Notes under the pieces: model-generated
What the model was told of the DNA's origin: nothing
The model's input: only the letters and a program-made list of their open reading frames with translations
Database searches by the model: none
Program-made: the position numbers and the translations under genes
In this document: positions 1 through 64,000 of the stretch, piece after piece
Position numbering within the stretch: the stretch's first letter is position 1
How the letters are laid out: each line of letters begins with the position of its first letter
Source: Chelatococcus sp. HY11
Lineage (GTDB): Bacteria > Pseudomonadota > Alphaproteobacteria > Rhizobiales > Beijerinckiaceae
NCBI RefSeq assembly: GCF_018398335.1
Contig: NZ_JAHBRX010000001.1
Coordinates: 4,332,001 to 4,396,000, forward strand
Length of the DNA stretch: 64,000 nt
Direction: 5' to 3'

Positions 1-2
1 AT

Positions 3-548
3 GCGCGGGCGGATTTACTCGCCTCGCTCGCCAAAGCGGCGACCGCGAGCCTCGACGGTATCGGCGGCCTTCTCGGTCGCGCGTTGCTGCCCCAGCGGTG
101 GCGGCTCGACCTCGATTGCTTCCCCTGTGAGATCATTTTGCCGCTGCCGCCGATCAAGGCGGTGGAAAGCGTCAGCTATGTGCCGCCCTCGGGCGGTATC
201 AACGCCACCCTGCCGACAAGCGAATATCAGGTGATCGGCAGCGACAAGGCGCGGATTATTCCCGCCTTTGGCCATCAATGGCCGGCAACGCGATGTTATC
301 CCGCATCGGTGTCCGTCACCTTTGAGTGCGGCTACGCCGATGCCGCGGCCGTGCCGGAGCCTATCCGCGAGGCGATCCTGCTCATGGTGGGGCAGCTCTA
401 CCTGCTTGCCGACAAGAGCGCGGACATGCGGAGCAGTGAAATCGACGGCGTGGGAAAGTGGGAATATTTGGATCCGCGTACGGTATCGAACATGTCGCGG
501 GACATCGTGAATTCCCTTCTCATGCCCTATCGGCAGATGGCTTTCTGA
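3..548 (+). CDS. Phage head-tail connector protein (gp6/phiE125 gp8-like), 5' end outside window
   Basis: This is a virion assembly protein expected to sit between the portal and the tail. The reading frame is open back to the left window edge, and the codons before the first possible start (TTG at 84) already encode family-like sequence (ARADLLASLAKAAT, then LDGIGGLLGRAL). The gene therefore begins outside the window. The LPLPPIKAVESVSYV stretch and the RTVSN...LLMPYR C-terminus are typical of the connector family. It lies 9 bp upstream of the terminase small subunit gene in the same direction. Family assignment is from recalled family patterns; the function is inferred. Confidence 0.75.
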   Translation, partial: ARADLLASLAKAATASLDGIGGLLGRALLPQRWRLDLDCFPCEIILPLPPIKAVESVSYVPPSGGINATLPTSEYQVIGSDKARIIPAFGHQWPATRCYPASVSVTFECGYADAAAVPEPIREAILLMVGQLYLLADKSADMRSSEIDGVGKWEYLDPRTVSNMSRDIVNSLLMPYRQMAF

Positions 549-557
549 GGGGCGGGG

Positions 558-950
558 ATGGCGAAGGTTGTCGCGTTGAGAGGCCGCAAGCGGAAGGGGC
601 CGCCGCCACCGGCCTGGCTTACCGATGAGGTCGCGCGCACCGAGTGGCTGAAGCTCGCGGCGGGCCTCGCTGAGCGGGGCATTCTCACCGACGTGACGGA
701 AACGACCTTCGCGGAATATTGCAGCACGGTCGCACTGATCCGGCGCATGGATGAGGCTTTGCAGAGCGAGCCGCTCATGATCACGGGCCGGGATGGCATT
801 CCCAAGCCGCATCCGCTGATCGGCGGGCGCAACAAGGCTTCCGCTCAAATGCTCCAGCTTGGCAAGCGGCTCGGCATCATCGGCAATGGCGATGCCAGCC
901 CGCCAAAGGCCGGCAAGGGCGATCCCTATAGCTCACTGGGGATCGAATGA
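558..950 (+). CDS. Phage terminase small subunit, P27 family
   Basis: The 130-residue protein is expected to recognise the packaging site on phage DNA and deliver it to the large terminase. It starts with a basic, proline-rich N-terminus (RGRKRKGPPPPAWL). A helical region follows with the P27-type arrangement: E-W-x-x-L near residue 29, then FAEYCSTVALIRRMDEAL, and a C-terminal L-x-K-R-L-G-I-I. The start ATG follows a GGGGCGGGG stretch. Its stop overlaps the terminase large subunit start in an ATGA, so the two are translationally coupled. Length and context fit the family. Confidence 0.85.
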   Translation: MAKVVALRGRKRKGPPPPAWLTDEVARTEWLKLAAGLAERGILTDVTETTFAEYCSTVALIRRMDEALQSEPLMITGRDGIPKPHPLIGGRNKASAQMLQLGKRLGIIGNGDASPPKAGKGDPYSSLGIE

Positions 951-2557
951 TGACGGCGCCGGCATGGGTATTCGACGATAGCCCGATTCCTGACCCTGAC
1001 GGCAGGGCTGCGCGCGTGCTCACCTTCTCTGAGCTTCTGCGGCACCCGAAATCGGAGGCCGCGGGGCAGCGGCTGGTGCTCACGCGCTGGCAGCGGCGTA
1101 TCTTGAGCCGGATCTATGGTCCGTCCGATGACGCGGGCCGGCGCCAGGTGCGCACCGTGTTCCTGATGCTGCCGCGCGGCAACCGCAAGACCTCGCTCGC
1201 CAGCGTGATCGCCCTGGCGCATACTATTGGTCCGGAGCAGGTGCCGGCCGGGCAGGTTATTTCGGCCGCCTCCGATCGGTCGCAGGCCCGCATTGCCTTC
1301 GACGAGGCCAAGGAATCGGTGCTTCTCGACGAGCGCATTCATAAAGCCTGCCGCGTCCGCGACACGAAAAGCCGGATCGAGCACCCGAAATCCCGATCGG
1401 TCTATCAGGCCATCAGCGCGGACGGCGATGCGCAGCACGGCAAGACGCCAACCGTGGTGCTCGCGGACGAGGTGCATGTGTGGAAGGGCTATGAGCTCTG
1501 GAGCGCCCTGAAAACCGGCCTCTCGAAGGTGCCCGGCAGCCTTCTCATCGTCACCACGACCATGGGACCCGAGGAGGGCGTCAACCCGCTGTTCGATGAG
1601 CTCTACGCCTATGCGTTGAAAGTCGCGGCCGGTGAGATCGATGATCCATCCTTCCTCCCGATTCTCTTCTCGGCTCCCGATCATCTCGCTTGGGATGACG
1701 AAGAGGGCTGGCGCCTTGCCAATCCCGGCCTAGTCGAAGGCGATTTCCCCGACCTGCCATCCCTGCATGACGAGGTGCGCCTTGCTCGTGAGATCCCGCG
1801 CATGCGGATCGAATTCGAGCGGCTCCACCTCAACCGGCGGCCGAAGACGAGCGCCACGGGCGGCTTGATCGATATGGCGGTGTTCGATGAATGCCGCGAG
1901 GCGATCGATCCCGCCGACCTGGAGGGCGAAGCTTGTTGGATCGGGCTCGACATGAGCCGGACCTACGACCTCACCGCCATCGTCGTCTGCTTCCGCCGCG
2001 GGGAAGACTTCCTCATCCTGCCGTTTCCGATCCTGCCGGAAACAGCGTTGCGCAAGCGCCAGGCTGAAACCAGCCTGCCTATGCGCCAATGGGAGAGAGA
2101 CCAGCATCTCACCGTGCTACCCGGCGATATCATCGGGGATGACGCGATCGAGGCGAAGCTTCGCGAGCTGAATGCGCTCTACGACGTGCAAAGCATCGCC
2201 TATGATCCGAAATTCGCGGTGCGCCTGGCCTCCCGGCTCGCTGAGGATGACCTTCCCATGGTGGAGTTTCCCCAGCTTCGCAGCTTGCTGGGACCGGCCT
2301 ATGCCATCCTGCAACGCCTCTTCATCGCCCGCCGCATTCGCCATGACGGCTCCCCCGTTCTCCGCTGGAACATACAGAGCGCCCATGTCGATATCTCGGA
2401 CGGCACCTCGCTGCCCTTCATCCGCAAGACCAAAAGCAAGGGTTCGGTTGACCTCATCGTGGCGGCGGCCATGGCCGTGTCGCAGGCTGAGGCGGGCGAG
2501 AGCAACGCCTTGCGCATCTATGAGACTGAGCGCCCGGACGGGCTGCTATTCCTATGA
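947..2557 (+). CDS. Phage terminase large subunit (TerL)
   Basis: This is the packaging ATPase-nuclease that drives DNA into the prohead and cuts concatemers. The 536-residue protein has an N-terminal ATPase: P-loop LPRGNRKT (75-82), Walker B VVLADE (170-175) and a coupling motif IVTTTMG (201-207). A C-terminal RNase H-like nuclease follows, with its first acidic motif at IGLDMSRTYD (332-341) and a late DLIVAAAMA near the end. The P-loop has Arg where many TerL proteins have Gly (NRKT rather than NGKT). It overlaps the small subunit and the next gene by ATGA. No portal or capsid gene follows, which is unlike the usual TerS-TerL-portal order. Confidence 0.93.
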   Translation: MMTAPAWVFDDSPIPDPDGRAARVLTFSELLRHPKSEAAGQRLVLTRWQRRILSRIYGPSDDAGRRQVRTVFLMLPRGNRKTSLASVIALAHTIGPEQVPAGQVISAASDRSQARIAFDEAKESVLLDERIHKACRVRDTKSRIEHPKSRSVYQAISADGDAQHGKTPTVVLADEVHVWKGYELWSALKTGLSKVPGSLLIVTTTMGPEEGVNPLFDELYAYALKVAAGEIDDPSFLPILFSAPDHLAWDDEEGWRLANPGLVEGDFPDLPSLHDEVRLAREIPRMRIEFERLHLNRRPKTSATGGLIDMAVFDECREAIDPADLEGEACWIGLDMSRTYDLTAIVVCFRRGEDFLILPFPILPETALRKRQAETSLPMRQWERDQHLTVLPGDIIGDDAIEAKLRELNALYDVQSIAYDPKFAVRLASRLAEDDLPMVEFPQLRSLLGPAYAILQRLFIARRIRHDGSPVLRWNIQSAHVDISDGTSLPFIRKTKSKGSVDLIVAAAMAVSQAEAGESNALRIYETERPDGLLFL

Positions 2558-3045
2558 GGTCGCCCATGCTCCCGCTTCACGAGCGCAGCTTTCGCCGGCC
2601 GGAGGTTGCCGCAATCCTTGGCGTGACTGAGCCCGTGGTCGGGCATCTCGTGCGTATTGCTCTCGATCCTGGCGAGGGGCAAGGCCGCTATCGTCGCTAT
2701 AGCTTCCGGGAGCTCGTGCAACTGGCGGTGACGCGGGCTCTATCCCGCTCGGAGATCTCGCCAGCCGGCGCCGGCAAGGCCGTTATCGAGACGATCGCGG
2801 CCATCATCAGCATTCACCACCTCGAGCAAGGCCAAGCCCTGCGCCTCTATGACCTCAGCCGGCCGCTTTGGGTGGCGCTTGCCATGGGCCGCGATGGTGA
2901 CGCGGAGGTGATCCATATCGATGCCAGCCGCTCGCTCGACGCATTCGATGAGCTGCCGACCGTCAGCGTTCTTCTCGACGTGGCCCGCCTCGGGCGTTGG
3001 CTTGCGGAGAGGATCGCGCTGATGGACGAGCGCAGGGCCGCGTGA
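2554..3045 (+). CDS. MerR-like helix-turn-helix DNA-binding protein of the phage element
   Basis: The 163-residue protein begins with a winged helix-turn-helix of MerR/excisionase type. FRRPEVAAILGV precedes a recognition helix, a wing-like RYRRYSFRELVQLAVTRAL lies around residues 44-62, and a C-terminal region of unknown fold follows. The start overlaps the terL stop in an ATGA, so it is the last gene of the packaging operon. It could regulate the element or assist DNA packaging; nothing in the sequence decides between these. Confidence 0.6.
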   Translation: MRSPMLPLHERSFRRPEVAAILGVTEPVVGHLVRIALDPGEGQGRYRRYSFRELVQLAVTRALSRSEISPAGAGKAVIETIAAIISIHHLEQGQALRLYDLSRPLWVALAMGRDGDAEVIHIDASRSLDAFDELPTVSVLLDVARLGRWLAERIALMDERRAA

Positions 3046-3121
3046 GGCACGGAACGCAATTCTACGTTCCGTGTGCGATATCAAGGGCTTGCCCGTGAGC
3101 GCAATTTTGCGCCGTTCGAAA

Positions 3122-3751
3122 TCAATGACTTGCAGCCACCCTTTGACGCGGCTCATACCGTTTTGTCGTTCCGGATGAAGTTGACGCCGGCTTTCCCGAA
3201 GGTTGAGTGATTTTCTTCGCCACCTTCATGAGCGGACCGCTCACGCGCATGGAATGCCCGGACACGGCGCCTTGCGCGTACACTTCCACCAACACGTTCG
3301 CATCACGAACGATTTTAGCCTTAACGACTCGGACAAGGCTAAAATCAAGATCGTGGCGATACATCCAGTGAGCGACCTCAGCCCAATCCCAAAGCGGGCT
3401 CTCCGTCGTGACGCGTGCAACTGGGGGAGGAAAGTTAGACCCCCGCTTGCCCGTGGTGTAATGAGAAACAGCGCTTCGCGTGAGGCTCGCGCGACTAGCA
3501 ATTTCTGATGTACTTACTAAGTTGTCGGGCTCAATGCGTTCCGCTCGCGCGCCTGCTTTCATTACATCCCTTATTGCCGTGATCACGGCAGAAATAAATG
3601 TCTTAGCTTCTCTCGAAAAATCGAGAACAATAGCCCCTTTTTGAATTGATATAGTCGCGTCACCGCAGCCAGCCTCATAAAAGCGGTCCTCGAAATCCGC
3701 TGCTTCCGGATCGAGGCCAGAGGCGATGATAGTGAATTCATGCGTTTGCAT
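3122..3751 (-). CDS. HTH-domain protein, downstream partner of a HicA-like small protein
   Basis: The 209-residue protein is encoded second in a two-gene minus-strand operon. The chosen start (MQTHEFTIIASG) has an AGGAGG upstream and overlaps the end of the preceding gene by 14 bp; a longer frame upstream lacks such support. The N-terminal part has the pattern F-E-A-G-C-x-D-A-T followed by a D-F-S-R-E-A motif. A helix-turn-helix-like segment (TSEIASRASLTRSAVSHY) and FPPPVARV...LWDWAEVAHW come next, then a basic tail. This family recurs next to small HicA-like proteins in other genomes, from memory. An antitoxin or regulator role is inference. Confidence 0.5.
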   Translation of the reverse strand: MQTHEFTIIASGLDPEAADFEDRFYEAGCGDATISIQKGAIVLDFSREAKTFISAVITAIRDVMKAGARAERIEPDNLVSTSEIASRASLTRSAVSHYTTGKRGSNFPPPVARVTTESPLWDWAEVAHWMYRHDLDFSLVRVVKAKIVRDANVLVEVYAQGAVSGHSMRVSGPLMKVAKKITQPSGKPASTSSGTTKRYEPRQRVAASH

Positions 3752-3986
3752 CGTCCCCCTCCTCATGGTCACATTTATCAACGGTGCGTTTAATGGCCTT
3801 AGCGTGATTGAATGGGTTCGTTGGCGTCGAATAGACAGAAATCCGGCATCCCTCTCTTGTGGCGTGTGCACAGAAAAGCCTACCCCAACAGTGATTTTCG
3901 CCTTTTACGAACCGCCATCCTTTGCCCTCGGCATAAGCAACAGCTTCCTCAACGTGCTTGTCAGGATGTCGTGGCCGTTTCGCCAT
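3738..3986 (-). CDS. Small HicA-like protein (possible toxin-like partner)
   Basis: The 82-residue protein begins MAKRPRHPDKHVEEAVAYAE; a GTG 42 bp upstream is an alternative start. It has the layout of a short family with a helix, then GWRFVKGENHCWGRLFCAH and a C-terminal STPTNPFNHAKAIKR. The central His and the G-W/H-x-W pattern recall HicA-type double-stranded RNA-binding toxins. It is the first gene of the operon with the HTH protein that follows. Toxin activity is not shown by the sequence; the pairing and the fold resemblance are the only arguments. Confidence 0.5.
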   Translation of the reverse strand: MAKRPRHPDKHVEEAVAYAEGKGWRFVKGENHCWGRLFCAHATREGCRISVYSTPTNPFNHAKAIKRTVDKCDHEEGDDANA

Positions 3987-4065
3987 GTTATAACCGATGC
4001 CCCCCGGTGTGTAAACATATGTCAACACGTAGCACGCTGCATAAATGGTCGCAGCGTGCGATCCC

Positions 4066-4356
4066 TCACCCGTCGTTCTCCGCGCTCAGCTCGTCCGGCT
4101 TCAGGCCTTCCGCCGAATGCGCGATGCGCTGCCGCGCGGCGGCGAGCTGGAGATGATAATCAGCTGCCAATGGGGCGCTTAGCGTCGTTTCCAGATCGCA
4201 CACCATAGCCGAGAGAACACGGCGTTCAGCGTCACCTGCCACATGGCTGAGCTCTCGCCTATCTAAAACCTGGCTGAGAAATTCAAAGAGAACCAACGCC
4301 TCATCCGATGTCAGTGCTAGGTGCACGGATGGCCCAGGCTGATCTCCATTGGTCAT
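4066..4356 (-). CDS. Hypothetical protein downstream of an XRE regulator
   Basis: The 96-residue, acidic, mostly helical protein has no recognised domain. Its start overlaps the stop of the upstream XRE regulator gene in an ATGA, so the two form one operon. The pattern SDEALVLFEFLSQVLDR followed by a second helix-rich half (ERRVLSAMVCDLETTL) suggests a small helical bundle. A role in binding or modulating its partner regulator is a guess from the coupling. Confidence 0.55.
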   Translation of the reverse strand: MTNGDQPGPSVHLALTSDEALVLFEFLSQVLDRRELSHVAGDAERRVLSAMVCDLETTLSAPLAADYHLQLAAARQRIAHSAEGLKPDELSAENDG

Positions 4357-4589
4357 GCGTCGCTCCTCAGCCTCACCCCTGGCCCGCCTGTCGATGTCTC
4401 CCCGTCAGCGAGGAAGACGACGCCAGCGGCCTCAAGGGCATGGCGAATAGCGTCAACGGTGCGCTCTTTGAGTTCCTCGCCCGCTTCCAAACGGGTGATG
4501 GTGTTCGTGCTGACCTTCGCGAGGTCGGCTAGCTCTCGAACGCCTAGACCAAGGCCGGCGCGTGCCATCTTGCATTGAGCTGGTGTCAT
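4353..4589 (-). CDS. XRE-family helix-turn-helix regulator
   Basis: The 78-residue single-domain repressor-type protein has the sequence typical of small Rhizobiales XRE regulators: CKMARAGLGLGVRELADLAK, then VSTNTITRLEAGEELK and a C-terminal GVVFLADGE...GPGVRLR. The helix-turn-helix spans roughly residues 16-40. It is transcribed away from the small genes at 4683-5269. The shared intergenic region carries a perfect inverted repeat and three copies of a 9-bp motif, one touching this start codon, so autoregulation is likely. Confidence 0.85.
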   Translation of the reverse strand: MTPAQCKMARAGLGLGVRELADLAKVSTNTITRLEAGEELKERTVDAIRHALEAAGVVFLADGETSTGGPGVRLRSDA

Positions 4590-4660
4590 TTCGCTACCTT
4601 ATCATATTTTCGACTTTACGTAGCGAAAATATGCGTTATCATTAACACACAGTAGCGAAA
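4589..4660. promoter_or_regulatory. Candidate operator array between divergent genes
   Basis: A perfect 10-bp inverted repeat, CATATTTTCG (4603-4612) and CGAAAATATG (4624-4633), is separated by 11 bp. The motif GTAGCGAAA occurs at 4620-4628 and 4652-4660 on the plus strand and at 4589-4597 on the minus strand. Spacing is about 31-32 bp, three helical turns. The location between a divergent XRE gene and the small-gene operon suggests binding by the XRE protein. Binding is inferred. Confidence 0.6.
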
Positions 4661-4682
4661 TCAATTCACAGAAGCAATCTCA

Positions 4683-5054
4683 ATGCCGAACCGTACCGTT
4701 CCGGCAGCCGCCCGAGGCTTGCCCAAATTCCTGATGCCCGAAGAAACGCCAGCGGAGGCCATGGAGGCTGACGGGGCGAAATATGCCACCGGTCTAGCAG
4801 GGCAACGAAAGAAGCCGCGCGGCATGCCTGACGACAGCCGCAAACGGTATGCCGTGAGCTCGGTGGATCTGGAGGCCACGCTTTGCGACCTGTGTCACGT
4901 GACACGACTCGTTGAGATGCTGACGATCGAGCGTGAGCGCTTCGAAGGGGACGCTCAGAACGAAGCTGCCATCATCTGGAGCGCGCTCCAGGCCAACGGG
5001 CTGGCCCGTAAGGCCTTGGTGCTGTTCTCCCAGCTCCGGGAGGCGCGGCCATGA
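4683..5054 (+). CDS. Hypothetical protein of the phage-like element
   Basis: The 123-residue protein has no recognised domain. The N-terminal half is low in hydrophobic residues, and the C-terminal half looks helical (LVEMLTIERERFEG, then IIWSALQANGLARKALVLFSQLRE). It is the first gene downstream of the operator array and is coupled by ATGA to the next small gene. Its divergent position relative to the XRE gene recalls early genes of phages and islands. Function unknown. Confidence 0.5.
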   Translation: MPNRTVPAAARGLPKFLMPEETPAEAMEADGAKYATGLAGQRKKPRGMPDDSRKRYAVSSVDLEATLCDLCHVTRLVEMLTIERERFEGDAQNEAAIIWSALQANGLARKALVLFSQLREARP

Positions 5055-5269
5055 CGAGCGAGCCCAAATATGACGGCCCCGGCTATTATGAGATTGCCCA
5101 ATGGGGGAGCCCAAGCTTCATCGCCTATGTCCGACCCTGTGTGTACAGGCGGGCGGGCTATCCCGATGAACCCGGGCTGGAGCTATTCGCGAGCGAAGGC
5201 CAGGAGGCGGGGCTTCAACTGCCGAGGAGGACGGTCGAGCGGGGCGTCGTCAGAAAGTTGGGGCGATGA
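5051..5269 (+). CDS. Small hypothetical protein
   Basis: The 72-residue protein begins MTSEPKYDGPGYYEIAQWGS and overlaps the preceding gene stop in an ATGA. It has a short aromatic-rich N-terminal part and a basic C-terminus. No family recognised. It is the last gene before the tRNA-proximal end of the element; the following 170 bases to the tRNA terminator show no supported gene. Confidence 0.4.
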   Translation: MTSEPKYDGPGYYEIAQWGSPSFIAYVRPCVYRRAGYPDEPGLELFASEGQEAGLQLPRRTVERGVVRKLGR

Positions 5270-5439
5270 GGCGCCCCATTTCGGCTGCCTTTCTCCCAAG
5301 AACGCATAGCGAACAAATGTCGCCTTTCGTGTTGCACCGGTGTTGCGTGGAGGAGCGGACACCCCTCCGTAACGTATTGAAAAATATGGTAGTGCGTTGC
5401 AGGAGCCTGCAACACGCTTTTTCGGCCTTTCAGGCAATG

Positions 5440-5470
5440 AAAAACCCGCCAAACCATTGATTTGGCGGGT
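5440..5470 (-). terminator. Rho-independent terminator of the tRNA-Met gene
   Basis: A perfect 10-bp stem, ACCCGCCAAA (5444-5453) with TTTGGCGGGT (5461-5470), closes a 7-base loop. On the minus strand it is followed by a run of five T (5444-5440). It lies 9 bases past the CCA end of the tRNA. Confidence 0.85.
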
Positions 5471-5478
5471 GAATTGGT

Positions 5479-5555
5479 TGGTAGCGGAGAAGGGACTCGA
5501 ACCCCTGACACGCGGATTATGATTCCGCTGCTCTAACCAGCTGAGCTACTCCGCC
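5479..5555 (-). tRNA. tRNA-Met (anticodon CAT)
   Basis: The 77-nt gene on the minus strand includes an encoded CCA end (5481-5479). The acceptor stem GGCGGAG pairs with CTCCGCT, with G1-U72. The anticodon stem is GCGGA/TCCGC, with a 7-base loop ATCATAA giving anticodon CAT, and the T arm contains GGTTCGAGTCC. The sequence resembles elongator tRNA-Met of alphaproteobacteria. An Ile2-type (lysidine-modified CAT) identity cannot be fully excluded from sequence alone. Its 3' end faces the phage-like element, a classic integration position. Confidence 0.95.
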
Positions 5556-6025
5556 AAACGATGCATCCGCATCGACGCGGATGCGATATAAGGAAGGGGC
5601 GGGGTGGCTGTCAATCGCTTGGTGGGGGAAAAGTTGGGACAGTCGGGCGGGGAGCCCGCAGGGATGGCCAGCGCGGGTCTGAATGAGGGTCCATGGATTT
5701 GCCGACGGGCGAGGAATAACTCTCTGAGGTCCGAGTTCCATCGTATCTCACATCACGAGGCACGCGCATGCTCAAAGATTGCGCGCGCCGCTTTGCCGGC
5801 CTGCCGGAAATTTTCCCCCTATTGGCAGAGGGTTGGCGGGTATTCGCCGCGCCCCGCAGGCCGCTCTGGCAGGGGTGATGCCCAAAATCCCGCCGGCATG
5901 CGCATGCGGCTTGATCATCGCATTTCATGATATCGAATGCCCGGATTTATAATTGGACGCTTTTTCTTGATCGATCCACAGTTGAAGCCGGATGGAAGCT
6001 ACCGGATCTTGCTGCGGATTGATCA
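5556..6025. other. Intergenic stretch without a supported gene
   Basis: About 470 bases lie between the tRNA gene and hyuB. Short open frames occur on both strands but none has a recognisable family, a convincing ribosome site or a neighbour coupling. It should contain the tRNA promoter on its left side and the hyuBA promoter on its right. A perfect palindrome ATTGATCAAT (6018-6027) overlaps the hyuB start codon. Confidence 0.6.
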
Positions 6026-7708
6026 ATGGCCTGTGCTCAAACACATGATGTCGAAGTTGTCAGTGATGAACGCGAGGCGCTTGATCCCGTTCATCTGCAG
6101 ATTCTCTGGAATAGACTGATCTCGATCATGGATGAGGCGGATGTCGCGCTCCTCCATTCGGCCTTTTCGACTATCGTCGCGGACTCCCGTGACTATGCGG
6201 TTATTTTGCTGGACAGGCACGCGCGGTCGATCGCCCAGGCACAGATCTGTGTGCCCGCCTTCACTTGCTCCCTGCCGAGCGCCGCACGCACCATGCTGCA
6301 GCAGTTTCCGGCCGAGACCTTGAAGCCCGGTGACGTGCTGTTCACCAATGACCCGTGGATCTGCCACGGCCATCTGCCCGACTTCTACGTCATCAAGCCG
6401 ATCTTCCACGGCAGCGAGATCGTGGCCTATTACGCGGCTGCCGCCCATGTCTCGGATGTCGGCGGGCGGATGGATGAGCTCATCGCCCGCGACGTCTATG
6501 AGGAGGGAATCCGCCTTCCTCCCTGCAAGATCTACGAGGCCGGCCAGCCCAACCGGCCGATCATGAACGTCATCGCGGCCAACACCCGCCACCCACGGCT
6601 GGTGCTGGGCGACCTCGGCGCGATGACCGGAGCGGCGACGGTTGTCGAGGAGCGGATCGGTCAGTTCATCGCCGACTATGGAGTGAACGCACTGGACGGG
6701 GTCGCGGAGCAGATCCTGTCACGCTCCGCGCGGGCCATGCATGATGCCATCGCGGCACTGCCGGATGGAGACTACCCATACGAAATCGAATGTGATGGCT
6801 TCCGCAAGCCGACGCGGATCAAGCTCAATCTCCAGGTGCGCGGCGACGCCATGGTCCTGGACTACACCGGTTCGGATGATCAGCGCGCCGATGCTTCCAT
6901 CAACTGCGTGCTGAACGTCACCCACGCCCATTCGATGTTCGCCGTGAAATGCGCGCTCGTTCCCAATGTTCCCAACAACGAGGGGTTGTTCGGGCCGGTG
7001 ACCACCGTGGCGCCGGAGGGCTCTATCCTGAATGCCCGGTTCCCTGCGCCGGTGCGCGCTCGGTCGATGACGAGCTTTCATCTGCACAACGCCATCTTTG
7101 GCGCGCTCAGGCCCTTCGTGCCGGACCGTGTCCAGGCGGGGTCGGGCTCCTTCTGGTGGATGACCTGCTCTGGGCGCGATGCCGCGAACGAGCCGTTCTC
7201 GGTGCATGTGCTGCCTAATGGCGGAACCGGCGCGGTCCAGGGCAAGGATGGTTTCCCGACCATGGCCTTCCCCGGCAATGGCAGCCTCACGCCCATCGAA
7301 ATCATCGAGAATCGCGCGCCCCTCGTCGTCACCGAACGCTCGATGGCTCCGGATTCGGGCGGCGCGGGTGAATTCCGCGGTGGGCTCGGGCAGGTGATCC
7401 GCGTTCGCACCCTGCGCGGCCCGGCCAATCTCACGCTACGCCCGGACAAGGTGGTCTTTCCGCCGCCAGGCCTCGATGGCGGACTGCCCGGCGGCAAGGG
7501 AGAGTTCCTCATCGATGGCGAACAGGCCCCCTTCGAGCCCTTCACGCTGCAGGAGGGGCAGGAGTTGACGCTGAAACTGCCCGGCGGCGGTGGCTACGGC
7601 GATCCCGCGCGGCGCGATCCGGCCGCGCTGGCCGCCGACATTCGCAAGGGCTTCGTCAGCCGTGGGAAGGCGGAAGAGCTTTACGGCGTCGTTCCGGAGG
7701 CCGAGTGA
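6026..7708 (+). CDS. hyuB: Hydantoinase B / oxoprolinase family protein
   Basis: This is the 560-residue B subunit of an ATP-dependent amidohydrolase of the N-methylhydantoinase/5-oxoprolinase family. Family hallmarks are D-P-V-x-L-Q-I-L-W-N-R-L near residue 20, the FTNDPWICHGHLPDF motif around 110, the AHVSDVGGRMD segment, and a glycine-rich C-terminus with LPGGGGYGDP. Length is normal. It is coupled to the HyuA gene by a 4-bp overlap and precedes a peptide-type ABC importer. The substrate is probably a cyclic amide such as a hydantoin or 5-oxoproline; which one cannot be read from sequence. Confidence 0.9.
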   Translation: MACAQTHDVEVVSDEREALDPVHLQILWNRLISIMDEADVALLHSAFSTIVADSRDYAVILLDRHARSIAQAQICVPAFTCSLPSAARTMLQQFPAETLKPGDVLFTNDPWICHGHLPDFYVIKPIFHGSEIVAYYAAAAHVSDVGGRMDELIARDVYEEGIRLPPCKIYEAGQPNRPIMNVIAANTRHPRLVLGDLGAMTGAATVVEERIGQFIADYGVNALDGVAEQILSRSARAMHDAIAALPDGDYPYEIECDGFRKPTRIKLNLQVRGDAMVLDYTGSDDQRADASINCVLNVTHAHSMFAVKCALVPNVPNNEGLFGPVTTVAPEGSILNARFPAPVRARSMTSFHLHNAIFGALRPFVPDRVQAGSGSFWWMTCSGRDAANEPFSVHVLPNGGTGAVQGKDGFPTMAFPGNGSLTPIEIIENRAPLVVTERSMAPDSGGAGEFRGGLGQVIRVRTLRGPANLTLRPDKVVFPPPGLDGGLPGGKGEFLIDGEQAPFEPFTLQEGQELTLKLPGGGGYGDPARRDPAALAADIRKGFVSRGKAEELYGVVPEAE

Positions 7709-9825
7709 ATACCATGACCAAGACATTGCGCCTCGGCTTCGATATCGGCGGCACATTCACGGATTTCGTTCTGCTTGATCCGGCAACCGGCCGGCAGAGC
7801 ATCGCGAAATGCCTCACGACCCCACACGATCCGGCGGAAGGTGTGCGCCAGGGGCTCTCCGAGCTCTTCGGCAATGCGGATGTCGATGCCGACGCCCTGG
7901 AGATCGCGGTTCACGCCACGACTCTGATCACCAATGCGCTTATCGAGCGCCGCGGCGCGCGTACGGCGCTCATCGCGACAGCCGGCTTCCGTGATACCGT
8001 CGAGATGGCCACCGAGCTTCGCTACGATAATTACGACGTGCGGATGGATATGCCGACGCCGCTGGCGGACCGCGATCTGCGCTTCGACGTGGCGGAACGG
8101 CTGGACCGTGACGGAAACGTGCTGGTGCCGCTGGACGAGGACGCCGTGCGCGCCCTGGCGAAGACGCTCGCCGCCGAGAAGGTCGAGGCCGTCGCCATCG
8201 TCTATCTGCACGCCTTCCGCAATGCGGCGCACGAGCGCCGGACGGCGGAGATCCTCAGGGAGGAATTGCCGGATCTCCTGATCAGCTGCTCGAGCACGGT
8301 TTCACCGGAAATCCGCGAATATGAGCGCAGCATGACCACGCTGGCGAACGCCTATGTGCAGCCGATCGTTGGTCACTATCTCGATGCGACGACGGAGACG
8401 CTGCGCGAGCGGGGTTACGAGCGGCCGCTCCACATCATGGTGTCGTCGGGCGGCGTGTCCAGCGCCGAGACGGTGAAGCAGCTGCCGATCCGCATGCTGG
8501 AATCAGGCCCGACGGCCGGCGTGCTAGCCGCGATCGAATATGGCCGGCGCATGGGCATGCCCAATCTCGTGACGTTCGACATGGGCGGCACGACAGCCAA
8601 GATCGGCCTGGTCATCAATCACGAGGCCAAGAAGTCCAATGTATTCGAGGTGGGGCGGGTCTCGCGCTTCCAGAAGGGCAGCGGCCTGCCCATCCGCATC
8701 CCGGTGGTGGAGCTGATCGAGATCGGCGCGGGAGGCGGCAGCATCGCCCAGGTCGATGGTCTTGGCCTTCTGGCGGTCGGCCCGCGCAGCGCCGGCTCGG
8801 CGCCCGGGCCGGCCTGCTACGGGCGCGGCGGCAGGGCGCCCACCGTGACCGATGCCAATCTGGTGCTCGGCTATCTCAATCCCGACAATTTCCTCGGCGG
8901 CGACATGAAGCTCGATGCCGGCGCGGCCTGGGGCGCTGTCGAGACCGGGTTGAGCCGGCCTCTCGGCATGAGCGTCGAGCGCTGCGCGGAAGGCGTATTC
9001 CGCGTCGTCAACGAGAACATGCTGGCGGCCTGCAAGGTGCACATCGCCGAGCGTGGTGAAGATCCCCGCAACTTCTACCTGTTCTCCTTCGGCGGGGCAG
9101 GGCCGGTCCATGCCTACGAGCTGGCGCGGGCGCTGGGGATGAAGGGCGTGGTGGTGCCGCCAGGGGCGGGGGCTGCCTCGGCCTATGGTCTCGTTGCCAG
9201 TTCGGTGGCCTTTGATCTCGCCCGCTCGCATGTCACGAGCCTGGACAAGGCCGATTGGTCCAGCGTGATTGCCGTCTATGACGACATGCGCCAGGAGGGC
9301 ATCGCCATTCTGGCGGAGGCGGGCATCGGTGATGATGATGCTCCCGTCATTCGCCGCTTCATGGATTTGCGCCATCTCGGCCAGGGCCGTGAGGTCGCGG
9401 TTGAGATTGACGAGGCCACGTTCGCGGCGGGCGACCTCCAAGGCATGGCTCAGGCGTTCTATGCCGCGCACCGTCTGCGCTACGGTCATGCCCATGACCA
9501 CCTGCCTGTCGAGCTCATCACCTGCCGCATGACTATCTCGGGACCAGCCGTTCTGCAGGCGGGAGGAGCTGAGCCACATCCCGCTACGCCAGCGGCAGCG
9601 CCCGAGGTCAAGGGCAATCGCCCGGTCTTTTTCCCCGAACTCGGCCGCTATGTGGAGACGGCGGTCTATGACCGCGCCCAGCTCGCACCCGGCGCGAGCT
9701 TTACGGGGCCGGCGGTGATCGAGGAACGGGAATGCACGATCGTCGCCGGCCCGTCGGCCTCGGTGCGCATCGATCCGCATGGGGCGATTTTCCTCGACCT
9801 GAAGCAGGCCAAGGGAACGCGCTGA
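7705..9825 (+). CDS. hyuA: Hydantoinase A / oxoprolinase family protein
   Basis: This is the 706-residue ATP-binding partner of HyuB. The N-terminus carries the actin-like phosphate loop GFDIGGTFTDF (11-21), and a second glycine-rich motif FDMGGTTAKIG lies near residue 292. Both are standard for the HyuA family. The GTG start overlaps the hyuB stop; an ATG nine bases later is also possible, but GGAGG spacing (4 bases) favours the GTG. Together the subunits would open a ring amide with ATP hydrolysis. Co-directional transport genes follow 45 bp downstream. Confidence 0.92.
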   Translation: MNTMTKTLRLGFDIGGTFTDFVLLDPATGRQSIAKCLTTPHDPAEGVRQGLSELFGNADVDADALEIAVHATTLITNALIERRGARTALIATAGFRDTVEMATELRYDNYDVRMDMPTPLADRDLRFDVAERLDRDGNVLVPLDEDAVRALAKTLAAEKVEAVAIVYLHAFRNAAHERRTAEILREELPDLLISCSSTVSPEIREYERSMTTLANAYVQPIVGHYLDATTETLRERGYERPLHIMVSSGGVSSAETVKQLPIRMLESGPTAGVLAAIEYGRRMGMPNLVTFDMGGTTAKIGLVINHEAKKSNVFEVGRVSRFQKGSGLPIRIPVVELIEIGAGGGSIAQVDGLGLLAVGPRSAGSAPGPACYGRGGRAPTVTDANLVLGYLNPDNFLGGDMKLDAGAAWGAVETGLSRPLGMSVERCAEGVFRVVNENMLAACKVHIAERGEDPRNFYLFSFGGAGPVHAYELARALGMKGVVVPPGAGAASAYGLVASSVAFDLARSHVTSLDKADWSSVIAVYDDMRQEGIAILAEAGIGDDDAPVIRRFMDLRHLGQGREVAVEIDEATFAAGDLQGMAQAFYAAHRLRYGHAHDHLPVELITCRMTISGPAVLQAGGAEPHPATPAAAPEVKGNRPVFFPELGRYVETAVYDRAQLAPGASFTGPAVIEERECTIVAGPSASVRIDPHGAIFLDLKQAKGTR

Positions 9826-9870
9826 CGCGGCCTAAGGCAACCACGGCAAAGAAGCAAAAGGGGAACAGGC

Positions 9871-11409
9871 ATGAAGATAAACAGGCGTACCTTTAATGCG
9901 GCGCTTGCCGGGCAGGCGTTGATGGCAGCGATCCTCGGGCGTGGCTCATCCGCCATGGCTCTGCCGGCGGGTACCTTGACCGTCGCGCAAGGCTTCGATC
10001 CGGTTTCCCTGTGGCCGAATTTCTCGACCACGCAGGAACAGATCAACGTTGGCAGCGCGATCGTCGAGTCGTTGTTCTGGGTGGACCCCAAAACCGGCAA
10101 GACCGAGCCGGTGCTCGCCGAGAGCTACGAGCTGACGGATCCCAAGACGGTCAAGATCGTGCTTCGGAAGGGCGTTAAATATACGAATGGCGAAGATTTC
10201 AACGCGGACGCGGTCGTCAATACGTTCAAAATATTCACGGACGTCAAGATAACGCCTGCCTATGGCCGTTATGCCGCGCCAATCGACCGCGCCGAGAAGC
10301 AGGATGACCATACGGTCATGCTCTATCTCAAGCACCCGTATCCCGCGCTACACCTCATCCTCAGCCAGATCTTCATTGTGCCGCCGAAGTATTGGGCCGA
10401 AGCTGGCGGAGCCGAGGGCTTCGGCAGGAAGCCGATCGGCACCGGCCCTTATGTGCTGACGGAATGGGTGCGAGACAATCGCATCGTGATGGATGCCAAT
10501 GCGAAGTACTGGGGCAAGGTGCCGGCGGGCATCAACAAGCTCGTCTGGCGCCCAGTGCCTGACGACACGGCCCGCACCAACGGCCTGCTTGCCGGCGAGT
10601 TCGACATCGCCACCAACATCCCGATCTCGGCTGCAGCCCAAATCAAGGCACAGAAAGGCTTGCGTGTCGTTTCCGTGCCGAGCTACCGCATCTTCACCAT
10701 CGGCCTCTCAAACCTGCCGGAGCATCCCGGCGCCCTGCATGACAAGCGCGTGCGCCAGGCGCTCAATTATGCGATAGACAAGCAGGCGATCCTCGACAGC
10801 CTTCTCCAGGGTGAGGGGCGGCTCCTCAGCGGCCAGATCCTTCGGAAAGAGCAGATCGGCTTCGATCCCTCTATCAAGGACTATCCCTTCGATCCCGCGA
10901 AGGCCAAGGCGTTGCTCGCCGAGGCTGGCTTTCCCAACGGTCTGACGATCACCTTCAAGTTCCCCACCGGCCGCTATGCCCAGGATCGTGAAGTCGCGGA
11001 AGCTGTCGCGGGCATGCTCGCGGAAGTCGGTGTGAAGGCCGAGATGGTCTCGCTGGAGGCAGGCGAGTTCCTGCGCCAGCTGAGCGCCCGCGAACTCGCG
11101 CCGATGGGTTTCGTCGGCCTCGCACCGGCTGATGATCCCGACCTGCAATGGGCCCAGTATCGATCGGATTGGCGTTACTCTTACCTCGCAAATCCTGAAA
11201 TCGACACGTTGATCGACGCCGGTGCCAAGGAAGTGGATCCCGCCAAGCGCGCGGAGATCTACAAGAAGGCCGCTCAGATCATGCATGACGATGCGTCGGT
11301 TCTGTTCCTTTACCAGGCGGTCGATCTTTATGGGGTGACTGACCGTGTGAAGGACTTCCTGCCGCGTGGCGATCAGCGCTGGGCGCTCTACGGCATGTCC
11401 ATGTCCTGA
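9871..11409 (+). CDS. ABC transporter substrate-binding protein, family 5 (peptide type)
   Basis: This 512-residue periplasmic binding protein starts the import system. The N-terminus (MKINRRTF followed by a hydrophobic stretch ending ...AMA) is a twin-arginine-like signal, so export may use Tat. Family 5 features include PVLAESYELTDPKTVKIVLRKGVKY near residue 80, then VRQALNYAIDKQAI and FDPAKAKALLAEAGFP. An AGGGGA ribosome site precedes the ATG. Two permease genes follow. The ligand is inferred to be a peptide or cyclic amide, from the neighbouring HyuAB and dipeptidase genes. Confidence 0.9.
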   Translation: MKINRRTFNAALAGQALMAAILGRGSSAMALPAGTLTVAQGFDPVSLWPNFSTTQEQINVGSAIVESLFWVDPKTGKTEPVLAESYELTDPKTVKIVLRKGVKYTNGEDFNADAVVNTFKIFTDVKITPAYGRYAAPIDRAEKQDDHTVMLYLKHPYPALHLILSQIFIVPPKYWAEAGGAEGFGRKPIGTGPYVLTEWVRDNRIVMDANAKYWGKVPAGINKLVWRPVPDDTARTNGLLAGEFDIATNIPISAAAQIKAQKGLRVVSVPSYRIFTIGLSNLPEHPGALHDKRVRQALNYAIDKQAILDSLLQGEGRLLSGQILRKEQIGFDPSIKDYPFDPAKAKALLAEAGFPNGLTITFKFPTGRYAQDREVAEAVAGMLAEVGVKAEMVSLEAGEFLRQLSARELAPMGFVGLAPADDPDLQWAQYRSDWRYSYLANPEIDTLIDAGAKEVDPAKRAEIYKKAAQIMHDDASVLFLYQAVDLYGVTDRVKDFLPRGDQRWALYGMSMS

Positions 11410-11529
11410 GCGACGTCCTGGTCGACGCTGACTTCCCTGTCCCGGCGGCGTCCCGGGGCAGGGCCGACATCCCAGCCAGCTCTGTCTTTTCAGGCCGGCT
11501 GCTTTCAAGCCTCGTGAGAAGAGGGCGCC

Positions 11530-12447
11530 ATGCTCGGCTATGTGATCAGACGGATCCTCTACACGCTGCCATCGCTCTTCTGCATCCTGATGGCGTGCTT
11601 TCTGCTGACGCGGTTGAGCGGCGATCCGGTCGAGCTGTTCTTGCCGATCGATGCCTCCGAAGAAGCGCGGCAGGCCTTTCGGGAGCAGAACGGGCTCGAC
11701 AGGCCTGTCGTGGAGCAGTTTTTCGTCTTCACCGAACGCGCGATGCGCGGTGACTTCGGTAATTCGCTGCGCTTTCAGGAGCCGGCGGTCGATCTCCTCA
11801 TCGAGCGTCTGCCGGCCACGCTCGAATTGGCTCTCGCGACGTTGGCACTCTCAGTGATCATCGGAATTCCCGCTGGCATTGCTTCGGCTTACTTCCGTAA
11901 TTCGCCGCTGGATTTCACGGTGCGAGGCGTGACGGCTTTTGGCCAGGCGGTGCCGACCTTCTACTGGGGTATCCTGTCGATCATCATCTTTTCCGTCTGG
12001 CTGCGCTGGCTGCCCAGTACAGGCAGTGGCACGATCTGGCATCTCATCCTGCCCGCGACCACGCTCGCCTCGACCATGCTGGCGCTGGTGACGCGCGTGA
12101 TGCGCTCGACGCTGCTGGAAACGATCCGTCAGGACTATGTCCGCACGGCGCGCGCGAAGGGCCTGACGGAAATGGCCGTGCTCCTGCACCACGCCGTTCG
12201 CAATGCCTTGATCCCGGTCGTCACCGTCGTGGCGCTGCAGTTCGGCGTGCTGATGGGAGGCGTGATCGTGACCGAAACCGTCTTCGCATGGCCGGGGGTC
12301 GGCCGGCTGGCGATCCAGGCCATCTATGCCCGTGACTATCCGGTGGTCCAAGCCGTCGTCTTCTTTTTCGCGGTGATCTTCGTGCTGTCGAATCTGGCGG
12401 CCGATCTTCTCCATGCTGTCCTTGATCCACGCGTGAGGCTGAGATGA
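11530..12447 (+). CDS. ABC transporter permease, DppB type
   Basis: The 305-residue inner-membrane subunit starts with the DppB-type LGYVIRRILYTLPSL segment. Several hydrophobic spans follow, then the EAA cytoplasmic loop (DYVRTARAKGLTEMAVLLHHAVRNALIPV) that would contact an ATPase, and ends LDPRVRLR. A GAGG ribosome site precedes the ATG. It is coupled to the next permease gene by an ATGA overlap. No ATP-binding subunit is encoded in this cluster. Confidence 0.92.
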   Translation: MLGYVIRRILYTLPSLFCILMACFLLTRLSGDPVELFLPIDASEEARQAFREQNGLDRPVVEQFFVFTERAMRGDFGNSLRFQEPAVDLLIERLPATLELALATLALSVIIGIPAGIASAYFRNSPLDFTVRGVTAFGQAVPTFYWGILSIIIFSVWLRWLPSTGSGTIWHLILPATTLASTMLALVTRVMRSTLLETIRQDYVRTARAKGLTEMAVLLHHAVRNALIPVVTVVALQFGVLMGGVIVTETVFAWPGVGRLAIQAIYARDYPVVQAVVFFFAVIFVLSNLAADLLHAVLDPRVRLR

Positions 12448-13340
12448 GCGCCGTGACCCTGACCGTCGGACGGTCGCGCAATCCCAAGCTCATCGCCCTC
12501 GGACGCCAGCTCCGCTCCCCCGTTGCACTGATCAGCCTGCTGTTCCTCGCCGTCGTTCTGGTTTGCGCCTTGTTCCCAAGCCTGATCGCGCCGTTCGATC
12601 CCTACCAGCAAAGCATTGTCCGGCGACTGCGTCCTCCGTCCTTTCTGACCGGCCAGGGCAGTAATTGGCTGGGCACGGACCAGTTGGGCCGCGATATCCT
12701 CTCGCGCATCATCTATGGCACGCGGGTAACCCTTGCGATCTCGCTGGCGGCCGTCATCATCGCCTGCGTGATTGGCGCCCTGATGGGCCTGATCGCCGGC
12801 TATGCCGGGGGATGGGTCGACGCACTGGTGTTGCGCGCCATCGACGCGCAGCTGTCGTTTCCCGTTATCCTTCTCGTCATTGCCGTCACGGCCGCGATCG
12901 GCGCATCGGTTCCGGTGCTGATCCTGCTGATGGGCATATCCGCCTGGCCCCAGATCGCCCGCATCGTGCGCGCGGATGTCATTTCCGTGCGCGAACTCGA
13001 ATATGTGGAGGCCGCGCGCGCCATCGGCGCCCCGCCGATACGCATCATTCTCAAGCACATCGCGCCGAATGTCCTGTCCGCCCTGATCGTCGTGGCTACC
13101 TACGAGCTCTCGCGCATGATCCTCATAGAGGCGACCCTGAGCTTTCTTGGGCTTGGCGTGCAACCACCGACCCCAACCTGGGGCGGCATGATCAGCGAAG
13201 GCCAGAAATACGTGCAGACGGCCTGGGCGAGTTCGGTCTTCCCCGGTGCTGCGATCACCTTCACCATCCTTGCCATCAACATGCTCGGCGATGCCTTGCG
13301 CGACGCGCTCGATCCCCGGCTGGCGAACGAGCAGACGTGA
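12444..13340 (+). CDS. ABC transporter permease, DppC type
   Basis: The 298-residue second permease has the DppC-type N-terminal extracytoplasmic motif (LGTDQLGRDILSRIIYGTR). The EAA loop follows (ELEYVEAARAIGAPPIRIILKHIAPN), then FLGLGVQPPTPTWGGMI and a C-terminal GDALRDALDPRL. It overlaps the DppB-type gene by 4 bp. The partner ATPases must come from elsewhere; the nearest peptide-type ATPase genes in the window are at 36796-38441. Confidence 0.92.
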   Translation: MSAVTLTVGRSRNPKLIALGRQLRSPVALISLLFLAVVLVCALFPSLIAPFDPYQQSIVRRLRPPSFLTGQGSNWLGTDQLGRDILSRIIYGTRVTLAISLAAVIIACVIGALMGLIAGYAGGWVDALVLRAIDAQLSFPVILLVIAVTAAIGASVPVLILLMGISAWPQIARIVRADVISVRELEYVEAARAIGAPPIRIILKHIAPNVLSALIVVATYELSRMILIEATLSFLGLGVQPPTPTWGGMISEGQKYVQTAWASSVFPGAAITFTILAINMLGDALRDALDPRLANEQT

Positions 13341-13438
13341 TGGCCCACCGCTAGACCCGACGACCGCGCCGGACACATTCAGGTCGCCCGGCTCACCCCC
13401 TGTACCATCGATTGTTGAAAAGCCTCATGGAGGAAACG

Positions 13439-14452
13439 ATGACGCATGCCCACAAGCCGACCGGCCCCCTGATCATCGACGGTCTCAACTGCGCGGCAGT
13501 GACGCGCGAACAGATGCAGCGCACGCTGGCGGGCGGGGTGTCCGCCATCAACCTCACGGCCACGCGTCCCCAGGCCGGGCTTCATGATGCCCTGCTCCAG
13601 CTTGAAGAGTTGCGTAGCGCCGTCGCCGCCATGCCGGATCTGGCCACCATCGTGACGAGCGCGGCCGAGATCGAGGCGGCCCATGCGGCCGGTGTCGTCG
13701 GCATCATCATCGGCTCGCAGAACTCGTTGATGGTGGAGGGCGACGTCGCATTGCTCGGCACCTTCAAGCGCCTCGGCATGCGCATCATGCAGCCGACCTA
13801 CAACGAACGGAACGCTTTCGGTTACGGCGCGTCCTTCGTCAATGACGGCGATCGCGGCATCACCGAGGCCGGCCGCGCCTGGCTCGACGCGATGGAAGCG
13901 CACGGCATCATCGTCGATCTCTCGCATTCGGGGCTCACGACCAGCGCAGGCTACATCGCCGCCGCGAAGCGCCCCCTCGTGTTCAGCCACGCGAATGCCT
14001 ATGCGCTGCATCCGAGCCCGCGCAACAAGACCGATGATCTCATCCGTGCGGTGGCCGAGAAGGGCGGCCTGACTGGCGCCGTGGCCTGGCCGCCGCTGCT
14101 GCGCTTCGATAGGATGCCGACAGTCGAGGATCTGGTCGACCACTTCATGCATCTCATCAAGGTCGCCGGCGTCGAGCATGTCGGTTTCGGTGGCGACATT
14201 CCGGAAGGCTTCCCGGCCAATCCCGCCGGGTGGGCCAAGATGTGGGGCCAGCACGGCATCTATCCGAACGTCACCGGCCCCATGGGCGACTGGTACACCT
14301 ACGAGAACCGCGCCACGGACGGCATCGACACCATGAGCAAGGTCGGCGCCATGTTCGATCGCCTGAAGGCCAGGGGGGTCGCCGAGAGCGACGTCGAAAA
14401 GATCATGTCGGGCAACTGGCTGCGTATCATGCGGGATGTTTGGGGCGAATAA
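13439..14452 (+). CDS. M19 (membrane/renal dipeptidase) family protein lacking part of the zinc site
   Basis: The 337-residue protein starts at an ATG preceded by GGAGGA; an upstream in-frame start at 13412 is less supported. It belongs to the Zn-dependent dipeptidase superfamily: a DLSHSG motif (about 160) and a FSHANA motif (about 180) supply the histidines of the second metal site. The usual H-x-D at the N-terminus is replaced by DGLNC (14-18), and the expected bridging Glu region reads IIGSQNS. A widespread DGLQ/DGLN sub-branch of the family shares this, as I recall. It follows the peptide importer, so it probably acts on the imported compound. Its activity may differ from a true dipeptidase. 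Confidence 0.8.
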   Translation: MTHAHKPTGPLIIDGLNCAAVTREQMQRTLAGGVSAINLTATRPQAGLHDALLQLEELRSAVAAMPDLATIVTSAAEIEAAHAAGVVGIIIGSQNSLMVEGDVALLGTFKRLGMRIMQPTYNERNAFGYGASFVNDGDRGITEAGRAWLDAMEAHGIIVDLSHSGLTTSAGYIAAAKRPLVFSHANAYALHPSPRNKTDDLIRAVAEKGGLTGAVAWPPLLRFDRMPTVEDLVDHFMHLIKVAGVEHVGFGGDIPEGFPANPAGWAKMWGQHGIYPNVTGPMGDWYTYENRATDGIDTMSKVGAMFDRLKARGVAESDVEKIMSGNWLRIMRDVWGE

Positions 14453-15443
14453 TCGCCGCGTCCCCGGCGACACGCTTGGCTGCCCTGCGCGCGGGCGCGA
14501 CCACTTTCGTAGTGGGACGACCGCGCGCCCGTTCCGCAATGACGGGCACGCCAAAGCCCCGCTGGCCCAGCGCCGTGATTTCATCGGCAAGCATGGCATG
14601 GAAAGTCTTTCCGGCTTCCGACAGGGGCCTGTTGGCGCAGACGGACATGATGCGGAAAACCGGCGCGTCCGGCAAAAGCTTCATCGCGACGAGGTCGCGG
14701 TCCGAGTCGGCTGAAACGATGAGGCCGGGCAGGATTGAACACCAGTCGGAGTTTGTCAGCACCTTGATCGCGGCGGATAAGGAGGTAATCTCAATGGCCT
14801 GGCGGGGCTCGCAACTGTTGTCGGCGAGGTAGCGATCCACCACCTTGCGCCAGCGGCTCCAGCTCGACGACATCACGAGCTTGACGCGCGACAGCTGGCC
14901 GGGCAGCTCGACATCGGGCAGATCCGCCTCGCGGCTGCGGCCATAGGCGAGATAGGCGGGGCTTTCCAGGAGAACCGTGGGGTTCTCCGCAAGGTCGGTC
15001 TCCGGCATTACCACGAAGGAGAATTCGCCGCGTTTCACTCGTTCGGCGAGGGAGTGGTTCTCATCCTCGATGATGATCAACGAGACATTGGGATAGACGC
15101 TGACGAAGCTATCGAGTGCGGCCGGCACCACATGACGGGCGATCCAGGGTGTGACGCCAACCCGGAGCTCGCCTTCCTCCCCGCGAAAGCGTTGGAGATC
15201 GCGGAGGGCGTCGGCATGGGAACGCAACAGTTCCACGCAATGCCTGTAGTAGGCCTCACCCGCCGGGGTCGGCACCACGCGTTTGCCGCGACGGTGGAAC
15301 AGGCGGACCTTCAAGCTCTCTTCCATGCGCTGGATGTGCTGCGACACGCCCGATTGGGTGGCATTCTCCCGCCGGGCCGCCGCTGAGAAAGAGGCTTCCT
15401 CGAAGGCAGCGACGAACAACCGGAATTCCTTCAGTCGGCACAT
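14427..15443 (-). CDS. LysR-family transcriptional regulator
   Basis: The 338-residue regulator has an N-terminal winged helix-turn-helix (RLKEFRLFVAAFEEASFSAAARR, then TQSGVSQHIQRME). An effector-binding domain starts with ELRVGVTPWIARHVVP. The start chosen (MCRLKEF) matches the normal LysR N-terminus; a longer frame adds 26 atypical residues. The C-terminus has an unusual basic extension (RARGRPTTKVVAPARRAAKR). The 3' end overlaps the convergent dipeptidase gene by 26 bp. It may control the HyuAB/peptide cluster or the genes on its left; the sequence does not decide. Confidence 0.92.
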   Translation of the reverse strand: MCRLKEFRLFVAAFEEASFSAAARRENATQSGVSQHIQRMEESLKVRLFHRRGKRVVPTPAGEAYYRHCVELLRSHADALRDLQRFRGEEGELRVGVTPWIARHVVPAALDSFVSVYPNVSLIIIEDENHSLAERVKRGEFSFVVMPETDLAENPTVLLESPAYLAYGRSREADLPDVELPGQLSRVKLVMSSSWSRWRKVVDRYLADNSCEPRQAIEITSLSAAIKVLTNSDWCSILPGLIVSADSDRDLVAMKLLPDAPVFRIMSVCANRPLSEAGKTFHAMLADEITALGQRGFGVPVIAERARGRPTTKVVAPARRAAKRVAGDAAIIRPKHPA

Positions 15444-15613
15444 GCCACACACTCCCACGCGTTGCCCTAGCCGCAACGCAAGAAACTTGCCGTCGCGGCG
15501 ATGGGAAACACGCAGGCTCATTCATGGAAGGGCGAGCTGTCAACTCGGACGCGTTCCGCCCTTCGCCTTCGGCCGAGGGAGGGGCGCAAGAGCGGGCAGC
15601 CGGGCAGGTCCGA

Positions 15614-16072
15614 TCAGGTGACGCCTTCCGTCCGCCGCAAGTGCAGGAGCGGATAGGGACGGCCGTCATGGTCTCGGGAGGAGCGGCCCATCTCGACGAA
15701 GCGGAGCCGTTCGTAAAACAGCCGGCCGCCCTCGTTTTGCTCGTTGACGTCAACGGTCAGGGTTGATCGGCTGCGCGCCGCCCATTCCACCAGCGCCCTG
15801 CCGCCGCCTTGGCCGTGATGGCCAGGATGCACGAAGAGGCTGTCGATGTGGCTGCCGTTCAGCCCGAGGAAGCCGAATGCCTGACCGCCTTCGTCGACGA
15901 TGACCGCGAGCTTGGCCGTGGGCAGATAGTGATTAAGCACCATATCCGCGATCGCCGCCAGATCGCGCGGCGCCAGAAAATGGTGCGTCGCGCGGACAGC
16001 GGCGTCCCAGATCGCGAAGAGTCTCTGCCGGTCGTCGGGCGTTGACGGCCGGATCTGGGGCCGGATCAGCAT
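15614..16072 (-). CDS. yjaB: GNAT acetyltransferase, YjaB-like
   Basis: The 152-residue acetyl-CoA-dependent N-acetyltransferase closely follows the E. coli YjaB pattern. It has RPSTPDDRQRLFAIWDAAVRATHHFL at the N-terminus (start chosen at MLIRPQ), then GSHIDSLFVHPGHHGQGGGRAL as the acetyl-CoA motif, and TVDVNEQN and GRPYPLLHL at the C-terminus. It lies 10 bp downstream of the aminopeptidase gene on the same strand and is probably co-transcribed. The acceptor substrate is unknown. Confidence 0.85.
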   Translation of the reverse strand: MLIRPQIRPSTPDDRQRLFAIWDAAVRATHHFLAPRDLAAIADMVLNHYLPTAKLAVIVDEGGQAFGFLGLNGSHIDSLFVHPGHHGQGGGRALVEWAARSRSTLTVDVNEQNEGGRLFYERLRFVEMGRSSRDHDGRPYPLLHLRRTEGVT

Positions 16073-16082
16073 GGTCCGGGCG

Positions 16083-17336
16083 TCACGCCCATTCGCCCTT
16101 GCGGAATACCGGCGTGCGGCTTCCATCCGCGCCGATGCCGTCGATATCGATGTCGTCAGAGCCGATCATCCAGTCGATATGGATGAAGCTCTTGTTGCCA
16201 CCCTTGGCGGCGACCTCCTCCGGCGTCAGCTTCGCGCCGTCTATGAAGCACTTGGAATAGCACTGGCCGAGCGCGATGTGGCAGGAGGCATTCTCGTCGA
16301 ACAGCGTGTTATAGAACAGGATGCCGCTCTTCGAGATGGGGGAGGAATGGGGAACAAGCGCCACCTCGCCGAGGCGCCGCGCGCCCTCGTCGGTGTCGAG
16401 CACCTTGTTCAAGACCTCGGCGCCACGGCTCGCGGTCGCCTCCACGATGCGGCCGCCTTCAAACTTGACGGCGATGTTGTCGATCTGCGTGCCTTGGTGT
16501 GACAGCGGCTTGGTGCTGCGGACATAGCCGTCGACCCGGCGCGCGTGGGGCGTGGTGAAGACTTCCTCGGTCGGGATGTTCGGGTTGCAGATGATGCCGT
16601 TCTTGGCCTTGGAGGCGCCGCCCTGCCATTCGTGATCATCGGCGAGGCCGATCGTCAGGTCCGTGCCCGGTCCCTTGAAATGCAAGGCGCTGAAACGACG
16701 CTCGTTCAGCCAGCGGGTGCGGGTGTTGAGCGCGGCGTTGTGCGCCGCCCAGGCGGCCACGGGATCATCGGTGTCGACGCGGGAGGCCGCGAAGATGGCA
16801 TCCGCGAGCCGGCCGACCGCTGTTGCCTCGTCCTCGCCCGGGAAGACCTGCGCGGCCCAGGAGGCGCCGGGGAACGCGACGATGTTCCAGTTGATGTCGA
16901 ACCCGGCGATCTTCTCCAGCGCCGGCTGGTAGGCGACGGAGTTGGCCTTGTTGGCGCGCGCGACCTTGCCCGGGTCCTCGCCCGAGAGAAGCATGGGGTT
17001 GTCGCCGACGATGGCAAGGCGCGCGGTGTTTTCGCCGAAGGCCTTGGCGATGCCCTCGTAGAGCCAGCCCGGGGCCTTGTCGAAGCTCTCATCCGCGGCG
17101 AAGCGGTAGCGCGCGAGTGTCATCGCCTCGTCGGAGAAGAACGGTGTCACGAGGCCGGCGCCGGCCTTGTAGGCATGCTCCGCGATCCGCCGGACGAGCG
17201 GCAGCGCCGTGACGGGTGCGGTGAGGAAGAGGTTCTGGCCCGGCTGCAGCCCCAGACCGACCTTCACGGCCACTTCGGCCAACTTGTCGAGCTTTACGGG
17301 ATCGATCGAGGAGGGGGCTTTCGTTTCTGTGGTCAT
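16083..17336 (-). CDS. Aminopeptidase, M29 (AmpS/thermophilic aminopeptidase) family
   Basis: The 417-residue cytoplasmic metal-dependent aminopeptidase has the M29 arrangement. A central GTDLTIGL segment comes first, then NIPTEEVFTTP carrying a Glu metal ligand, and SCHIALGQCY and FIHIDWMIGS with the His/Asp ligands near the C-terminus. Length matches the family. It is divergent from the serine-hydrolase gene at 17533 and precedes the acetyltransferase. It may process small peptides delivered by the peptide importers in this region. Confidence 0.92.
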   Translation of the reverse strand: MTTETKAPSSIDPVKLDKLAEVAVKVGLGLQPGQNLFLTAPVTALPLVRRIAEHAYKAGAGLVTPFFSDEAMTLARYRFAADESFDKAPGWLYEGIAKAFGENTARLAIVGDNPMLLSGEDPGKVARANKANSVAYQPALEKIAGFDINWNIVAFPGASWAAQVFPGEDEATAVGRLADAIFAASRVDTDDPVAAWAAHNAALNTRTRWLNERRFSALHFKGPGTDLTIGLADDHEWQGGASKAKNGIICNPNIPTEEVFTTPHARRVDGYVRSTKPLSHQGTQIDNIAVKFEGGRIVEATASRGAEVLNKVLDTDEGARRLGEVALVPHSSPISKSGILFYNTLFDENASCHIALGQCYSKCFIDGAKLTPEEVAAKGGNKSFIHIDWMIGSDDIDIDGIGADGSRTPVFRKGEWA

Positions 17337-17532
17337 GGGCGCTCAACCTGAAATTGTCCGGACATCGACACATAACCCGCCCCGGCATGACGCGCGACGG
17401 GAAATGAGGCGGCGGGAAGCATTGTCGAGGAAGCGGCTTCCCGTCAACTTGCCGTCAACTTGGCGTGAGACCCGCCGTGATTGCAGCCTCGACACACGAT
17501 TTCGCCATAAACGCGCCCTCAATCGGTTGACC

Positions 17533-18666
17533 ATGGACCGCAGGATATTTCTCGCCTCCGCCTTGTTGATCACCGCAACGCCTCTTCGGGCCGAGGAGGG
17601 GCATCCGGCCGCGCCCGCCGGAGGCGACGCAAAGCCGCAAGCCTCATCGCCGCAAGCCTCACCGCAGCGAACCGATCCGCCGCAAGCCGATCCGCCGGAA
17701 GTCGCGCGGTCCCTCGATGCCGTGCTGAGCGGACTTCTGGACAAGGCCGGGGAACTCGAGGCCCTGGAAACCGTGCTTGTCGCGCGTCGCGGTGAAATCT
17801 TGGCCGAGCGCGGCTATCGCGGCCATTCGCCCACGCGTCCCACCAACATCAAATCAGCGTCGAAGTCGGTGATGTCAGCTCTCGTCGGCATTGCGATCGA
17901 CAGGCGCATTCTTGAAGGTCCAGACCAAGCGATCGCCCCGTTGCTGCTGCGCGATCTGCCGGGCGATCCCGATCCACGGCTGGCGCGCGTGACCATCGGC
18001 CATCTGCTGTCGATGCAGGCGGGGCTCGGGCGCACGTCCGGTCCCAACTATGGGCGCTGGGTAGCGAGCCGCAACTGGGTGCGCTATGCGCTGGAGCAGG
18101 ATTTCGACGACGAGCCCGGCGGTGCGATGTTGTACTCGACGGGGTCGACCCATCTTCTCTCGGCTATCCTCACCCGGGTCACGGGTCGTTCCACGCTCGC
18201 TCTCGCGCAGGAGTGGATGAAACCCGTGGAAGGCTTCGCCATAGCCTCCTGGGCGCGCGACCCGCAGGGGATCTATCTCGGCGGAAACCAAATGGCGATG
18301 ACGCCGCGCGCACTGCTGGCCTTCGGCGAGCTCTACCGCAATCGGGGGCGCAATCGCGCCGGTGCGACAGTGATCTCCGAAGGCTGGATCGACCAGTCCT
18401 GGACGCCGCGCACGGCCTCGCGCTTCACGGGTGACGCCTATGGCTATGGCTGGTTCCTGCGCCGGATGGCGGGGCAGGATGTGCGCTACGCCTGGGGCTA
18501 TGGCGGGCAGATGCTCTATATCGTGCCGGCGCTCGGTCTGAGCGTGGTGATGACCTCGGATGAGGGCAACCCATCCGCGCGCACCGGCTATCGCGACCAG
18601 CTCAACGGCCTGATGCAGTCCATCATCATGGCCGTGGGGGACGGCGGTGGCGACCGGGATGGCTGA
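17533..18666 (+). CDS. Serine hydrolase, beta-lactamase class C / 6-aminohexanoate-dimer hydrolase-like
   Basis: The 377-residue exported hydrolase starts at MDRRIFLAS; a much longer upstream frame is unsupported. The first 22 residues are a signal peptide with a twin Arg. The catalytic SxxK motif is S108-A-S-K111, and Y201-S-T-G supplies the general-base Tyr expected in this fold. WGYGGQ near the C-terminus resembles the third motif. Residues 25-60 are low-complexity (Pro/Ala/Gln repeats), probably a flexible linker. NylB-like enzymes cleave amides or esters; the natural substrate here is not determined. Confidence 0.85.
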   Translation: MDRRIFLASALLITATPLRAEEGHPAAPAGGDAKPQASSPQASPQRTDPPQADPPEVARSLDAVLSGLLDKAGELEALETVLVARRGEILAERGYRGHSPTRPTNIKSASKSVMSALVGIAIDRRILEGPDQAIAPLLLRDLPGDPDPRLARVTIGHLLSMQAGLGRTSGPNYGRWVASRNWVRYALEQDFDDEPGGAMLYSTGSTHLLSAILTRVTGRSTLALAQEWMKPVEGFAIASWARDPQGIYLGGNQMAMTPRALLAFGELYRNRGRNRAGATVISEGWIDQSWTPRTASRFTGDAYGYGWFLRRMAGQDVRYAWGYGGQMLYIVPALGLSVVMTSDEGNPSARTGYRDQLNGLMQSIIMAVGDGGGDRDG

Positions 18667-18678
18667 AGCCTGTTGGCA

Positions 18679-20100
18679 TCAGGCCGGGACCCGCGCCCCG
18701 GTCGCCGCCACAAGTGCTCGGACGTCATGGCCGAGACGGGCTACGAGCGCGTCGTGTTCAGGCTGACCGGCCAGCTGGCAGTTGCTCGCGAATTTCGCCA
18801 GGATGAAGTCCTTCCCGACAGGCCGGTCCTCGGATCCGAGGTTGATGGCGACGCGATGCGTCAAGACGCGGCCGTCGTCGAGCGAGATCGCGACCTCGCC
18901 GCCGTAATAGCGCGGAAAGTCCAGCGTGGCGTCTCCCGTGCATGTGACGCGTCTGGCGAGATCGAGAATAGCCGGGTCCGCGAGGGTTTGCGGCGTCAGC
19001 TCTCCGAGCCCGAAATGCCGTGCCCTGAGGGCCGTGGCAACCAGGAAAGGCAGCGCGAATTGCGCAGCTGAGACATCGGCAGGTTGCGCCTTTGCCGCAT
19101 GGGGCTCGGCGATCTTCGGCAGGACTGGCGGGGGCACGCGGGCCTCGACGCGGACAATGCGCGTGATATCGATGACGTTGGCGAGCGCCAGGTCGATCGC
19201 CGCTTCGATGCATGCATGGGTGTAATAGGCTGCCGGATATGGCTTTACCGCGACGGCCAGGGTCTCCCAGGAACTGCCGAGCGCGGCCAGGACTGTCGCG
19301 GCCTTGGCCTTCGACACCGGCTGGCGGGTGAAGCTGGCAAAAAGACCGTGCTGGCCCTCGAACGCTCCTTTCGCGCCGGCGATGCCCTCGCGTGCCATCG
19401 ATGCGGCGACGAGGCCGCATTGCGCGGCCCAGCCGGCATGGAAGCGCTTGCCGACGCCGCCACCTTGCAGGAACTGCATGGAGCCGGAGGCCATCGAGAG
19501 CGCCAGCCCCTGTGCATCAACCAATTGCGGGACCGTGAGGCCGAGCAGCTTGCCGGCGGCGAGCGCGGCGGCGAAGATGCCCACCACGCCGGTCGGATGA
19601 AAGCCCGCCGCCTGGAAGAGGCCCGGCGCCAGCGCACCGACGCGCGTGCCGCATTCAAGCCCGGCGATATAGGCGGTGACGAGGGCATCGTCTGCCGCGT
19701 CCGTCATCTCCGCTGCTGCAAGGGCTGCCGCGAAGGCCGTCGCCGTGGGATGCAGCACGGCGCCCATATGGGTGTCATCGAACTCGAGGCTGTGGATCAC
19801 GAGGCCGTTCAGGAGCGCCGCGTCGCGCGGCGCAAACCTCTCCGTCCTGCCGATGACGGGACATGTGCCGCTTATGCTCAAGGGCGCGAGGGCCGCGATG
19901 AATGCGTCGCCCATGCGGCGCGCATTGGCCGCGAGGGCGGTGCCGATGCCATCGAGGATGAGATGGCGTGCCCGCTCGTTGACGTTCGTCGGAACGGCCG
20001 AGGGCGTGAGGTCGCGCACGAACCGGGCAAGGTCTTCAGCGATGGTCGGCGCTGTCATCGCGGTCTCGCTTTCTCCACGCCACGCTGGCGCTTCACTCAC
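18679..20100 (-). CDS. MmgE/PrpD family protein
   Basis: The 473-residue protein belongs to the 2-methylcitrate dehydratase/cis-aconitate decarboxylase fold family. Features are LILDGIGTALAANARRMG near residue 50, HSLEFDDTHMGAVLHPT near 105, and AGWAAQCGLVAASMAREG in the middle. The GTG start overlaps the upstream permease gene in a GTGA; an ATG at 20058 (MTAPTIAEDL) is an equally plausible start. It is the third gene of a DppB-DppC-PrpD operon. Substrate unknown; family members act on small hydroxy or dicarboxylic acids. Confidence 0.88.
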   Translation of the reverse strand: MSEAPAWRGESETAMTAPTIAEDLARFVRDLTPSAVPTNVNERARHLILDGIGTALAANARRMGDAFIAALAPLSISGTCPVIGRTERFAPRDAALLNGLVIHSLEFDDTHMGAVLHPTATAFAAALAAAEMTDAADDALVTAYIAGLECGTRVGALAPGLFQAAGFHPTGVVGIFAAALAAGKLLGLTVPQLVDAQGLALSMASGSMQFLQGGGVGKRFHAGWAAQCGLVAASMAREGIAGAKGAFEGQHGLFASFTRQPVSKAKAATVLAALGSSWETLAVAVKPYPAAYYTHACIEAAIDLALANVIDITRIVRVEARVPPPVLPKIAEPHAAKAQPADVSAAQFALPFLVATALRARHFGLGELTPQTLADPAILDLARRVTCTGDATLDFPRYYGGEVAISLDDGRVLTHRVAINLGSEDRPVGKDFILAKFASNCQLAGQPEHDALVARLGHDVRALVAATGARVPA

Positions 20101-20963
20101 TCGTGGCGCAGGCGCGGGTCGGTTGCGTCACGCAGCCCGTCGCCGAGCAGGTTCAGCGCGATCATGACGATGAGGATCGCGATGCTCGGGAAGATGACGA
20201 GCCATGGTGCATCGAGCATGTTCTCGAAACCGTCGCGGATCATGCCGCCCCAGGTCGGTGTGGGCGGACGCACGCCGAGCCCGATGAAGGAGAGCGAGGC
20301 TTCCGTGCGCACGGCCGTCGCGAGCCACAAGGTGCCGAGCACGACGACCTCGTCGGCGATGTTCGGGATGATGTAGCGCACCATGATCCTGAGGTCGGAA
20401 AATCCAATAGTGCGGCCCGCCTCGACGAACTCGCGGTTCTTGATCGACAGGGTCGGGGCACGGGCGATGCGCGCGAAGGGCGCGATGGCGGTGAATGCGA
20501 TCGCGATGATCAGGTTCAGCATCGTCGGCCCGAGCACGGCGACGACGAGCAGGCCCATCACCAGGCTTGGGAAGGACAGAAGGACGTCCATGCAGGCCAT
20601 GATGATGCGATCGGTGCGGCCGCCGAAATAGCCGGCCACCACGCCGAACGCGCCGCCGATGATCATGGCGAGCGAGATCGACGTGAGGCTGACGAAGAGC
20701 GACACGCGCGCCCCCCAGATGATGCGCGACAGCGTATCCCGACCATAGGTGTCGTTACCGAGCCAGTGTTCGGCCGTGGGCGGCCCCAGGTTCAGGATGA
20801 TGTTCTGCTCGTCCGGGTCATAGGGCGCGATCCAGGGCGCAAGGATGGCGGACAGCGTCACGATGACCATGATGGCCGCGCCGAGCGAGGCCGCCTTGTT
20901 GCGGCGAACCCATCTCCAGACCTTGCTGCTGGCCGACCTGCGGATCTCGGGAACTGCGCTCAT
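20097..20963 (-). CDS. ABC transporter permease, DppC type
   Basis: The 288-residue inner-membrane subunit has WLGNDTYGRDTLSRIIWGAR near residue 70, the EAA loop (NREFVEAGRTIGFSDLRIMVRYIIPN) around 175-205, and a GDGLRDATDPRL end. It is coupled to the DppB-type gene by an ATGA overlap and to the PrpD-family gene by GTGA. The cognate binding protein is encoded divergently at 22753; no ATPase gene is linked. Confidence 0.92.
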   Translation of the reverse strand: MSAVPEIRRSASSKVWRWVRRNKAASLGAAIMVIVTLSAILAPWIAPYDPDEQNIILNLGPPTAEHWLGNDTYGRDTLSRIIWGARVSLFVSLTSISLAMIIGGAFGVVAGYFGGRTDRIIMACMDVLLSFPSLVMGLLVVAVLGPTMLNLIIAIAFTAIAPFARIARAPTLSIKNREFVEAGRTIGFSDLRIMVRYIIPNIADEVVVLGTLWLATAVRTEASLSFIGLGVRPPTPTWGGMIRDGFENMLDAPWLVIFPSIAILIVMIALNLLGDGLRDATDPRLRHE

Positions 20964-21901
20964 TTGTTGCGAACCCTCGGATCGATGACGCCATAGACGA
21001 GGTCAGTCAGGATGTTGGCCAGGACGATGAAGACGGCATAGATCACCAGCATTGCCTGCAACGTCGGATAGTCGCGCTGGTTGAGCGCAATGACGATGAG
21101 TTTACCGAGGCCAGGCCTGTTGAAGACGATTTCTGTCAGGACGGAATTGCCGATGAGCACGCCGAGATAAAGGCCGATGACGGTGACGATCGGGATGAGC
21201 GCGTTGCGCAGGGCGTGGCGGCCGACGACCATGCCCGGCGGCACGCCCTTGGCTTGCGCGGTGCGGATGTAGTCCTGGTTGATGACCGCGAGCATGCTGG
21301 AGCGGCTGACGCGGGTGATATAGGCCACCATGATCAGGCCGAGGTTCAAGGCCGGAAGCACGAGCGCTCGCAGGCGTTGTGCGGGATCGGCATAGCTTGC
21401 CTCGCCGATCACCGGGAAGAGCGGGATCGTGATCGCGAAGGCGAGGAGAAGCAGGATCGCGGAAATGAATGCGGGGAACGACAGGCCGAGCAACGAGAAG
21501 AAACGGACGATATAGTCCGCCCAGCCATTGCGATAACGCGCCGAAATCACGCCAAGCGGAATCCCAAAGATGATGCCAATCAGAAGTGCGGCCCCGGTCA
21601 ATTCAAAAGTGTAGGGCAATACGCGCCAGACTTCGGTGAGCACAGGCTGATTGCTGATCATGGAACGACCAAGATCACCTTGCAGCACTGATCCGAGGAA
21701 TGAGAAATACTGCTCGATAAGCGGCTTGTTCAGCCCCAGCTGTTCCCGCAGCGTCTCGAGCGCCTGGGCGTTGGCGGACTCGCCGAGAATGACGATGGCG
21801 GGATCACCGGGGGCCACGCGTACGACGAAGAACACGACGGTCAAAACGCCGAGCAGGGTTGGAATGGCCACAAGCAACCGCTTGAGAATGAAGGTCAACA
21901 C
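20960..21901 (-). CDS. ABC transporter permease, DppB type
   Basis: The 313-residue permease uses the GTG start that gives the normal DppB N-terminus (LTFILKRLLVAIPTLLG). A longer frame to 21994 adds 31 residues of non-membrane sequence and is unlikely. It contains FFVVRVAPGDPA, the EAA loop (DYIRTAQAKGVPPGMVVGRHALRNALIPI) and a VIDPRVRNK end. It heads the minus-strand operon opposite the XRE-cupin regulator gene. Confidence 0.9.
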   Translation of the reverse strand: MLTFILKRLLVAIPTLLGVLTVVFFVVRVAPGDPAIVILGESANAQALETLREQLGLNKPLIEQYFSFLGSVLQGDLGRSMISNQPVLTEVWRVLPYTFELTGAALLIGIIFGIPLGVISARYRNGWADYIVRFFSLLGLSFPAFISAILLLLAFAITIPLFPVIGEASYADPAQRLRALVLPALNLGLIMVAYITRVSRSSMLAVINQDYIRTAQAKGVPPGMVVGRHALRNALIPIVTVIGLYLGVLIGNSVLTEIVFNRPGLGKLIVIALNQRDYPTLQAMLVIYAVFIVLANILTDLVYGVIDPRVRNK

Positions 21902-22047
21902 GGATGTGGGCCTCGTCTTTCCCCACGGCGTGGCGCCGCCTTGCGGCAACCGCGGCCGCAAGGCGAGCGGAAGGAGCGTGAGCGCATGTACCACCGATAG
22001 CTGCGAATGGCGGCCACCTTAGGGGCGCGGTGATGCCATCGTCAATA

Positions 22048-22058
22048 TGAAAATTTCA
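22048..22058. promoter_or_regulatory. Short inverted repeat in the divergent promoter region
   Basis: TGAAAATTTCA has 5-bp arms around one central base. It lies between the permease operon (minus) and the XRE-cupin regulator (plus), 62 bases before the latter's start. It could be an operator, but the repeat is short and A/T-rich and chance is possible. Confidence 0.3.
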
Positions 22059-22119
22059 CTTGAATGATGAGGTCACAAATGCGAGCGTTTCACCATCATG
22101 ACGGCTCCGGGTTTGGGAG

Positions 22120-22731
22120 ATGGAAGGCAAAGTGACGACTTATGAAGCGCGTAGCGTCGCCGACCTGTGGCTCGGGCAGCAGATTCGGCAGACGCGGAAG
22201 AAGCGTGGCCTTTCCATCTCAAGCCTCTCGCAGATGTGTGGGCTCTCCGTCGGTCTCGTCAGCCAGATCGAGCGGGGCCTGAGTTCACCGTCTGTCAGGG
22301 TGTTGCGGCTTATCGCCGACGCGCTGGAGGTTCCGTCCGAGACGCTGTTGAAGTTTGGCGAGGCGCCGACAGTTGACGAGAAGGGCATCGTCGCGCGTGC
22401 CGGCAGTCATCCGTCGCTCAATGCGCCGGAAAAGGGCATCGAGAAAGTGATCGTCACGCCGCAGCCTTCGGCGGGCATCAACGTTTACCGCGCTTATATC
22501 GAGCCGGGTGGTTCGACGGGCGAGGAGCTCTTCACGATAGAGCGTGGCGAGCAGGTCGGTCTTGTTCTTGAGGGGCAGCTCGAACTCTGGATCGAGGACA
22601 AGGCCTTCATGCTCAATCCTGGTGATAGTTTTCGCTATCACAGTAAAGCGCCCCATAGGTGGCGTAATCCCGGCCAGACAAGGGCGGAAGTTATTTGGGT
22701 CGTGGCCGCTGTTCCCTTGAGCAGCGACTAG
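22120..22731 (+). CDS. XRE-cupin transcriptional regulator
   Basis: The 203-residue regulator has an N-terminal XRE helix-turn-helix (IRQTRKKRGLSISSLSQMCGLSVGLVSQIERG, residues 22-53). A C-terminal cupin domain (about 125-190) contains EELFTIERGEQVGLVLEGQLELWI and DSFRYHSKAPHRWRNPG. Such proteins sense a small ligand in the cupin and often control amine or amino-acid catabolism genes. It sits between the divergent permease operon and the binding-protein/oxidoreductase operon, so it probably controls both. A GTG at 22132 is an alternative start. Confidence 0.92.
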   Translation: MEGKVTTYEARSVADLWLGQQIRQTRKKRGLSISSLSQMCGLSVGLVSQIERGLSSPSVRVLRLIADALEVPSETLLKFGEAPTVDEKGIVARAGSHPSLNAPEKGIEKVIVTPQPSAGINVYRAYIEPGGSTGEELFTIERGEQVGLVLEGQLELWIEDKAFMLNPGDSFRYHSKAPHRWRNPGQTRAEVIWVVAAVPLSSD

Positions 22732-22752
22732 TTCTTCACAGGGGTGGACATA

Positions 22753-24315
22753 ATGCGATTTAAATCGGCGATCATCGCGCTTGGCTTGACCATCAGCGCG
22801 ACGGCTCTTCTTCACGCCGTGCCAGCGTTGGCGCAGGACAAGGTGCTCACCGTGGGCATGGCGGCGTCCGATCTCGGCACGCTCGATCCGCACCGTGGCG
22901 CGGCCACGCAGGAGAAAATCCTGCTGGCCTGGATGTTCGACGGTCTGGTGCGCTTCAAGCCCGGCTCGGTGAGCCTCGACGATATCGAGCCCGATCTCGC
23001 CGAAAGCTGGACGGTCTCCGATGACAAGAAGGTCTGGACTTTCAAGCTGCGCGAGGGCGTCAAGTTCCACGGTGATTTCGGCACGCTGACGGCCGACGAC
23101 GTCGTGTTTTCGCTGCAGCGCGCGGCGGACCCGAAGCGTTCTTCGTTCTCCTCCGACTTCGCGAATATAGAGAGTGTCGAAGCCGTCGACCCCCTCACCG
23201 TGAAGATCACGCTCAAGAAGCCATCGTCTTCATTGCTCTACTCGCTCGTCAACTTCCAGGGCGGCTTCATCGTCAGCAAGAAGGCGGTCGAGCAATACGG
23301 CGACGATTTCCGCACCAAGGCCGTTGGCACGGGTCCGTTCGCTTTCGATGACTACAAGGCGAGCCAGTCTGTCAGCTTGAAGGCCCACAAGGATTATTTC
23401 CGCGGCACGCCGAAGATCGACAAGATCGTCTACCGTTATATCCGTTCCGACGCGAGCCGTGACCTCGCTTATACATCCGGTGAGCTTGATCTCGTCTATG
23501 GCCGTCAAGACCAGAAGTGGGCGGAGCGCATGAAGGGCCAGAAGGATACGGTCCTTGACGTCATGGAGCCTGCCTATCAAGGCACCGCTTATCTCAACAT
23601 GACGCACAAGCCTCTCGACGACCTTCGCGTCCGTCAGGCGATAGCCCATGCGATCGACACCCAGCAGGTGGTCGATTTCAAGGGCCGGCTTGTGTCGACG
23701 CTGCCGACCACGATCTTCCCGACGGCGACGCTCGGCGCCGATCCGGATGCGAAGCTGCCGGCCTACGATCCCGAGAAGGCGAAGCAGCTCCTGAAGGAAG
23801 CAGGCTTCGGCGACGGCCTCAAGCTGAAGGTCATTGCGAGCCAAAACGTCACCAGCCTCGGTCCGGCGCAGATCGTGCAGGCTCAGCTCAAGAAAGTCGG
23901 AATCGATATCGAGATGGATGTGGTCGAACACGCCACTTACCATCAGCAAATTCGGCAGAATCTCAGTGATATTGTTGTCTACGGGGCGTCGCGCTTCCCC
24001 GTTGCCGAGAATTACCTGAAGGAATTCTATCATTCTGGCAGCTCGGTCGGCACGCCGACGGCGGTCACGAACTTCTCGCATTGCAAGGTCGCCGACAAGG
24101 AGATCGACCAGGCTGCCAACGAAGTTGAGCAGGCCAAGCAGATTGCGCTGTGGGAGACCGCGCAGGAGAAGATCATCGCCGATGTCTGCGCGGTGCCGCT
24201 GTTCGAGCAGAAGCTGGTCTGGGCCCGACGCGCCGGCCTTGACTATGGCTATAAGCTCGATGGCTCGCTGTCCTACGGGCCGCTGATCACCGAGAAGACG
24301 ACGCTGACCAAGTGA
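22753..24315 (+). CDS. ABC transporter substrate-binding protein, family 5
   Basis: The 520-residue periplasmic binding protein has a Sec-type signal peptide ending near VPALAQ and starts at the ATG following AGGGGTGG. It has LADLAE-like family 5 sequence (DLAESWTVSDDKKVWTFKLR near residue 80), then VRQAIAHAIDTQQV and YDPEKAKQLLKEAGF. It is the likely binding protein for the divergent permeases at 20097-21901. The downstream oxidoreductases suggest the ligand is an amine, amino-acid derivative or opine-like compound; this is inference. Confidence 0.9.
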   Translation: MRFKSAIIALGLTISATALLHAVPALAQDKVLTVGMAASDLGTLDPHRGAATQEKILLAWMFDGLVRFKPGSVSLDDIEPDLAESWTVSDDKKVWTFKLREGVKFHGDFGTLTADDVVFSLQRAADPKRSSFSSDFANIESVEAVDPLTVKITLKKPSSSLLYSLVNFQGGFIVSKKAVEQYGDDFRTKAVGTGPFAFDDYKASQSVSLKAHKDYFRGTPKIDKIVYRYIRSDASRDLAYTSGELDLVYGRQDQKWAERMKGQKDTVLDVMEPAYQGTAYLNMTHKPLDDLRVRQAIAHAIDTQQVVDFKGRLVSTLPTTIFPTATLGADPDAKLPAYDPEKAKQLLKEAGFGDGLKLKVIASQNVTSLGPAQIVQAQLKKVGIDIEMDVVEHATYHQQIRQNLSDIVVYGASRFPVAENYLKEFYHSGSSVGTPTAVTNFSHCKVADKEIDQAANEVEQAKQIALWETAQEKIIADVCAVPLFEQKLVWARRAGLDYGYKLDGSLSYGPLITEKTTLTK

Positions 24316-24377
24316 TCGCTGGCCAGCAATTTGAGCGAGTCAAACATAGCAGACTAATGTAGTGACCGAATAGAACC

Positions 24378-25973
24378 ATGCGATCGTCTTTGGCATCACT
24401 GGATCGCCGCCGCTTCGACATAGTCGTCGTCGGCGGCGGCATAAACGGCGCGGCGGCAGCCCAGGCGGCTGCCGCGCAGGGCTATGCGGTCGCGCTGTTC
24501 GAGAAAGGCGATTTCGGCTCGGGGAGCACGGCGCGCTCCAGCCGGCTCCTGCACTGTGGCCTGCGCTATCTCGTGCCGGGCGGGCCATTGACGACTTTTC
24601 TCTGGCACCCCGATCGTTTCATCAAGGCGGTCAATACGGTGCGCCGCTCTATGGAGGTGCGCAGCGATTTCGTGAAGACGCAGCCCGAGCGCGTCCGCAA
24701 GATCCGCATGCACTATCCGATCTATCACGGCGGACCCTATGCGCCGTGGCAGGTGGACAGCGCCTTTCTCCTGTTGCGCAGCCTCGGCGAGGGCGGGGTG
24801 CCACTCGATTACGAACGCGTGTCGGCGAAGAAGGCGCTCGCCGAGCTGCCTTTCGTGCCGTGGCTCCGGGATCTCGATAAACTGCGCGCGGTCTCCTGCT
24901 ATACCGAATACCAGATCGACTGGCCCGAGCGTGTGGCGGTCGACATGGTGCGTGACGCCGAACGGCTCGGCTGCATTGCGCGCAATTACACGCCGGCGGT
25001 CAGTATCCAGCGCGACGGTGAGACGTGGCATGTGACGCTGGCTGATGCTGCCACGGGCGAGAAGGCGATGGTTTCCGCGCCCGTGGTTCTCAACCTCGCC
25101 GGCATCTGGGTCGATGACGTGAATGCGCTGACCGGCCAGGCCGTATCGCCCAAGATCACGGGGACGAAGGGCGCGCACATCATCGTCAAGCTGCCGCCGG
25201 AATGCCGGGGCCACGGCGTTGCCGGCGTTACCCGCGCCGGGCGGCCGTTCTACTGCATGCCTTGGCGCGACCTGCATTTCTTCGGCCCGACGGAGACACT
25301 CTACGAAGGCGATCGCGACGCCATCGCCGTCGATGCCGCCGATCTTGAATTCCTGCTCGCCGAGACCAACCATCTCGTGCCGGGGCTCGGCATCACGCGA
25401 GACAATGTGTTGTCCACCTGGGCGGGTGTGCGGCCGCTGACCTACGAGCCGGGCGTGCCCATGGGCGCCCGCAATCGCAAGATCCACGACCTGTCGGCAG
25501 AGGGGTTGCCGGGCGTTTTCGCGCTTACCAACGGGTCGCTCGGCGCGCACCGCGCCACGGGGCAGGATCTTGTCGCCGCCGCCGCACGTTTCGCGAAGCC
25601 GTCGGGCCAGCCCGGAATCCTGTCGCGGGCCGCGCTGCACTTCCCCGAGAATACCAACACCGCGCGCCTCGATCCCGATGGGCCGACCACGCTCGCCGAC
25701 GTCCGCCATGCGGTCGGCGTCGAGCAGGCCCGGACGCTTGAGGATGTCCTTCTCCGCCGTACGGGTTTGGCCTGGTCGGCGGATCAGGGGCGGGCGGCGG
25801 CCTTGCCGGCGGCGGAGGCCATGGCGTCCATGCTCGGCTGGGATGAGGCACTTATCAAGGCCGAGGTCGCGGGCTATCTCGCCATGCTCGACAGGCTCTA
25901 CAGCATCCCCGGCTCCGGCAAAGATCCTTCGCCGGTCGCAACCGGTGAGGGGCGCCATGCGTCGCGCGGTTGA
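24378..25973 (+). CDS. FAD-dependent oxidoreductase, glycerol-3-phosphate dehydrogenase (GlpD) family
   Basis: The 531-residue flavoprotein begins with a Rossmann FAD motif (FDIVVVGGGINGAAAAQAA, residues 13-31). GlpD-like landmarks are STARSSRLLHCGLRYL, WAGVRPLTYEP and TNGSLGAHRATGQDLV. The C-terminal domain is present but short. It is 17 bp overlapped with the next gene, a small ferredoxin-like subunit, and lies in an operon for amine or hydroxy-acid oxidation rather than glycerol uptake. Its true substrate may therefore differ from glycerol-3-phosphate. Confidence 0.8.
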   Translation: MRSSLASLDRRRFDIVVVGGGINGAAAAQAAAAQGYAVALFEKGDFGSGSTARSSRLLHCGLRYLVPGGPLTTFLWHPDRFIKAVNTVRRSMEVRSDFVKTQPERVRKIRMHYPIYHGGPYAPWQVDSAFLLLRSLGEGGVPLDYERVSAKKALAELPFVPWLRDLDKLRAVSCYTEYQIDWPERVAVDMVRDAERLGCIARNYTPAVSIQRDGETWHVTLADAATGEKAMVSAPVVLNLAGIWVDDVNALTGQAVSPKITGTKGAHIIVKLPPECRGHGVAGVTRAGRPFYCMPWRDLHFFGPTETLYEGDRDAIAVDAADLEFLLAETNHLVPGLGITRDNVLSTWAGVRPLTYEPGVPMGARNRKIHDLSAEGLPGVFALTNGSLGAHRATGQDLVAAAARFAKPSGQPGILSRAALHFPENTNTARLDPDGPTTLADVRHAVGVEQARTLEDVLLRRTGLAWSADQGRAAALPAAEAMASMLGWDEALIKAEVAGYLAMLDRLYSIPGSGKDPSPVATGEGRHASRG

Positions 25974-26238
25974 CCAGGACCGGCCTTCCATCGCCTTTTT
26001 CATCAATGGCCAGCGCTTCATTGGTAAGGCGGGCGATACCGTTCTGACGGCCGTCCTGACGCAAGCCGGCCATCTGCGCCTGTCGGAATTCGACCATCGG
26101 CCGCGCGCGGGCTTCTGCCTCATGGGGGCCTGTCAGGATTGCTGGCTGCGGACAATGGACGGGCCCTCTGTCCGAGCCTGTTCCACATTGCTGGAAGACG
26201 GCATGGCTTTCGTGATCGAGGGGGGGCCGGCGACATGA
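25957..26238 (+). CDS. Small [2Fe-2S] subunit, HcnA/opine-oxidase type
   Basis: The 93-residue ferredoxin-fold protein has four cysteines at 54, 59, 62 and 75 (C-x4-C-x2-C-x12-C), a plant-type [2Fe-2S] ligand pattern within GFCLMGACQDC and RACST. An N-terminal FINGQRFIGKAGDTVL matches HcnA-like subunits. It overlaps the GlpD-like gene by 17 bp and the next flavoprotein gene by ATGA. It should pass electrons between the two flavoproteins encoded next. It is easily missed because the frame runs inside a longer open frame. Confidence 0.88.
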   Translation: MRRAVDQDRPSIAFFINGQRFIGKAGDTVLTAVLTQAGHLRLSEFDHRPRAGFCLMGACQDCWLRTMDGPSVRACSTLLEDGMAFVIEGGPAT

Positions 26239-27617
26239 CTGGTCGGCCGTCCACCGAGATCAGGCCCGTCATCGTCGGCGCCGGCCCGGCGGGTATCCGT
26301 GCCGCCGAGGCCCTCGTCGCCGCTGGCCTGCGCCCTGTCGTCCTCGATGAGGGGGACCGGGCAGGCGGCCAGATCTATCGCCAGCCCCCGGCCGCCTTCA
26401 GCCGTAGCCGCAAGGCGCTTTATGGGTTCGAGGCGCATAAGGCCGAGCGGCTTCATCAGACATTCGAGGGGCTTCGCCAACACATCGACTATCGCCCGCG
26501 GACGCTCGTCTGGAATGCCGTGCCGGGCGAACTGCATGTCATGGGCGATACCGGGCCGGGGGAGGTTCCGTTCAGCCATCTCGTGCTGGCGACCGGGGCG
26601 ACCGATCGGATTTATCCCTTCAAGGGCTGGACGCTGCCGGGCGTCTTCAGCATGGGTGGGGCGCAGATTGCGCTGAAGGCACAAGGCTGCACCATCGGCG
26701 AGTCTGTCGCGCTCGTCGGCACCGGGCCGCTGCTCTATCTCGTCGGCTATCAATATGCGAAGGCCGGCGCGCGCATCGCCGTCATTCTCGACAGCGCGCG
26801 CTTGACGGACCAGATCGCGGGGGCGCCGGCCATGCTGCACCGCCCGGCTACCCTGGCGAAAGGCCTTTACTACGTCGCATGGCTCAAGGCGCGAGGTATC
26901 CGGATCGTCCATGGCGCGGTACCGACGGCGGCCGAGGGCACGGATCGCGTCGAAGGTCTCGCTTGGCGCACGGCCGCGGGTGACGAGCGCGTGACATGCG
27001 ATGCCGTTGCGCTCGGCTACGGCCTGCGCTCGGAAACCCAGATCGCCGATCTCCTGGGATGCCGCTTCAGCTATAGCGAGGCGGAGCACGAGAGCCTGCC
27101 GGAGCGTGACGTGGCCGGTCGCACGTCCGTTGCGGGCGTCTATATCGCGGGCGATGGGGCGGGCATTCGCGGTGCGGATGCCGCCGAGGCGGCCGGTGCG
27201 CGGGCGGCTCTGGCCCTGTGTGAAGACGCCGGCCTTCCGATTGATGGAGCGGCGACCGGCCTGCTTGAGGCGAGGGTCTCGCGCTGGCGCCGGTTTCGCG
27301 CCGGGATCAGGCGGGCCTTCCCGGAGCCCCGTGTGGCCCAGTTCGCGCTCGCCGATGATGTTCTCCTCTGTCGCTGCGAGGAGATAACGGTCGGCGCCTT
27401 GCGCGCCGCCTGCCGGGATGATGGCGTCGATGAGCTCAACCGGCTGAAGGCCTTGACCCGCATCGGCATGGGGCGCTGTCAGGGGCGGATGTGCGGGCCG
27501 GCGGCCCGCGCGCTCCTCGCTCACCACAGCGGGCGGTCGCCCGGCGAGGTCGGCCGCCTGCGGGGCCAGGCGCCGATCAAGCCGATGCCTCTCGTGTTCG
27601 GCGAGCCAAAACCGTGA
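26235..27617 (+). CDS. FAD/NAD(P)-binding oxidoreductase with C-terminal [2Fe-2S] BFD-like domain (HcnB/OoxA type)
   Basis: The 460-residue flavoprotein starts at the ATG overlapping the ferredoxin gene. It has a dinucleotide-binding motif VIVGAGPAGIRAAEAL near residue 11 and a second one (VALVGTGPLLYLVG) around 157. A C-terminal cysteine cluster (LLCRCEEIT, then MGRCQGRMCG) is typical of BFD-like iron-sulfur domains. This is the alpha subunit architecture of cyanide synthase, opine oxidase and D-hydroxyproline dehydrogenase. It is coupled to the next gene by GTGA. Confidence 0.88.
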   Translation: MTGRPSTEIRPVIVGAGPAGIRAAEALVAAGLRPVVLDEGDRAGGQIYRQPPAAFSRSRKALYGFEAHKAERLHQTFEGLRQHIDYRPRTLVWNAVPGELHVMGDTGPGEVPFSHLVLATGATDRIYPFKGWTLPGVFSMGGAQIALKAQGCTIGESVALVGTGPLLYLVGYQYAKAGARIAVILDSARLTDQIAGAPAMLHRPATLAKGLYYVAWLKARGIRIVHGAVPTAAEGTDRVEGLAWRTAAGDERVTCDAVALGYGLRSETQIADLLGCRFSYSEAEHESLPERDVAGRTSVAGVYIAGDGAGIRGADAAEAAGARAALALCEDAGLPIDGAATGLLEARVSRWRRFRAGIRRAFPEPRVAQFALADDVLLCRCEEITVGALRAACRDDGVDELNRLKALTRIGMGRCQGRMCGPAARALLAHHSGRSPGEVGRLRGQAPIKPMPLVFGEPKP

Positions 27618-28750
27618 AGCAACTTGATACGGATGTCGCGATTGTTGGCGCCGGCCTCGTCGGCAGCACGACCGCGCTCGCGCTTCGCCAGCGTGGCGTG
27701 CAGGTGGTGATGCTGGAGCGCGATCTCGGCGGTTCCAGGGCGAGCGGTGTCAATTTCGGCGGCGTCCGCCGGCAGGGTCGCTCGGCAGCGCAGCTCCATC
27801 TCGCGCAACGCGCGCATCCCATCTGGGCTGATCTCAAGGCACGGATCGGCATCGACGGCGAATACCTGCAGTCCGGCCACATCAAGCTGGCGCGCTCCCA
27901 GGCCGACCTTGCCGCGCTGGCGGCCTATGCCGAGCGCGTCGCGGATTTCGGCCTCGGGCTCGAGATCCTCGAGGGCAGGGCGTTCCGCGAGCGCTATCCC
28001 TGTTTCGGGCCAGAGATCATCGGTGGCTCGCTCTGTCCCGGCGACGGCCAGGCAAATCCGCGCCTCGTCGCGGCCGCCTATGCGCGGGCGGCGCGGCAGG
28101 CGGGCTGTGAGGTGATCGAGCGATGTCTCGTGACGGGGATCACGCGCGAAGGTGATGGCTTTCTATTGCGTTGCGGTGATGCAGTTACAGTCCGCGCGCG
28201 CCGGCTGGTCAATGCGGCCGGGGCTTGGGGCGCCGAGATCGCTGCGGCGCTGGGAGACGATATTCCCCTGCGCGTCGATTACCCGACCATTCTTGTTACC
28301 GAGCCGCTCCCGCCGATCGTCAGCGTCAATATCGGCATCGAAGGCGGTGGCTTCTACGGACGACAGGTCGAGCGCGGTAATCTCGTGATGGGCGGCGGCT
28401 TCGGTGTGGCGACCGGCGATGGCGCATCCCGTCCCGACAGCGGTGCGCTGCCGCGTATCGGCAGCCGCGCGGCGGCCATTCTGCCGGCCTTGCGCCACGC
28501 CCGCGTCATCCGCATCTGGGCCGGCATCGAGGGTTACACGGCGGACAAGAGCCCCTTCATCGGCGAGAGCGCCGCCGTTCCGGGCCTGTTCCATGGCTTC
28601 GGCTTCAGCGGCGGTGGCTTCCAGATCGCGCCGGCCGTTGGCGAGGTGCTGTGCGAACTGATCTGTGATGGCCGCAGTTCCACACCCGTCGAGGCGTTCC
28701 GCCCGGACCGCTTCCAGCAACAGCCCGTCGCGACAAGGAAGAAGCCATGA
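27614..28750 (+). CDS. FAD-dependent oxidoreductase, D-amino-acid oxidase family (HcnC/OoxB type)
   Basis: The 378-residue flavoprotein begins with DVAIVGAGLVGSTTALALRQ. The GTG start overlaps the preceding stop, and upstream frame sequence is not family-like. It ends with the DAO-type FSGGGFQIAPAVGEVLCELI. It should be the catalytic beta subunit that oxidises a C-N bond in a secondary amine or amino acid, with the two preceding iron-sulfur/flavin subunits as electron acceptors. Substrate candidates include opine-like compounds or D-hydroxyproline; the genes alone do not decide. Confidence 0.88.
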   Translation: MKQLDTDVAIVGAGLVGSTTALALRQRGVQVVMLERDLGGSRASGVNFGGVRRQGRSAAQLHLAQRAHPIWADLKARIGIDGEYLQSGHIKLARSQADLAALAAYAERVADFGLGLEILEGRAFRERYPCFGPEIIGGSLCPGDGQANPRLVAAAYARAARQAGCEVIERCLVTGITREGDGFLLRCGDAVTVRARRLVNAAGAWGAEIAAALGDDIPLRVDYPTILVTEPLPPIVSVNIGIEGGGFYGRQVERGNLVMGGGFGVATGDGASRPDSGALPRIGSRAAAILPALRHARVIRIWAGIEGYTADKSPFIGESAAVPGLFHGFGFSGGGFQIAPAVGEVLCELICDGRSSTPVEAFRPDRFQQQPVATRKKP

Positions 28751-29667
28751 GCCTCGTCATCATCCGCAAGACCGCGCCCGTGGCCACATGGCTGGAGGCT
28801 CTCGCCCGCGAATGCCCCGATCTCGACGTGTGTGTCTGGCCGGAGACCGGGCCCGTTGCGGATGTCGAATTCGTGCTGACATGGGCCGCCAATCGCGGCG
28901 TCATCGCGAGCTTCCCTAATCTCAAGGGCATCTTCTCGCTGGGTGCTGGCGTCGACCATATTCTCTCCGATCCCACGGTGCCGGTGAACCTCCCGGTCAT
29001 CCGCATGATCGACCCGTCCCTGACGCGGAACATGGTGCAGTATGTGGTGCTCGCCGCGTTGCGCCACCATCGCCGCTGGGATGAGATGGCGGCCGATCAA
29101 CGCAGACGGCGCTGGGGACGCCCGGAGGTCAGCCCCGCGCGGATCGGCATTCTCGGCATGGGAGAGTTAGGCCAGGCCTGCGCGCGACAGTTCCTGTCAC
29201 TCGGCTATGCCGTGAGCGGATGGAGCCGGCGGGGCCTCCCCGTCGAGGGCGTGGAGGTCTTCTCGGGCGACGACGGGCTTGCCGCCTGCCTCGCGCAGAG
29301 CGACATCCTCGTCTCGCTCTTGCCGCAGACGGCCGCGACGGAGAACCTTCTCGACCGCGCGCGCCTTTCCCGCTTGCCGCGAGGCGCCTATCTCATCAAT
29401 GCCGGGCGCGGCGAGCATCTTGTCGACGCGGATCTCGTGGCGCTCCTCGACGAGGGCCATCTCGCGGGTGCGACGCTTGATGTCTTCCGGCAGGAGCCGC
29501 TGCCGCCGGAGCATCCGTTCTGGACCCATCCCGCGGTAACTGTCACGCCGCATGCCGCGAGCTGGACGGTTCCGGCCACGGCCGCGGCGCAGGTGGCGCA
29601 GGCGATCGAGGCGCTCCGAAACGGCAAGCCGCCGCGCGGTCTTGTCGACCGCACGACGGGGTATTGA
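28747..29667 (+). CDS. D-2-hydroxyacid dehydrogenase, GhrA-like (glyoxylate/hydroxypyruvate reductase)
   Basis: The 306-residue NAD(P)-dependent reductase has a dinucleotide motif GILGMGELGQACARQ. The catalytic residues are visible as Arg in NAGRGEHLVD, Glu in RQEPLPPEHPFW and His in VTPHAAS. It matches the short GhrA subfamily lacking part of the N-terminal domain. It is ATGA-coupled to the D-amino-acid-oxidase-like gene, so it could reduce the alpha-keto acid or glyoxylate released by the oxidation. Last gene of the operon; it converges with a binding-protein gene 12 bp away. Confidence 0.9.
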   Translation: MSLVIIRKTAPVATWLEALARECPDLDVCVWPETGPVADVEFVLTWAANRGVIASFPNLKGIFSLGAGVDHILSDPTVPVNLPVIRMIDPSLTRNMVQYVVLAALRHHRRWDEMAADQRRRRWGRPEVSPARIGILGMGELGQACARQFLSLGYAVSGWSRRGLPVEGVEVFSGDDGLAACLAQSDILVSLLPQTAATENLLDRARLSRLPRGAYLINAGRGEHLVDADLVALLDEGHLAGATLDVFRQEPLPPEHPFWTHPAVTVTPHAASWTVPATAAAQVAQAIEALRNGKPPRGLVDRTTGY

Positions 29668-29679
29668 GGCCTCGCAACC

Positions 29680-30690
29680 TTACTGCTTCTTCACCTTGCT
29701 CGCGTCCATCTTGATCGACGGATCGAGGAACTTCGTCGTGGCGATCGCCGAAGCGTCGAAGGGCTTGTCGAGGCCGATCATCGTGGACACCAGCTCGTAG
29801 TCCTTCCTGGCGCGATCCGCGTCGATCCAGCCGAGGCCCTTGGAGACGGTGAATTCGTCCGTCATCATCTCCTTGATGCGCTCCCACTGGTTGGCCTGCA
29901 CCTGCCGGTCTAGGCCGGAGGTCGCGGCGACGAGCGCGTCCAGGCAGGGAGCTACATCCGCCACGCAGGCGGCGAAGGCCTTCTGGCTTATCTTGACGAA
30001 TTCATCGACAACCTTCTCGTTCTTGGCGAGATAGGCGCCATTGACGATGATGGAATTGCCATAGGGGTTGAGGCCGACTTCCTTCCACGAGAGGTAGCCG
30101 AGGTCGTCACCGAATTCGCGGACCTTGAGGTCATGCTCGTTGTAGAAGTCGCTGATGATGTCGACCGCCTTGCTCTTCAGCGACGGCATCTTGGCCTGGG
30201 GCGAAATATTGACGAAGCTGACCGCCTTGGGGTCGATGCCGGCCGCCTTGGCAAAGGCCGGCCACATCACGCGCGAGGCGTCGCCCGGCGGGTTGCCGAT
30301 CTTGCGGCCTGGAAAGTCCTTGGCACCGTTGATGCCCGAGCTCTTGAGCCAGTAGAAGCCTTGCGGCGTGTTGGCGTAGACGCTCATGACCGCGACGACG
30401 TCGGCGCCCTTGCCACGCGCGACGATGGCCGTTGCGAGATCGGCGATGCCGAGTTCGGACTGACCGGCGCCGACCTTCTGCGCCGCGACGCCCGAGCCTT
30501 TGCCGACTTCGATGTTGAGATCAATGCCGGCCTTCTCGTACCAGCCCTGCGCTTTTGCATAATAATAAGGCGCGTGGTCGGCAGTCGGCGTCCAATTCAG
30601 GATAAGGTTGAGCTTCTCGGCTGCTTGAGCCGCGCCGCTGGCGACGGAAAAGGCCAGCGCGGCCGTGCCGATCATCTGGACGATCTTCAT
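29680..30690 (-). CDS. ABC transporter substrate-binding protein, NMT1/THI5-like
   Basis: The 336-residue periplasmic binding protein has a signal peptide ending near GAAQAAE. The NMT1/THI5 signature is NLILNWTPTADHAPYYYAKA, then AGIDLNIEVGKGSGVAAQKV and ADLATAIVARGKG. These proteins bind pyrimidine, thiamin-precursor, riboflavin or sulfonate-type ligands. The gene is divergent from the TetR regulator; the cognate permease and ATPase are at 31812 and 35669. The operator site upstream suggests shared control. Ligand not known. Confidence 0.88.
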   Translation of the reverse strand: MKIVQMIGTAALAFSVASGAAQAAEKLNLILNWTPTADHAPYYYAKAQGWYEKAGIDLNIEVGKGSGVAAQKVGAGQSELGIADLATAIVARGKGADVVAVMSVYANTPQGFYWLKSSGINGAKDFPGRKIGNPPGDASRVMWPAFAKAAGIDPKAVSFVNISPQAKMPSLKSKAVDIISDFYNEHDLKVREFGDDLGYLSWKEVGLNPYGNSIIVNGAYLAKNEKVVDEFVKISQKAFAACVADVAPCLDALVAATSGLDRQVQANQWERIKEMMTDEFTVSKGLGWIDADRARKDYELVSTMIGLDKPFDASAIATTKFLDPSIKMDASKVKKQ

Positions 30691-30827
30691 GACAATTCCC
30701 CTCTATTCATCGAAGCGCGCGCCGATACGGCGGACAATTTCGGCAACACGCGCGGTGCTGCCGGACGCTTGGTGCCGCGGTCGTGGTCTCATTGCCATCG
30801 TGCTTGTCGCGCGATCCATAAATCGCT

Positions 30828-30842
30828 ACCAACCCTGTTGGT
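30828..30842. promoter_or_regulatory. Candidate TetR half-site pair
   Basis: ACCAAC and GTTGGT form a perfect 6-bp inverted repeat with 3 bases between. It lies between the NMT1-type binding-protein gene and the TetR gene, 16 bp from the stronger operator at 30859. The shared ACCAAC/GTTGGT core suggests the same protein could bind. Confidence 0.4.
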
Positions 30843-30858
30843 GGGCGTCAAATACTTT

Positions 30859-30873
30859 TCAACCAGTTGGTTG
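30859..30873. promoter_or_regulatory. Candidate TetR (RutR-like) operator 1
   Basis: TCAACCAGTTGGTTG contains CAACCA-GT-TGGTTG, a perfect 6-bp inverted repeat around 2 bases. The ACCAnnTGGT core resembles the known RutR site of E. coli. An almost identical copy (14 of 15) follows the TetR gene at 31589. Its position in the divergent promoter fits control of both the binding-protein gene and tetR. Confidence 0.65.
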
Positions 30874-30931
30874 GTAGTGTGCGACAAAGTGATAAGCTTG
30901 CCGACGGGCCGTGGGGCTGAAGGAGGCCATG

Positions 30932-31588
30932 ATGACCGAGGTGATCAGTGCGGGAACCCGTGCGCCACGCGCGCGGCGCGACCCCGTGGCGAGCCGGCAG
31001 GCCCTGATGGCGGCCGCGCGTGTCGAGTTTGCCCAGAAAGGACTCGCCGGGGCGCGGGTCGACGAGATCGCCGCGCGGGCTGGCGTCAACAAGCAGCTCG
31101 TCTATCACTATTTTGGTGACAAGGACGGTCTCTATCTCGCTGTCCTCGAATGGATCTATGACGAGATCCGCGCGCAGGAGCGCACACTCAATCTGCGTGG
31201 GCTGGCGCCGGAAAAGGCCATCAAACGGCTGATCGAGACTTCCTTCGACCATCTCAAGGACCATCCCGATTTCGTGGCGCTGCTCAATGATGAGAACCGC
31301 CATGGCGCCACCCACGTGAGGGCGTCCGCCATGTTGCCGGAGATGCATTCGCCTTTCGTCGCGCTGATCGCCGAGACCCTGGAGAAGGGGACCAAGGAGG
31401 GCGTTTTCCGGCCCGGCATCGACCCGATGCAGCTCTATATCTCGATCGCCGGGCTCGGCTATTTCTACTTTTCCAACGCGCCGACCCTCTCCGCGATTTT
31501 CAAGAAAGACCTGATGACGCAAGCCGCTTTGAAGGCACGGCGCCGCCATATTGTCGACCTTGTGATGGGTTCGATCCTCATCAAATAA
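30932..31588 (+). CDS. TetR-family regulator, RutR-like
   Basis: The 218-residue regulator has an N-terminal TetR helix-turn-helix (RVDEIAARAGVNKQLVYHYFGDKDGLY). A C-terminal domain with HPDFVALLNDENRHGATHVR resembles RutR-type regulators. The start at 30932 is five bases from AGGAGG; an ATG three bases earlier is too close. Matching 15-bp operators lie upstream (30859) and directly after the stop (31589), which points to autoregulation and control of the downstream transport and enzyme operon. The effector is unknown; RutR itself senses pyrimidines. Confidence 0.92.
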   Translation: MTEVISAGTRAPRARRDPVASRQALMAAARVEFAQKGLAGARVDEIAARAGVNKQLVYHYFGDKDGLYLAVLEWIYDEIRAQERTLNLRGLAPEKAIKRLIETSFDHLKDHPDFVALLNDENRHGATHVRASAMLPEMHSPFVALIAETLEKGTKEGVFRPGIDPMQLYISIAGLGYFYFSNAPTLSAIFKKDLMTQAALKARRRHIVDLVMGSILIK

Positions 31589-31603
31589 TCAACTAGTTGG
31601 TTG
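31589..31603. promoter_or_regulatory. Candidate TetR (RutR-like) operator 2
   Basis: TCAACTAGTTGGTTG differs at one base from the copy at 30859. It starts right after the tetR stop codon and lies upstream of the permease-led operon. It also contains the perfect palindrome CAACTAGTTG. This would let one regulator control the permease, enzymes and ATPase genes. Confidence 0.6.
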
Positions 31604-31622
31604 ATTTGTTCGCGGCATTGCT

Positions 31623-31780
31623 CTAGGTTCAATCGACATTCGGCATTCTCAGCCGTCATGGCCGGGCCCGTCCCGGCCATCTCGATGGATCAAGGCGCCT
31701 TTCCGGTCGGGATCACCGGGACAAGCCCGGTGATGACGGTGGGATCGCTTGGGCAATACGTGAATGTCGATTGAACCTAG
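31623..31780. repeat. 158-bp palindromic element with perfect 19-bp inverted ends
   Basis: The ends, beginning CTAGGTTCAATCGAC at 31623-31641 and mirrored at 31762-31780, are a perfect 19-bp inverted repeat. Inside are two short hairpins: ATGGCCGGG/CCCGGCCAT (31658-31680) and ATCACCGGG/CCCGGTGAT (31712-31734). The same hairpin cores recur at 40538-40613 and 48958-49041. It resembles a non-coding palindromic or MITE-like repeat inserted between tetR and the permease gene. No coding capacity. Confidence 0.75.
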
Positions 31781-31811
31781 CCTTCAGGCAATCCTGAAAG
31801 GAGCGGGAACG

Positions 31812-32627
31812 GTGTCGGAGCAATCTATCCCTGTCATCCGCGATCAATCCGCTGAAATCTCCGCGGCGCGCTGGCGGTCGTTGGGCCGTGCGGGCGTGAT
31901 TGTCGCTGTGCACCTCGCTGTCCTCCTGCTGTGGCAATGGGCGGTGGACTGGTTCGCGATACCCGCCTTCATCCTGCCGTCGCCTGTCGCCACGCTGGCT
32001 ACGCTCGGCTCGGATCAATATGCCTGGGGTTCAAATACCCTCGTGACGGCGGCCGAAATCTTCGGCGGCTATGGCCTCGCCGTATTCATCGGCGTGGCGC
32101 TTGCTCTTCTGTTTTCATGGTCACGCTGGCTGACACTTATCTTTCTGCCGCTCTTCGTGACCTTGAACATGATTCCGAAAGTGGCGCTTGGTCCGCTGTT
32201 CATCGTGTGGTTCAGCTACGGCATCGTGCCGAATATTCTGATCGCGTTCAGCATCTGCTTCTTTCCCATCCTCCTGACGACGGCACGTGGTCTCGGAGAG
32301 GTCGATCCCGACCTGCTCGATCTCGTGCGCTCGCTCAAGGGCACGCGCTGGCAGCTCTTTCGCAAGATCCAGCTCCCCGGCGCGTTGCCTTATGTGTTTT
32401 CCGGCATGAAGGTCGGGGCCATCCTTGCTGTCGCGGGTGCGGTCGTCGGTGAATTCATCGCCTCCGAGCGGGGGCTCGGCTACCTGATGATCCAGGTGCA
32501 ATCGTCGCTCGATACCCCGGCCATGCTGATGGCCGTCATCCTTCTCACGCTCCTCGGCATCCTGCTCTACGGCCTCGTGCTCCTTCTCGAGCGTCTGGTC
32601 ATCGTGAGGGATGTCCGCGTTCAATAA
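31812..32627 (+). CDS. ABC transporter permease, SsuC/ThiX type
   Basis: The 271-residue permease starts at a GTG nine bases after GGAG. An ATG at 31764 lies inside the repeat element and lacks a ribosome site. Features are [11 protein letters not shown] after the first span, the [16 protein letters not shown] stretch, and the EAA-type loop ([34 protein letters not shown]). It partners the NMT1-like binding protein at 29680 and the ATPase at 35669. Confidence 0.9.
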
Positions 32628-32662
32628 GGTCCCAAAAGTCCAAGAGGTCCAAAGAGGTCCCC

Positions 32663-33715
32663 ATGACATCGCACCCGTCAGTGCTCACCGCGGCGTCCTT
32701 GCCTGCGCGCATCACTTCGATTGCGGAACTCGACGATCTGCTGTGCCGGCCGTCGCAGGCCCTGATCGACGATCTCGCCGCCGTTGATGGAGACATCATG
32801 ATCGTCGGCGTCGGCGGCAAGATGGGGCCGACCGTTGCCGGGCTCGCCAAGGCCGCCGCGCCGCACAGACGCGTTATCGGTGTGGCGCGTTTCTCGGAGC
32901 CGGGCCTGAAAGAGGCGCTGGAGGCGCGCGGGATCGAGACGATCGTCTGCGATCTGCTCGATGAGGCGGCTGTCGCGGCGCTGCCGAAGGTCAGGAACAT
33001 CATCTTCATGGCGGGGCGCAAGTTCGGCGCCGAGGGCGACCTCGGCCTGACCTGGGCGATGAACGTCCATGTGCCGGGCATCGTGGCGCAGGCTTTCCGC
33101 GACTCGCGCATCGTCGCCTTCTCGACAGGGTGCGTCTATCCCTTCGTGCCCGTGGACGGGCGCGGCGCCGATGAGAGCGTCGCGGCGGATCCGCCGGGCG
33201 AATATGCCCAGTCCTGCGTAGGCCGTGAGCGCTTCTTCGAGTATTTCTCGGGGAAGTTCGGGACGCCAGGCCGTCTCTTCCGGCTCAACTACGCCATCGA
33301 CATGCGCTACGGCGTGCTGCACGACATCGCCTCGAAGGTCCTCGCGGGCAAGCCCATCGATGTCACCATGGGCCATGTCAACGTGATCTGGCAGGGTGAT
33401 GCCTCGGCGCAGGCGCTGCGGTGCCTGAAGCATTGCACCACGCCCACGAGCCCGATCAATGTCAGCGGTTCCGAGATCCTGGCGGTGCGCGATCTCGCGG
33501 TGCGCATGGGTGAGCGGCTAGGCAAGGCCCCTGTCATCACCGGCACGGAAGCGCGCACGGCGTGGCTTACCGATACATCGCTCGCGGTCAACCTGTTCGG
33601 GGAGCCTGTCGTCTCCACGGCGCAGATGATCGCGTGGACGGCGGACTGGGTGGCGCGCGAAATGCCGAGCCACGGCAAGCCGACCAAATTCGAGGTGCGG
33701 GATGGGCGCTACTGA
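32663..33715 (+). CDS. NAD-dependent epimerase/dehydratase-family protein lacking the YxxxK lysine
   Basis: The 350-residue Rossmann-fold protein has a nucleotide motif [17 protein letters not shown] near residue 45 and the SDR-like FSTGCVYPF near 152. At the expected YxxxK site the sequence reads [14 protein letters not shown]: the Tyr is kept but the Lys position is Cys, with an Arg three positions later. It also has [12 protein letters not shown] and INVSGSEI. Its place between permease and DHDPS-family genes suggests a catabolic step on the imported compound. Reaction unknown. It overlaps the next gene by 14 bp. Confidence 0.7.
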
Positions 33716-34550
33716 GGCCATGGCGGCGGACGGTATCAGCTTCGACCGTCTGCAGTCCGGCGAGGCGGCGGCGGGGCTCGCCCTGTCCGACGCCGCCGGC
33801 TGGAACCAGACGGCGGACGACTGGCACCTGTTCCTCGCGATGGCCGATGTCTTCGCCGCGCGCGCGCCCGATGGCCGGGTTGTCGCCACGGCGGCGCTTT
33901 TGCCCTATCCGCCGGCGGCCTGGATCAGCCTTGTGCTGGTCCATGCGGATTGGCGTCGTCGTGGGCTGGCGACCGCCCTCATGTCGCGCTGCCTCGAAGT
34001 TGCGGACGCACGCGCGCTAAAATGCTGGCTCGATGCGACGCCGGCGGGTGCCACGGTCTATGAACAGCTAGGGTTCCGCGCGATCGGCGATATCATCCGC
34101 CTGCGCCGCAAGCCGGAAAGCGTGCTGCCCAAGGCTTCGCAGGGAGCCGGCGGGGCAGGGGACATTCCGGCGTTCGTTGCGGCTGATGAGGCCGTTTTCG
34201 GTTTCAGCCGCGCCACGGTCTTGACCGAGATGGCAGGCCGCGCAGGCTCGCGGCTCCATCGGCAGGGCGAGGCGATCGCGCTCCTGCGCGATGGTCGCAG
34301 GGCCCTCCAGCTCGGCCCGCTTTATGCGCCCGACGAGGCGCGCGCAGCGGCGCTGGTCGACAGCATTCTGGCCGGTGAGCCTGGCGAACTGGTCATTGAT
34401 CTCGCGGCGGATCGCGATGCCTTGCGCGGGCATCTCATCGCACGTGGCTTTGTCGAGGAGCGCCCGTTCCTGCGCATGGTCCGCGGCGCGCAGGATCTCG
34501 CAGGTTTTGGCAGTGAATTCATGGCGGGAGCCGGGCCCGAATACGGCTGA
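33702..34550 (+). CDS. GNAT-family protein with two domains
   Basis: The 282-residue protein has an N-terminal acetyl-CoA-binding GNAT domain ([24 protein letters not shown], then [18 protein letters not shown]). A C-terminal half follows with [18 protein letters not shown] and [19 protein letters not shown], which resembles the second domain of YitH-like acetyltransferases. It overlaps the epimerase-family gene and is followed by the DHDPS-family gene. Acceptor unknown; it may modify an intermediate of the pathway. Confidence 0.75.
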
Positions 34551-34607
34551 AGACTGCGCCGAATGGCACGATGAACTGTTGCATAGGCTGAAGCAAGAGG
34601 CTTAATC

Positions 34608-35672
34608 ATGGGATTGCACCACACGGACCTGAGCCCGGATGTTCTTGGCCTTCTGCGTGAAGGGGCCGTCATCCCGGCGCATCCGCTGGTACTCGATGCC
34701 GCGCGCCAGCTCGACGAGCGTCGCCAGCGCGCCCTGACGCGCTACTATCTCGATGCGGGTGTCGGAGGGCTGGCCGTTGGCGTGCACACCACGCAATTCG
34801 CCATCCGCGATGTCGGGCTCTACGAGCCGGTGCTGAAGCTCGCGGCCGAGGAAGCCCGGGCCTGGACGGACCGGCCGCTGGTCATGGTTGCCGGGCTGTG
34901 CGGCTCGACCGAACAGGCGATCCGCGAGGCGAAGATCGCCGTCGCCAATGGCTACCATGCGGGGCTCCTCAGCCTCGCCGCCATGAAGGGCAGCGATGTC
35001 GATGCGCTGATCGCCCATTGCGAGGCCGTGTCGCGGGAGATCCCGCTGATCGGCTTCTATCTGCAGAGCGCCGTCGGCGGGATGACGCTGGGCGTCGATT
35101 TCTGGCAGCGCTTCGCGACGATCGACAATGTGGTGGCGATCAAGGTGGCGCCCTTCCACCGCTATCGCACGCTCGATGTGGCGCGCGGCGTGGCGCTTGC
35201 CCGTGCCGAGGATCGCGTCACGCTCTATACCGGCAATGACGACCACATCGTGCTCGATCTGGTGACGCCGTTTGATGTGCGCCGCGGCAACGCGGAGACG
35301 GCGCGGGTGCGCTTCCGCGGTGGGCTGCTCGGGCATTGGTCGGTCTGGACATCGAAAGCGGTGGACCTGATGAAGCGCTGTCGCGCGGCGCGGGAGGCGG
35401 GCCACGTCGACGCGGACCTGCTGGCGCTCGACGCGCGCGTCACGGATTGCAACGCCGCCTTCTTCGACGTCGCCAATAATTTCCACGGCTGCATTGCCGG
35501 TTGTCACGAGGTCCTGCGCCTGCAGGGCCTGCTCGAGGGCATCTGGTGCCTCGATCCCGAGGAGGGCCTCGGGCCGGGACAGAAGGCCGAGATCGACCGT
35601 GTGCGCGTGGAGCATGCTGATCTCGGCGACGACGACTTCGTCCGGGCCAATCTCGAACGGTGGCTGGCATGA
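34608..35672 (+). CDS. Dihydrodipicolinate synthase (DHDPS) family protein
   Basis: The 354-residue protein is longer than the usual 290-310 of DapA/NAL-type aldolases. It keeps the Schiff-base lysine region (VVAIKVAPFHR) and the catalytic Tyr region (PLIGFYLQS). The GTTGE loop is replaced by GVHTTQFAI. The C-terminal extension includes FDVANNFHGCIAGCHEVL. It probably cleaves or condenses a keto acid. It is ATGA-coupled to the ATPase gene of the NMT1-type transporter, which ties it to the imported compound. Substrate unknown. Confidence 0.8.
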   Translation: MGLHHTDLSPDVLGLLREGAVIPAHPLVLDAARQLDERRQRALTRYYLDAGVGGLAVGVHTTQFAIRDVGLYEPVLKLAAEEARAWTDRPLVMVAGLCGSTEQAIREAKIAVANGYHAGLLSLAAMKGSDVDALIAHCEAVSREIPLIGFYLQSAVGGMTLGVDFWQRFATIDNVVAIKVAPFHRYRTLDVARGVALARAEDRVTLYTGNDDHIVLDLVTPFDVRRGNAETARVRFRGGLLGHWSVWTSKAVDLMKRCRAAREAGHVDADLLALDARVTDCNAAFFDVANNFHGCIAGCHEVLRLQGLLEGIWCLDPEEGLGPGQKAEIDRVRVEHADLGDDDFVRANLERWLA

Positions 35673-36445
35673 GCGGCGCGCCCTTCATCAGCCTGCGCAA
35701 TGTGCGCAAGGTCTATGGCTCCGGCGCGCGGGAATTCCTCGCCGTCTCGGACGTGACGATGGACATCGCCGAGGGCGAGATGGTCTCGCTCGTCGGCCCC
35801 TCCGGATGCGGCAAGACCACCGTGCTCAAGATCCTCGCCGGGCTTCATACGGCCGATGGCGGCACGGTCGCGATCGGCAACGCAGGCACGCCCTTCAACC
35901 CGGGGCGTGATGTCGGGATGGTGTTCCAGCAGGCGCTGCTCCTGAAGTGGCGCACCATCATGGACAATGTGCTCTTGCCAGCGGAGATCGTCGGCCTGCC
36001 GATGCGCGAGGCGCGCGAGCGGGCGAAGCACCTCCTCGCCATGGTCGGCCTCGGGGGCTTCGCGGAGAAATATCCGCAGGAGCTTTCAGGCGGCATGCAA
36101 CAGCGCGCTGCCATCGCCCGCGCCTTGATCCATGACCCGAAGCTCATCCTCATGGACGAGCCGTTCGGCGCGCTCGACGCCATGACGCGCGAGCACATGC
36201 ATATCGAGATGCTGCGCATCTGGGGCGAGAGCGGCAAGACGATCATCTTCGTCACCCACAGCATCCAAGAAGCCGTGTTCCTCGGAACCCACTGCGCCGT
36301 GCTGACGGCAGGCCCCGCCCGCATGGCTGATTATTTTCCCATCACCTTTCCCGGCGAACGCACCGTCGCCTTGAAGACGCATGAGAACTTCGGCGAATAC
36401 TGCCGGCGGATCTACGCCGAGCTCGGCTTTCCGGCTGGGCATTAG
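35669..36445 (+). CDS. ABC transporter ATP-binding protein, SsuB/TauB type
   Basis: The 258-residue ATPase has Walker A GPSGCGKTT, the signature LSGGMQQR and Walker B LILMDEPFGALD, followed by the H-loop THSIQEAVFLG. The start chosen (MSGAPFI) overlaps the DHDPS-family stop in an ATGA; a slightly longer frame adds three residues. It completes the importer with the binding protein at 29680 and permease at 31812. It is the last gene before a long palindromic repeat. Confidence 0.92.
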   Translation: MSGAPFISLRNVRKVYGSGAREFLAVSDVTMDIAEGEMVSLVGPSGCGKTTVLKILAGLHTADGGTVAIGNAGTPFNPGRDVGMVFQQALLLKWRTIMDNVLLPAEIVGLPMREARERAKHLLAMVGLGGFAEKYPQELSGGMQQRAAIARALIHDPKLILMDEPFGALDAMTREHMHIEMLRIWGESGKTIIFVTHSIQEAVFLGTHCAVLTAGPARMADYFPITFPGERTVALKTHENFGEYCRRIYAELGFPAGH

Positions 36446-36480
36446 AACATCGCTGGCTATCGGCAAGCATTTGCGGCGGC

Positions 36481-36786
36481 GATGGATCCCCTTCCCGTCG
36501 CTGCGCGACGCTGGGGACGACGAGCGGATGGGTCGGCGCCTATCCTCGCTGCCCTGGACGCCGCGCTGATCCCTCCCCCTCGGGGGAGGGTGGCGCCGCA
36601 GGCGCCGGGTGGGGGTGTCTCGACGGGCTTGGGGTAAGCGCTGCATGGCGGGCGGAGCATCGTTCCCGACCTCGTGCCCCCACCCGACCTCGCTGGCGCG
36701 AGGCCACCCTCCCCCGAGGGGGAGGGATCAGGGGCGGCGCTTCCCGCGTGTCATCGCGGCGCGCAGCGACGGGAAGGGGATCCATC
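36481..36786. repeat. Nested palindromic intergenic element (306 bp)
   Basis: Outer arms 36481-36507 and 36760-36786 (starting GATGGATCCCCTTCCCG) form a perfect 27-bp inverted repeat. Inner arms 36566-36593 and 36704-36731 form a perfect 28-bp inverted repeat that is itself palindromic (CTCCCCC/GGGGGAG cores). It fills the space between two convergent operons and has no supported gene. It may act as a bidirectional transcription barrier, but no T-run is present, so its role is inferred only from location. Confidence 0.8.
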
Positions 36787-36795
36787 ACCGCATGT

Positions 36796-37563
36796 TCAAA
36801 CCAGCTGCACCTGCGGCGCGGGCCCCTCGCCATAGGCCTCGCTCGCTGTCAGCAGCTCGCGCGTATAGGGATGCGTGAGGTTGCCGGCGCGTAGCTGAGC
36901 GGCGTTGAAGCTGTCGACGATGCGGCCGCCCTGCATCACGGCGATGTCGTGGCACATGTGGGCGATGACAGCGAGATCGTGGCTCACCAGGACATAGGTG
37001 AGGTTGCGTTGTTCGCGCAGGTCCATGAGCAGGTTGAGGATTTCCGCCTGCACCGAGACGTCGAGCGCCGATGTCGGCTCGTCGAGCAGCAGCACCTCCG
37101 GCTCCAGCATCAGCGCCCGGGCGATGGCGACGCGCTGGCGCTGCCCGCCGGAGAGCTGATGCGGGAAGCGGAAGGCGGCGGCGCGCGGCAGGCCGACTGA
37201 TTCCAGCGCCTCGCCGACGATCGTGATCGGCTTGTGGATGCCCTGGTTGCGCAGGGGCTCCAACAACTGTGCCTGGATCGTCTGGCGGGGATGCAGGGAG
37301 CCGTAGGGATCCTGGAAGACCATCTGGACGCGCTTGAAGAAGCTCTTCGGGCGGTGGGGCGGCAGCGGTGTGCCGTCCAGCAGGATCTCGCCGTCATAGT
37401 TGGTGTTGAGCCCCGCCAGCGCGCGCAGCACGGTGGACTTGCCGCAGCCCGATTCACCGACGAGGCCGAAGGTCGAGCCCGTGGCGACCTTGAACGACAG
37501 GCCCGCGACGACGAGCGGCGCGTCATGGGCGAAACGGATGTTGAGATCTTTGGCCTCGATCAT
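36796..37563 (-). CDS. ABC transporter ATP-binding protein, DppF type
   Basis: The 255-residue ATPase has Walker A GESGCGKST, signature LSGGQRQR and Walker B LLLDEPTSALD, with a VSHDLAVIAHM H-loop. It starts at MIEAKDLN, overlapping the previous gene in ATGA. It shows DppF-like FQDPYGSLHPRQTI in the Q-loop region. The oligopeptide-type C-terminal extension is short (HPYTRELL). It is the second ATPase of a complete family 5 importer running to 42238. It may also serve the two ATPase-less importers earlier in the window. Confidence 0.92.
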   Translation of the reverse strand: MIEAKDLNIRFAHDAPLVVAGLSFKVATGSTFGLVGESGCGKSTVLRALAGLNTNYDGEILLDGTPLPPHRPKSFFKRVQMVFQDPYGSLHPRQTIQAQLLEPLRNQGIHKPITIVGEALESVGLPRAAAFRFPHQLSGGQRQRVAIARALMLEPEVLLLDEPTSALDVSVQAEILNLLMDLREQRNLTYVLVSHDLAVIAHMCHDIAVMQGGRIVDSFNAAQLRAGNLTHPYTRELLTASEAYGEGPAPQVQLV

Positions 37564-38441
37564 CGCGTCGCCCCCGTGCCGAGGAGCCATGCCGGATCGC
37601 GCGTGAGCACCGGCAGGCGGTGCTGCTCGCTGTGAATGGAGGGCAGCGAGCCGAGAAGCCCGCGCGTATAGGGATGCTCGGCCTTGTCGAGATCGGACGC
37701 CTTCAGCGTTTCCATGATGCGCCCGGCGTACATGATGACGACACGGTCGCAGAAGCGGCGCACGAGGTTGAGGTCATGGCTGATGAGGATCAGGCCGAGA
37801 CCGCGGCTCTCGATGAGTTCGTCGAGCAGCGTCAGCACCTCGAGCCGCACCGTGACATCGAGCGCCGAGGTCGGCTCGTCGGCGATCAGCACATCGGGGC
37901 CGGCGATGAGCATCATGGCGATCATCACGCGCTGGCCCATGCCGCCGGAAATTTCGTGCGGATAGAGCTTCGTGACGCGCTTGGGATCGCGGATCTTCAC
38001 CGCTTCCAGGATGGACAGAGTGCGCTCGGCCGCCTCGCGCGCGCCCTGGCGTCCGGGATGGTGCAGCCGCCAGGCCTCGGCGATCTGCTCGCCCACCGGC
38101 ACGACGGGATTGAGCGAGTATTTCGGGTCCTGCAGGATGAGGCCGATGCGCCGGCCTCTCAGGCCCATCATTTCCTTCTCGCTGGCCTTGAGCAGGTCCA
38201 CGTCCTTGAAGGTGAGCCGATCGGCCGTGACGCGCGCCCCCGGTGGCGACAGGCGCATGATGGCGCGGCCGATCGTCGACTTACCGGCGCCGGATTCGCC
38301 GACGATGCCGAGCTTTTCCCGGCCGAGCGTGAACGAGATGCCGTGGACGACCTCCACGGCCGCCTCGCCCCGGCCGAAGACGATGCGAAGGTTTTTGGCC
38401 TCGATCAGGGGTTTGGTTGCGATCTTTGTTATGTCGGTCAT
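37560..38441 (-). CDS. ABC transporter ATP-binding protein, DppD type
   Basis: The 293-residue ATPase starts at MTDITKIATK (ATGA overlap with the permease gene). It has Walker A GESGAGKST, Walker B VLIADEPTSALD and the DppD/OppD C-terminal HPYTRGLLGSLPSI. The signature region reads EISGGMGQRVMIAMML. It is one of two ATPases of the importer. Confidence 0.92.
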   Translation of the reverse strand: MTDITKIATKPLIEAKNLRIVFGRGEAAVEVVHGISFTLGREKLGIVGESGAGKSTIGRAIMRLSPPGARVTADRLTFKDVDLLKASEKEMMGLRGRRIGLILQDPKYSLNPVVPVGEQIAEAWRLHHPGRQGAREAAERTLSILEAVKIRDPKRVTKLYPHEISGGMGQRVMIAMMLIAGPDVLIADEPTSALDVTVRLEVLTLLDELIESRGLGLILISHDLNLVRRFCDRVVIMYAGRIMETLKASDLDKAEHPYTRGLLGSLPSIHSEQHRLPVLTRDPAWLLGTGATR

Positions 38442-39361
38442 TCGCCTGCCTTCGGATCGAGCACGTCGCGGAGCGCGTCGCCGGCGAGGTTGAAGGCGAG
38501 GCTCACCACGGCGATGGCAATGCCGGGCGCGGCCACGACCCATGGCGAATCCAGCATGTATTCGCGGCCGGTGGAGACCATGGCGCCCCATTCGGCCATG
38601 GGCGGCTGCGCGCCGAGGCCGAGGAAGCCGAGGCCCGCCGCCGTCAGGATGACGCCCGCCATATTGAGGGTGATGCGCACGATCACCGATGGCAGGCACA
38701 TCGGCAGGATATGGCGCGTAATGATGCGCGTTCTCGAGGCGCCCTGCAGGCGCACCGCCGCGATGAAATCCGCGTTGCGCAGCGAGAGGGCCTCGGCGCG
38801 GGCGAGGCGCGCCATGGGCGGCCAGGCGGTGAGCGCGATGGCGATGATGGCGTTGGTGATGCCGGGGCCGAGCGCGGCGGCGAAGCCGAGCGCCAGCACG
38901 AGGCCGGGGAAGGAGAGGAAGATGTCCGTGACGCGCATCAGCACTTCATCCGCCCAGCCGCCGAGATAGCCGGCGCAGGCGCCGATGATCAGGCCAATGG
39001 GGGCAACGATCACCGTGACCAGCATGATGATGTAAAGCGTCGTGCGCGCGCCGTAGACCACCCGCGCGAAGACGTCGCGTCCGAATTCGTCCGTGCCGAG
39101 CCAATGGGCTGACGAGGGCGGCTGCAACCGGCCCATCATGTCCTGGGCAGCGGGATCATAAGGTGTCAGCCAGGGAGCCGCGATGGCGGTGGCGACGAGA
39201 AGGAGGATGATGCCGAGCCCCAGGAGCCCCAGGGGATGGATCGCGAAACGGCGCCAGCCCTGGTAGAGCTGCTGTACGCTCGCCTGGAAGGCGTCCTTCG
39301 GCGTATCGGTCTTGAGCCAGCTTTTCGGCCGCGCGCCAGGGGATGTCATGATCGCCGTCAT
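38438..39361 (-). CDS. ABC transporter permease, DppC type
   Basis: The 307-residue permease starts at MTAIMTSPGAR, overlapping the DppB-type stop in ATGA; a much longer upstream frame is spurious. It has WLGTDEFGRDVFARVVYGAR and the EAA loop (NADFIAAVRLQGASRTRIITRHILPM). FLGLGAQPPMAEWGAM and a GDALRDVLDP end follow. Confidence 0.92.
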   Translation of the reverse strand: MTAIMTSPGARPKSWLKTDTPKDAFQASVQQLYQGWRRFAIHPLGLLGLGIILLLVATAIAAPWLTPYDPAAQDMMGRLQPPSSAHWLGTDEFGRDVFARVVYGARTTLYIIMLVTVIVAPIGLIIGACAGYLGGWADEVLMRVTDIFLSFPGLVLALGFAAALGPGITNAIIAIALTAWPPMARLARAEALSLRNADFIAAVRLQGASRTRIITRHILPMCLPSVIVRITLNMAGVILTAAGLGFLGLGAQPPMAEWGAMVSTGREYMLDSPWVVAAPGIAIAVVSLAFNLAGDALRDVLDPKAGE

Positions 39362-40404
39362 CGTGTGCGCGGGTCCAGGATGCGGTAGAGCTTGTCGGAG
39401 ATGATGTTGATCGTCAGGAAGACGACGCCGATGAGCAGCACGGCGCCCATCACCACGTTCATGTCGTTCATCTTCAGTCCCCGGGTGAGATACTGGCCAA
39501 GGCCCGGCCAGCCGAACACGGTCTCGATCAGCACGGCGCCGTCGAGCAGCCCGCCGAAAGTCAGCGCGAGCACCGTGAGCAACTGGACGCGAATGTTCTT
39601 GAAGGCATGGCTCCAGATCATCTGGCGTCGCGAAACGCCCTTGGCGCGCGCCGAGATGATGTATTCCTGCCCGAGCTGCTCCAGCATGAAGCTGCGGGTC
39701 ATGCGGCTGATATAGGCCACCGAATAGTAGCCGAGGATCGCGCCGGGCAGGATGATGTGGGACAAGGCGTCGCGAAACACGTCCCATTCCCCCTGCAAGG
39801 CGGTGTCCAGCAGCATAAGCCCTGTGATCGGCGGTACGAGCCCTTCATTGAGGATGTCGATGCGCCCGGAGGCCGAGACCCAGCGCAGCTTCGCGTAGAA
39901 GACGAAAAGCGCCATCAGGCCGAGCCAGAAGATCGGGATGGAATGACCGGCCAAACCGACGATGCGCGCGATATGGTCGATCAGCTTGCCGCGGTTGATG
40001 GCGGCGACGATGCCGAGCGGCACGCCGATCAAGGTGCCGCACAGCATCGCGACGAGGGCCAATTCGATGGTCGCGGGAAAGACTGTCAGAAGATCTTGCG
40101 CGACCGGGCGGCCGGTGGTGAGCGACTGCCCCATGTCGCCGGTCAGCATGCGGCCGACATAGGAAGCGAACTGCTTCCACACGGGTTCGCCGAGGCCGAG
40201 TTCGTTGTACACCCGCTCGTAGGTCGCGCGGTCCACCTCCGAGCCGGTGACGGCAAGGACCGGGTCCGCGGGCAGAAGCCGCCCCATCGTGAAGGTCAGC
40301 AGCAACAGGCCGACCAGCGTGACCACAATGGAGAGAGCCTTGCCCGAGAACTGGCGCAGGCGCAGGAAACGTTGAGGTCTGTTGAAGGCTTCGTAAGTCG
40401 TCAT
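39358..40404 (-). CDS. ABC transporter permease, DppB type
   Basis: The 348-residue permease is slightly longer than most DppB proteins. It has FTMGRLLPADPVL, the EAA loop (EYIISARAKGVSRRQMIWSHAFKN) and an ILDPRTR end. It follows the binding-protein gene after a 250-base gap rich in hairpins, then is ATGA-coupled to the DppC-type gene. Confidence 0.92.
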   Translation of the reverse strand: MTTYEAFNRPQRFLRLRQFSGKALSIVVTLVGLLLLTFTMGRLLPADPVLAVTGSEVDRATYERVYNELGLGEPVWKQFASYVGRMLTGDMGQSLTTGRPVAQDLLTVFPATIELALVAMLCGTLIGVPLGIVAAINRGKLIDHIARIVGLAGHSIPIFWLGLMALFVFYAKLRWVSASGRIDILNEGLVPPITGLMLLDTALQGEWDVFRDALSHIILPGAILGYYSVAYISRMTRSFMLEQLGQEYIISARAKGVSRRQMIWSHAFKNIRVQLLTVLALTFGGLLDGAVLIETVFGWPGLGQYLTRGLKMNDMNVVMGAVLLIGVVFLTINIISDKLYRILDPRTR

Positions 40405-40430
40405 CCAGCGCCTCGAAGCAGAGGTTTAGA

Positions 40431-40475
40431 CATTGTTCTCACGTGAAGCGGGTTGCTGTTCCCGCGAGAACAATG
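40431..40475. repeat. Hairpin between the binding-protein and permease genes
   Basis: CATTGTTCTC (40431-40440) pairs perfectly with GAGAACAATG (40466-40475). A second stem GCGGG/CCCGC (40448-40452 and 40461-40465) sits inside. It lies on the transcript between the binding-protein and permease genes and could stabilise the upstream message; this is inference. Confidence 0.6.
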
Positions 40476-40537
40476 CGGTGCAAGAATGAAAGAGAAAATT
40501 CCCCATGGATTTGAAGCGCCAGCTTCTAAAGGCGTCA

Positions 40538-40613
40538 TTACCGGGCTTGTCCCGGTAACCCCGATCAGAAAGGCGCTTCAACTCACCGGGATGGCCGGAA
40601 CAAGCCCGGCCAT
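40538..40613. repeat. Pair of short palindromic repeats
   Basis: TTACCGGG/CCCGGTAA (40538-40558) and ATGGCCGG/CCGGCCAT (40591-40613) are perfect hairpins. Their cores match those in the 31623-31780 element and at 48958-49041. They occupy the gap between the binding-protein and permease genes. Confidence 0.65.
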
Positions 40614-40654
40614 GACAACGGGGGTTTTCTCGATTCAAATCGATCGACACTGCT

Positions 40655-42238
40655 TTAGTTCTTCTTCACGTCGAACCAGCGCGTCGACCAGGTGGGGTGA
40701 CCGACGTAACCGCTGACCCCCTTCTTGATGACGTAAGGATCCGTGCGCTGGAGGGTGATGATCAGCGTCGGTGGCAGGGCCTGATAGCCCTTGTCCACCT
40801 GCTCGAAGAGCGCCTTGCGCTTCTCGGGATCGGTCTCGGCCTTCGACTGGTCGACGAGCTTCGTCAGTTCCGGCGCATCGAGCGCCGTGCGCCAGAGGTA
40901 GTAACCGCCAAGCTTCGCCTCGTCGCGATTATCCGGGTTGTAGGCATATTGCACGAGCGTACCGAACGGATCGGGCAGGCGTGTGCCGGAATTGCCGACG
41001 AGAACCTGGAACTTGCGGGCGCGGAAGTCAGGGGTATGTTCGCCGGGAACGATTTCGAACTCGACGCCGGCCTTGCGCGCGTTGTCCTGGAGCGCGACAG
41101 CCATCTTGAGAAGCGCGTCCGACGACGGGAAGAGCGTCTTCTTCAGGCCGTTGGGGTAACCCGCCTCGGCCAGGAGCCTCTTGGCCTTTTCCGGGTCGTA
41201 TTCATGGCCTGTGGGCTCGGCCGTCGGCGCGCCGGACATGCCCTTCGGAATAATCGACTGCCAGGGGAAGCCATTATACTTCATGGTGGTGGCGGCGAGC
41301 GGCTTCCAGTCGAGGATATGCTGGAACGCCTCACGCACCTTCGGCTTGGCGAGGTCCGGGTCCTGGGTGTTCATGGCGATGTAGTAGAAGCCGAGGCCCG
41401 GGCCCGGATCGATCGTCGCGCCCTTGGCTTCGAGCGCCTCGATATCGCCGCTCGCCATATACTGGCCGACGTCGATGTCGCCGGCCTCGATTTGCAGGCG
41501 CATGTTGCCGGATTCCGGCACATGGCGCATGACGACGCGCTTCATGGCGGGAGCGCCCGCCCAGTAGTCGGCGCGCGCATCCGTTAGCAGGATGTCGTTC
41601 GGCCGCCATTGCGTGAGCTTGAAGGGCCCGCTGCCGGCGCTGTTGCTCTTCAGCCAGTTCTGGCCGAGATCGCCATTCTTCTCGTTGGCGAGCACCGTCT
41701 TCTTGTCGACGATGCCAAGCGAGGCGCCAGCCAGCGAGTAGAGCACGAGATCGGTCGAGACCGGCTCCGGCAACTTGATGACCAGCGTCTGCGGGTCGGT
41801 CGCCTGGACAAGGCTGTCCACGTTGTCCTTGGTGAAGCCCCAGAGCGCGATGTCGGTCGAGCCGACGGCGCCCATCTTGATGACGCGCTGGATCGTCCAG
41901 GCGGCGTCCTCGGCCGTGACCGGATTGCCGGACGAAAACGTCGCGCCCTTTCGGATGGTCATCGTGATCGTGCGCTTGTCGTCGGAAACCGTCCATTTCT
42001 CCGCCAGCATTGGTCTGATGGTGGTGAGATCGTCCGGGTTAACGATGACCAGATTGTCGTAGAGGTTCGACACGACTTCCGACACCGTGCGCGCGTTGAT
42101 GGCGGCGGGATCGAGTGCCGGAATGGCGCCGAGGTTGGTGCCGATGACGAGCGCGTTCGGTGGAGAGGCAGCGAATGCGCCTCCAGCGCCCGTGATCAGC
42201 GCCACAGCCGCAAGCCCGGCCAGAAGTCGGTATCTCAT
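40655..42238 (-). CDS. ABC transporter substrate-binding protein, family 5
   Basis: The 527-residue periplasmic binding protein has a signal peptide (MRYRLLAGLAAVALITGAGG, cut near AFAAS); the start follows GGAGGACACCTT. Family 5 features are MLAEKWTVSDDKRTITMTI near residue 80, VREAFQHILDW and YDPEKAKRLLAEAGYPNG. It leads the importer operon and lies downstream of a sugar-acid dehydratase gene on the same strand. The ligand may be an acid sugar or small oligosaccharide rather than a peptide; this is inferred from the neighbours. Confidence 0.9.
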   Translation of the reverse strand: MRYRLLAGLAAVALITGAGGAFAASPPNALVIGTNLGAIPALDPAAINARTVSEVVSNLYDNLVIVNPDDLTTIRPMLAEKWTVSDDKRTITMTIRKGATFSSGNPVTAEDAAWTIQRVIKMGAVGSTDIALWGFTKDNVDSLVQATDPQTLVIKLPEPVSTDLVLYSLAGASLGIVDKKTVLANEKNGDLGQNWLKSNSAGSGPFKLTQWRPNDILLTDARADYWAGAPAMKRVVMRHVPESGNMRLQIEAGDIDVGQYMASGDIEALEAKGATIDPGPGLGFYYIAMNTQDPDLAKPKVREAFQHILDWKPLAATTMKYNGFPWQSIIPKGMSGAPTAEPTGHEYDPEKAKRLLAEAGYPNGLKKTLFPSSDALLKMAVALQDNARKAGVEFEIVPGEHTPDFRARKFQVLVGNSGTRLPDPFGTLVQYAYNPDNRDEAKLGGYYLWRTALDAPELTKLVDQSKAETDPEKRKALFEQVDKGYQALPPTLIITLQRTDPYVIKKGVSGYVGHPTWSTRWFDVKKN

Positions 42239-42417
42239 AAGGTGTCCTCCCTCGATGGACTGGTGGTGCCGGGCTTTTCGCCCATTCACTGCACGTGGTC
42301 TTGATTATCGGGAGCGGGCTCGTTGCATGGCCCGCCTGTGCTTCAAAAGAATACCGCAAATCCTGGCGCGGCCAATGGCCGGTTGCAATGGAATGCGCGC
42401 CGAGGCCGCGGCTGACC

Positions 42418-43620
42418 TCACGGGAAGGCGGTCGAGCCGTCCGGGCGTGTCGCGACACGTCGCTCCCAATGCACGTAGGCATCGGTCTTGAGGACGTCCT
42501 CGTCGATCTCGACGCCCCAGCCGGGACGATCCGGCCGGAGTTCGAGATAGCCGTCTTTCGGGAGATAGGGGTCCTTGATGTACCAGGTGCCCTCCAGCCC
42601 CTCGCGCTCCACGGGCTTTTCCTCGCCGCCCCCCTGCAGGAAATATCCCGGTCCCTGGGGCAGGCGATATTCCAGAATGCGGAAGTTCGGCTGCGCGGCG
42701 GAGAAGTGCAGGTTGACCGCGGTGGCGAGAGGGCCCATCGGATTATGGGGCGCGACCGTGACGTAGTGGGCCTCAGCGATCGCCGCGATCTTGCGCATCT
42801 CCAGCAGGCCGCCGATGACGCAGATATCCGGCTGGATGATGTCGGCGCCGCGCACGTTCAGGAGGCGCAGGAACTCGAAGCGATTGTAGAGCGACTCGCC
42901 GGTGGCCAGCGTGCAGGCCATCTGGCGCTTCATGTCGCCCCAGACTTCCACGTTTTCCGGTCGCACAGGCTCCTCGAAGAACATGGGATCGTACGGGGCG
43001 AGCGCATTGCCGAGCTGGACTGCCTGATGTGGCTCGAAGATGCGGGCGTGCGCGTCGAAGGCGATCTCGTAGTCGTTGCGCACGGTCTCCCTGAGGCTAC
43101 GGAAGTATTCGGCGCTCGTACGCACCACCTCGCCCCAGCGGTTCTGGTGAATATTGATGCGGTAGGGGCTCAACTTGAAGGCGGTGAAACCCCAGCCTTC
43201 GTTGAGCCGGTCGAACTCGTCCCGTGCGGCGGGCGCGTCGGGCGCGGTGTAGACACCCGCGTAGACACGTACCCTATCTCGCGCATTGCCGCCCAGCAGC
43301 ATGTAGACGGGCACGCCGAGGGCCTTGGCGGAAATGTCCCACAGGCAATGGTCGATCGCCGAGATCGCCGCCAGAGTCATGGCGCCCGGTGGAAAGCGCG
43401 TCTGCTGGAGGAGATACTGGATGATGTATTCGATGCGCCTGGGATCGCGCCCCTCAAGGAAGGTGTAGAGATATTCGAGCAGCGGCGCGAGCGCACGGTC
43501 TGGCCCGTGGTTATAGCATTCGCCCCAGCCGGTGATGCCCTCGTCGGTGTCAATCGCGACCAGCAGGCGCGGACGATCCTTGTCGCGCGTCATAAAGGTC
43601 CGCAGGCGATCAATCTTCAT
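42418..43620 (-). CDS. Mandelate racemase/muconate lactonizing family dehydratase, galactonate-dehydratase-like
   Basis: The 400-residue enolase-superfamily enzyme starts at MKIDRLRTFM after AGGAGG. Metal ligands are visible as Asp in AFDAHAR, Glu in FFEEPV and Glu in TGESLY; the DAH histidine and the APHNPMGP histidine correspond to the acid/base residues of D-galactonate dehydratase. GFTAFKLSP supplies the barrel lysine. It would convert an aldonate to a 2-keto-3-deoxy acid, which the DHDPS-family enzyme at 44674 could cleave. It is divergent from the GntR gene. Confidence 0.85.
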   Translation of the reverse strand: MKIDRLRTFMTRDKDRPRLLVAIDTDEGITGWGECYNHGPDRALAPLLEYLYTFLEGRDPRRIEYIIQYLLQQTRFPPGAMTLAAISAIDHCLWDISAKALGVPVYMLLGGNARDRVRVYAGVYTAPDAPAARDEFDRLNEGWGFTAFKLSPYRINIHQNRWGEVVRTSAEYFRSLRETVRNDYEIAFDAHARIFEPHQAVQLGNALAPYDPMFFEEPVRPENVEVWGDMKRQMACTLATGESLYNRFEFLRLLNVRGADIIQPDICVIGGLLEMRKIAAIAEAHYVTVAPHNPMGPLATAVNLHFSAAQPNFRILEYRLPQGPGYFLQGGGEEKPVEREGLEGTWYIKDPYLPKDGYLELRPDRPGWGVEIDEDVLKTDAYVHWERRVATRPDGSTAFP

Positions 43621-43803
43621 ATGCGCCCTCCTAATGCCCGTCGCTTTTTGATCGGGATATCCTCGGACGGCTTTCATGGTGCCTGCCGACACGCGCGAAG
43701 CCATCTCGAAAAGATCCACGCCTGAGAACCGGGCCGCAGCAAGTTCCGGCGACGCTGATCGCCGAGCTTCGACCGCGCCTGTGACTAGACCTAGCCTAAG
43801 AAT

Positions 43804-43817
43804 CTTGATATATCAAG
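43804..43817. promoter_or_regulatory. Candidate GntR operator
   Basis: CTTGATATATCAAG is a perfect 14-bp palindrome in the divergent promoter region between the dehydratase and the GntR gene. Its size and symmetry fit a FadR-subfamily site. If correct, it also implies the GntR start lies downstream of it. Confidence 0.6.
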
Positions 43818-43885
43818 ACGCAATATATCAGGCGTCAGCCATCGTCGCCCGCGATCGTGCGGACACTCGTCATGAAGAGGTCAGG

Positions 43886-44560
43886 TTGCTTCACGCACTG
43901 GAATCCCTTGATCCCAATCTGTTGAAGGGGTTGCGTGACCATGTTCACGAAAAGCTCCGCCAGGCGATCATCGCGGGGCGATTGCCAACGGGGATATTGC
44001 TCAACGAGCGCAAGGTCGCGGCGGAACTCGGCGTGTCCACAACGCCCCTGAAGGAGGCGCTGCGCCGGCTTGAGCATGAAGGGCTTGTCAGGACCGAGCC
44101 GCGGCGTGGCATCCGTGTCACATTTGACTCCGGGCAAGCGGAGGAGATGGCCTTGGCCCGCGCGGCACTGGAAAGCATGATCGCGCGCCTTGCGGCCGCC
44201 CGCATCACAGATGATGCCCTCGCCACTATTCGCGGCATCACCGAGGGGATGAAGAAGGCGACCCAGTCGGGGGCGGTCAGCCGGCTCATCGAGCTCAACG
44301 AGGCGTTCCACGACGCGATCCACGCGGCGTCCGGCTGCCACTATCTCAAGCGCCTGCTCGTCGGCCAGCTCATCTACGACAAGGCGGCGCGGCGGTTTCT
44401 GCTCAGCGATGTGGACGAGCGTGGCCGCGCGCTCGGGGAGCATCTGGCCATCTTCGCCGCTCTCGAAGCGCGCGACGAGGATGGTGCGGAACGCGCGATG
44501 CGCGATCACATCGTGCGGTCGGGCAAACAGCACGTGCAGACGGCGTTCGAACGCCGCTAG
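43886..44560 (+). CDS. GntR-family (FadR subfamily) regulator
   Basis: The regulator has an N-terminal winged helix-turn-helix (LRQAIIAGRLPTGILLNERKVAAELGVSTTPLKEALRRLE) and an all-helical FCD effector domain. An open frame runs back to 43676. The upstream part is not family-like and would cover a palindrome, so a TTG at 43886 (after GAGG) giving 224 residues is preferred. This choice is uncertain. The stop codon lies inside a repeat element. It probably represses the divergent dehydratase-transporter operon in the absence of a sugar acid. Confidence 0.85.
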   Translation: MLHALESLDPNLLKGLRDHVHEKLRQAIIAGRLPTGILLNERKVAAELGVSTTPLKEALRRLEHEGLVRTEPRRGIRVTFDSGQAEEMALARAALESMIARLAAARITDDALATIRGITEGMKKATQSGAVSRLIELNEAFHDAIHAASGCHYLKRLLVGQLIYDKAARRFLLSDVDERGRALGEHLAIFAALEARDEDGAERAMRDHIVRSGKQHVQTAFERR

Positions 44561-44662
44561 AGCCTATGCGGTCAACTCCGGTTCACCGCACAGGCTTCAG
44601 GTCTTTCTTTCACGCATTTTCTTCACGCGAACCGGTGTCCACTTCGCTTGAAAATGCTCTAG
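44557..44662. repeat. Short palindromic element ending in CTAGAGC/GCTCTAG
   Basis: A 106-bp segment is bounded by CTAGAGC (44557-44563) and GCTCTAG (44656-44662). It contains a GCATTTTC/GAAAATGC hairpin (44614-44657) and a near-perfect GCCTATGCGGT/ACCGCACAGGC pair (44562-44595). The segment with CACGCGAACCGGTGTCCAC recurs between genes in Rhizobiales genomes, from memory. It supplies the GntR stop codon. Confidence 0.65.
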
Positions 44663-44673
44663 GAGTTGAGGAA

Positions 44674-45594
44674 ATGGGAAACGCCAACGGCTCGGGATCG
44701 ACTCTGCGGACTGCGCTCGCCGGGATTTCCGGTGTGCACGCCACGCCTTACGACAGGGACGGGGCCGTCGACCGCAAGGTCTTGGGCGATATCGTCGAGC
44801 GTATCGTCGCGGGCGGTATCCACAATGTCGTGGCGGCCGGCAATACGGGTGAGTTCTACGCGCTGACGCCGGACGAGGTGCGCCTCGTCCATGATGCGGT
44901 GGTGGAGACGACCGCCGGCCGCAGTCGCGTGACAGCGGCTGTCGGGCGCTCGCTCAAGGAAGCGATCGCGCTTGGGCGCCGCGCCAAGGAGATCGGCGCC
45001 GATGCCGTCATGTCGCACCAGCCGCTCGATCCCTTCGCCGCGCCCCAGGCACAGGCTGCCTATTTCCGCGCGATCGCCGAGGAGGTCGACCTGCCGCTCG
45101 TCGCCTATGTGCGCTCGGATGCGATGAAGCCGGACGATCTCCTGTCGATCGCCAACCACCCCAACGTCGCTGGCGTGAAATTCGCCACCACCAACCTGAT
45201 GCTGCTGGCCGAATGCGTGCGCGCCAGCAGTGACGAGACGGCTATCTGGGTCTGCGGACTGGCCGAGGGCTGGGCGGCGCCATTCTATGCGCTCGGAGCG
45301 CGGGGCTTCACCTCGGGCTTCGTCAATGTCGACCCCAAGCGCTCCCTGGCGATCCATGCCGCGCTCGAGGCCGGCGATTTCGCGCAGGCGCGCGAGCGCG
45401 TCGCCGAGATCGCCCGGTTCGAGACCCTGCGCACCAAATACGGCAACGGTGCCAACGTCACCGTGGTCAAGGAGGCGCTCGGCCTCCTCGGCCTTCCCGT
45501 CGGGCCGGTGCGCCTGCCGGGCCTGCCGGTGCTCGATCCCGGTGACAAGGAGATCCTGAAGCGCGAGATGGCGCGTTGGGGGCTGACGGGCTGA
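44674..45594 (+). CDS. DHDPS-family aldolase/dehydratase (2-keto-3-deoxy sugar acid type likely)
   Basis: The 306-residue enzyme starts at MGNANGSG after AGGAGTTGAGGAA; an upstream in-frame start lies within the repeat element. It has GISGVHATPYDRDGAVD, the substrate loop AAGNTGEFYAL in place of the GTTGE loop, the Tyr region LPLVAYVR and the Schiff-base Lys in VAGVKFAT. Length is normal. Together with the galactonate-dehydratase-like enzyme it could process a 2-keto-3-deoxy acid. The sequence does not separate aldolase from dehydratase activity. Confidence 0.85.
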   Translation: MGNANGSGSTLRTALAGISGVHATPYDRDGAVDRKVLGDIVERIVAGGIHNVVAAGNTGEFYALTPDEVRLVHDAVVETTAGRSRVTAAVGRSLKEAIALGRRAKEIGADAVMSHQPLDPFAAPQAQAAYFRAIAEEVDLPLVAYVRSDAMKPDDLLSIANHPNVAGVKFATTNLMLLAECVRASSDETAIWVCGLAEGWAAPFYALGARGFTSGFVNVDPKRSLAIHAALEAGDFAQARERVAEIARFETLRTKYGNGANVTVVKEALGLLGLPVGPVRLPGLPVLDPGDKEILKREMARWGLTG

Positions 45595-45599
45595 GCGCC

Positions 45600-46367
45600 T
45601 CACACGTCCTCATCGCCCTCGAAGGGGGCCACATTGGGTTCTTGCGGTTTTTGGTTTGACGGTTTGCGATTTCTGGAGGGTGGGGGCTCCGGAGTTCTCA
45701 CTCCGTCAGTATGTTCATGGAGATGCGCATGCACAGCCTGGCCGAGAGGATCGAGGATGACGTCTATCCCCTCACGTCGCGCCAATTTGGCTGCCGGCAC
45801 AAAGTCGCTATCCCCTGTGATAAGCACGATCTGATCGACCAGCCGCTTGTACGTTAAAGCGGCGACATCAAGTCCAAGACGCATGTCGACGCCTTTTTGA
45901 AGAGTATCTAGGTCGAAGTCGTCGTCCACGACCTGCTCAAAGCCCTTTTCCCCCCTGACCAGGGCAGACAATACCGCCGGTCTAAGGCGCCAAGATGATG
46001 TATCCATAAGGTGCCCCAGCCTGAGAGCCACCTTTCTCTTCTTGCGGAGTTCGTCATGTAAGCTGTTGCGAAAAAGAGCTTGAGGGGATTTTGAGAAGTC
46101 GATGGATCGCTTCGTAATTGGATGGTGCATTTTTTTGGAGAACGGAGGGCAATCATAGTAAAAAATGCGGTATAAATCGAAGCTCTCGAAGATGGGCTTA
46201 TTATACTCATCGCGGCCAGTCTTCTGGTTCCGATGTCTTATCGCGTGGCCATGGATGAGGCGCGCAATGGCGCGCGGATCAGTATGGTCTGAGTTAGGAA
46301 ATTGATAGCGAAGGCGCTTGAGAAAGAAGCCACCGTCGATCAGGACCGCGACGCGGTTCTTGTGCAC
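45600..46367 (-). CDS. NYN-domain (PIN-like, LabA/DUF88 family) putative ribonuclease
   Basis: The 255-residue protein has the NYN/PIN-like fold. The N-terminal VAVLIDGGFFLKRL holds the first acidic residue, the middle has KGVDMRLGLDVAALTYK, and VLITGDSDFVPAAKLARREG holds the D-S-D acidic pair. These are the metal-binding acidic positions of PIN-like nucleases. The C-terminal tail is Pro/Asn/Lys-rich. The start chosen is a GTG with GGAGGAGGG just upstream; a TTG four codons earlier is possible. The gene is more AT-rich than its neighbours at its 5' side and has a structured leader, suggesting acquisition. RNA processing is a family-based guess. Confidence 0.8.
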   Translation of the reverse strand: MHKNRVAVLIDGGFFLKRLRYQFPNSDHTDPRAIARLIHGHAIRHRNQKTGRDEYNKPIFESFDLYRIFYYDCPPFSKKMHHPITKRSIDFSKSPQALFRNSLHDELRKKRKVALRLGHLMDTSSWRLRPAVLSALVRGEKGFEQVVDDDFDLDTLQKGVDMRLGLDVAALTYKRLVDQIVLITGDSDFVPAAKLARREGIDVILDPLGQAVHAHLHEHTDGVRTPEPPPSRNRKPSNQKPQEPNVAPFEGDEDV

Positions 46368-46389
46368 GCCCTCCTCCAATCGACATGAG

Positions 46390-46457
46390 AAGCCCCTGGG
46401 CTCGGCTTCACAATCATGAACGGCGTGGCCGAAAGGGAAGCGTACTGCCAGGGGCTT
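46390..46457 (-). promoter_or_regulatory. Possible structured RNA leader of the NYN gene
   Basis: On the minus strand the arms AAGCCCCTGG (46457-46448) and CCAGGGGCTT (46399-46390) form a perfect 10-bp stem. Within it TCGGC pairs with GCCGA (46432-46428 with 46406-46402), extended by CAC/GTG after a 2-base bulge. The structure ends 22 bases before the GTG start, leaving the GGAGG site just 3' of the stem. This geometry fits a regulatory leader. No known RNA family was assigned. Confidence 0.45.
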
Positions 46458-46596
46458 GTCGATTGTCTATCTATCGCGCGTGAGCAAAATTGTCAACCCA
46501 AAAGTGAATGTCCCAACATCGCGCGATCTATCTAATATATTGATATTTTTTAATTTTCTGAAAAAGCGCAGGTGTGCGGGTCGCGGCCTCTCCGCC

Positions 46597-47673
46597 TCAC
46601 GCCGCCCTTTTCGGCAAGGGGCCGACATAACGGGATTGCGGGCGGATCAGGCGGTTTGTGGCTTCCTGTTCCAGGACATGCGCGGCCCAGCCGGCGACGC
46701 GCCCGACCGCGAAGACCGGGGTGAAGGTCTCGCGCGGCAAGGCCAGGGCCTCCAGCACCAGCGCGGTGTAGAACTCCACATTGGTCTGCAGAGGGCGTGA
46801 GCGCTTGCGCTCCGCCAGGATTGCGAGCGCGGCCTTTTCCACCTCATCGGCGAACTGGATGCGGTTGCCGCCAGCGCGCAGTGTCGCGGCCACATGTTTC
46901 AGGACATCGGCCCGGGGATCGCGCACGCGGTAGACCCGGTGGCCGAAGCCCATCAGCCGGTCGCCGTTGTCGAGCGCCTGTTCCAGCCATGGCCTGATCC
47001 GCTCCGGCGTGCCGATCTCATCGAGCATGTCGAGCACCGGACCGGGCGCGCCGCCGTGCAGCGGCCCCTTGAGCGCGCATAATCCCGCGATCACCGATGA
47101 CACCATGCCCGCCCGTGTGGAGGCAACGACCCGCGCCGTAAAGGTCGAGGCGTTGAGGCCGTGGTCGATGACCGTGACGAGATAGGTGTCGAGCGCGCGG
47201 ATCTCTGCATCCGAGGCCGCTTGACCGCGCAGCATGCGCAGGAAATCCGCCGCCTGCCCCAGGGTGGAATCCGGCGCGACGGGGGCCAGTCCGTCGCGAT
47301 GGCGGGTGATGGCCGCGACAAAGACCGGCATGGCCGCCGTCGTCAGGACATGGCCCGGAATGGGCGATGCGTCCGAAAGCCCCGACAGCATCAATCGCAG
47401 TGCCTCGACGGGACTCAAATCCGCGATCATCGGCAGCAGGCGCTCGGCGATGGGAAAGGCCGCCACGCGGGCGTCGCCCAACGCCCGGCGCACCTCGGCT
47501 TCGTCACCCGCAGCCGACAGATCGCGCCACAACAGGCTCGTCACCGCCTCGAAGCTCTGGCGACCGGCGAGCTCTTCAAGGTCGAAGCCTCTGATGATCA
47601 GGCGTCCGGCCTCGCCATCGACATGGCTCAGGGTGGTCTCCGCCGCGACGACGTCATCAAGTCCAACTGACAT
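46597..47673 (-). CDS. Citrate synthase family protein
   Basis: The 358-residue protein has the citrate synthase core: IDHGLNASTFTARV, GPLHGGAPG with the first active His, LMGFGHRVYRVRDPRA with the second, and TNVEFYTALVLEAL at the third catalytic position. Glu stands there where GltA has Asp, as also in CitA-type enzymes that I recall. It ends AAHVLEQEATNRLIRPQSRYVG. It is divergent from the HTH-fused homologue. It could be a citrate or methylcitrate synthase; the sequence does not decide. Confidence 0.9.
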   Translation of the reverse strand: MSVGLDDVVAAETTLSHVDGEAGRLIIRGFDLEELAGRQSFEAVTSLLWRDLSAAGDEAEVRRALGDARVAAFPIAERLLPMIADLSPVEALRLMLSGLSDASPIPGHVLTTAAMPVFVAAITRHRDGLAPVAPDSTLGQAADFLRMLRGQAASDAEIRALDTYLVTVIDHGLNASTFTARVVASTRAGMVSSVIAGLCALKGPLHGGAPGPVLDMLDEIGTPERIRPWLEQALDNGDRLMGFGHRVYRVRDPRADVLKHVAATLRAGGNRIQFADEVEKAALAILAERKRSRPLQTNVEFYTALVLEALALPRETFTPVFAVGRVAGWAAHVLEQEATNRLIRPQSRYVGPLPKRAA

Positions 47674-47723
47674 TGCTTGTCTCCTTTTCCGGAGATAAAT
47701 TGATCTAAAGATTCATATCGTCA

Positions 47724-47746
47724 ATATTGATTGATGTGATCAATAT
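47724..47746. promoter_or_regulatory. Inverted repeat between the two citrate-synthase-family genes
   Basis: ATATTGAT (47724-47731) and ATCAATAT (47739-47746) are perfect 8-bp arms. A second arrangement, ATTGAT-GTG-ATCAAT (47730-47744), overlaps it. It lies in the 76-base divergent gap and is a likely binding site for the HTH-fused protein encoded from 47750. Confidence 0.5.
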
Positions 47747-47749
47747 AAG

Positions 47750-48937
47750 GTGTCGGCTGTGGACGTCATTGATGCGGGCGAGGCGGTGGAGAGGCTGGGG
47801 GTCAGCCGGGCGACGCTCTATGCCTATGTGAGCCGGGGACTCGTGCGCGCGTTGCCGGACACGGCCGATCCACGACGCAGCCTTTATAGCGCGGCCGATA
47901 TCGATGGGCTCGTCACGCGCAAGCGGCGCGGACGGAAGCCGGAGCGCATCGCGGCGGGCACGCTGGACTGGGGACTTCCCGTGCTCACCTCGCACATCAC
48001 GCGAATCGAAGGCGGTCAACTGAGTTATCGCGGCCGTGACGCGCTGGAGCTCGCGAAGGTCGCATCCTTCGAGGCAGTGGCCGCCTTGCTTTGGGGCTGC
48101 GGCGACAGCGACCCTTTCGCCGCGCCCATGCCGGCGGTCGGTGACGCCTGGGACGAACTCTCGCGGCTGATGGCGGCACGCTCCCTGCCGGAGCGCTGCG
48201 GCGTGCTGCTCCCTTTGATGCCTGGCGCCAGCGCGACGCTCTGGCGGCGCGAACTGCGTCTCGTCTGGCCCAATGCTGCCACGCTGCTGCGGACGATGGC
48301 CGCCGCCGCGGTCGGCCGCGCGCCGCGTGCCACGCCGATCGCGGAGGTCCTGGCGGAGGCGTGGGGTCTCGAGCCCGGACACGCGAGCACTGACCATTTG
48401 CGCGCGGCGCTCGTGTTGCTCGCCGATCATGAGCTCAACGCATCCGCCTTTGCGGTGCGTGTCGTCGCTTCCACCGGCGCTTCGCTGGCGGCCGCGCTTA
48501 CCGGCGGGCTCGCGGCCTTGGGCGGGCCGCGCCATGGCGGCACGACGAGCCTCGTCGAAATCCTCTTCGACGAGATCGAGCGCGCAGGGGATGCCGGGCG
48601 CGTGGTCGATGAGCGCTTGTGGCGCGGCGATCTCCTGCCGGGTTTCGACCATCCGCTTTATCCGGATGGCGACCCGCGCGCCGTGGCGCTGCTCGGCCGG
48701 CTGCCGCCTGATGGTGAGCGCGACTCGCTCATCGCCGCCGTCGGCGCGCTCGGGAAGCGGCCGAATGTGGATTTCGCGCTCGTTTCACTGCGGCGGGCGC
48801 TCGGGCTGCCGCGCGGCGCGGCCTTCACGCTGTTCGCCGTCGGGCGCACCGCTGGATGGATCGCCCATGCGCTGGAGCAGCTCGCGGACGGACGGCTCAT
48901 CCGCCCCCGCGCCCGTTACGATGATCCTGAGGAGTAG
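47750..48937 (+). CDS. Citrate synthase family protein with N-terminal MerR-type helix-turn-helix
   Basis: The 395-residue fusion starts with a winged helix-turn-helix (AVERLGVSRATLYAYVSRGLVRALPDTADPRRSLYSAADIDGL). A citrate synthase domain begins near residue 80. The catalytic positions are kept: LADHELNASAF, GGPRHGGTT, PGFDHPLYPDGDPRA and NVDFALVSLRRAL (Asp retained). The short middle region suggests a compact core. It is divergent from the stand-alone homologue across a palindromic gap. It could be an enzyme, a metabolite-sensing regulator or both; fused proteins of this kind exist, but the role is inferred. Confidence 0.88.
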   Translation: MSAVDVIDAGEAVERLGVSRATLYAYVSRGLVRALPDTADPRRSLYSAADIDGLVTRKRRGRKPERIAAGTLDWGLPVLTSHITRIEGGQLSYRGRDALELAKVASFEAVAALLWGCGDSDPFAAPMPAVGDAWDELSRLMAARSLPERCGVLLPLMPGASATLWRRELRLVWPNAATLLRTMAAAAVGRAPRATPIAEVLAEAWGLEPGHASTDHLRAALVLLADHELNASAFAVRVVASTGASLAAALTGGLAALGGPRHGGTTSLVEILFDEIERAGDAGRVVDERLWRGDLLPGFDHPLYPDGDPRAVALLGRLPPDGERDSLIAAVGALGKRPNVDFALVSLRRALGLPRGAAFTLFAVGRTAGWIAHALEQLADGRLIRPRARYDDPEE

Positions 48938-48957
48938 ATGGACAAGCATCCACCAGC

Positions 48958-49041
48958 GTCATCCCCGGCTTTATGCGGGGGATGACGCTCGGAAGGGCAC
49001 CAGACCTTAGGTATCGGGATGGCCGGGACAAGCCCGGCCAT
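48958..49041. repeat. Pair of short palindromic repeats
   Basis: GTCATCCCC/GGGGATGAC (48958-48986) and ATGGCCGGG/CCCGGCCAT (49019-49041) are perfect hairpins between convergent genes. They share cores with the repeats at 31623-31780 and 40538-40613. Confidence 0.7.
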
Positions 49042-49085
49042 GACACGAGTTTCACGCACTCAATCAGATCGAACAATTATCCAAC

Positions 49086-50816
49086 TCAAGCCGACAGCTG
49101 GTAGCTGTGGGCCTTCTCGTTCTCGTGGCGCGCCAGGATCTGGTCGGCCATCTTCTCGGCGATCATGATGGTCGGCAGATTGGTATTGGCGCGCGGCACG
49201 GTCGGCATGACCGAGGCATCGACGACGCTCAAGCCACCTACGCCGATGACCTGGCCGGTGCGGGCGTCGACGACGGCGAGCGGGTCGGCGGGGTCGCCCA
49301 TGCGGCAGGTTCCGGATGCGTGCCAACCGCCGATGGTGTGTTTGCGGACCGTGGCCTCCAGAAGGTCGTCGTCCGCGAGGATGGTCGCGAGCGCCGGGCC
49401 GGGCGCCAGCAGCCGCTCGATGACCTGCCGCCGCAGGGCCGCCGGTCCATCGGTCAGGAGCGCCGGACCGATGGTCATCAGCCAGTTCCGGGCGCTGATC
49501 TGTCCGACGAGGGCGGCCATGGCCCCGTGGGTCGAGGCGAAGGGGTCGAGCGCCGCCACCCGCATCTCGGGTGTCGCGAAGATCGCCGCCATCCGGCGGA
49601 ACACGGCTTTCATGCGCGTGAGGTCGCGTGGGTCCGTCAGCAGCTGGAAGGCGACTTCCGGATAGACGTTCGGATCGGGCGAGGTCAGCTTCACCCAGCC
49701 TTGGCTGTAGGGCTTGTTGATCCAGCTAAACAGCGAGCCTATCCGCCGGCCGATGGGGTGCCAGGCGGATTTTGCGACGACGACCGTGAACATGTCGTTG
49801 GCGGGCGCGTCCGGCAGGTCCGAGGTGTAGCGCAGCGCCATCTGCACATGGCGACGCGGGGTCTCGCCCATGCGCGCGCCGGGCTTGATCCAGGCCGACA
49901 TCGACATCGACGGATGTTCCTGCAGATTGGCCCCGACGCCGGGCAGGTCGTGGATGACCGGGACGCTTATGGCGCGCAGGTCGGCGGCGGGGCCGATGCC
50001 TGCGCGGAGGAGGATCGCTGGTGAGCGCAGGGCGCCCGCGGCGAGGATGATCTCGCGGCCGCGAACGACCTCGCCGTTGACCTCGACGCCGACCGCGCGG
50101 CCCTCTTCCACCACGATGCGCGAGACGATGGCACGGGCGCGAATCGTCAGGTTCCGGCGGGCGCGGGTCGTCGCGTCGAGATAGCCCATCGCCGCCGACC
50201 GGCGCTGCTTGCGATCGGTCGTCAGGGCCATCGGGAACCAGCCGTCGTCAAAACAGCCGTTCTGGTCTTCGATGTTGCGATAGCCCAGCCGTTTGAAGGC
50301 GCCCGCGGCGGCCTTCGTGAAGCCCGGCCAGACTGCCTCGGGCACACGGCTGATGGTGATGGGGCCATCCGCGCCGTGGAGCGGGCCTGTATGGTCGAGA
50401 TCGGTTTCGAGCTTGCGGAAATAGGGCAGGACCGAGGCCCAGTCCCAGCCGGTTGCGCCAAGCTCTCCCCATTCGTCATAGTCGTCCGGCGTGCCGCGAT
50501 TGCCGAGCTCGCCGTTGATGGTCGAGCCGCCGCCCATGACGCGCGCCTGTCCATAGGGCTTCAGCGGCGGCCGGCGCGGATCATTGTGAGGCACGGGCTC
50601 GAAATAGGCTTTCAGCCCCTGCCATTGATAATTGGCATTGAAGGCCGCCCGATAAGGATAGACATCCTTGATCTCGTCCGGCTCCTCACCGGGGAGATGG
50701 TCCTCGCCCGCCTCCAGCAGGAGCACCTGGTTGGCGCTCCGAGCCGACAGGCGATTGGCGAGGACACAGCCGGCGGAGCCGCCGCCGACGATGATGAAGT
50801 CCCAATGCTGCGTCAT
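49086..50816 (-). CDS. GMC family oxidoreductase (choline-dehydrogenase-like)
   Basis: The 576-residue FAD enzyme starts at MTQHWDFIIVGGGSAG; a far longer upstream frame is spurious. It has the ADP-binding motif GGGSAGCVLANRLS, the GMC signature region GGGSTINGELGNRG, and a C-terminal WHASGTCRMG with the catalytic His and TNLPTIMIAEKM. It is cytoplasmic as no signal is seen. It is downstream of the dehydratase gene on the minus strand, opposite the GntR gene, suggesting oxidation of an alcohol group on a sugar-type compound. Confidence 0.9.
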   Translation of the reverse strand: MTQHWDFIIVGGGSAGCVLANRLSARSANQVLLLEAGEDHLPGEEPDEIKDVYPYRAAFNANYQWQGLKAYFEPVPHNDPRRPPLKPYGQARVMGGGSTINGELGNRGTPDDYDEWGELGATGWDWASVLPYFRKLETDLDHTGPLHGADGPITISRVPEAVWPGFTKAAAGAFKRLGYRNIEDQNGCFDDGWFPMALTTDRKQRRSAAMGYLDATTRARRNLTIRARAIVSRIVVEEGRAVGVEVNGEVVRGREIILAAGALRSPAILLRAGIGPAADLRAISVPVIHDLPGVGANLQEHPSMSMSAWIKPGARMGETPRRHVQMALRYTSDLPDAPANDMFTVVVAKSAWHPIGRRIGSLFSWINKPYSQGWVKLTSPDPNVYPEVAFQLLTDPRDLTRMKAVFRRMAAIFATPEMRVAALDPFASTHGAMAALVGQISARNWLMTIGPALLTDGPAALRRQVIERLLAPGPALATILADDDLLEATVRKHTIGGWHASGTCRMGDPADPLAVVDARTGQVIGVGGLSVVDASVMPTVPRANTNLPTIMIAEKMADQILARHENEKAHSYQLSA

Positions 50817-50875
50817 GATGTGCTCTTCATGGACGTGATGACGTGCGCGATGGCCGCGAGCCCCTGGCGTCGTCT

Positions 50876-52078
50876 TCAGTCTCGCGGGGTGAAGACGTGG
50901 AGCGCCGTGCGGTGCCGGGCGATGTAGTCCCAGTCGTAGTCGACGCCAAGGCCCGGGCCTTCGGGGACGGGCATGCAGCCATCCTCGCCGATCGCCTCGA
51001 GTTCGTCGCTGTAGCCTGAGCCGAAGACGGGCGGCATGGGATTGCGCACGCCCGGCGCGACCAGCGACAGCTCGTACCAGTTGCTGTTGCGCATCGCCGC
51101 CATGCAATGGCGTTGCGAGGGGCCGGCGGCATGGATCTCGCAATCGAGCCCGAAGGCCTCGGCGAGATGGGCGATCTTCATCGCACCGGTGATACCCATG
51201 TCGTAATCGGGATCGGTGCGGATGAAATCCGTCGCGCGCTCTGTCAGCCACGGCACCTTGGCCTCGAGGCCGCGCACATGCTCGGTCAGCAGCAGCGGCG
51301 TCTTGACATGCTCCTTGAGCTGGCGCGCGGCATGCGGTGACCAGCCGGCGTCCATGAAGGGGTCCTCGTACCAGTAGTAGTTGCCCTCGTCGCAGGCCTT
51401 GCCGACATAGATGGCGTCGGCGAATGTCTTCAGCTCACTCGCGGCGTCGTACATCAACGTCATCTTGTCGCCGACGCGGGCCGCGCAGTGGAGCAGGTTC
51501 TCCGCCTCCTCGCGCCGGTCGCCTTCGCCCCAGCCATGGATCTTGTAGCCGCGGAAGCCGAGTTCCAGGCATTCCTCGGCAAAGTCGGCATAGGCCTCCT
51601 TGCTGTCGAGGATGCCGGCGCGGCCGCCGTTAAGGGTGCTGGCATAGGTGGGCAGGCGCGAGCGATAGCCGCCGAGCAGCCGCCAGACAGGCTTGCCGAC
51701 GGATTTGCCGGCGAGATCCCAGAGCGCGATGTCGAGCGCGGAATGCCCAACGGCCATGAAATGCCGGTGCATGCGCTTGAGCTTATTGTAGATGGCCTCG
51801 CGCGCCTCGGCATCCTCACCGAGGATATGCGCGGCGAGGCCGCGAACCTGTCCGACAAGAACGCCGTTCTTGCCACTATGCGCGGTGCAATATTCACCCC
51901 GCTGCCCGTCGGCCGTTTCAATGGACAGGGCGAAAGACGGCACCTCGCTGGTGGCACCTTTCATGACACAGCGGTTGCCGCTGGCGTCACGGCCAAGGCC
52001 TTCAACCTTATAGTCAAATTCGTGAATCTCGACGCGTGTGATGCGGCTGCCTGGCCGTGCTGCCGTCTGTGTGCTCAT
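50876..52078 (-). CDS. Mandelate racemase/muconate lactonizing family enzyme
   Basis: The 400-residue enolase-superfamily protein starts at MSTQTAARPG. The barrel lysine motif is YKIHGW (K-x-H). Metal ligands are Asp in LMYDAA, Glu in WYEDPF and Glu in LLTEHV, and the C-terminal His is in EIHAAGPSQ. A sugar-acid dehydratase or epimerase role is likely. It is divergent from the GntR gene, whose candidate operator lies between them. Confidence 0.85.
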   Translation of the reverse strand: MSTQTAARPGSRITRVEIHEFDYKVEGLGRDASGNRCVMKGATSEVPSFALSIETADGQRGEYCTAHSGKNGVLVGQVRGLAAHILGEDAEAREAIYNKLKRMHRHFMAVGHSALDIALWDLAGKSVGKPVWRLLGGYRSRLPTYASTLNGGRAGILDSKEAYADFAEECLELGFRGYKIHGWGEGDRREEAENLLHCAARVGDKMTLMYDAASELKTFADAIYVGKACDEGNYYWYEDPFMDAGWSPHAARQLKEHVKTPLLLTEHVRGLEAKVPWLTERATDFIRTDPDYDMGITGAMKIAHLAEAFGLDCEIHAAGPSQRHCMAAMRNSNWYELSLVAPGVRNPMPPVFGSGYSDELEAIGEDGCMPVPEGPGLGVDYDWDYIARHRTALHVFTPRD

Positions 52079-52140
52079 GGTGGGCGGTCTCCGTCCGCGG
52101 CGCTTGTCGGTTCTGTGCAAAGGCACTTGTCAACGCCGAT

Positions 52141-52165
52141 CTGTCTGACTAGTATTGTTGTAGTC
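52141..52165. promoter_or_regulatory. Candidate GntR operator 1
   Basis: CTGTCTGACTA (52141-52151) and TAGTC (52161-52165) give a GACTA-9-TAGTC inverted repeat. The 11-bp CTGTCTGACTA appears in inverted orientation at 52903-52913 beside the ABC operon. It sits between the dehydratase and the GntR gene. Confidence 0.55.
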
Positions 52166-52185
52166 CGATAACTTGGAGCGCGTCA

Positions 52186-52884
52186 ATGTCCGATATCAGC
52201 GAGCAGGAGAGCCGGGTCGATGCGGCCTACAGGCATCTCGTCGCCTACATCGAACGTGAGAACGTGCCCGAGGGCAGCCGTCTGCCTTCGGAGAGCGAAT
52301 TCGTGGAGCGCTTTGGTTTGTCGCGGGCCAGCATTCGTGAGGCCCTGGCTCGCCTCAGGGCGGAGGGGCGGGCGGTCTCGCGCCGCGGCTCCGGCACCTT
52401 CACGGCGCGTGGTCTGCCGGCGGAGCTCGTTCGCCTCTCGGCGATCGATTCGGTTCAGGACCTCATCGACTGGCAAGAGTTCCGCGTCGCTCTCGAAAGC
52501 GAGGTCGCGGCACTGGCGGCTGAACGGCGCGATGACGCTGATTTGGCTCGGATTCATGCCGCGCAAGAGGCGTTGATGGCCAAACTCGCGAGCGAGCATG
52601 GCCAGGCCGAGGACGCCGAATTTCACCGGTCCATCGCCGTGGCTGCCCATAACGGGAAGCTTCTGGACGGCGTGAGTGCGCTGGCCAATCACATCTTTCG
52701 CTGGAGCGGGCAGACGCGGGAGCGCGGCATTCTCACGCTCAGTGAACGCCGGGAGATCATCGCGGCCGAGCACGGCGAGATCATCAACGCGATCACGGAA
52801 CGCAAGCCCGACCAGGCTCGCTTCGCTCTCCGCCGGCATCTGTTGAATGGCCGGGCGCGCTTTCTCGGAACGTTGCGCCTGTAG
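52186..52884 (+). CDS. GntR-family (FadR subfamily) regulator
   Basis: The 232-residue regulator has an N-terminal winged helix-turn-helix (LPSESEFVERFGLSRASIREALARLRAEG). A helical FCD effector domain follows, with EFRVALESEVAALAAERR, AEFHRSIAVAAHNG and a C-terminal EHGEIINAI. It starts after GGAG. Matching motifs upstream of it and of the next operon suggest it controls both directions of this sugar-utilisation module. Confidence 0.92.
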   Translation: MSDISEQESRVDAAYRHLVAYIERENVPEGSRLPSESEFVERFGLSRASIREALARLRAEGRAVSRRGSGTFTARGLPAELVRLSAIDSVQDLIDWQEFRVALESEVAALAAERRDDADLARIHAAQEALMAKLASEHGQAEDAEFHRSIAVAAHNGKLLDGVSALANHIFRWSGQTRERGILTLSERREIIAAEHGEIINAITERKPDQARFALRRHLLNGRARFLGTLRL

Positions 52885-52902
52885 CGCACGTAGGTCTCAA
52901 AG

Positions 52903-52932
52903 TAGTCAGACAGGAAGATAAGCTGTCCGTCA
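52903..52932. promoter_or_regulatory. Candidate GntR operator 2
   Basis: TAGTCAGACAG (52903-52913) is the exact reverse complement of CTGTCTGACTA at 52141. A related inverted half CTGTCCGTCA follows at 52923-52932. The site precedes the family 1 ABC operon by 16 bases. Confidence 0.55.
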
Positions 52933-52947
52933 GGGAGGACATGGGGA

Positions 52948-54249
52948 ATGACCGGGATGGAATCCAGGCTGATCGATCGCCGATCAGCGCTCAAGGGCGG
53001 GCTTGCGGCGGGTGTCGCAATGCCGTTCCTCTCGCGGGCGGGGTTCGCACAAGCTGCGGGCAGTGTCCGCATCTGGACTTTCATGAGCGCGGAAGGACAA
53101 TCTCCGCGCGAGAAGGTCTTCAAGGCGCTCATCGACGAATTCGAGGCCAAGAACAAGGTCAAAGTTGTCGTCGAGCCGCAGCCGTTCCAGGAGCTGGAAA
53201 CAAAATTCGTGGCCGCGGTCGCGCAGAAGCGCGCTCCGGATCTCGTGTGGCTGCGCGACACCTTCCTCAGCCTCGTGGTCGACCGTAAAGGACTTGCGGA
53301 TCTGAACGAGGTGCTGACGCCGGATTTCAAGCGCGACGCGCTGCCGGACATGTTCGATGTCTTCACGCAGAAGGCGGTCTTCGACGGCAAGCGCGTGTCG
53401 TTGCCCATCTGGCCATCGCCAGCGCAGATCATCTTCTATCGCAAGGACGCCTTGCGGGAGATCGGCATCGATGCGCCGCCGCTCGCCTGGGATACCTTCA
53501 TCGACGCGGCCGCGAAGCTCACGAAGGGCGATCGCATCGCCTTGGGCCTGCCGACGAGCGACAACAGCGTGTCGGCCTTCATCAACATCATGACCGGTTT
53601 TGGCCCGGAGATTTTCGACAAGGCGACCGGGCGCATCGATCTCACAGGTGCGCAGGCGATCGAGACGGCCAATGTGGTGCGGACGCTGGTGGCAAGGGGC
53701 GCGGTGTCGAAGACCCTGCTGAACGCCATGGGTGACGATATCCAGGACCAGTTCGCCGCTGGCCGCTTCGCCATGGCGCAGGCCTTCGCGCCGCGCTTCC
53801 AGCAGTATCAGAAGATCGCCGCCGGCTACGACCCGAAGGAACTGGCGATTTCCGCCTGGCCGTCCTTCGGCGGGCGCCCGCCGGCCGTTCTCCTTGGGCC
53901 TTATTGGACGGTCGGCCTTGCCGCCACCTCGCAGAACAAGGAGGCGGCTGTCGCCTTCCTGGAATCTATGTATACGCCCGAGGCGTCGATGCGCTGGGCG
54001 AAGGATGCGAGCCTCATTCCCGATCGACGCTCCGTCATGAAGGATCCGTGGTTCGAGAAACCCGAGGCGGCCGTCACGCGGAATTTCTACGAACTCCTGT
54101 CGGGCAAAGGTGCATTCGTCTTCCCGCAGCGCGTGCCTGACGTCACCAAGATCTTCGCTGTGCTCAATACGTCCCTGCAAGAAATCATCGGCACGGACGA
54201 GAAGGTCGAGGCGATCCTCAGCCGCGCCAAGACGTCGCTCAACTGGTAG
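52948..54249 (+). CDS. ABC transporter substrate-binding protein, family 1 (sugar type)
   Basis: The 433-residue periplasmic binding protein has a signal with a DRRSALKGG twin-arginine motif ahead of a hydrophobic segment ending AGFAQ, so Tat export is possible. Family 1 features are VVVEPQPFQELETKFVAA, APDLVWLRDTFLS, and ILSRAKTSLNW at the C-terminus. The two permease genes follow. The ligand is probably a sugar or sugar derivative; the linked dehydratase and oxidoreductase suggest an acidic or alcoholic sugar compound. Confidence 0.9.
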   Translation: MTGMESRLIDRRSALKGGLAAGVAMPFLSRAGFAQAAGSVRIWTFMSAEGQSPREKVFKALIDEFEAKNKVKVVVEPQPFQELETKFVAAVAQKRAPDLVWLRDTFLSLVVDRKGLADLNEVLTPDFKRDALPDMFDVFTQKAVFDGKRVSLPIWPSPAQIIFYRKDALREIGIDAPPLAWDTFIDAAAKLTKGDRIALGLPTSDNSVSAFINIMTGFGPEIFDKATGRIDLTGAQAIETANVVRTLVARGAVSKTLLNAMGDDIQDQFAAGRFAMAQAFAPRFQQYQKIAAGYDPKELAISAWPSFGGRPPAVLLGPYWTVGLAATSQNKEAAVAFLESMYTPEASMRWAKDASLIPDRRSVMKDPWFEKPEAAVTRNFYELLSGKGAFVFPQRVPDVTKIFAVLNTSLQEIIGTDEKVEAILSRAKTSLNW

Positions 54250-54262
54250 GACACCGCGACAG

Positions 54263-55192
54263 ATGGTCAGCGTTCCAGCGTCTGGTACGACAACATTCAC
54301 CCGATCGATCGAGGACGCGGCGCGCGCCGGGCGCCGCGTCGGGACGACGCTGGTTGGTCCGGCGGTACTCGTCGTGATCGCCGTCAATATATTGCCGGCG
54401 TTCTTCGGCTTCTACTCGAGCCTGCGCAAGATCTTCTTCTTCGGAGACGAAGGTTTTGCCGGCCTCGACAATTTCAGGGCACTCTTCGCTGATCCCGTGA
54501 CCTGGGAGGCGATTGGCCGGTCGCTTATCTTCACCTTCGGAGCGCTGGCGCTCGCGGTTCCGCTGGCGCTGCTCGCGGCGCTGGCGGTTCGTGAGCTTGG
54601 CGCGCGCGGCCGTATCCTGCTGACTATTCTGCTTGTGCCGTGGGCGATGAGCCCGATCGTCGTCGCGCTCCTGTGGAAGTGGATCCTCCTGCCGTCGCCG
54701 GGCGGTCTCTTCGCGTCCATCTTAGCCACCTTCGGCATGCCGCCCGCCAACCTCCTGTCCAATCCGACATGGGCGATGCCGACCGTGATCGCGGTTGCGG
54801 TATGGCGGACTTTCGCCTTCGCCGCCATCATCCTGACGGCCGGCCTCGGCCAGATCCCGAAGGACCTCTACAAGGCAGCGGCCGTCGATGGCCTGACGGC
54901 GGTGGAGCGCTTCTCGCGCATCACCGTGCCGTTGCTCGCGCCGTCGATCCTGATCGTCCTGTCGATGTTGACGATCAGCTATTTCAACGAGGTCCAGGTC
55001 ATCATCGGGCTGACGTCGGGTGGACCTATCCGCTCCACGACGACGCTCGCCTACCAGCTCTACCTCACCGGTTTCGTGGAGCTGGACCAGGGACGCGGAA
55101 ACGCGATCGCCGTGGTGATGTTCCTGATCAATCTCGTGCTCATCGTCGGCTATGTCCAACTCCTCGGCAACAAGAAGGGCGGTGAAGCATGA
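54263..55192 (+). CDS. ABC transporter permease, MalF/UgpA type
   Basis: The 309-residue permease starts at MVSVPASGTTTF, 13 bp after the binding-protein stop. It has LVGPAVLVVIAVNILPAFFGFYSSL as an early span. The EAA loop (IPKDLYKAAAVDGLTAVERFSRITVPLLAP) and a LGNKKGGEA end follow. It is coupled to the MalG-type gene by an ATGA overlap. Confidence 0.92.
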   Translation: MVSVPASGTTTFTRSIEDAARAGRRVGTTLVGPAVLVVIAVNILPAFFGFYSSLRKIFFFGDEGFAGLDNFRALFADPVTWEAIGRSLIFTFGALALAVPLALLAALAVRELGARGRILLTILLVPWAMSPIVVALLWKWILLPSPGGLFASILATFGMPPANLLSNPTWAMPTVIAVAVWRTFAFAAIILTAGLGQIPKDLYKAAAVDGLTAVERFSRITVPLLAPSILIVLSMLTISYFNEVQVIIGLTSGGPIRSTTTLAYQLYLTGFVELDQGRGNAIAVVMFLINLVLIVGYVQLLGNKKGGEA

Positions 55193-56022
55193 ACCAGAGC
55201 ATGCGCCTGTCCGGCCGCGCGGCTCTTCTCGCGGCGTCGGCGATTGCCTCGGTCGTGGTGCTCGGTCCGATCATCTGGGCGCTGTCCACGTCGCTGAAGT
55301 CGGACAACCACATCTTCGCGGTCCCGCCGCGTCTCATCCCCGATGAGCCCACGCTGATGCATTTCCAGCGCCTCATCGCGGAAGGCGTGCAGTGGAGTTT
55401 CCTCAACAGCGCCTTTTATACCGTGGTCTCCGTCGCCTTTGCCGTCGCTGTCGGAGGCACCGCGGGCTACGCGCTGGTGCGGTATCCCGTCCCGGCCAAG
55501 CGCGCGCTGCTCGTCCTGTTCATGGGCGTCATGTCGATCCCGAGCTACGCGCTTCTGCTGCCGACGCAGGTTATCTTCGTGCGGCTGGGGATCTTCGACA
55601 CGCGGCTCGCGCTGCCGATCCTCTATGCCGCCCACGTCATTCCCTTCGCGGTGTGGATGACCCGGGCGCATTTCGCGACCGTGCCGCGCGAGCTTGAACA
55701 GGCCGCTCTCGTCGATGGGTACTCACGCTTCGAGGCGGTGTGGAAGGTCATCATTCCCGGTGCCCGCCCGGCCCTGATCGCGGCGTCCGCCTTCGGCTTC
55801 CTCTATGCCTGGAACGACTACATCACCGCGACGACGATGGTGGAAGCGCCCGATCTCCGGACGTTGCCGGTTGCCCTCATCTTCTTCCAGGGCTTCCACG
55901 GCCGGGACTGGGGCGCGCTGATGGCCGGGGTGGTCATCGCCACGCTGCCGCCTGTCGTCCTCTTCCTCGTCTATCGCCGCTATCTGATCGGCGGCTTCTC
56001 GGAAGGTTCGGTGAAGGGGTGA
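55189..56022 (+). CDS. ABC transporter permease, MalG/UgpE type
   Basis: The 277-residue permease has the MalG-type N-terminus (LSTSLKSDNHIFAVPPRLIPDEP), the EAA loop (VPRELEQAALVDGYSRFEAVWKVIIPGARPAL) and YRRYLIGGFSEGSVKG at the C-terminus. It overlaps the MalF-type gene by 4 bp. Confidence 0.93.
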   Translation: MNQSMRLSGRAALLAASAIASVVVLGPIIWALSTSLKSDNHIFAVPPRLIPDEPTLMHFQRLIAEGVQWSFLNSAFYTVVSVAFAVAVGGTAGYALVRYPVPAKRALLVLFMGVMSIPSYALLLPTQVIFVRLGIFDTRLALPILYAAHVIPFAVWMTRAHFATVPRELEQAALVDGYSRFEAVWKVIIPGARPALIAASAFGFLYAWNDYITATTMVEAPDLRTLPVALIFFQGFHGRDWGALMAGVVIATLPPVVLFLVYRRYLIGGFSEGSVKG

Positions 56023-56067
56023 CCCACGCCGACGCCAACGCAATCCGCCAGCCGGACGACAAAGCGC

Positions 56068-56099
56068 AAGACGTTATTCTGCCAAAGACGCTATTCTGC
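56068..56099. repeat. Tandem 15-bp direct repeat upstream of the sugar ATPase gene
   Basis: AAGACGTTATTCTGC (56068-56082) and AAGACGCTATTCTGC (56085-56099) are direct repeats with a 17-bp period and one mismatch. They lie in the 94-base gap between the permease and ATPase genes. They may be a regulatory site or a replication-slippage product. Confidence 0.6.
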
Positions 56100-56116
56100 A
56101 ATGTGAGAGCCAAGGA

Positions 56117-57235
56117 ATGAACGTGCACAGCCAGGATATCGCATCACGCGCCGTCGGCGCTTCCGCGCGTTCCGTCCGCTTTGTCGATGTCGCCAAGCGC
56201 TTCGGCTCCGTCACGGCGGTCGGCGATGTCAACCTCACCATCGCGCCGGGACAGTTCGTCACGCTGCTCGGCCCTTCCGGCTGCGGAAAATCAACGACGC
56301 TCAGCATGATCGCCGGACTGGAGCTGCCGAGCCAGGGGCACATCTATATAGGCGAGAAGGACGTGACGACGGTCCCTCCGGCGGACCGGGACATCGCCAT
56401 GGTGTTCCAGTCCTACGCGCTCTATCCGCATCTCACGATCTTCGAGAACATCGCCTTTCCCCTGCGGGCGAAGCGCCGGCGCACCACCGAGGCCGAGGTC
56501 AACCGCAAGGTGACGGACGCCGCGCGGATGCTCGGTCTCGACAAGCTGCTCGCGCGCTTTCCCCGCGAGATCTCCGGCGGCCAGCGCCAGCGCGTGGCGC
56601 TCGGCCGGGCGATGGTGCGCACGCCGACCATCTATCTCCTCGATGAGCCGCTCTCGAACCTCGACCAGCAGCTGAGGGTGCAGATGCGCTCCGAGCTGAA
56701 GGATCTCCACCAGCGGCTCGGCGCCACCATGCTCTACGTCACCCACGATCAGGGTGAGGCGATGACGCTGTCGGACATCATTGCGGTCATGTCGGCCGGG
56801 CGCATCGAGCAGGTGGGGGCGCCACGGGAGCTTTACGACCGGCCGGCCAATCTGTTCGTCGCGCGCTTTCTCGGCGAGCCCGGCATGAACATCCTGAACG
56901 GCGATATCGGCGATGGCCGGCTGCGCGGGCCCGGCGTCGCGATCGCGCTTCCGCCGACCGTGAAGGCAGGGCCCGGCAAGCTGTGCGCCGGCATCCGGCC
57001 GGAAGATCTCATGCTTTGCCCGGCTGATGAGGCCGAGTTGACCGGGGTGGTACGGACGGTCGAGTTCCTCGGCTCGCGCTGCCTGATGCGCGCCGATATC
57101 GGTGAGACACTCGTCACCGCCTTCCTGCCGGCCGAAGTCACGACCCAGCCCGGCGAGACGGTCGGTCTCAAGGCGTCTCACCCGGGCCGCACGCGCTGGT
57201 TCGACGTGGCGTCCGGCCTCGCGGTCGGTCATTAA
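56117..57235 (+). CDS. ABC transporter ATP-binding protein, MalK/UgpC type
   Basis: The 372-residue ATPase has Walker A GPSGCGKST, signature SGGQRQR, Walker B IYLLDEPLSNLD and the THDQGEAMTLSD H-loop. A C-terminal TOBE domain contains GIRPEDLML. The start ATG follows AAGGA. It completes the family 1 importer. It may be shared with other sugar importers, as MalK-type subunits often are. Confidence 0.93.
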   Translation: MNVHSQDIASRAVGASARSVRFVDVAKRFGSVTAVGDVNLTIAPGQFVTLLGPSGCGKSTTLSMIAGLELPSQGHIYIGEKDVTTVPPADRDIAMVFQSYALYPHLTIFENIAFPLRAKRRRTTEAEVNRKVTDAARMLGLDKLLARFPREISGGQRQRVALGRAMVRTPTIYLLDEPLSNLDQQLRVQMRSELKDLHQRLGATMLYVTHDQGEAMTLSDIIAVMSAGRIEQVGAPRELYDRPANLFVARFLGEPGMNILNGDIGDGRLRGPGVAIALPPTVKAGPGKLCAGIRPEDLMLCPADEAELTGVVRTVEFLGSRCLMRADIGETLVTAFLPAEVTTQPGETVGLKASHPGRTRWFDVASGLAVGH

Positions 57236-57245
57236 GGCGATTGCG

Positions 57246-57659
57246 ATGCGACAGATACTCAGCATTGAGACGACTGAGGCCTTGAAGGTCGCGTCGGCGG
57301 CGCTCGAGGCGGGCGCCGGGCGCGGTCATGCGCTCGCGGTCTGCGTGGTCGACGCGACCGGCACACCGCTCATCCTCCTGCGCGACGACCGGGCGCGGTT
57401 GACGACCGTCGAGATGGCCATCAACAAGGCGTGGACGGCGGCGGCTCATCAGCGTGCGACCCATGAACTCGCGGCCGTCGTGCAACCCGGCCAGCCGGGG
57501 TTCGGCGCCAATATCCAGTTCGGCGGACGGCTGTCGCCCTTGCCCGGTGGATTGCCGATCGCAGTCGAGGGCGGTGTCGCCGGCGGCATCGGCGTCAGCG
57601 GAGGAGACGCGGAGACAGACATCGCCGCGGCCCGCGCGGGGCTGGCGGCACTTGGCTGA
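57246..57659 (+). CDS. GlcG/HbpS-like (DUF336) protein
   Basis: The 137-residue protein matches the GlcG/HbpS small-protein family. It has VCVVDATGTPLILLRDDRA, MAINKAWTAAAHQRAT and LPIAVEGGVAGGIGVSGG at the C-terminus. It starts at MRQILSIETTE, 10 bp after the ATPase stop. Homologues are often next to glycolate or sugar catabolism genes and some bind heme. No catalytic role can be assigned. It ends 57 bp before the convergent nik operon. Confidence 0.85.
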   Translation: MRQILSIETTEALKVASAALEAGAGRGHALAVCVVDATGTPLILLRDDRARLTTVEMAINKAWTAAAHQRATHELAAVVQPGQPGFGANIQFGGRLSPLPGGLPIAVEGGVAGGIGVSGGDAETDIAAARAGLAALG

Positions 57660-57716
57660 GCCGAATTCACGTCGCCTCGCGTCGACCCCGGCCAATCAAC
57701 GCCACGGCATGACCGG

Positions 57717-58526
57717 TCAGTATGTCCGCTGCTCGTGACGTTGAGCCGGCCGCGCGGGCAGGACTGCGCCTTGCAGGGCGCGCGCGGCCGGGTGGGTGAA
57801 GTGAAGCGGCCGTATCACCGGGACATCCTCGACGATGCGGCCTCCATCCATGACGACGACACGCTCGCAGAAGCGGTGGACGAGCCGGAGGTCGTGCGTG
57901 ACGAAGAGAAAGGCGGTGCCGCGCGCCGCCTGGATTTCCTTGAACAGATCGATGGTCTGGATCTGCAGCACGAGGTCGAGATTCGAGACCGCCTCGTCGA
58001 GCACGATAAGCTCGGGCTGCGGCGCCAGCGCGCGCGCAATGCAGACACGCTGCAATTGTCCCCCGCTCATCTGCACGGGCAACTTTTCGGCGTCATCCGG
58101 TGCAAGCCCCACTTCGACGAGGAGTTCGCGGACGCGTGCCGCCCGCTGGCGCTCGTCAAGGTCGGTAAGGTGGCGCAGGGGCTCGGCGACGATGCGTTCC
58201 ACGCTGTGGCGCGGGTTCACGGCTTCCAGCGAATCCTGGAACACCACCTGGACAGCGCGGCGGAAGGCGAGAAGGTCCGCGCTGTCGAGCGTACTGAGAG
58301 GTCTGCCCTTGAAGCGGATATCGCCACGGTCCGGCTTCTCCAGGCCCAGGATGAGTCGGCCGAGCGTGCTCTTGCCGCAGCCACTGCGGCCTAGCAGGCC
58401 CAGCGTCTCGCCCGGCTGGATCGTCAGGTCGATGCCATCGAGCACCACTTTCGGCGCGGCGCGGCCGACCAGCGCAAAGCTGCGATAGCTGCGGCCGATA
58501 CCGCGCGCTTCGATGAGGGGCGTCAC
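57717..58526 (-). CDS. nikE: Nickel ABC transporter ATP-binding protein NikE
   Basis: The 269-residue ATPase has Walker [10 protein letters not shown], signature MSGGQLQR, Walker [17 protein letters not shown] and [18 protein letters not shown]. The [13 protein letters not shown] stretch is a distinctive NikE feature. It overlaps nikD by 4 bp. It is the last gene of the nik operon and energises Ni(II) import with NikD. Confidence 0.93.
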
Positions 58527-59305
58527 GCCACTTCCTCGTCGACATAGAGCGCGAGATGCGCGGCGATGAGGCTCTGGGTGACTGGATGCGCCGGCGCGTC
58601 GAAGATCGCGCGCACCGAGCCGCGTTCCACGATCCGGCCGGCGCTCATGACGGCCATGTCGTCGGCGAGCCGTGCCACCACGCCCATGTCGTGGGTGATG
58701 AGAAGGACACCGAGTTGGCGCTCCCGCGCGACACGCTCGATGAGATCGAGCAAACGCGCCTGCACCACGAGATCGATGTCCGTTGTCGGCTCGTCAGCGA
58801 AGAGAAACGGCGCGCGTGACAAGAGCGCGAGTGCGATCATCATGCGCTGGAGCATGCCGCCGCTCATCTCGAACGGATGGAGCGCGAGGATCCGCGCGGG
58901 ATCGTCGAGCCCGACCTCCGCCATGGTGTCACGGATGGCGTCTTCGGAGCCGGCGTCCCGATGGCCGACGGCGGCCAGCGTTTCCACCGCGTGGGCGCGC
59001 ATGGTCTTCACCGGATTGAAGGCGCTGCGCGGGTTCTGCATGATGGTGGCGATGGTGCGTCCGCGGAGTGTCGCGGCCGGCTTTTCCTCTCCATCCAGCA
59101 GGATACGACCGATCCGGCGGCTTACCCCGGCCGGCAGCACGCCCTGCGCGCCGCTTGCCGTCAGGGATTTCCCCGAGCCACTCGGCCCCACGAGTGCGAG
59201 GATACGCCCTGCCTCCAGCGTAAGCGTGAGCCCGTCGACGAGGGCGATCTCCCTGCCATGCCGATGCGTCGTGATGGTGAGGTCTTCGATGGTGAGCGTC
59301 GGCAT
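58523..59305 (-). CDS. nikD: Nickel ABC transporter ATP-binding protein NikD
   Basis: The 260-residue ATPase starts at MPTLTIEDL, overlapping the nikC stop by one base (TGATG). It has Walker [10 protein letters not shown], with Leu in place of the usual Thr/Ser. [16 protein letters not shown] as signature, [15 protein letters not shown] and [17 protein letters not shown] follow. The C-terminus is HPVTQSLI. Confidence 0.93.
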
Positions 59306-60183
59306 CAGTGCTGGTGCTCCGCTGCGAGATGCGGATCCAGCTTGTCGCGAATGGCGTCGCCCGCGAGATTGAATGCCGCGACCGCCACGAACAGCGCAAA
59401 TCCCGGCCAGAACAGCAGCATCGGCTCCGTCCAGACGAACTGACGCGCGTCGTTGATCATGACGCCCCATTCCGCTGTCGGCGCCATCACCCCGAGGCCG
59501 AGAAACGACAGGCCGGAGACGTGGAGCATGATGTGGCCGATATCGAGCGTCGCCAGCACGACGAGCTGCGCGAAAGTCGGCGGCAGCAGATGCTCGATGA
59601 AGATGCGCGTGCGGCTGGCGCCGGCAACACGTGCTGCCAGAATGAAATCGCGCCGTTTGAAGGAGAGAACGAGCCCGCGCACGATACGTGCGTACCACGC
59701 CCAATGCGACAGCACGATCGCGATGATGACATTGACGAGGCCCGTGCCCAGCATGCCGACCATGAACAGGGCCAGCACGATGGTCGGGAACGTCAGGAAC
59801 ACGTCGCAGCAGCGCATGATGACCTGGTCCGCACGGCCGCCCAGCACGGCCGAGGTCCCGCCGATGACGATGCCGAGTGCGATGATGCCCGAAAGCGCGA
59901 TGGCGACCGCGCCCAGCGAGACGCGGGAACCGTAGATCAGGCGGGACAGCATGTCGCGGCCGAGGTGATCCGTGCCCATCCAATGGGCGAGGCTCGGTCC
60001 CTGGAGGCGCCCGGGCAAGTCGACCGCGTTCGGATCATAGGGCGCGATCAGGGGCGCGGCGATGGCGGCCAGGAGAAGAACGGCGACCAGCCCGCAGGCG
60101 ATGCGCGAACTCCAGCGCATGCTGGCGAAGAAGCCGCGCGCCGGTGCGACGGCGGCGCTGTCGTGCTCGACGATCGCGGTCAT
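59305..60183 (-). CDS. nikC: Nickel ABC transporter permease NikC
   Basis: The 292-residue inner-membrane permease has [20 protein letters not shown] and the EAA loop ([27 protein letters not shown]). [19 protein letters not shown] and a [12 protein letters not shown] end follow. It overlaps nikB by 4 bp. Confidence 0.93.
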
Positions 60184-61124
60184 TCCGCGCTCCCGGCGTT
60201 GAGGCGGATCCGCGGATCGGCCCAGGCGTAGAAGATGTCGACGAGGAGGTTACAGAGCACGAAGATCAGCACCATCATGAGCGTGAAGCACTGGATCACG
60301 GGATAGTCGCGGTTGAAGATGGCCGAGACGGCATAGCGGCCGAGGCCCGGCCAGCCGAACACGCTTTCGATGACCAGGGTGCCGCCGATGAGTTCCCCCG
60401 CATGCATGCCCGTTGCGGTGATGATCGGCAGGATGGCATTGCGCAGCACATGGCCGCGCTCGACCTTGCCGTCGCTCAGGCCCCTGAGGCGCGCGTAGTA
60501 CACGTGCCGCTGCCCGGCGACCTCCAGCATGCTGGCCCTTAAGAGCCGCGCGTTGATGGCCAGCGACATGAAGCAGATGGCGATGACCGGCATGATGAGA
60601 TGGGCGGCGGTGCCACGGCCCATCGGCGGCAGCCAGCCGAGCTGCAGCGAGAAGAGCAGCACCAGCAGGAAGCCGAGCCAGAAGTTGGGCATGGAGACGC
60701 CGAGGAAGGCGATGCTGCGTACCACCTGATCCGGCCATTTGTCGCGATGCCGGGCCGCCCACATGCCGAGCGGAACGGAGACGAGGAGCGTGAAGGCGAG
60801 CGCGATGCCCGCGAGTTGCAGCGTCGCGGGCAGGAAATGCAACACCTCCGGCAAGACGGGGCGCTGCAAGGCGTAGGACGTGCCGAAATCGAGCCGCAAC
60901 GCATCCCATAGCCAAAGGAGATATTGGGTCAGCAGCGGCCTGTCCAAGCCAAGCAAGGCGCGCGCTTCGACAAGCGCCTGGTCGGTGGGCGGTATTCGCG
61001 ACAGGCGGAGATAGTCGAGCGCGGGGTCGCTTGGCCCGAGCCTCAGCATCAGGAAGATGACGAGCGAGGCGCCGAGCAGCATCGGGATGAGAAGCAGGAT
61101 GCGCCTGACGATGAAGGAAGCCAT
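60180..61124 (-). CDS. nikB: Nickel ABC transporter permease NikB
   Basis: The 314-residue permease begins [16 protein letters not shown] and carries the EAA-type loop ([30 protein letters not shown]). [11 protein letters not shown] and a WADPRIRL end follow. It lies 9 bp after nikA and is ATGA-coupled to nikC. Confidence 0.93.
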
Positions 61125-61133
61125 CGGTGCGGC

Positions 61134-62720
61134 TCAGCGGTTTGCAGGCTTGATCTTGTCGAACGGGATCTCGCTCGACATGGCCCCGAAGGGGATCTCG
61201 CCCAGCGCCGGTTTGGCGACAGCGATGGCGGTCACGTAGGTCAGCGGCAGATAGACAGCCTGCTCATGGAGGCTGGTCAGGATCTTCGCGTAGAGCGCCC
61301 GACGCTTTTCCTCATCCGTGGAGATGAGGGCCGCGCCGATGTCGGCGTCGATCTCGGCCTTGTCCGGCAGGCCGAGTTGCGCCTGGTAGTCCGCGTGCGA
61401 GGGCAGCCGCATGGAGCTGAGGAAAGCGTGCGGGTCATAGGGCGCGCCCCATGTCCGGTTGAAGATCATGCCGAAGCGCCCATCGCGCTGGCGGGCATAG
61501 ACGCTGCTTTCTTCCTCGCCAACGAGGAAGGCGTCGATCCCGACCTTGCGCAGATCCGCCTGGATCACCTCTGCCATCGACTTCGCCACCGCGTCCGGAC
61601 CGACATAGTTCAGCTCGATCGAGAGCGGTTTGCCGCCCTTCGCGCGAATGGGCTGGCCGGGCGCCAACACCCAGCCGGCCTTGTCGAGAATAGTGGCCGC
61701 CTGCGCCGGATCGTAGGCAAACGGCTTCAGGCCGATGTCGGCATAGGGCACGTTGGGCGCGAACAGGGTGTCGGCGCGCTTCTGGGTGCCGTAGAGCACC
61801 GTCTTGATCATCGTGTCCTTGTCGACGGCATGGTTGATCGCCTGTCGCACGGCAAGTTCGTTGGTCGGCGCCCGGTTGGTGTTGATGGCGAGCGGCCGCG
61901 TCTCCAGCGGTTCGGAGAGGCGGGCGCTGTAGGTCTTGCCTTGCGCGAATCGGGCGAAGGTGTCCGGCGAGATCGGGCCGTCGGCCCCGTAGATCAGGTC
62001 GATCTCACCGGTCTCCAGAGCGATGGCGCGGGTGTTGGGATCAGGAATGACCTTGACGACGACCTGCTCGAAGGCCGGCTTGTCGCCCCAGTAATCGGCG
62101 TTGCGCTTGAAGATGTCATGCTCGCCGAGGCTGATCGCATCGAGCGTCCAGGGACCGGTGCCGATCGGCGCCTTAATGCCGTCCATCGTGCCGCCCTTCT
62201 CCCCGAACTGCGAGGGAGCGATGAAGCGGAATGGCCGGGGGAGGGCGAGTTCCTGCAAGACCGGGTAATAGGCGTCCTTCAGGGTCAGCCGCAGCGTCGC
62301 CTCGTCGATCGCCTCGGCCTTCACGATCTGGTTGGCCAGTTCGAGCCAGGCGTGCCGCTTGCGGTTGGCGAGGATCGCGTCGAAATTGGCGACGGCCGCC
62401 TCGGCGTTGAAGGGTTCGCCGTTAGAGAACTTCACGCCGGGCCGCAGCTTGAAGGTGTAGGTCTTGCCGTCCTCGGAGATCTCCCAGGACTGCGCGAGCC
62501 ACGGAATGACCTTGCCGTCCGCCTGGTAGCGGACGAGCGGCTCATAGACCATCGCCTGCGCGAACATCTGGTTGGGTGAATAGAGATGGGGATTGAGCGG
62601 GCCGACATTCTGCGGCCAGGAGAAATTGAGGGTCTGGGCTTGCGCCGTCTGGGCCGGCGTGACGCAAGCGGCTGCCAGAACAAAACCTGCCCCGCCGAGC
62701 CATCGGAATAACTTGCGCAT
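61134..62720 (-). CDS. nikA: Nickel-binding periplasmic protein NikA
   Basis: The 528-residue family 5 binding protein follows E. coli NikA closely from memory, including WPQNVGPLNPHLYSPNQMFA, RHAWLELANQIV, APIGTGPW and GEEESSVYARQRDGRFGMI. A signal peptide ends near TAQAQ. It captures Ni(II), probably with a chelating metallophore, for NikBCDE. A perfect NikR operator sits 33 bases upstream of its start. Confidence 0.95.
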   Translation of the reverse strand: MRKLFRWLGGAGFVLAAACVTPAQTAQAQTLNFSWPQNVGPLNPHLYSPNQMFAQAMVYEPLVRYQADGKVIPWLAQSWEISEDGKTYTFKLRPGVKFSNGEPFNAEAAVANFDAILANRKRHAWLELANQIVKAEAIDEATLRLTLKDAYYPVLQELALPRPFRFIAPSQFGEKGGTMDGIKAPIGTGPWTLDAISLGEHDIFKRNADYWGDKPAFEQVVVKVIPDPNTRAIALETGEIDLIYGADGPISPDTFARFAQGKTYSARLSEPLETRPLAINTNRAPTNELAVRQAINHAVDKDTMIKTVLYGTQKRADTLFAPNVPYADIGLKPFAYDPAQAATILDKAGWVLAPGQPIRAKGGKPLSIELNYVGPDAVAKSMAEVIQADLRKVGIDAFLVGEEESSVYARQRDGRFGMIFNRTWGAPYDPHAFLSSMRLPSHADYQAQLGLPDKAEIDADIGAALISTDEEKRRALYAKILTSLHEQAVYLPLTYVTAIAVAKPALGEIPFGAMSSEIPFDKIKPANR

Positions 62721-62752
62721 TGCTGAGCCCCGCTTGTCGCTGCCACACTCAA

Positions 62753-62780
62753 GTATGATGATTCTATAGAAACATCATAC
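62753..62780. promoter_or_regulatory. NikR operator
   Basis: GTATGA (62753-62758) and TCATAC (62775-62780) are separated by exactly 16 bases, matching the E. coli NikR consensus GTATGA-N16-TCATAC. It lies between nikR and nikA, just upstream of nikA, so Ni-loaded NikR should repress nikABCDE. Confidence 0.95.
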
Positions 62781-62877
62781 TGCCGGCGCAATCGGGATTT
62801 AGCGATGCTGATGGAAATATTGTTAAAGCACAGTATTTTATGATCTGATGAAAGCTCGGCGTGCCTCGGCGCTCTGA

Positions 62878-63378
62878 TCAATCGTCGTGATGATGATGGC
62901 TATGGACGCCCGGGTGATGGGTATGGGGATGCCCGTGGTCACGATCATGGGCATGGGGTTCATCCGGGCCGGCCGGCATCACATGGAGATGGCCATGGCG
63001 CACGCCACGCTGGCTTGAAACGCTGTCGGCGAAATGCTGCATCGCGTGCACGGTGCCCCTGAGGATCGACACCTCGAGGCAGAGGTCGTGGTCCACATGC
63101 ACATGCATCGTCGCGACGGATAGATCCGAATGGTCGTGGTGGTTTGACGTCAGACGGCTCGCCAAGGCGCGGGTGTGGTGATCATAAACATAGGAAAGGA
63201 CACCGTGGCCACGCGCCTCGCTGGGCGGGAGGGCCTCTTCCAGCGTTTCCTTACGCGAGAACTCGGCGCGGATGACATCGCGCAAGGCCTCGGAGCGGCT
63301 CTGGTATCCCTTGCGTTCGCAGAACGCGTCGATGCCGGCCAGGAGGTCGTCGTCAATCGTCACGGTGATCCGTTGCAT
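62878..63378 (-). CDS. nikR: Nickel-responsive regulator NikR with His-rich C-terminal tail
   Basis: The 166-residue ribbon-helix-helix repressor starts MQRITVTIDDDLL, with SRSEALRDVIRAEF completing the DNA-binding fold. The Ni-binding residues correspond to H81, H92, H94 and C100 (in MHVHVDHDLC). Canonical NikR ends about residue 137. Here a tail from about 138 holds 12 His between 142 and 164, resembling metal-storage tails of other Ni proteins. The gene is upstream of nikA on the same strand. Confidence 0.95.
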   Translation of the reverse strand: MQRITVTIDDDLLAGIDAFCERKGYQSRSEALRDVIRAEFSRKETLEEALPPSEARGHGVLSYVYDHHTRALASRLTSNHHDHSDLSVATMHVHVDHDLCLEVSILRGTVHAMQHFADSVSSQRGVRHGHLHVMPAGPDEPHAHDRDHGHPHTHHPGVHSHHHHDD

Positions 63379-63624
63379 GGCGCGGCATCCTCTCTCTGGC
63401 CGCCATTGCAGGCAACCGAGTTTGATGGATTCGAGGTTTCACCCTGTGATGGCGCTCGGGCGCAGGACCTTACGGACCCGTGACAATAAAACCCGCAAAA
63501 CCATCCCAATGGCTTTCCGCGTCATGTGGTCCGCGCTGCGGACGCTATTGTCAAGACTGAAGGCTTGCGCTCCGCATCGATACGCTCGGCCACGCTGGCG
63601 GCAGGAAGCGTTTGACGCGTAGCT

Positions 63625-63954
63625 TCAGAGCTCCAGCGGATGCGGCAGCACGGCCCATTGCCAGAAAGGCAGGCCATCCACATCGAAAGGCTCACTGAGG
63701 AGAACGAAGCCGGCGGGCGTGTCGCGCCCTGTATCACGCATGGCGTTGGTGAGGGCCTGTCGCAGTCCGTAGCTGAGCGGCAGCGTGTCGATGGTACCCC
63801 GTCCGTCCTGAACCGTCAGACCCGACTCATCGACCGCGATGATCGTCAACCGCCGGCCGATCCAGCGATCGTCCGGGCCCGTGGACGCAACGGCAGGAGG
63901 CTCGAGAGCCAAGCTCAACAGTCGCAGGAGGTTGTGCTTGAGGGTCAGTATCAT
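63625..63954 (-). CDS. Small hypothetical protein
   Basis: The 109-residue protein has a beta-rich pattern (RRLTIIAVDESGLTVQD, then PAGFVLLSEPFDVDGLPFWQWAVLPHPL). No family recognised. It is upstream of nikR on the same strand with a gap of 246 bases that shows no supported gene. The window ends before its own promoter region is fully seen. Confidence 0.45.
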   Translation of the reverse strand: MILTLKHNLLRLLSLALEPPAVASTGPDDRWIGRRLTIIAVDESGLTVQDGRGTIDTLPLSYGLRQALTNAMRDTGRDTPAGFVLLSEPFDVDGLPFWQWAVLPHPLEL

Positions 63955-64000
63955 GCGGGGCCATGCGGTTAATTCTCCACTCAGTCAATCATGTTTGTAT

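Follow-up and report, generated by a model that had tools for sequence, protein, structure and literature searches.

The nikR locus

The window, the whole stretch of 64,000 nucleotides of Chelatococcus sp. HY11 DNA that was analyzed, contains a nikR open reading frame (ORF) whose product ends in a histidine-rich tail. Downstream of nikR, on the same strand, lie nikA, nikB, nikC, nikD, and nikE. The features, in window coordinates, are as follows.

62878-63378, minus strand: nikR ORF, 166 amino acids (aa), 26 His in total
62971..63378, minus strand: nikR core, residues 1-136, with an RHH DNA-binding domain and a NikR_C nickel-binding domain
62881..62970, minus strand: His-rich tail, residues 137-166, 30 aa with 12 His, predicted to be disordered
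62753..62780, no strand assigned: predicted NikR operator GTATGA-N16-TCATAC between nikR and nikA, 0 mismatches, both half-sites perfect
61134..62720, minus strand: nikA, nickel ABC transporter binding protein (TIGR02294, 736.9 bits; cutoff, 393)
60180..61124, minus strand: nikB, permease (NF007677, 570.1 bits; cutoff, 433; TIGR02789, 487.4 bits; cutoff, 447)
59305..60183, minus strand: nikC, permease (NF007738, 460 bits; cutoff, 335; TIGR02790, 357.7 bits, just below its cutoff of 358.45)
58523..59305, minus strand: nikD, ATP-binding protein (TIGR02770 is the best family at 301.2 bits, below its cutoff of 318.7; the start is placed, by inference, at the first ATG of the frame)
57717..58526, minus strand: nikE, ATP-binding protein (NF007739, 392.4 bits, and TIGR02769, 370.6 bits, both above cutoff)

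The plus strand at 62878-63378, read in the same register, is interrupted by stops. In a Pfam search at E 0.001, RHH_1 (36.1 bits; cutoff, 20.5) and NikR_C (92.5 bits; cutoff, 22) were the sole matches of the protein, and neither a UreE nor an FKBP-type (SlyD) domain was found. The protein passed the NCBIfam NikR equivalog models NF002815 (184 bits; cutoff, 83) and NF003381 (126 bits; cutoff, 105), and the span matched by NikR models is residues 1-139. One of several NCBIfam nikR models, TIGR02793, was matched over its entire profile (1-129 of 129) with 170.5 bits against a cutoff of 175.45, and the scores for the subfamily models NF002169 and NF001884 lay under both of their cutoffs; membership in the NikR family is assigned here on the other sequence features, not on TIGR02793.

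Among solved structures, E. coli NikR (1q5v; E 6e-43) gives the best match; its 133-aa chain aligns to residues 1-136. In this alignment, H81, H92, H94, and C100 correspond to E. coli H76, H87, H89, and C95, which the passages of PMC7055735 on NikR give as the Ni ligands. Across a 22-sequence alignment of NikR proteins (A1), H81 and C100 are invariant, and H92 and H94 are almost so. The preliminary description had likened the core to E. coli NikR with all four Ni ligands, and the domain content, the 1q5v alignment, and the four ligand positions agree with it. Judged by these matches, the protein is a true NikR with an ordinary E. coli-type core. The host genome has one NikR.

The operator ends 32 bp before the nikA start codon. 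When the whole 6.95-Mb genome was searched with at most one mismatch allowed, the site at 62753-62780 was the only exact copy; one further site carried one mismatch, the same number that a reversed control pattern produced. An exact operator is also present near nikR in three other members of the genus. A scan of 62600-63620 gave no match to a sigma-70 promoter or a terminator. Beside nikR, a 109-aa ORF (63625-63954, minus strand) has no Pfam or NCBIfam match at E 0.001 and may not be a gene.

E. coli NikR has the same domain order, the same four Ni ligands, the same operator type, and the same target, nikABCDE. Since core, operator, and operon are all preserved, ordinary Ni-dependent repression of nickel import is the expected behavior: by homology, a tetramer would form, Ni(II) would fill the four-ligand site, and NikR would then bind GTATGA-N16-TCATAC and repress the adjacent importer. 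The difference lies at the C terminus, where E. coli NikR, at 133 aa, covers residues 1-136, and the 30-residue, 12-His tail of this NikR is extra. For the solved NikRs in the phmmer list (the 133-aa E. coli chain, chains of 138 and 148 aa, and shorter fragments), the match likewise ends at about residue 137.

The histidine-rich tail

A tail of about 29 residues with 12 His had been proposed from the sequence; residues 137-166 bear this out, at 30 residues and 12 His. If the frequency of His is taken as 2.3%, the binomial probability of at least 12 His in 30 residues is about 1e-12. In an AlphaFold model of the monomer built on the 22-sequence alignment, the core is folded and pLDDT falls below 50 for residues 140-151, 153-160, and 162-166 (overall pTM, 0.49); the tail is thus predicted to be without structure. 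The third-position GC content (GC3) is 0.53 in the tail and 0.79 in the core, and CAT accounts for 9 of the 12 His codons. This low GC3 and preference for CAT (62881-62970) are perhaps the trace of a recent repeat expansion.

Each of the four genus-labeled genomes in which a NikR was found encodes a tail, with 8 to 12 His. Because these tails are in frame in four genus members, a frameshift or assembly artifact is excluded; a chance origin is rejected on the same grounds, together with the excess of His over control C termini described below. Insertions and deletions are seen in the tail within the genus. The NikRs of the genus, of Kaistia terrae (L068), and of a Hyphomicrobiales metagenome-assembled genome (MAG; L069) are all His rich, with tails of 8, 9, 11, 14, and 16 His that differ in length and sequence. 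Some tails close on clade-specific motifs, such as the ending HHHHDD common to the four genus members; the 22-sequence alignment contains no motif common to all tails. NikA and NikB of the window gave no tblastn match at E 1e-20 in the fetched L068 and L069 loci, the latter a short contig.

Tails among related NikR proteins

The search for the NikR_C domain covered three overlapping samples of genomes: in the host's own family, 49 of 199 genomes carry it (52 matches); at class level, 17 of 385 do (17 matches); and at phylum level, 48 of 398 do (50 matches). From named genomes, scanned with alignment A1, the best 80 of 581 confirmed stretches were kept, and the named set is therefore biased to close relatives. 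Together, the three samples and these 80 comprised 186 loci and 186 sequences, 178 of them non-redundant after 8 exact copies were dropped. By core score, 159 of the 178 NikRs reached at least 150 and 19 scored lower.

Among the 159 NikRs, which include those from the best 80 of 581 named stretches, the tail has a median length of 19 aa and a median of 5 His; at least 2 tail His occur in 130 proteins, at least 3 in 112, and at least 5 in 80, and the richest tails reach at least 8 His in 21 proteins, at least 10 in 9, and at least 12 in 3, namely, this protein (12), Kaistia terrae (14), and the Hyphomicrobiales MAG (16), while at the poor end 17/159 have a tail of at most 5 residues and 29/159 have fewer than 2 tail His. 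The tail is not required for NikR as such, since many relatives are short-tailed or tailless. It is a common and variable feature, with this NikR at the rich end of the range. The nearest relatives outside the genus are two NikRs with still more His, in a six-member set with support of 99.

The preliminary description had implied that such tails are rare in NikR and had proposed a survey of NikR C termini. The rarity does not hold. With each sequence assigned to the first sample holding it, at least 3 tail His accompany a core score of at least 150 in 37 of 45 own-family proteins, 12 of 13 from the class, 13 of 27 from the phylum, and 50 of 74 from the named set (best 80 of 581), and in the own family 41 of the 45 non-redundant proteins have at least 2. 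His-rich tails are thus usual in E. coli-type NikR of the family and class samples, and uniqueness of the tail is rejected. A His-rich NikR tail is not described in the passages on NikR of four open-access papers (PMC7055735, PMC2667541, PMC12537917, and PMC11247825), and an earlier report elsewhere is possible; what is novel is how widely the tail occurs, not this particular gene.

Of the 19 NikRs with lower core scores, 4 have at least 3 tail His, and most of the others close on an ALIPP- or ALLPP-like segment. Divergent NikR_C proteins with such a C terminus and 1 or 2 His are found at L019, L039, L040, L050, L065, and L175 to L180.

Conservation of the tail

As a control, we took the last 21 aa of 881 other ORFs in the named loci; these were chosen by length alone, and some may be false frames. 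These control ends contain 0.69 His on average, with at least 5 in 9/881, compared with a mean of 4.57 and at least 5 in 86/159 for NikR (named sequences from the best 80 of 581).

The tails are conserved between relatives. Over 49 independent pairs of related NikRs, 436 of 525 tail His (83%) are kept, against 59% in composition shuffles (maximum, 65.5%); for the other tail residues, 852 of 1,565 (54%) are kept, against 32% (maximum, 35.4%). Both classes of residue are therefore conserved beyond chance, His more so, and the gap between them is narrower than the raw percentages imply because His is so frequent in these tails. The number of tail His is also similar within pairs, with a mean difference of 1.29 compared with 2.77 under random pairing (lowest value, 1.90).

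Within the genus, codon differences counted pairwise from four sequences, and hence not independent, divide into synonymous and amino acid-changing as 17/13 in tail His columns, 20/43 in other tail columns, and 247/66 in the core. These counts and the NikR pairs both indicate that the tail sequence evolves fast. On a poorly resolved tree built from 131 columns, the state "at least 3 tail His" requires 26 parsimony changes, at least 8 of them forced by well-supported branches, which speaks against tight constraint on the tail.

Urease, operator type, and neighboring genes

The tail could serve as a substitute for the His-rich tail of the urease chaperone UreE, an idea that the family sample does not support. 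The sample includes 43 own-family genomes whose NikR has an E. coli-type core; at least 3 tail His are found in 23 of 28 in which UreE was detected and in 13 of 15 in which it was not (Fisher P = 1). In any case, the UreE proteins of this family have long tails of their own, with at least 8 His near the end in 28 of the 30 that were read (30 of 51 matches). Two UreE loci, L199 and L207, contain unreadable codons, and the frame of L199 continues past them. Very long UreE tails occur at L203 and L217, with 30 and 49 His, that of L217 containing repeated Cys-Gly-containing units. The host genome has two urease alpha matches and three UreE_C matches (loci listed with them are L191, L192, and G000:C1:1836007-1836267), and two of its three UreE proteins, which were read, have tails with 16 and 15 His. 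No match to the NiFe-hydrogenase large subunit was found in the host genome.

The idea that the tail marks a different operator is likewise unsupported. Sites of the N16 type with at most one mismatch lie near 36 of 116 tailed NikRs and 16 of 50 others (duplicates included), and since they are equally frequent in the two groups, nothing here shows different regulation. Apart from this, 10 of 166 loci have a GTATGA-N15-TCATAC-like site no more than 1.5 kb from nikR, exact in L055, L163, L152, L155, and L016 and with one mismatch in L060, L165, L149, L150, and L153; spacings of 12 to 14 and 17 to 20 gave 0 or 1 at the same limit of one mismatch. The N15 site may represent a NikR operator variant shortened by one base.

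A link between the tail and nikABCDE was rejected, since the named loci (best 80 of 581) show the reverse: nikA and nikB are both present in the fetched locus of 3/54 tailed and 7/26 other NikRs (Fisher P = 0.011, with relatedness ignored). The fetched loci extend at most 8 kb per side, and some are ended by contig ends. In the same named loci (best 80 of 581), with neighbor clusters named from one member each, NikR neighbors include TonB receptors (a cluster in 15 loci) and a NicO nickel-transport protein (the hub of a 10-locus cluster). In 15 Rhizobium-type loci, again from the best 80 of 581, nikR ends a row of cobalamin biosynthesis genes, and 13 of these 15 NikRs have at least 3 tail His. 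The cobalamin rows contain tetrapyrrole methylases, with CbiC and CbiJ in many (L071, L073, L075 to L079, L081, L083, L095, L096, L103, L105, L115, and L117), and a cobalt link of NikR in Rhizobium-type loci is possible. With neighbors as varied as TonB receptors, NicO, and cobalamin genes, tailed NikRs may govern various types of nickel or cobalt uptake.

Possible functions of the tail

The closest parallels to the tail appear to lie in metal chaperones. UreE has a C-terminal tail of HxH and HH units like that of NikR; the likeness is confined to the tail, as the UreE_N and UreE_C domains are unrelated to NikR and UreE is a chaperone, not a repressor. SlyD, a prolyl isomerase, has an unstructured tail that binds several Ni(II), according to the passages of PMC7055735 on these proteins, and the NikR tail is likewise predicted to be disordered, although Cys and acidic residues also abound in the SlyD tail (PMC7055735). 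The same passages state that UreE binds most of its Ni through its His-rich tail, that several Ni are bound by SlyD tails with Kd values in the micromolar range or tighter, and that Klebsiella aerogenes UreE does not need its tail for delivery to urease. A His tail can therefore be almost without effect. NikR thus seems to resemble the His-tail chaperones in its tail without being one of them.

By analogy with the UreE and SlyD tails, weak binding of Ni(II), Zn(II), and other metals at several places is expected of the NikR tail. We infer that the 30-residue disordered segment would provide several weak sites built from His, for Ni(II) and probably also for Zn, Co, and Cu; if NikR forms a tetramer, as its relatives do, about 48 additional His would surround it, arranged as flexible HxH and HH units. 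It is plausible that the tail stores or buffers metal or tunes sensing, and we favor such a role because conservation in the tail is His biased. In its specific form, to which we give slightly better than even chances, the protein would be a normal Ni-dependent repressor whose disordered, multisite, low-affinity tail buffers nickel, or gathers it in advance, close to the high-affinity site of the sensor, shifting or smoothing the level at which import is shut off. The effect on the set point would be modest, and the tail would not be what makes repression possible at all. Counting against this role are the short-tailed and tailless relatives, the equal frequency of N16-type sites near tailed and other NikRs, the lack of a link to urease, the lower frequency of nearby nikA for tailed NikRs in the named loci (best 80 of 581), the fast evolution of the tail, and the dispensable UreE tail of K. 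aerogenes.

The main rival to buffering for the sensor is that the tail binds metal in vitro and has no specific sensing role, being a tolerated sponge under weak selection for general Ni, Zn, or Cu buffering or detoxification. Fast turnover of the tail, the frequent flips of the "at least 3 tail His" state (26 changes, at least 8 forced), the other His-rich tails in the host genome (UreE), and the dispensable tail of K. aerogenes UreE in the passages of PMC7055735 would all fit such a sponge; His is nevertheless retained beyond what composition explains, and we regard a sponge as unlikely. Regulators are expected to be scarce in the cell, and a scarce protein would be an inefficient sponge, which also counts against this role for NikR. 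It is a good deal less probable still that the tail is a functionless, low-complexity, CAY-rich repeat. Its GC3 (0.53 versus 0.79 in the core), the use of CAT for 9 of 12 His codons, and the insertions and deletions within the genus are what neutral sequence might show, but synonymous changes make up 17 of 30 differences in His columns against 20 of 63 elsewhere in the tail, His retention exceeds that of the shuffles, and tails are spread over the class.

The tail might instead be a metal-gated contact whose target is DNA, a second subunit, or a partner protein, for example a transporter or UreE/UreG, making NikR regulator and chaperone at once. Similar tail length and His content within pairs of relatives would suit a contact surface, as would clade-specific endings such as HHHHDD in four genus members; the lack of a motif common to all tails in the 22-sequence alignment and the occurrence of tails in 13 of 15 genomes in which no UreE was found argue against it, and we consider it about as improbable as a neutral repeat.

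A broader version of the buffering role can be offered more tentatively, and we hold it possible yet doubtful. The usual alphaproteobacterial NikR would be a two-tier sensor, in which a tight four-ligand site is combined with a His tail that loads, holds, and hands over nickel or cobalt, and in which tail length and number of His determine the nickel level that halts import in each species. Cobalt enters this joint reading through the clades in which nikR lies beside cobalamin genes.

If the tail does tune the set point, the behavior of the model proteins would be that of a minority form in the family and class samples, where tailed NikR is common. The range of tails, from 0 to 16 His, would then offer a ready-made series for studying the evolution of a metal-sensor set point.
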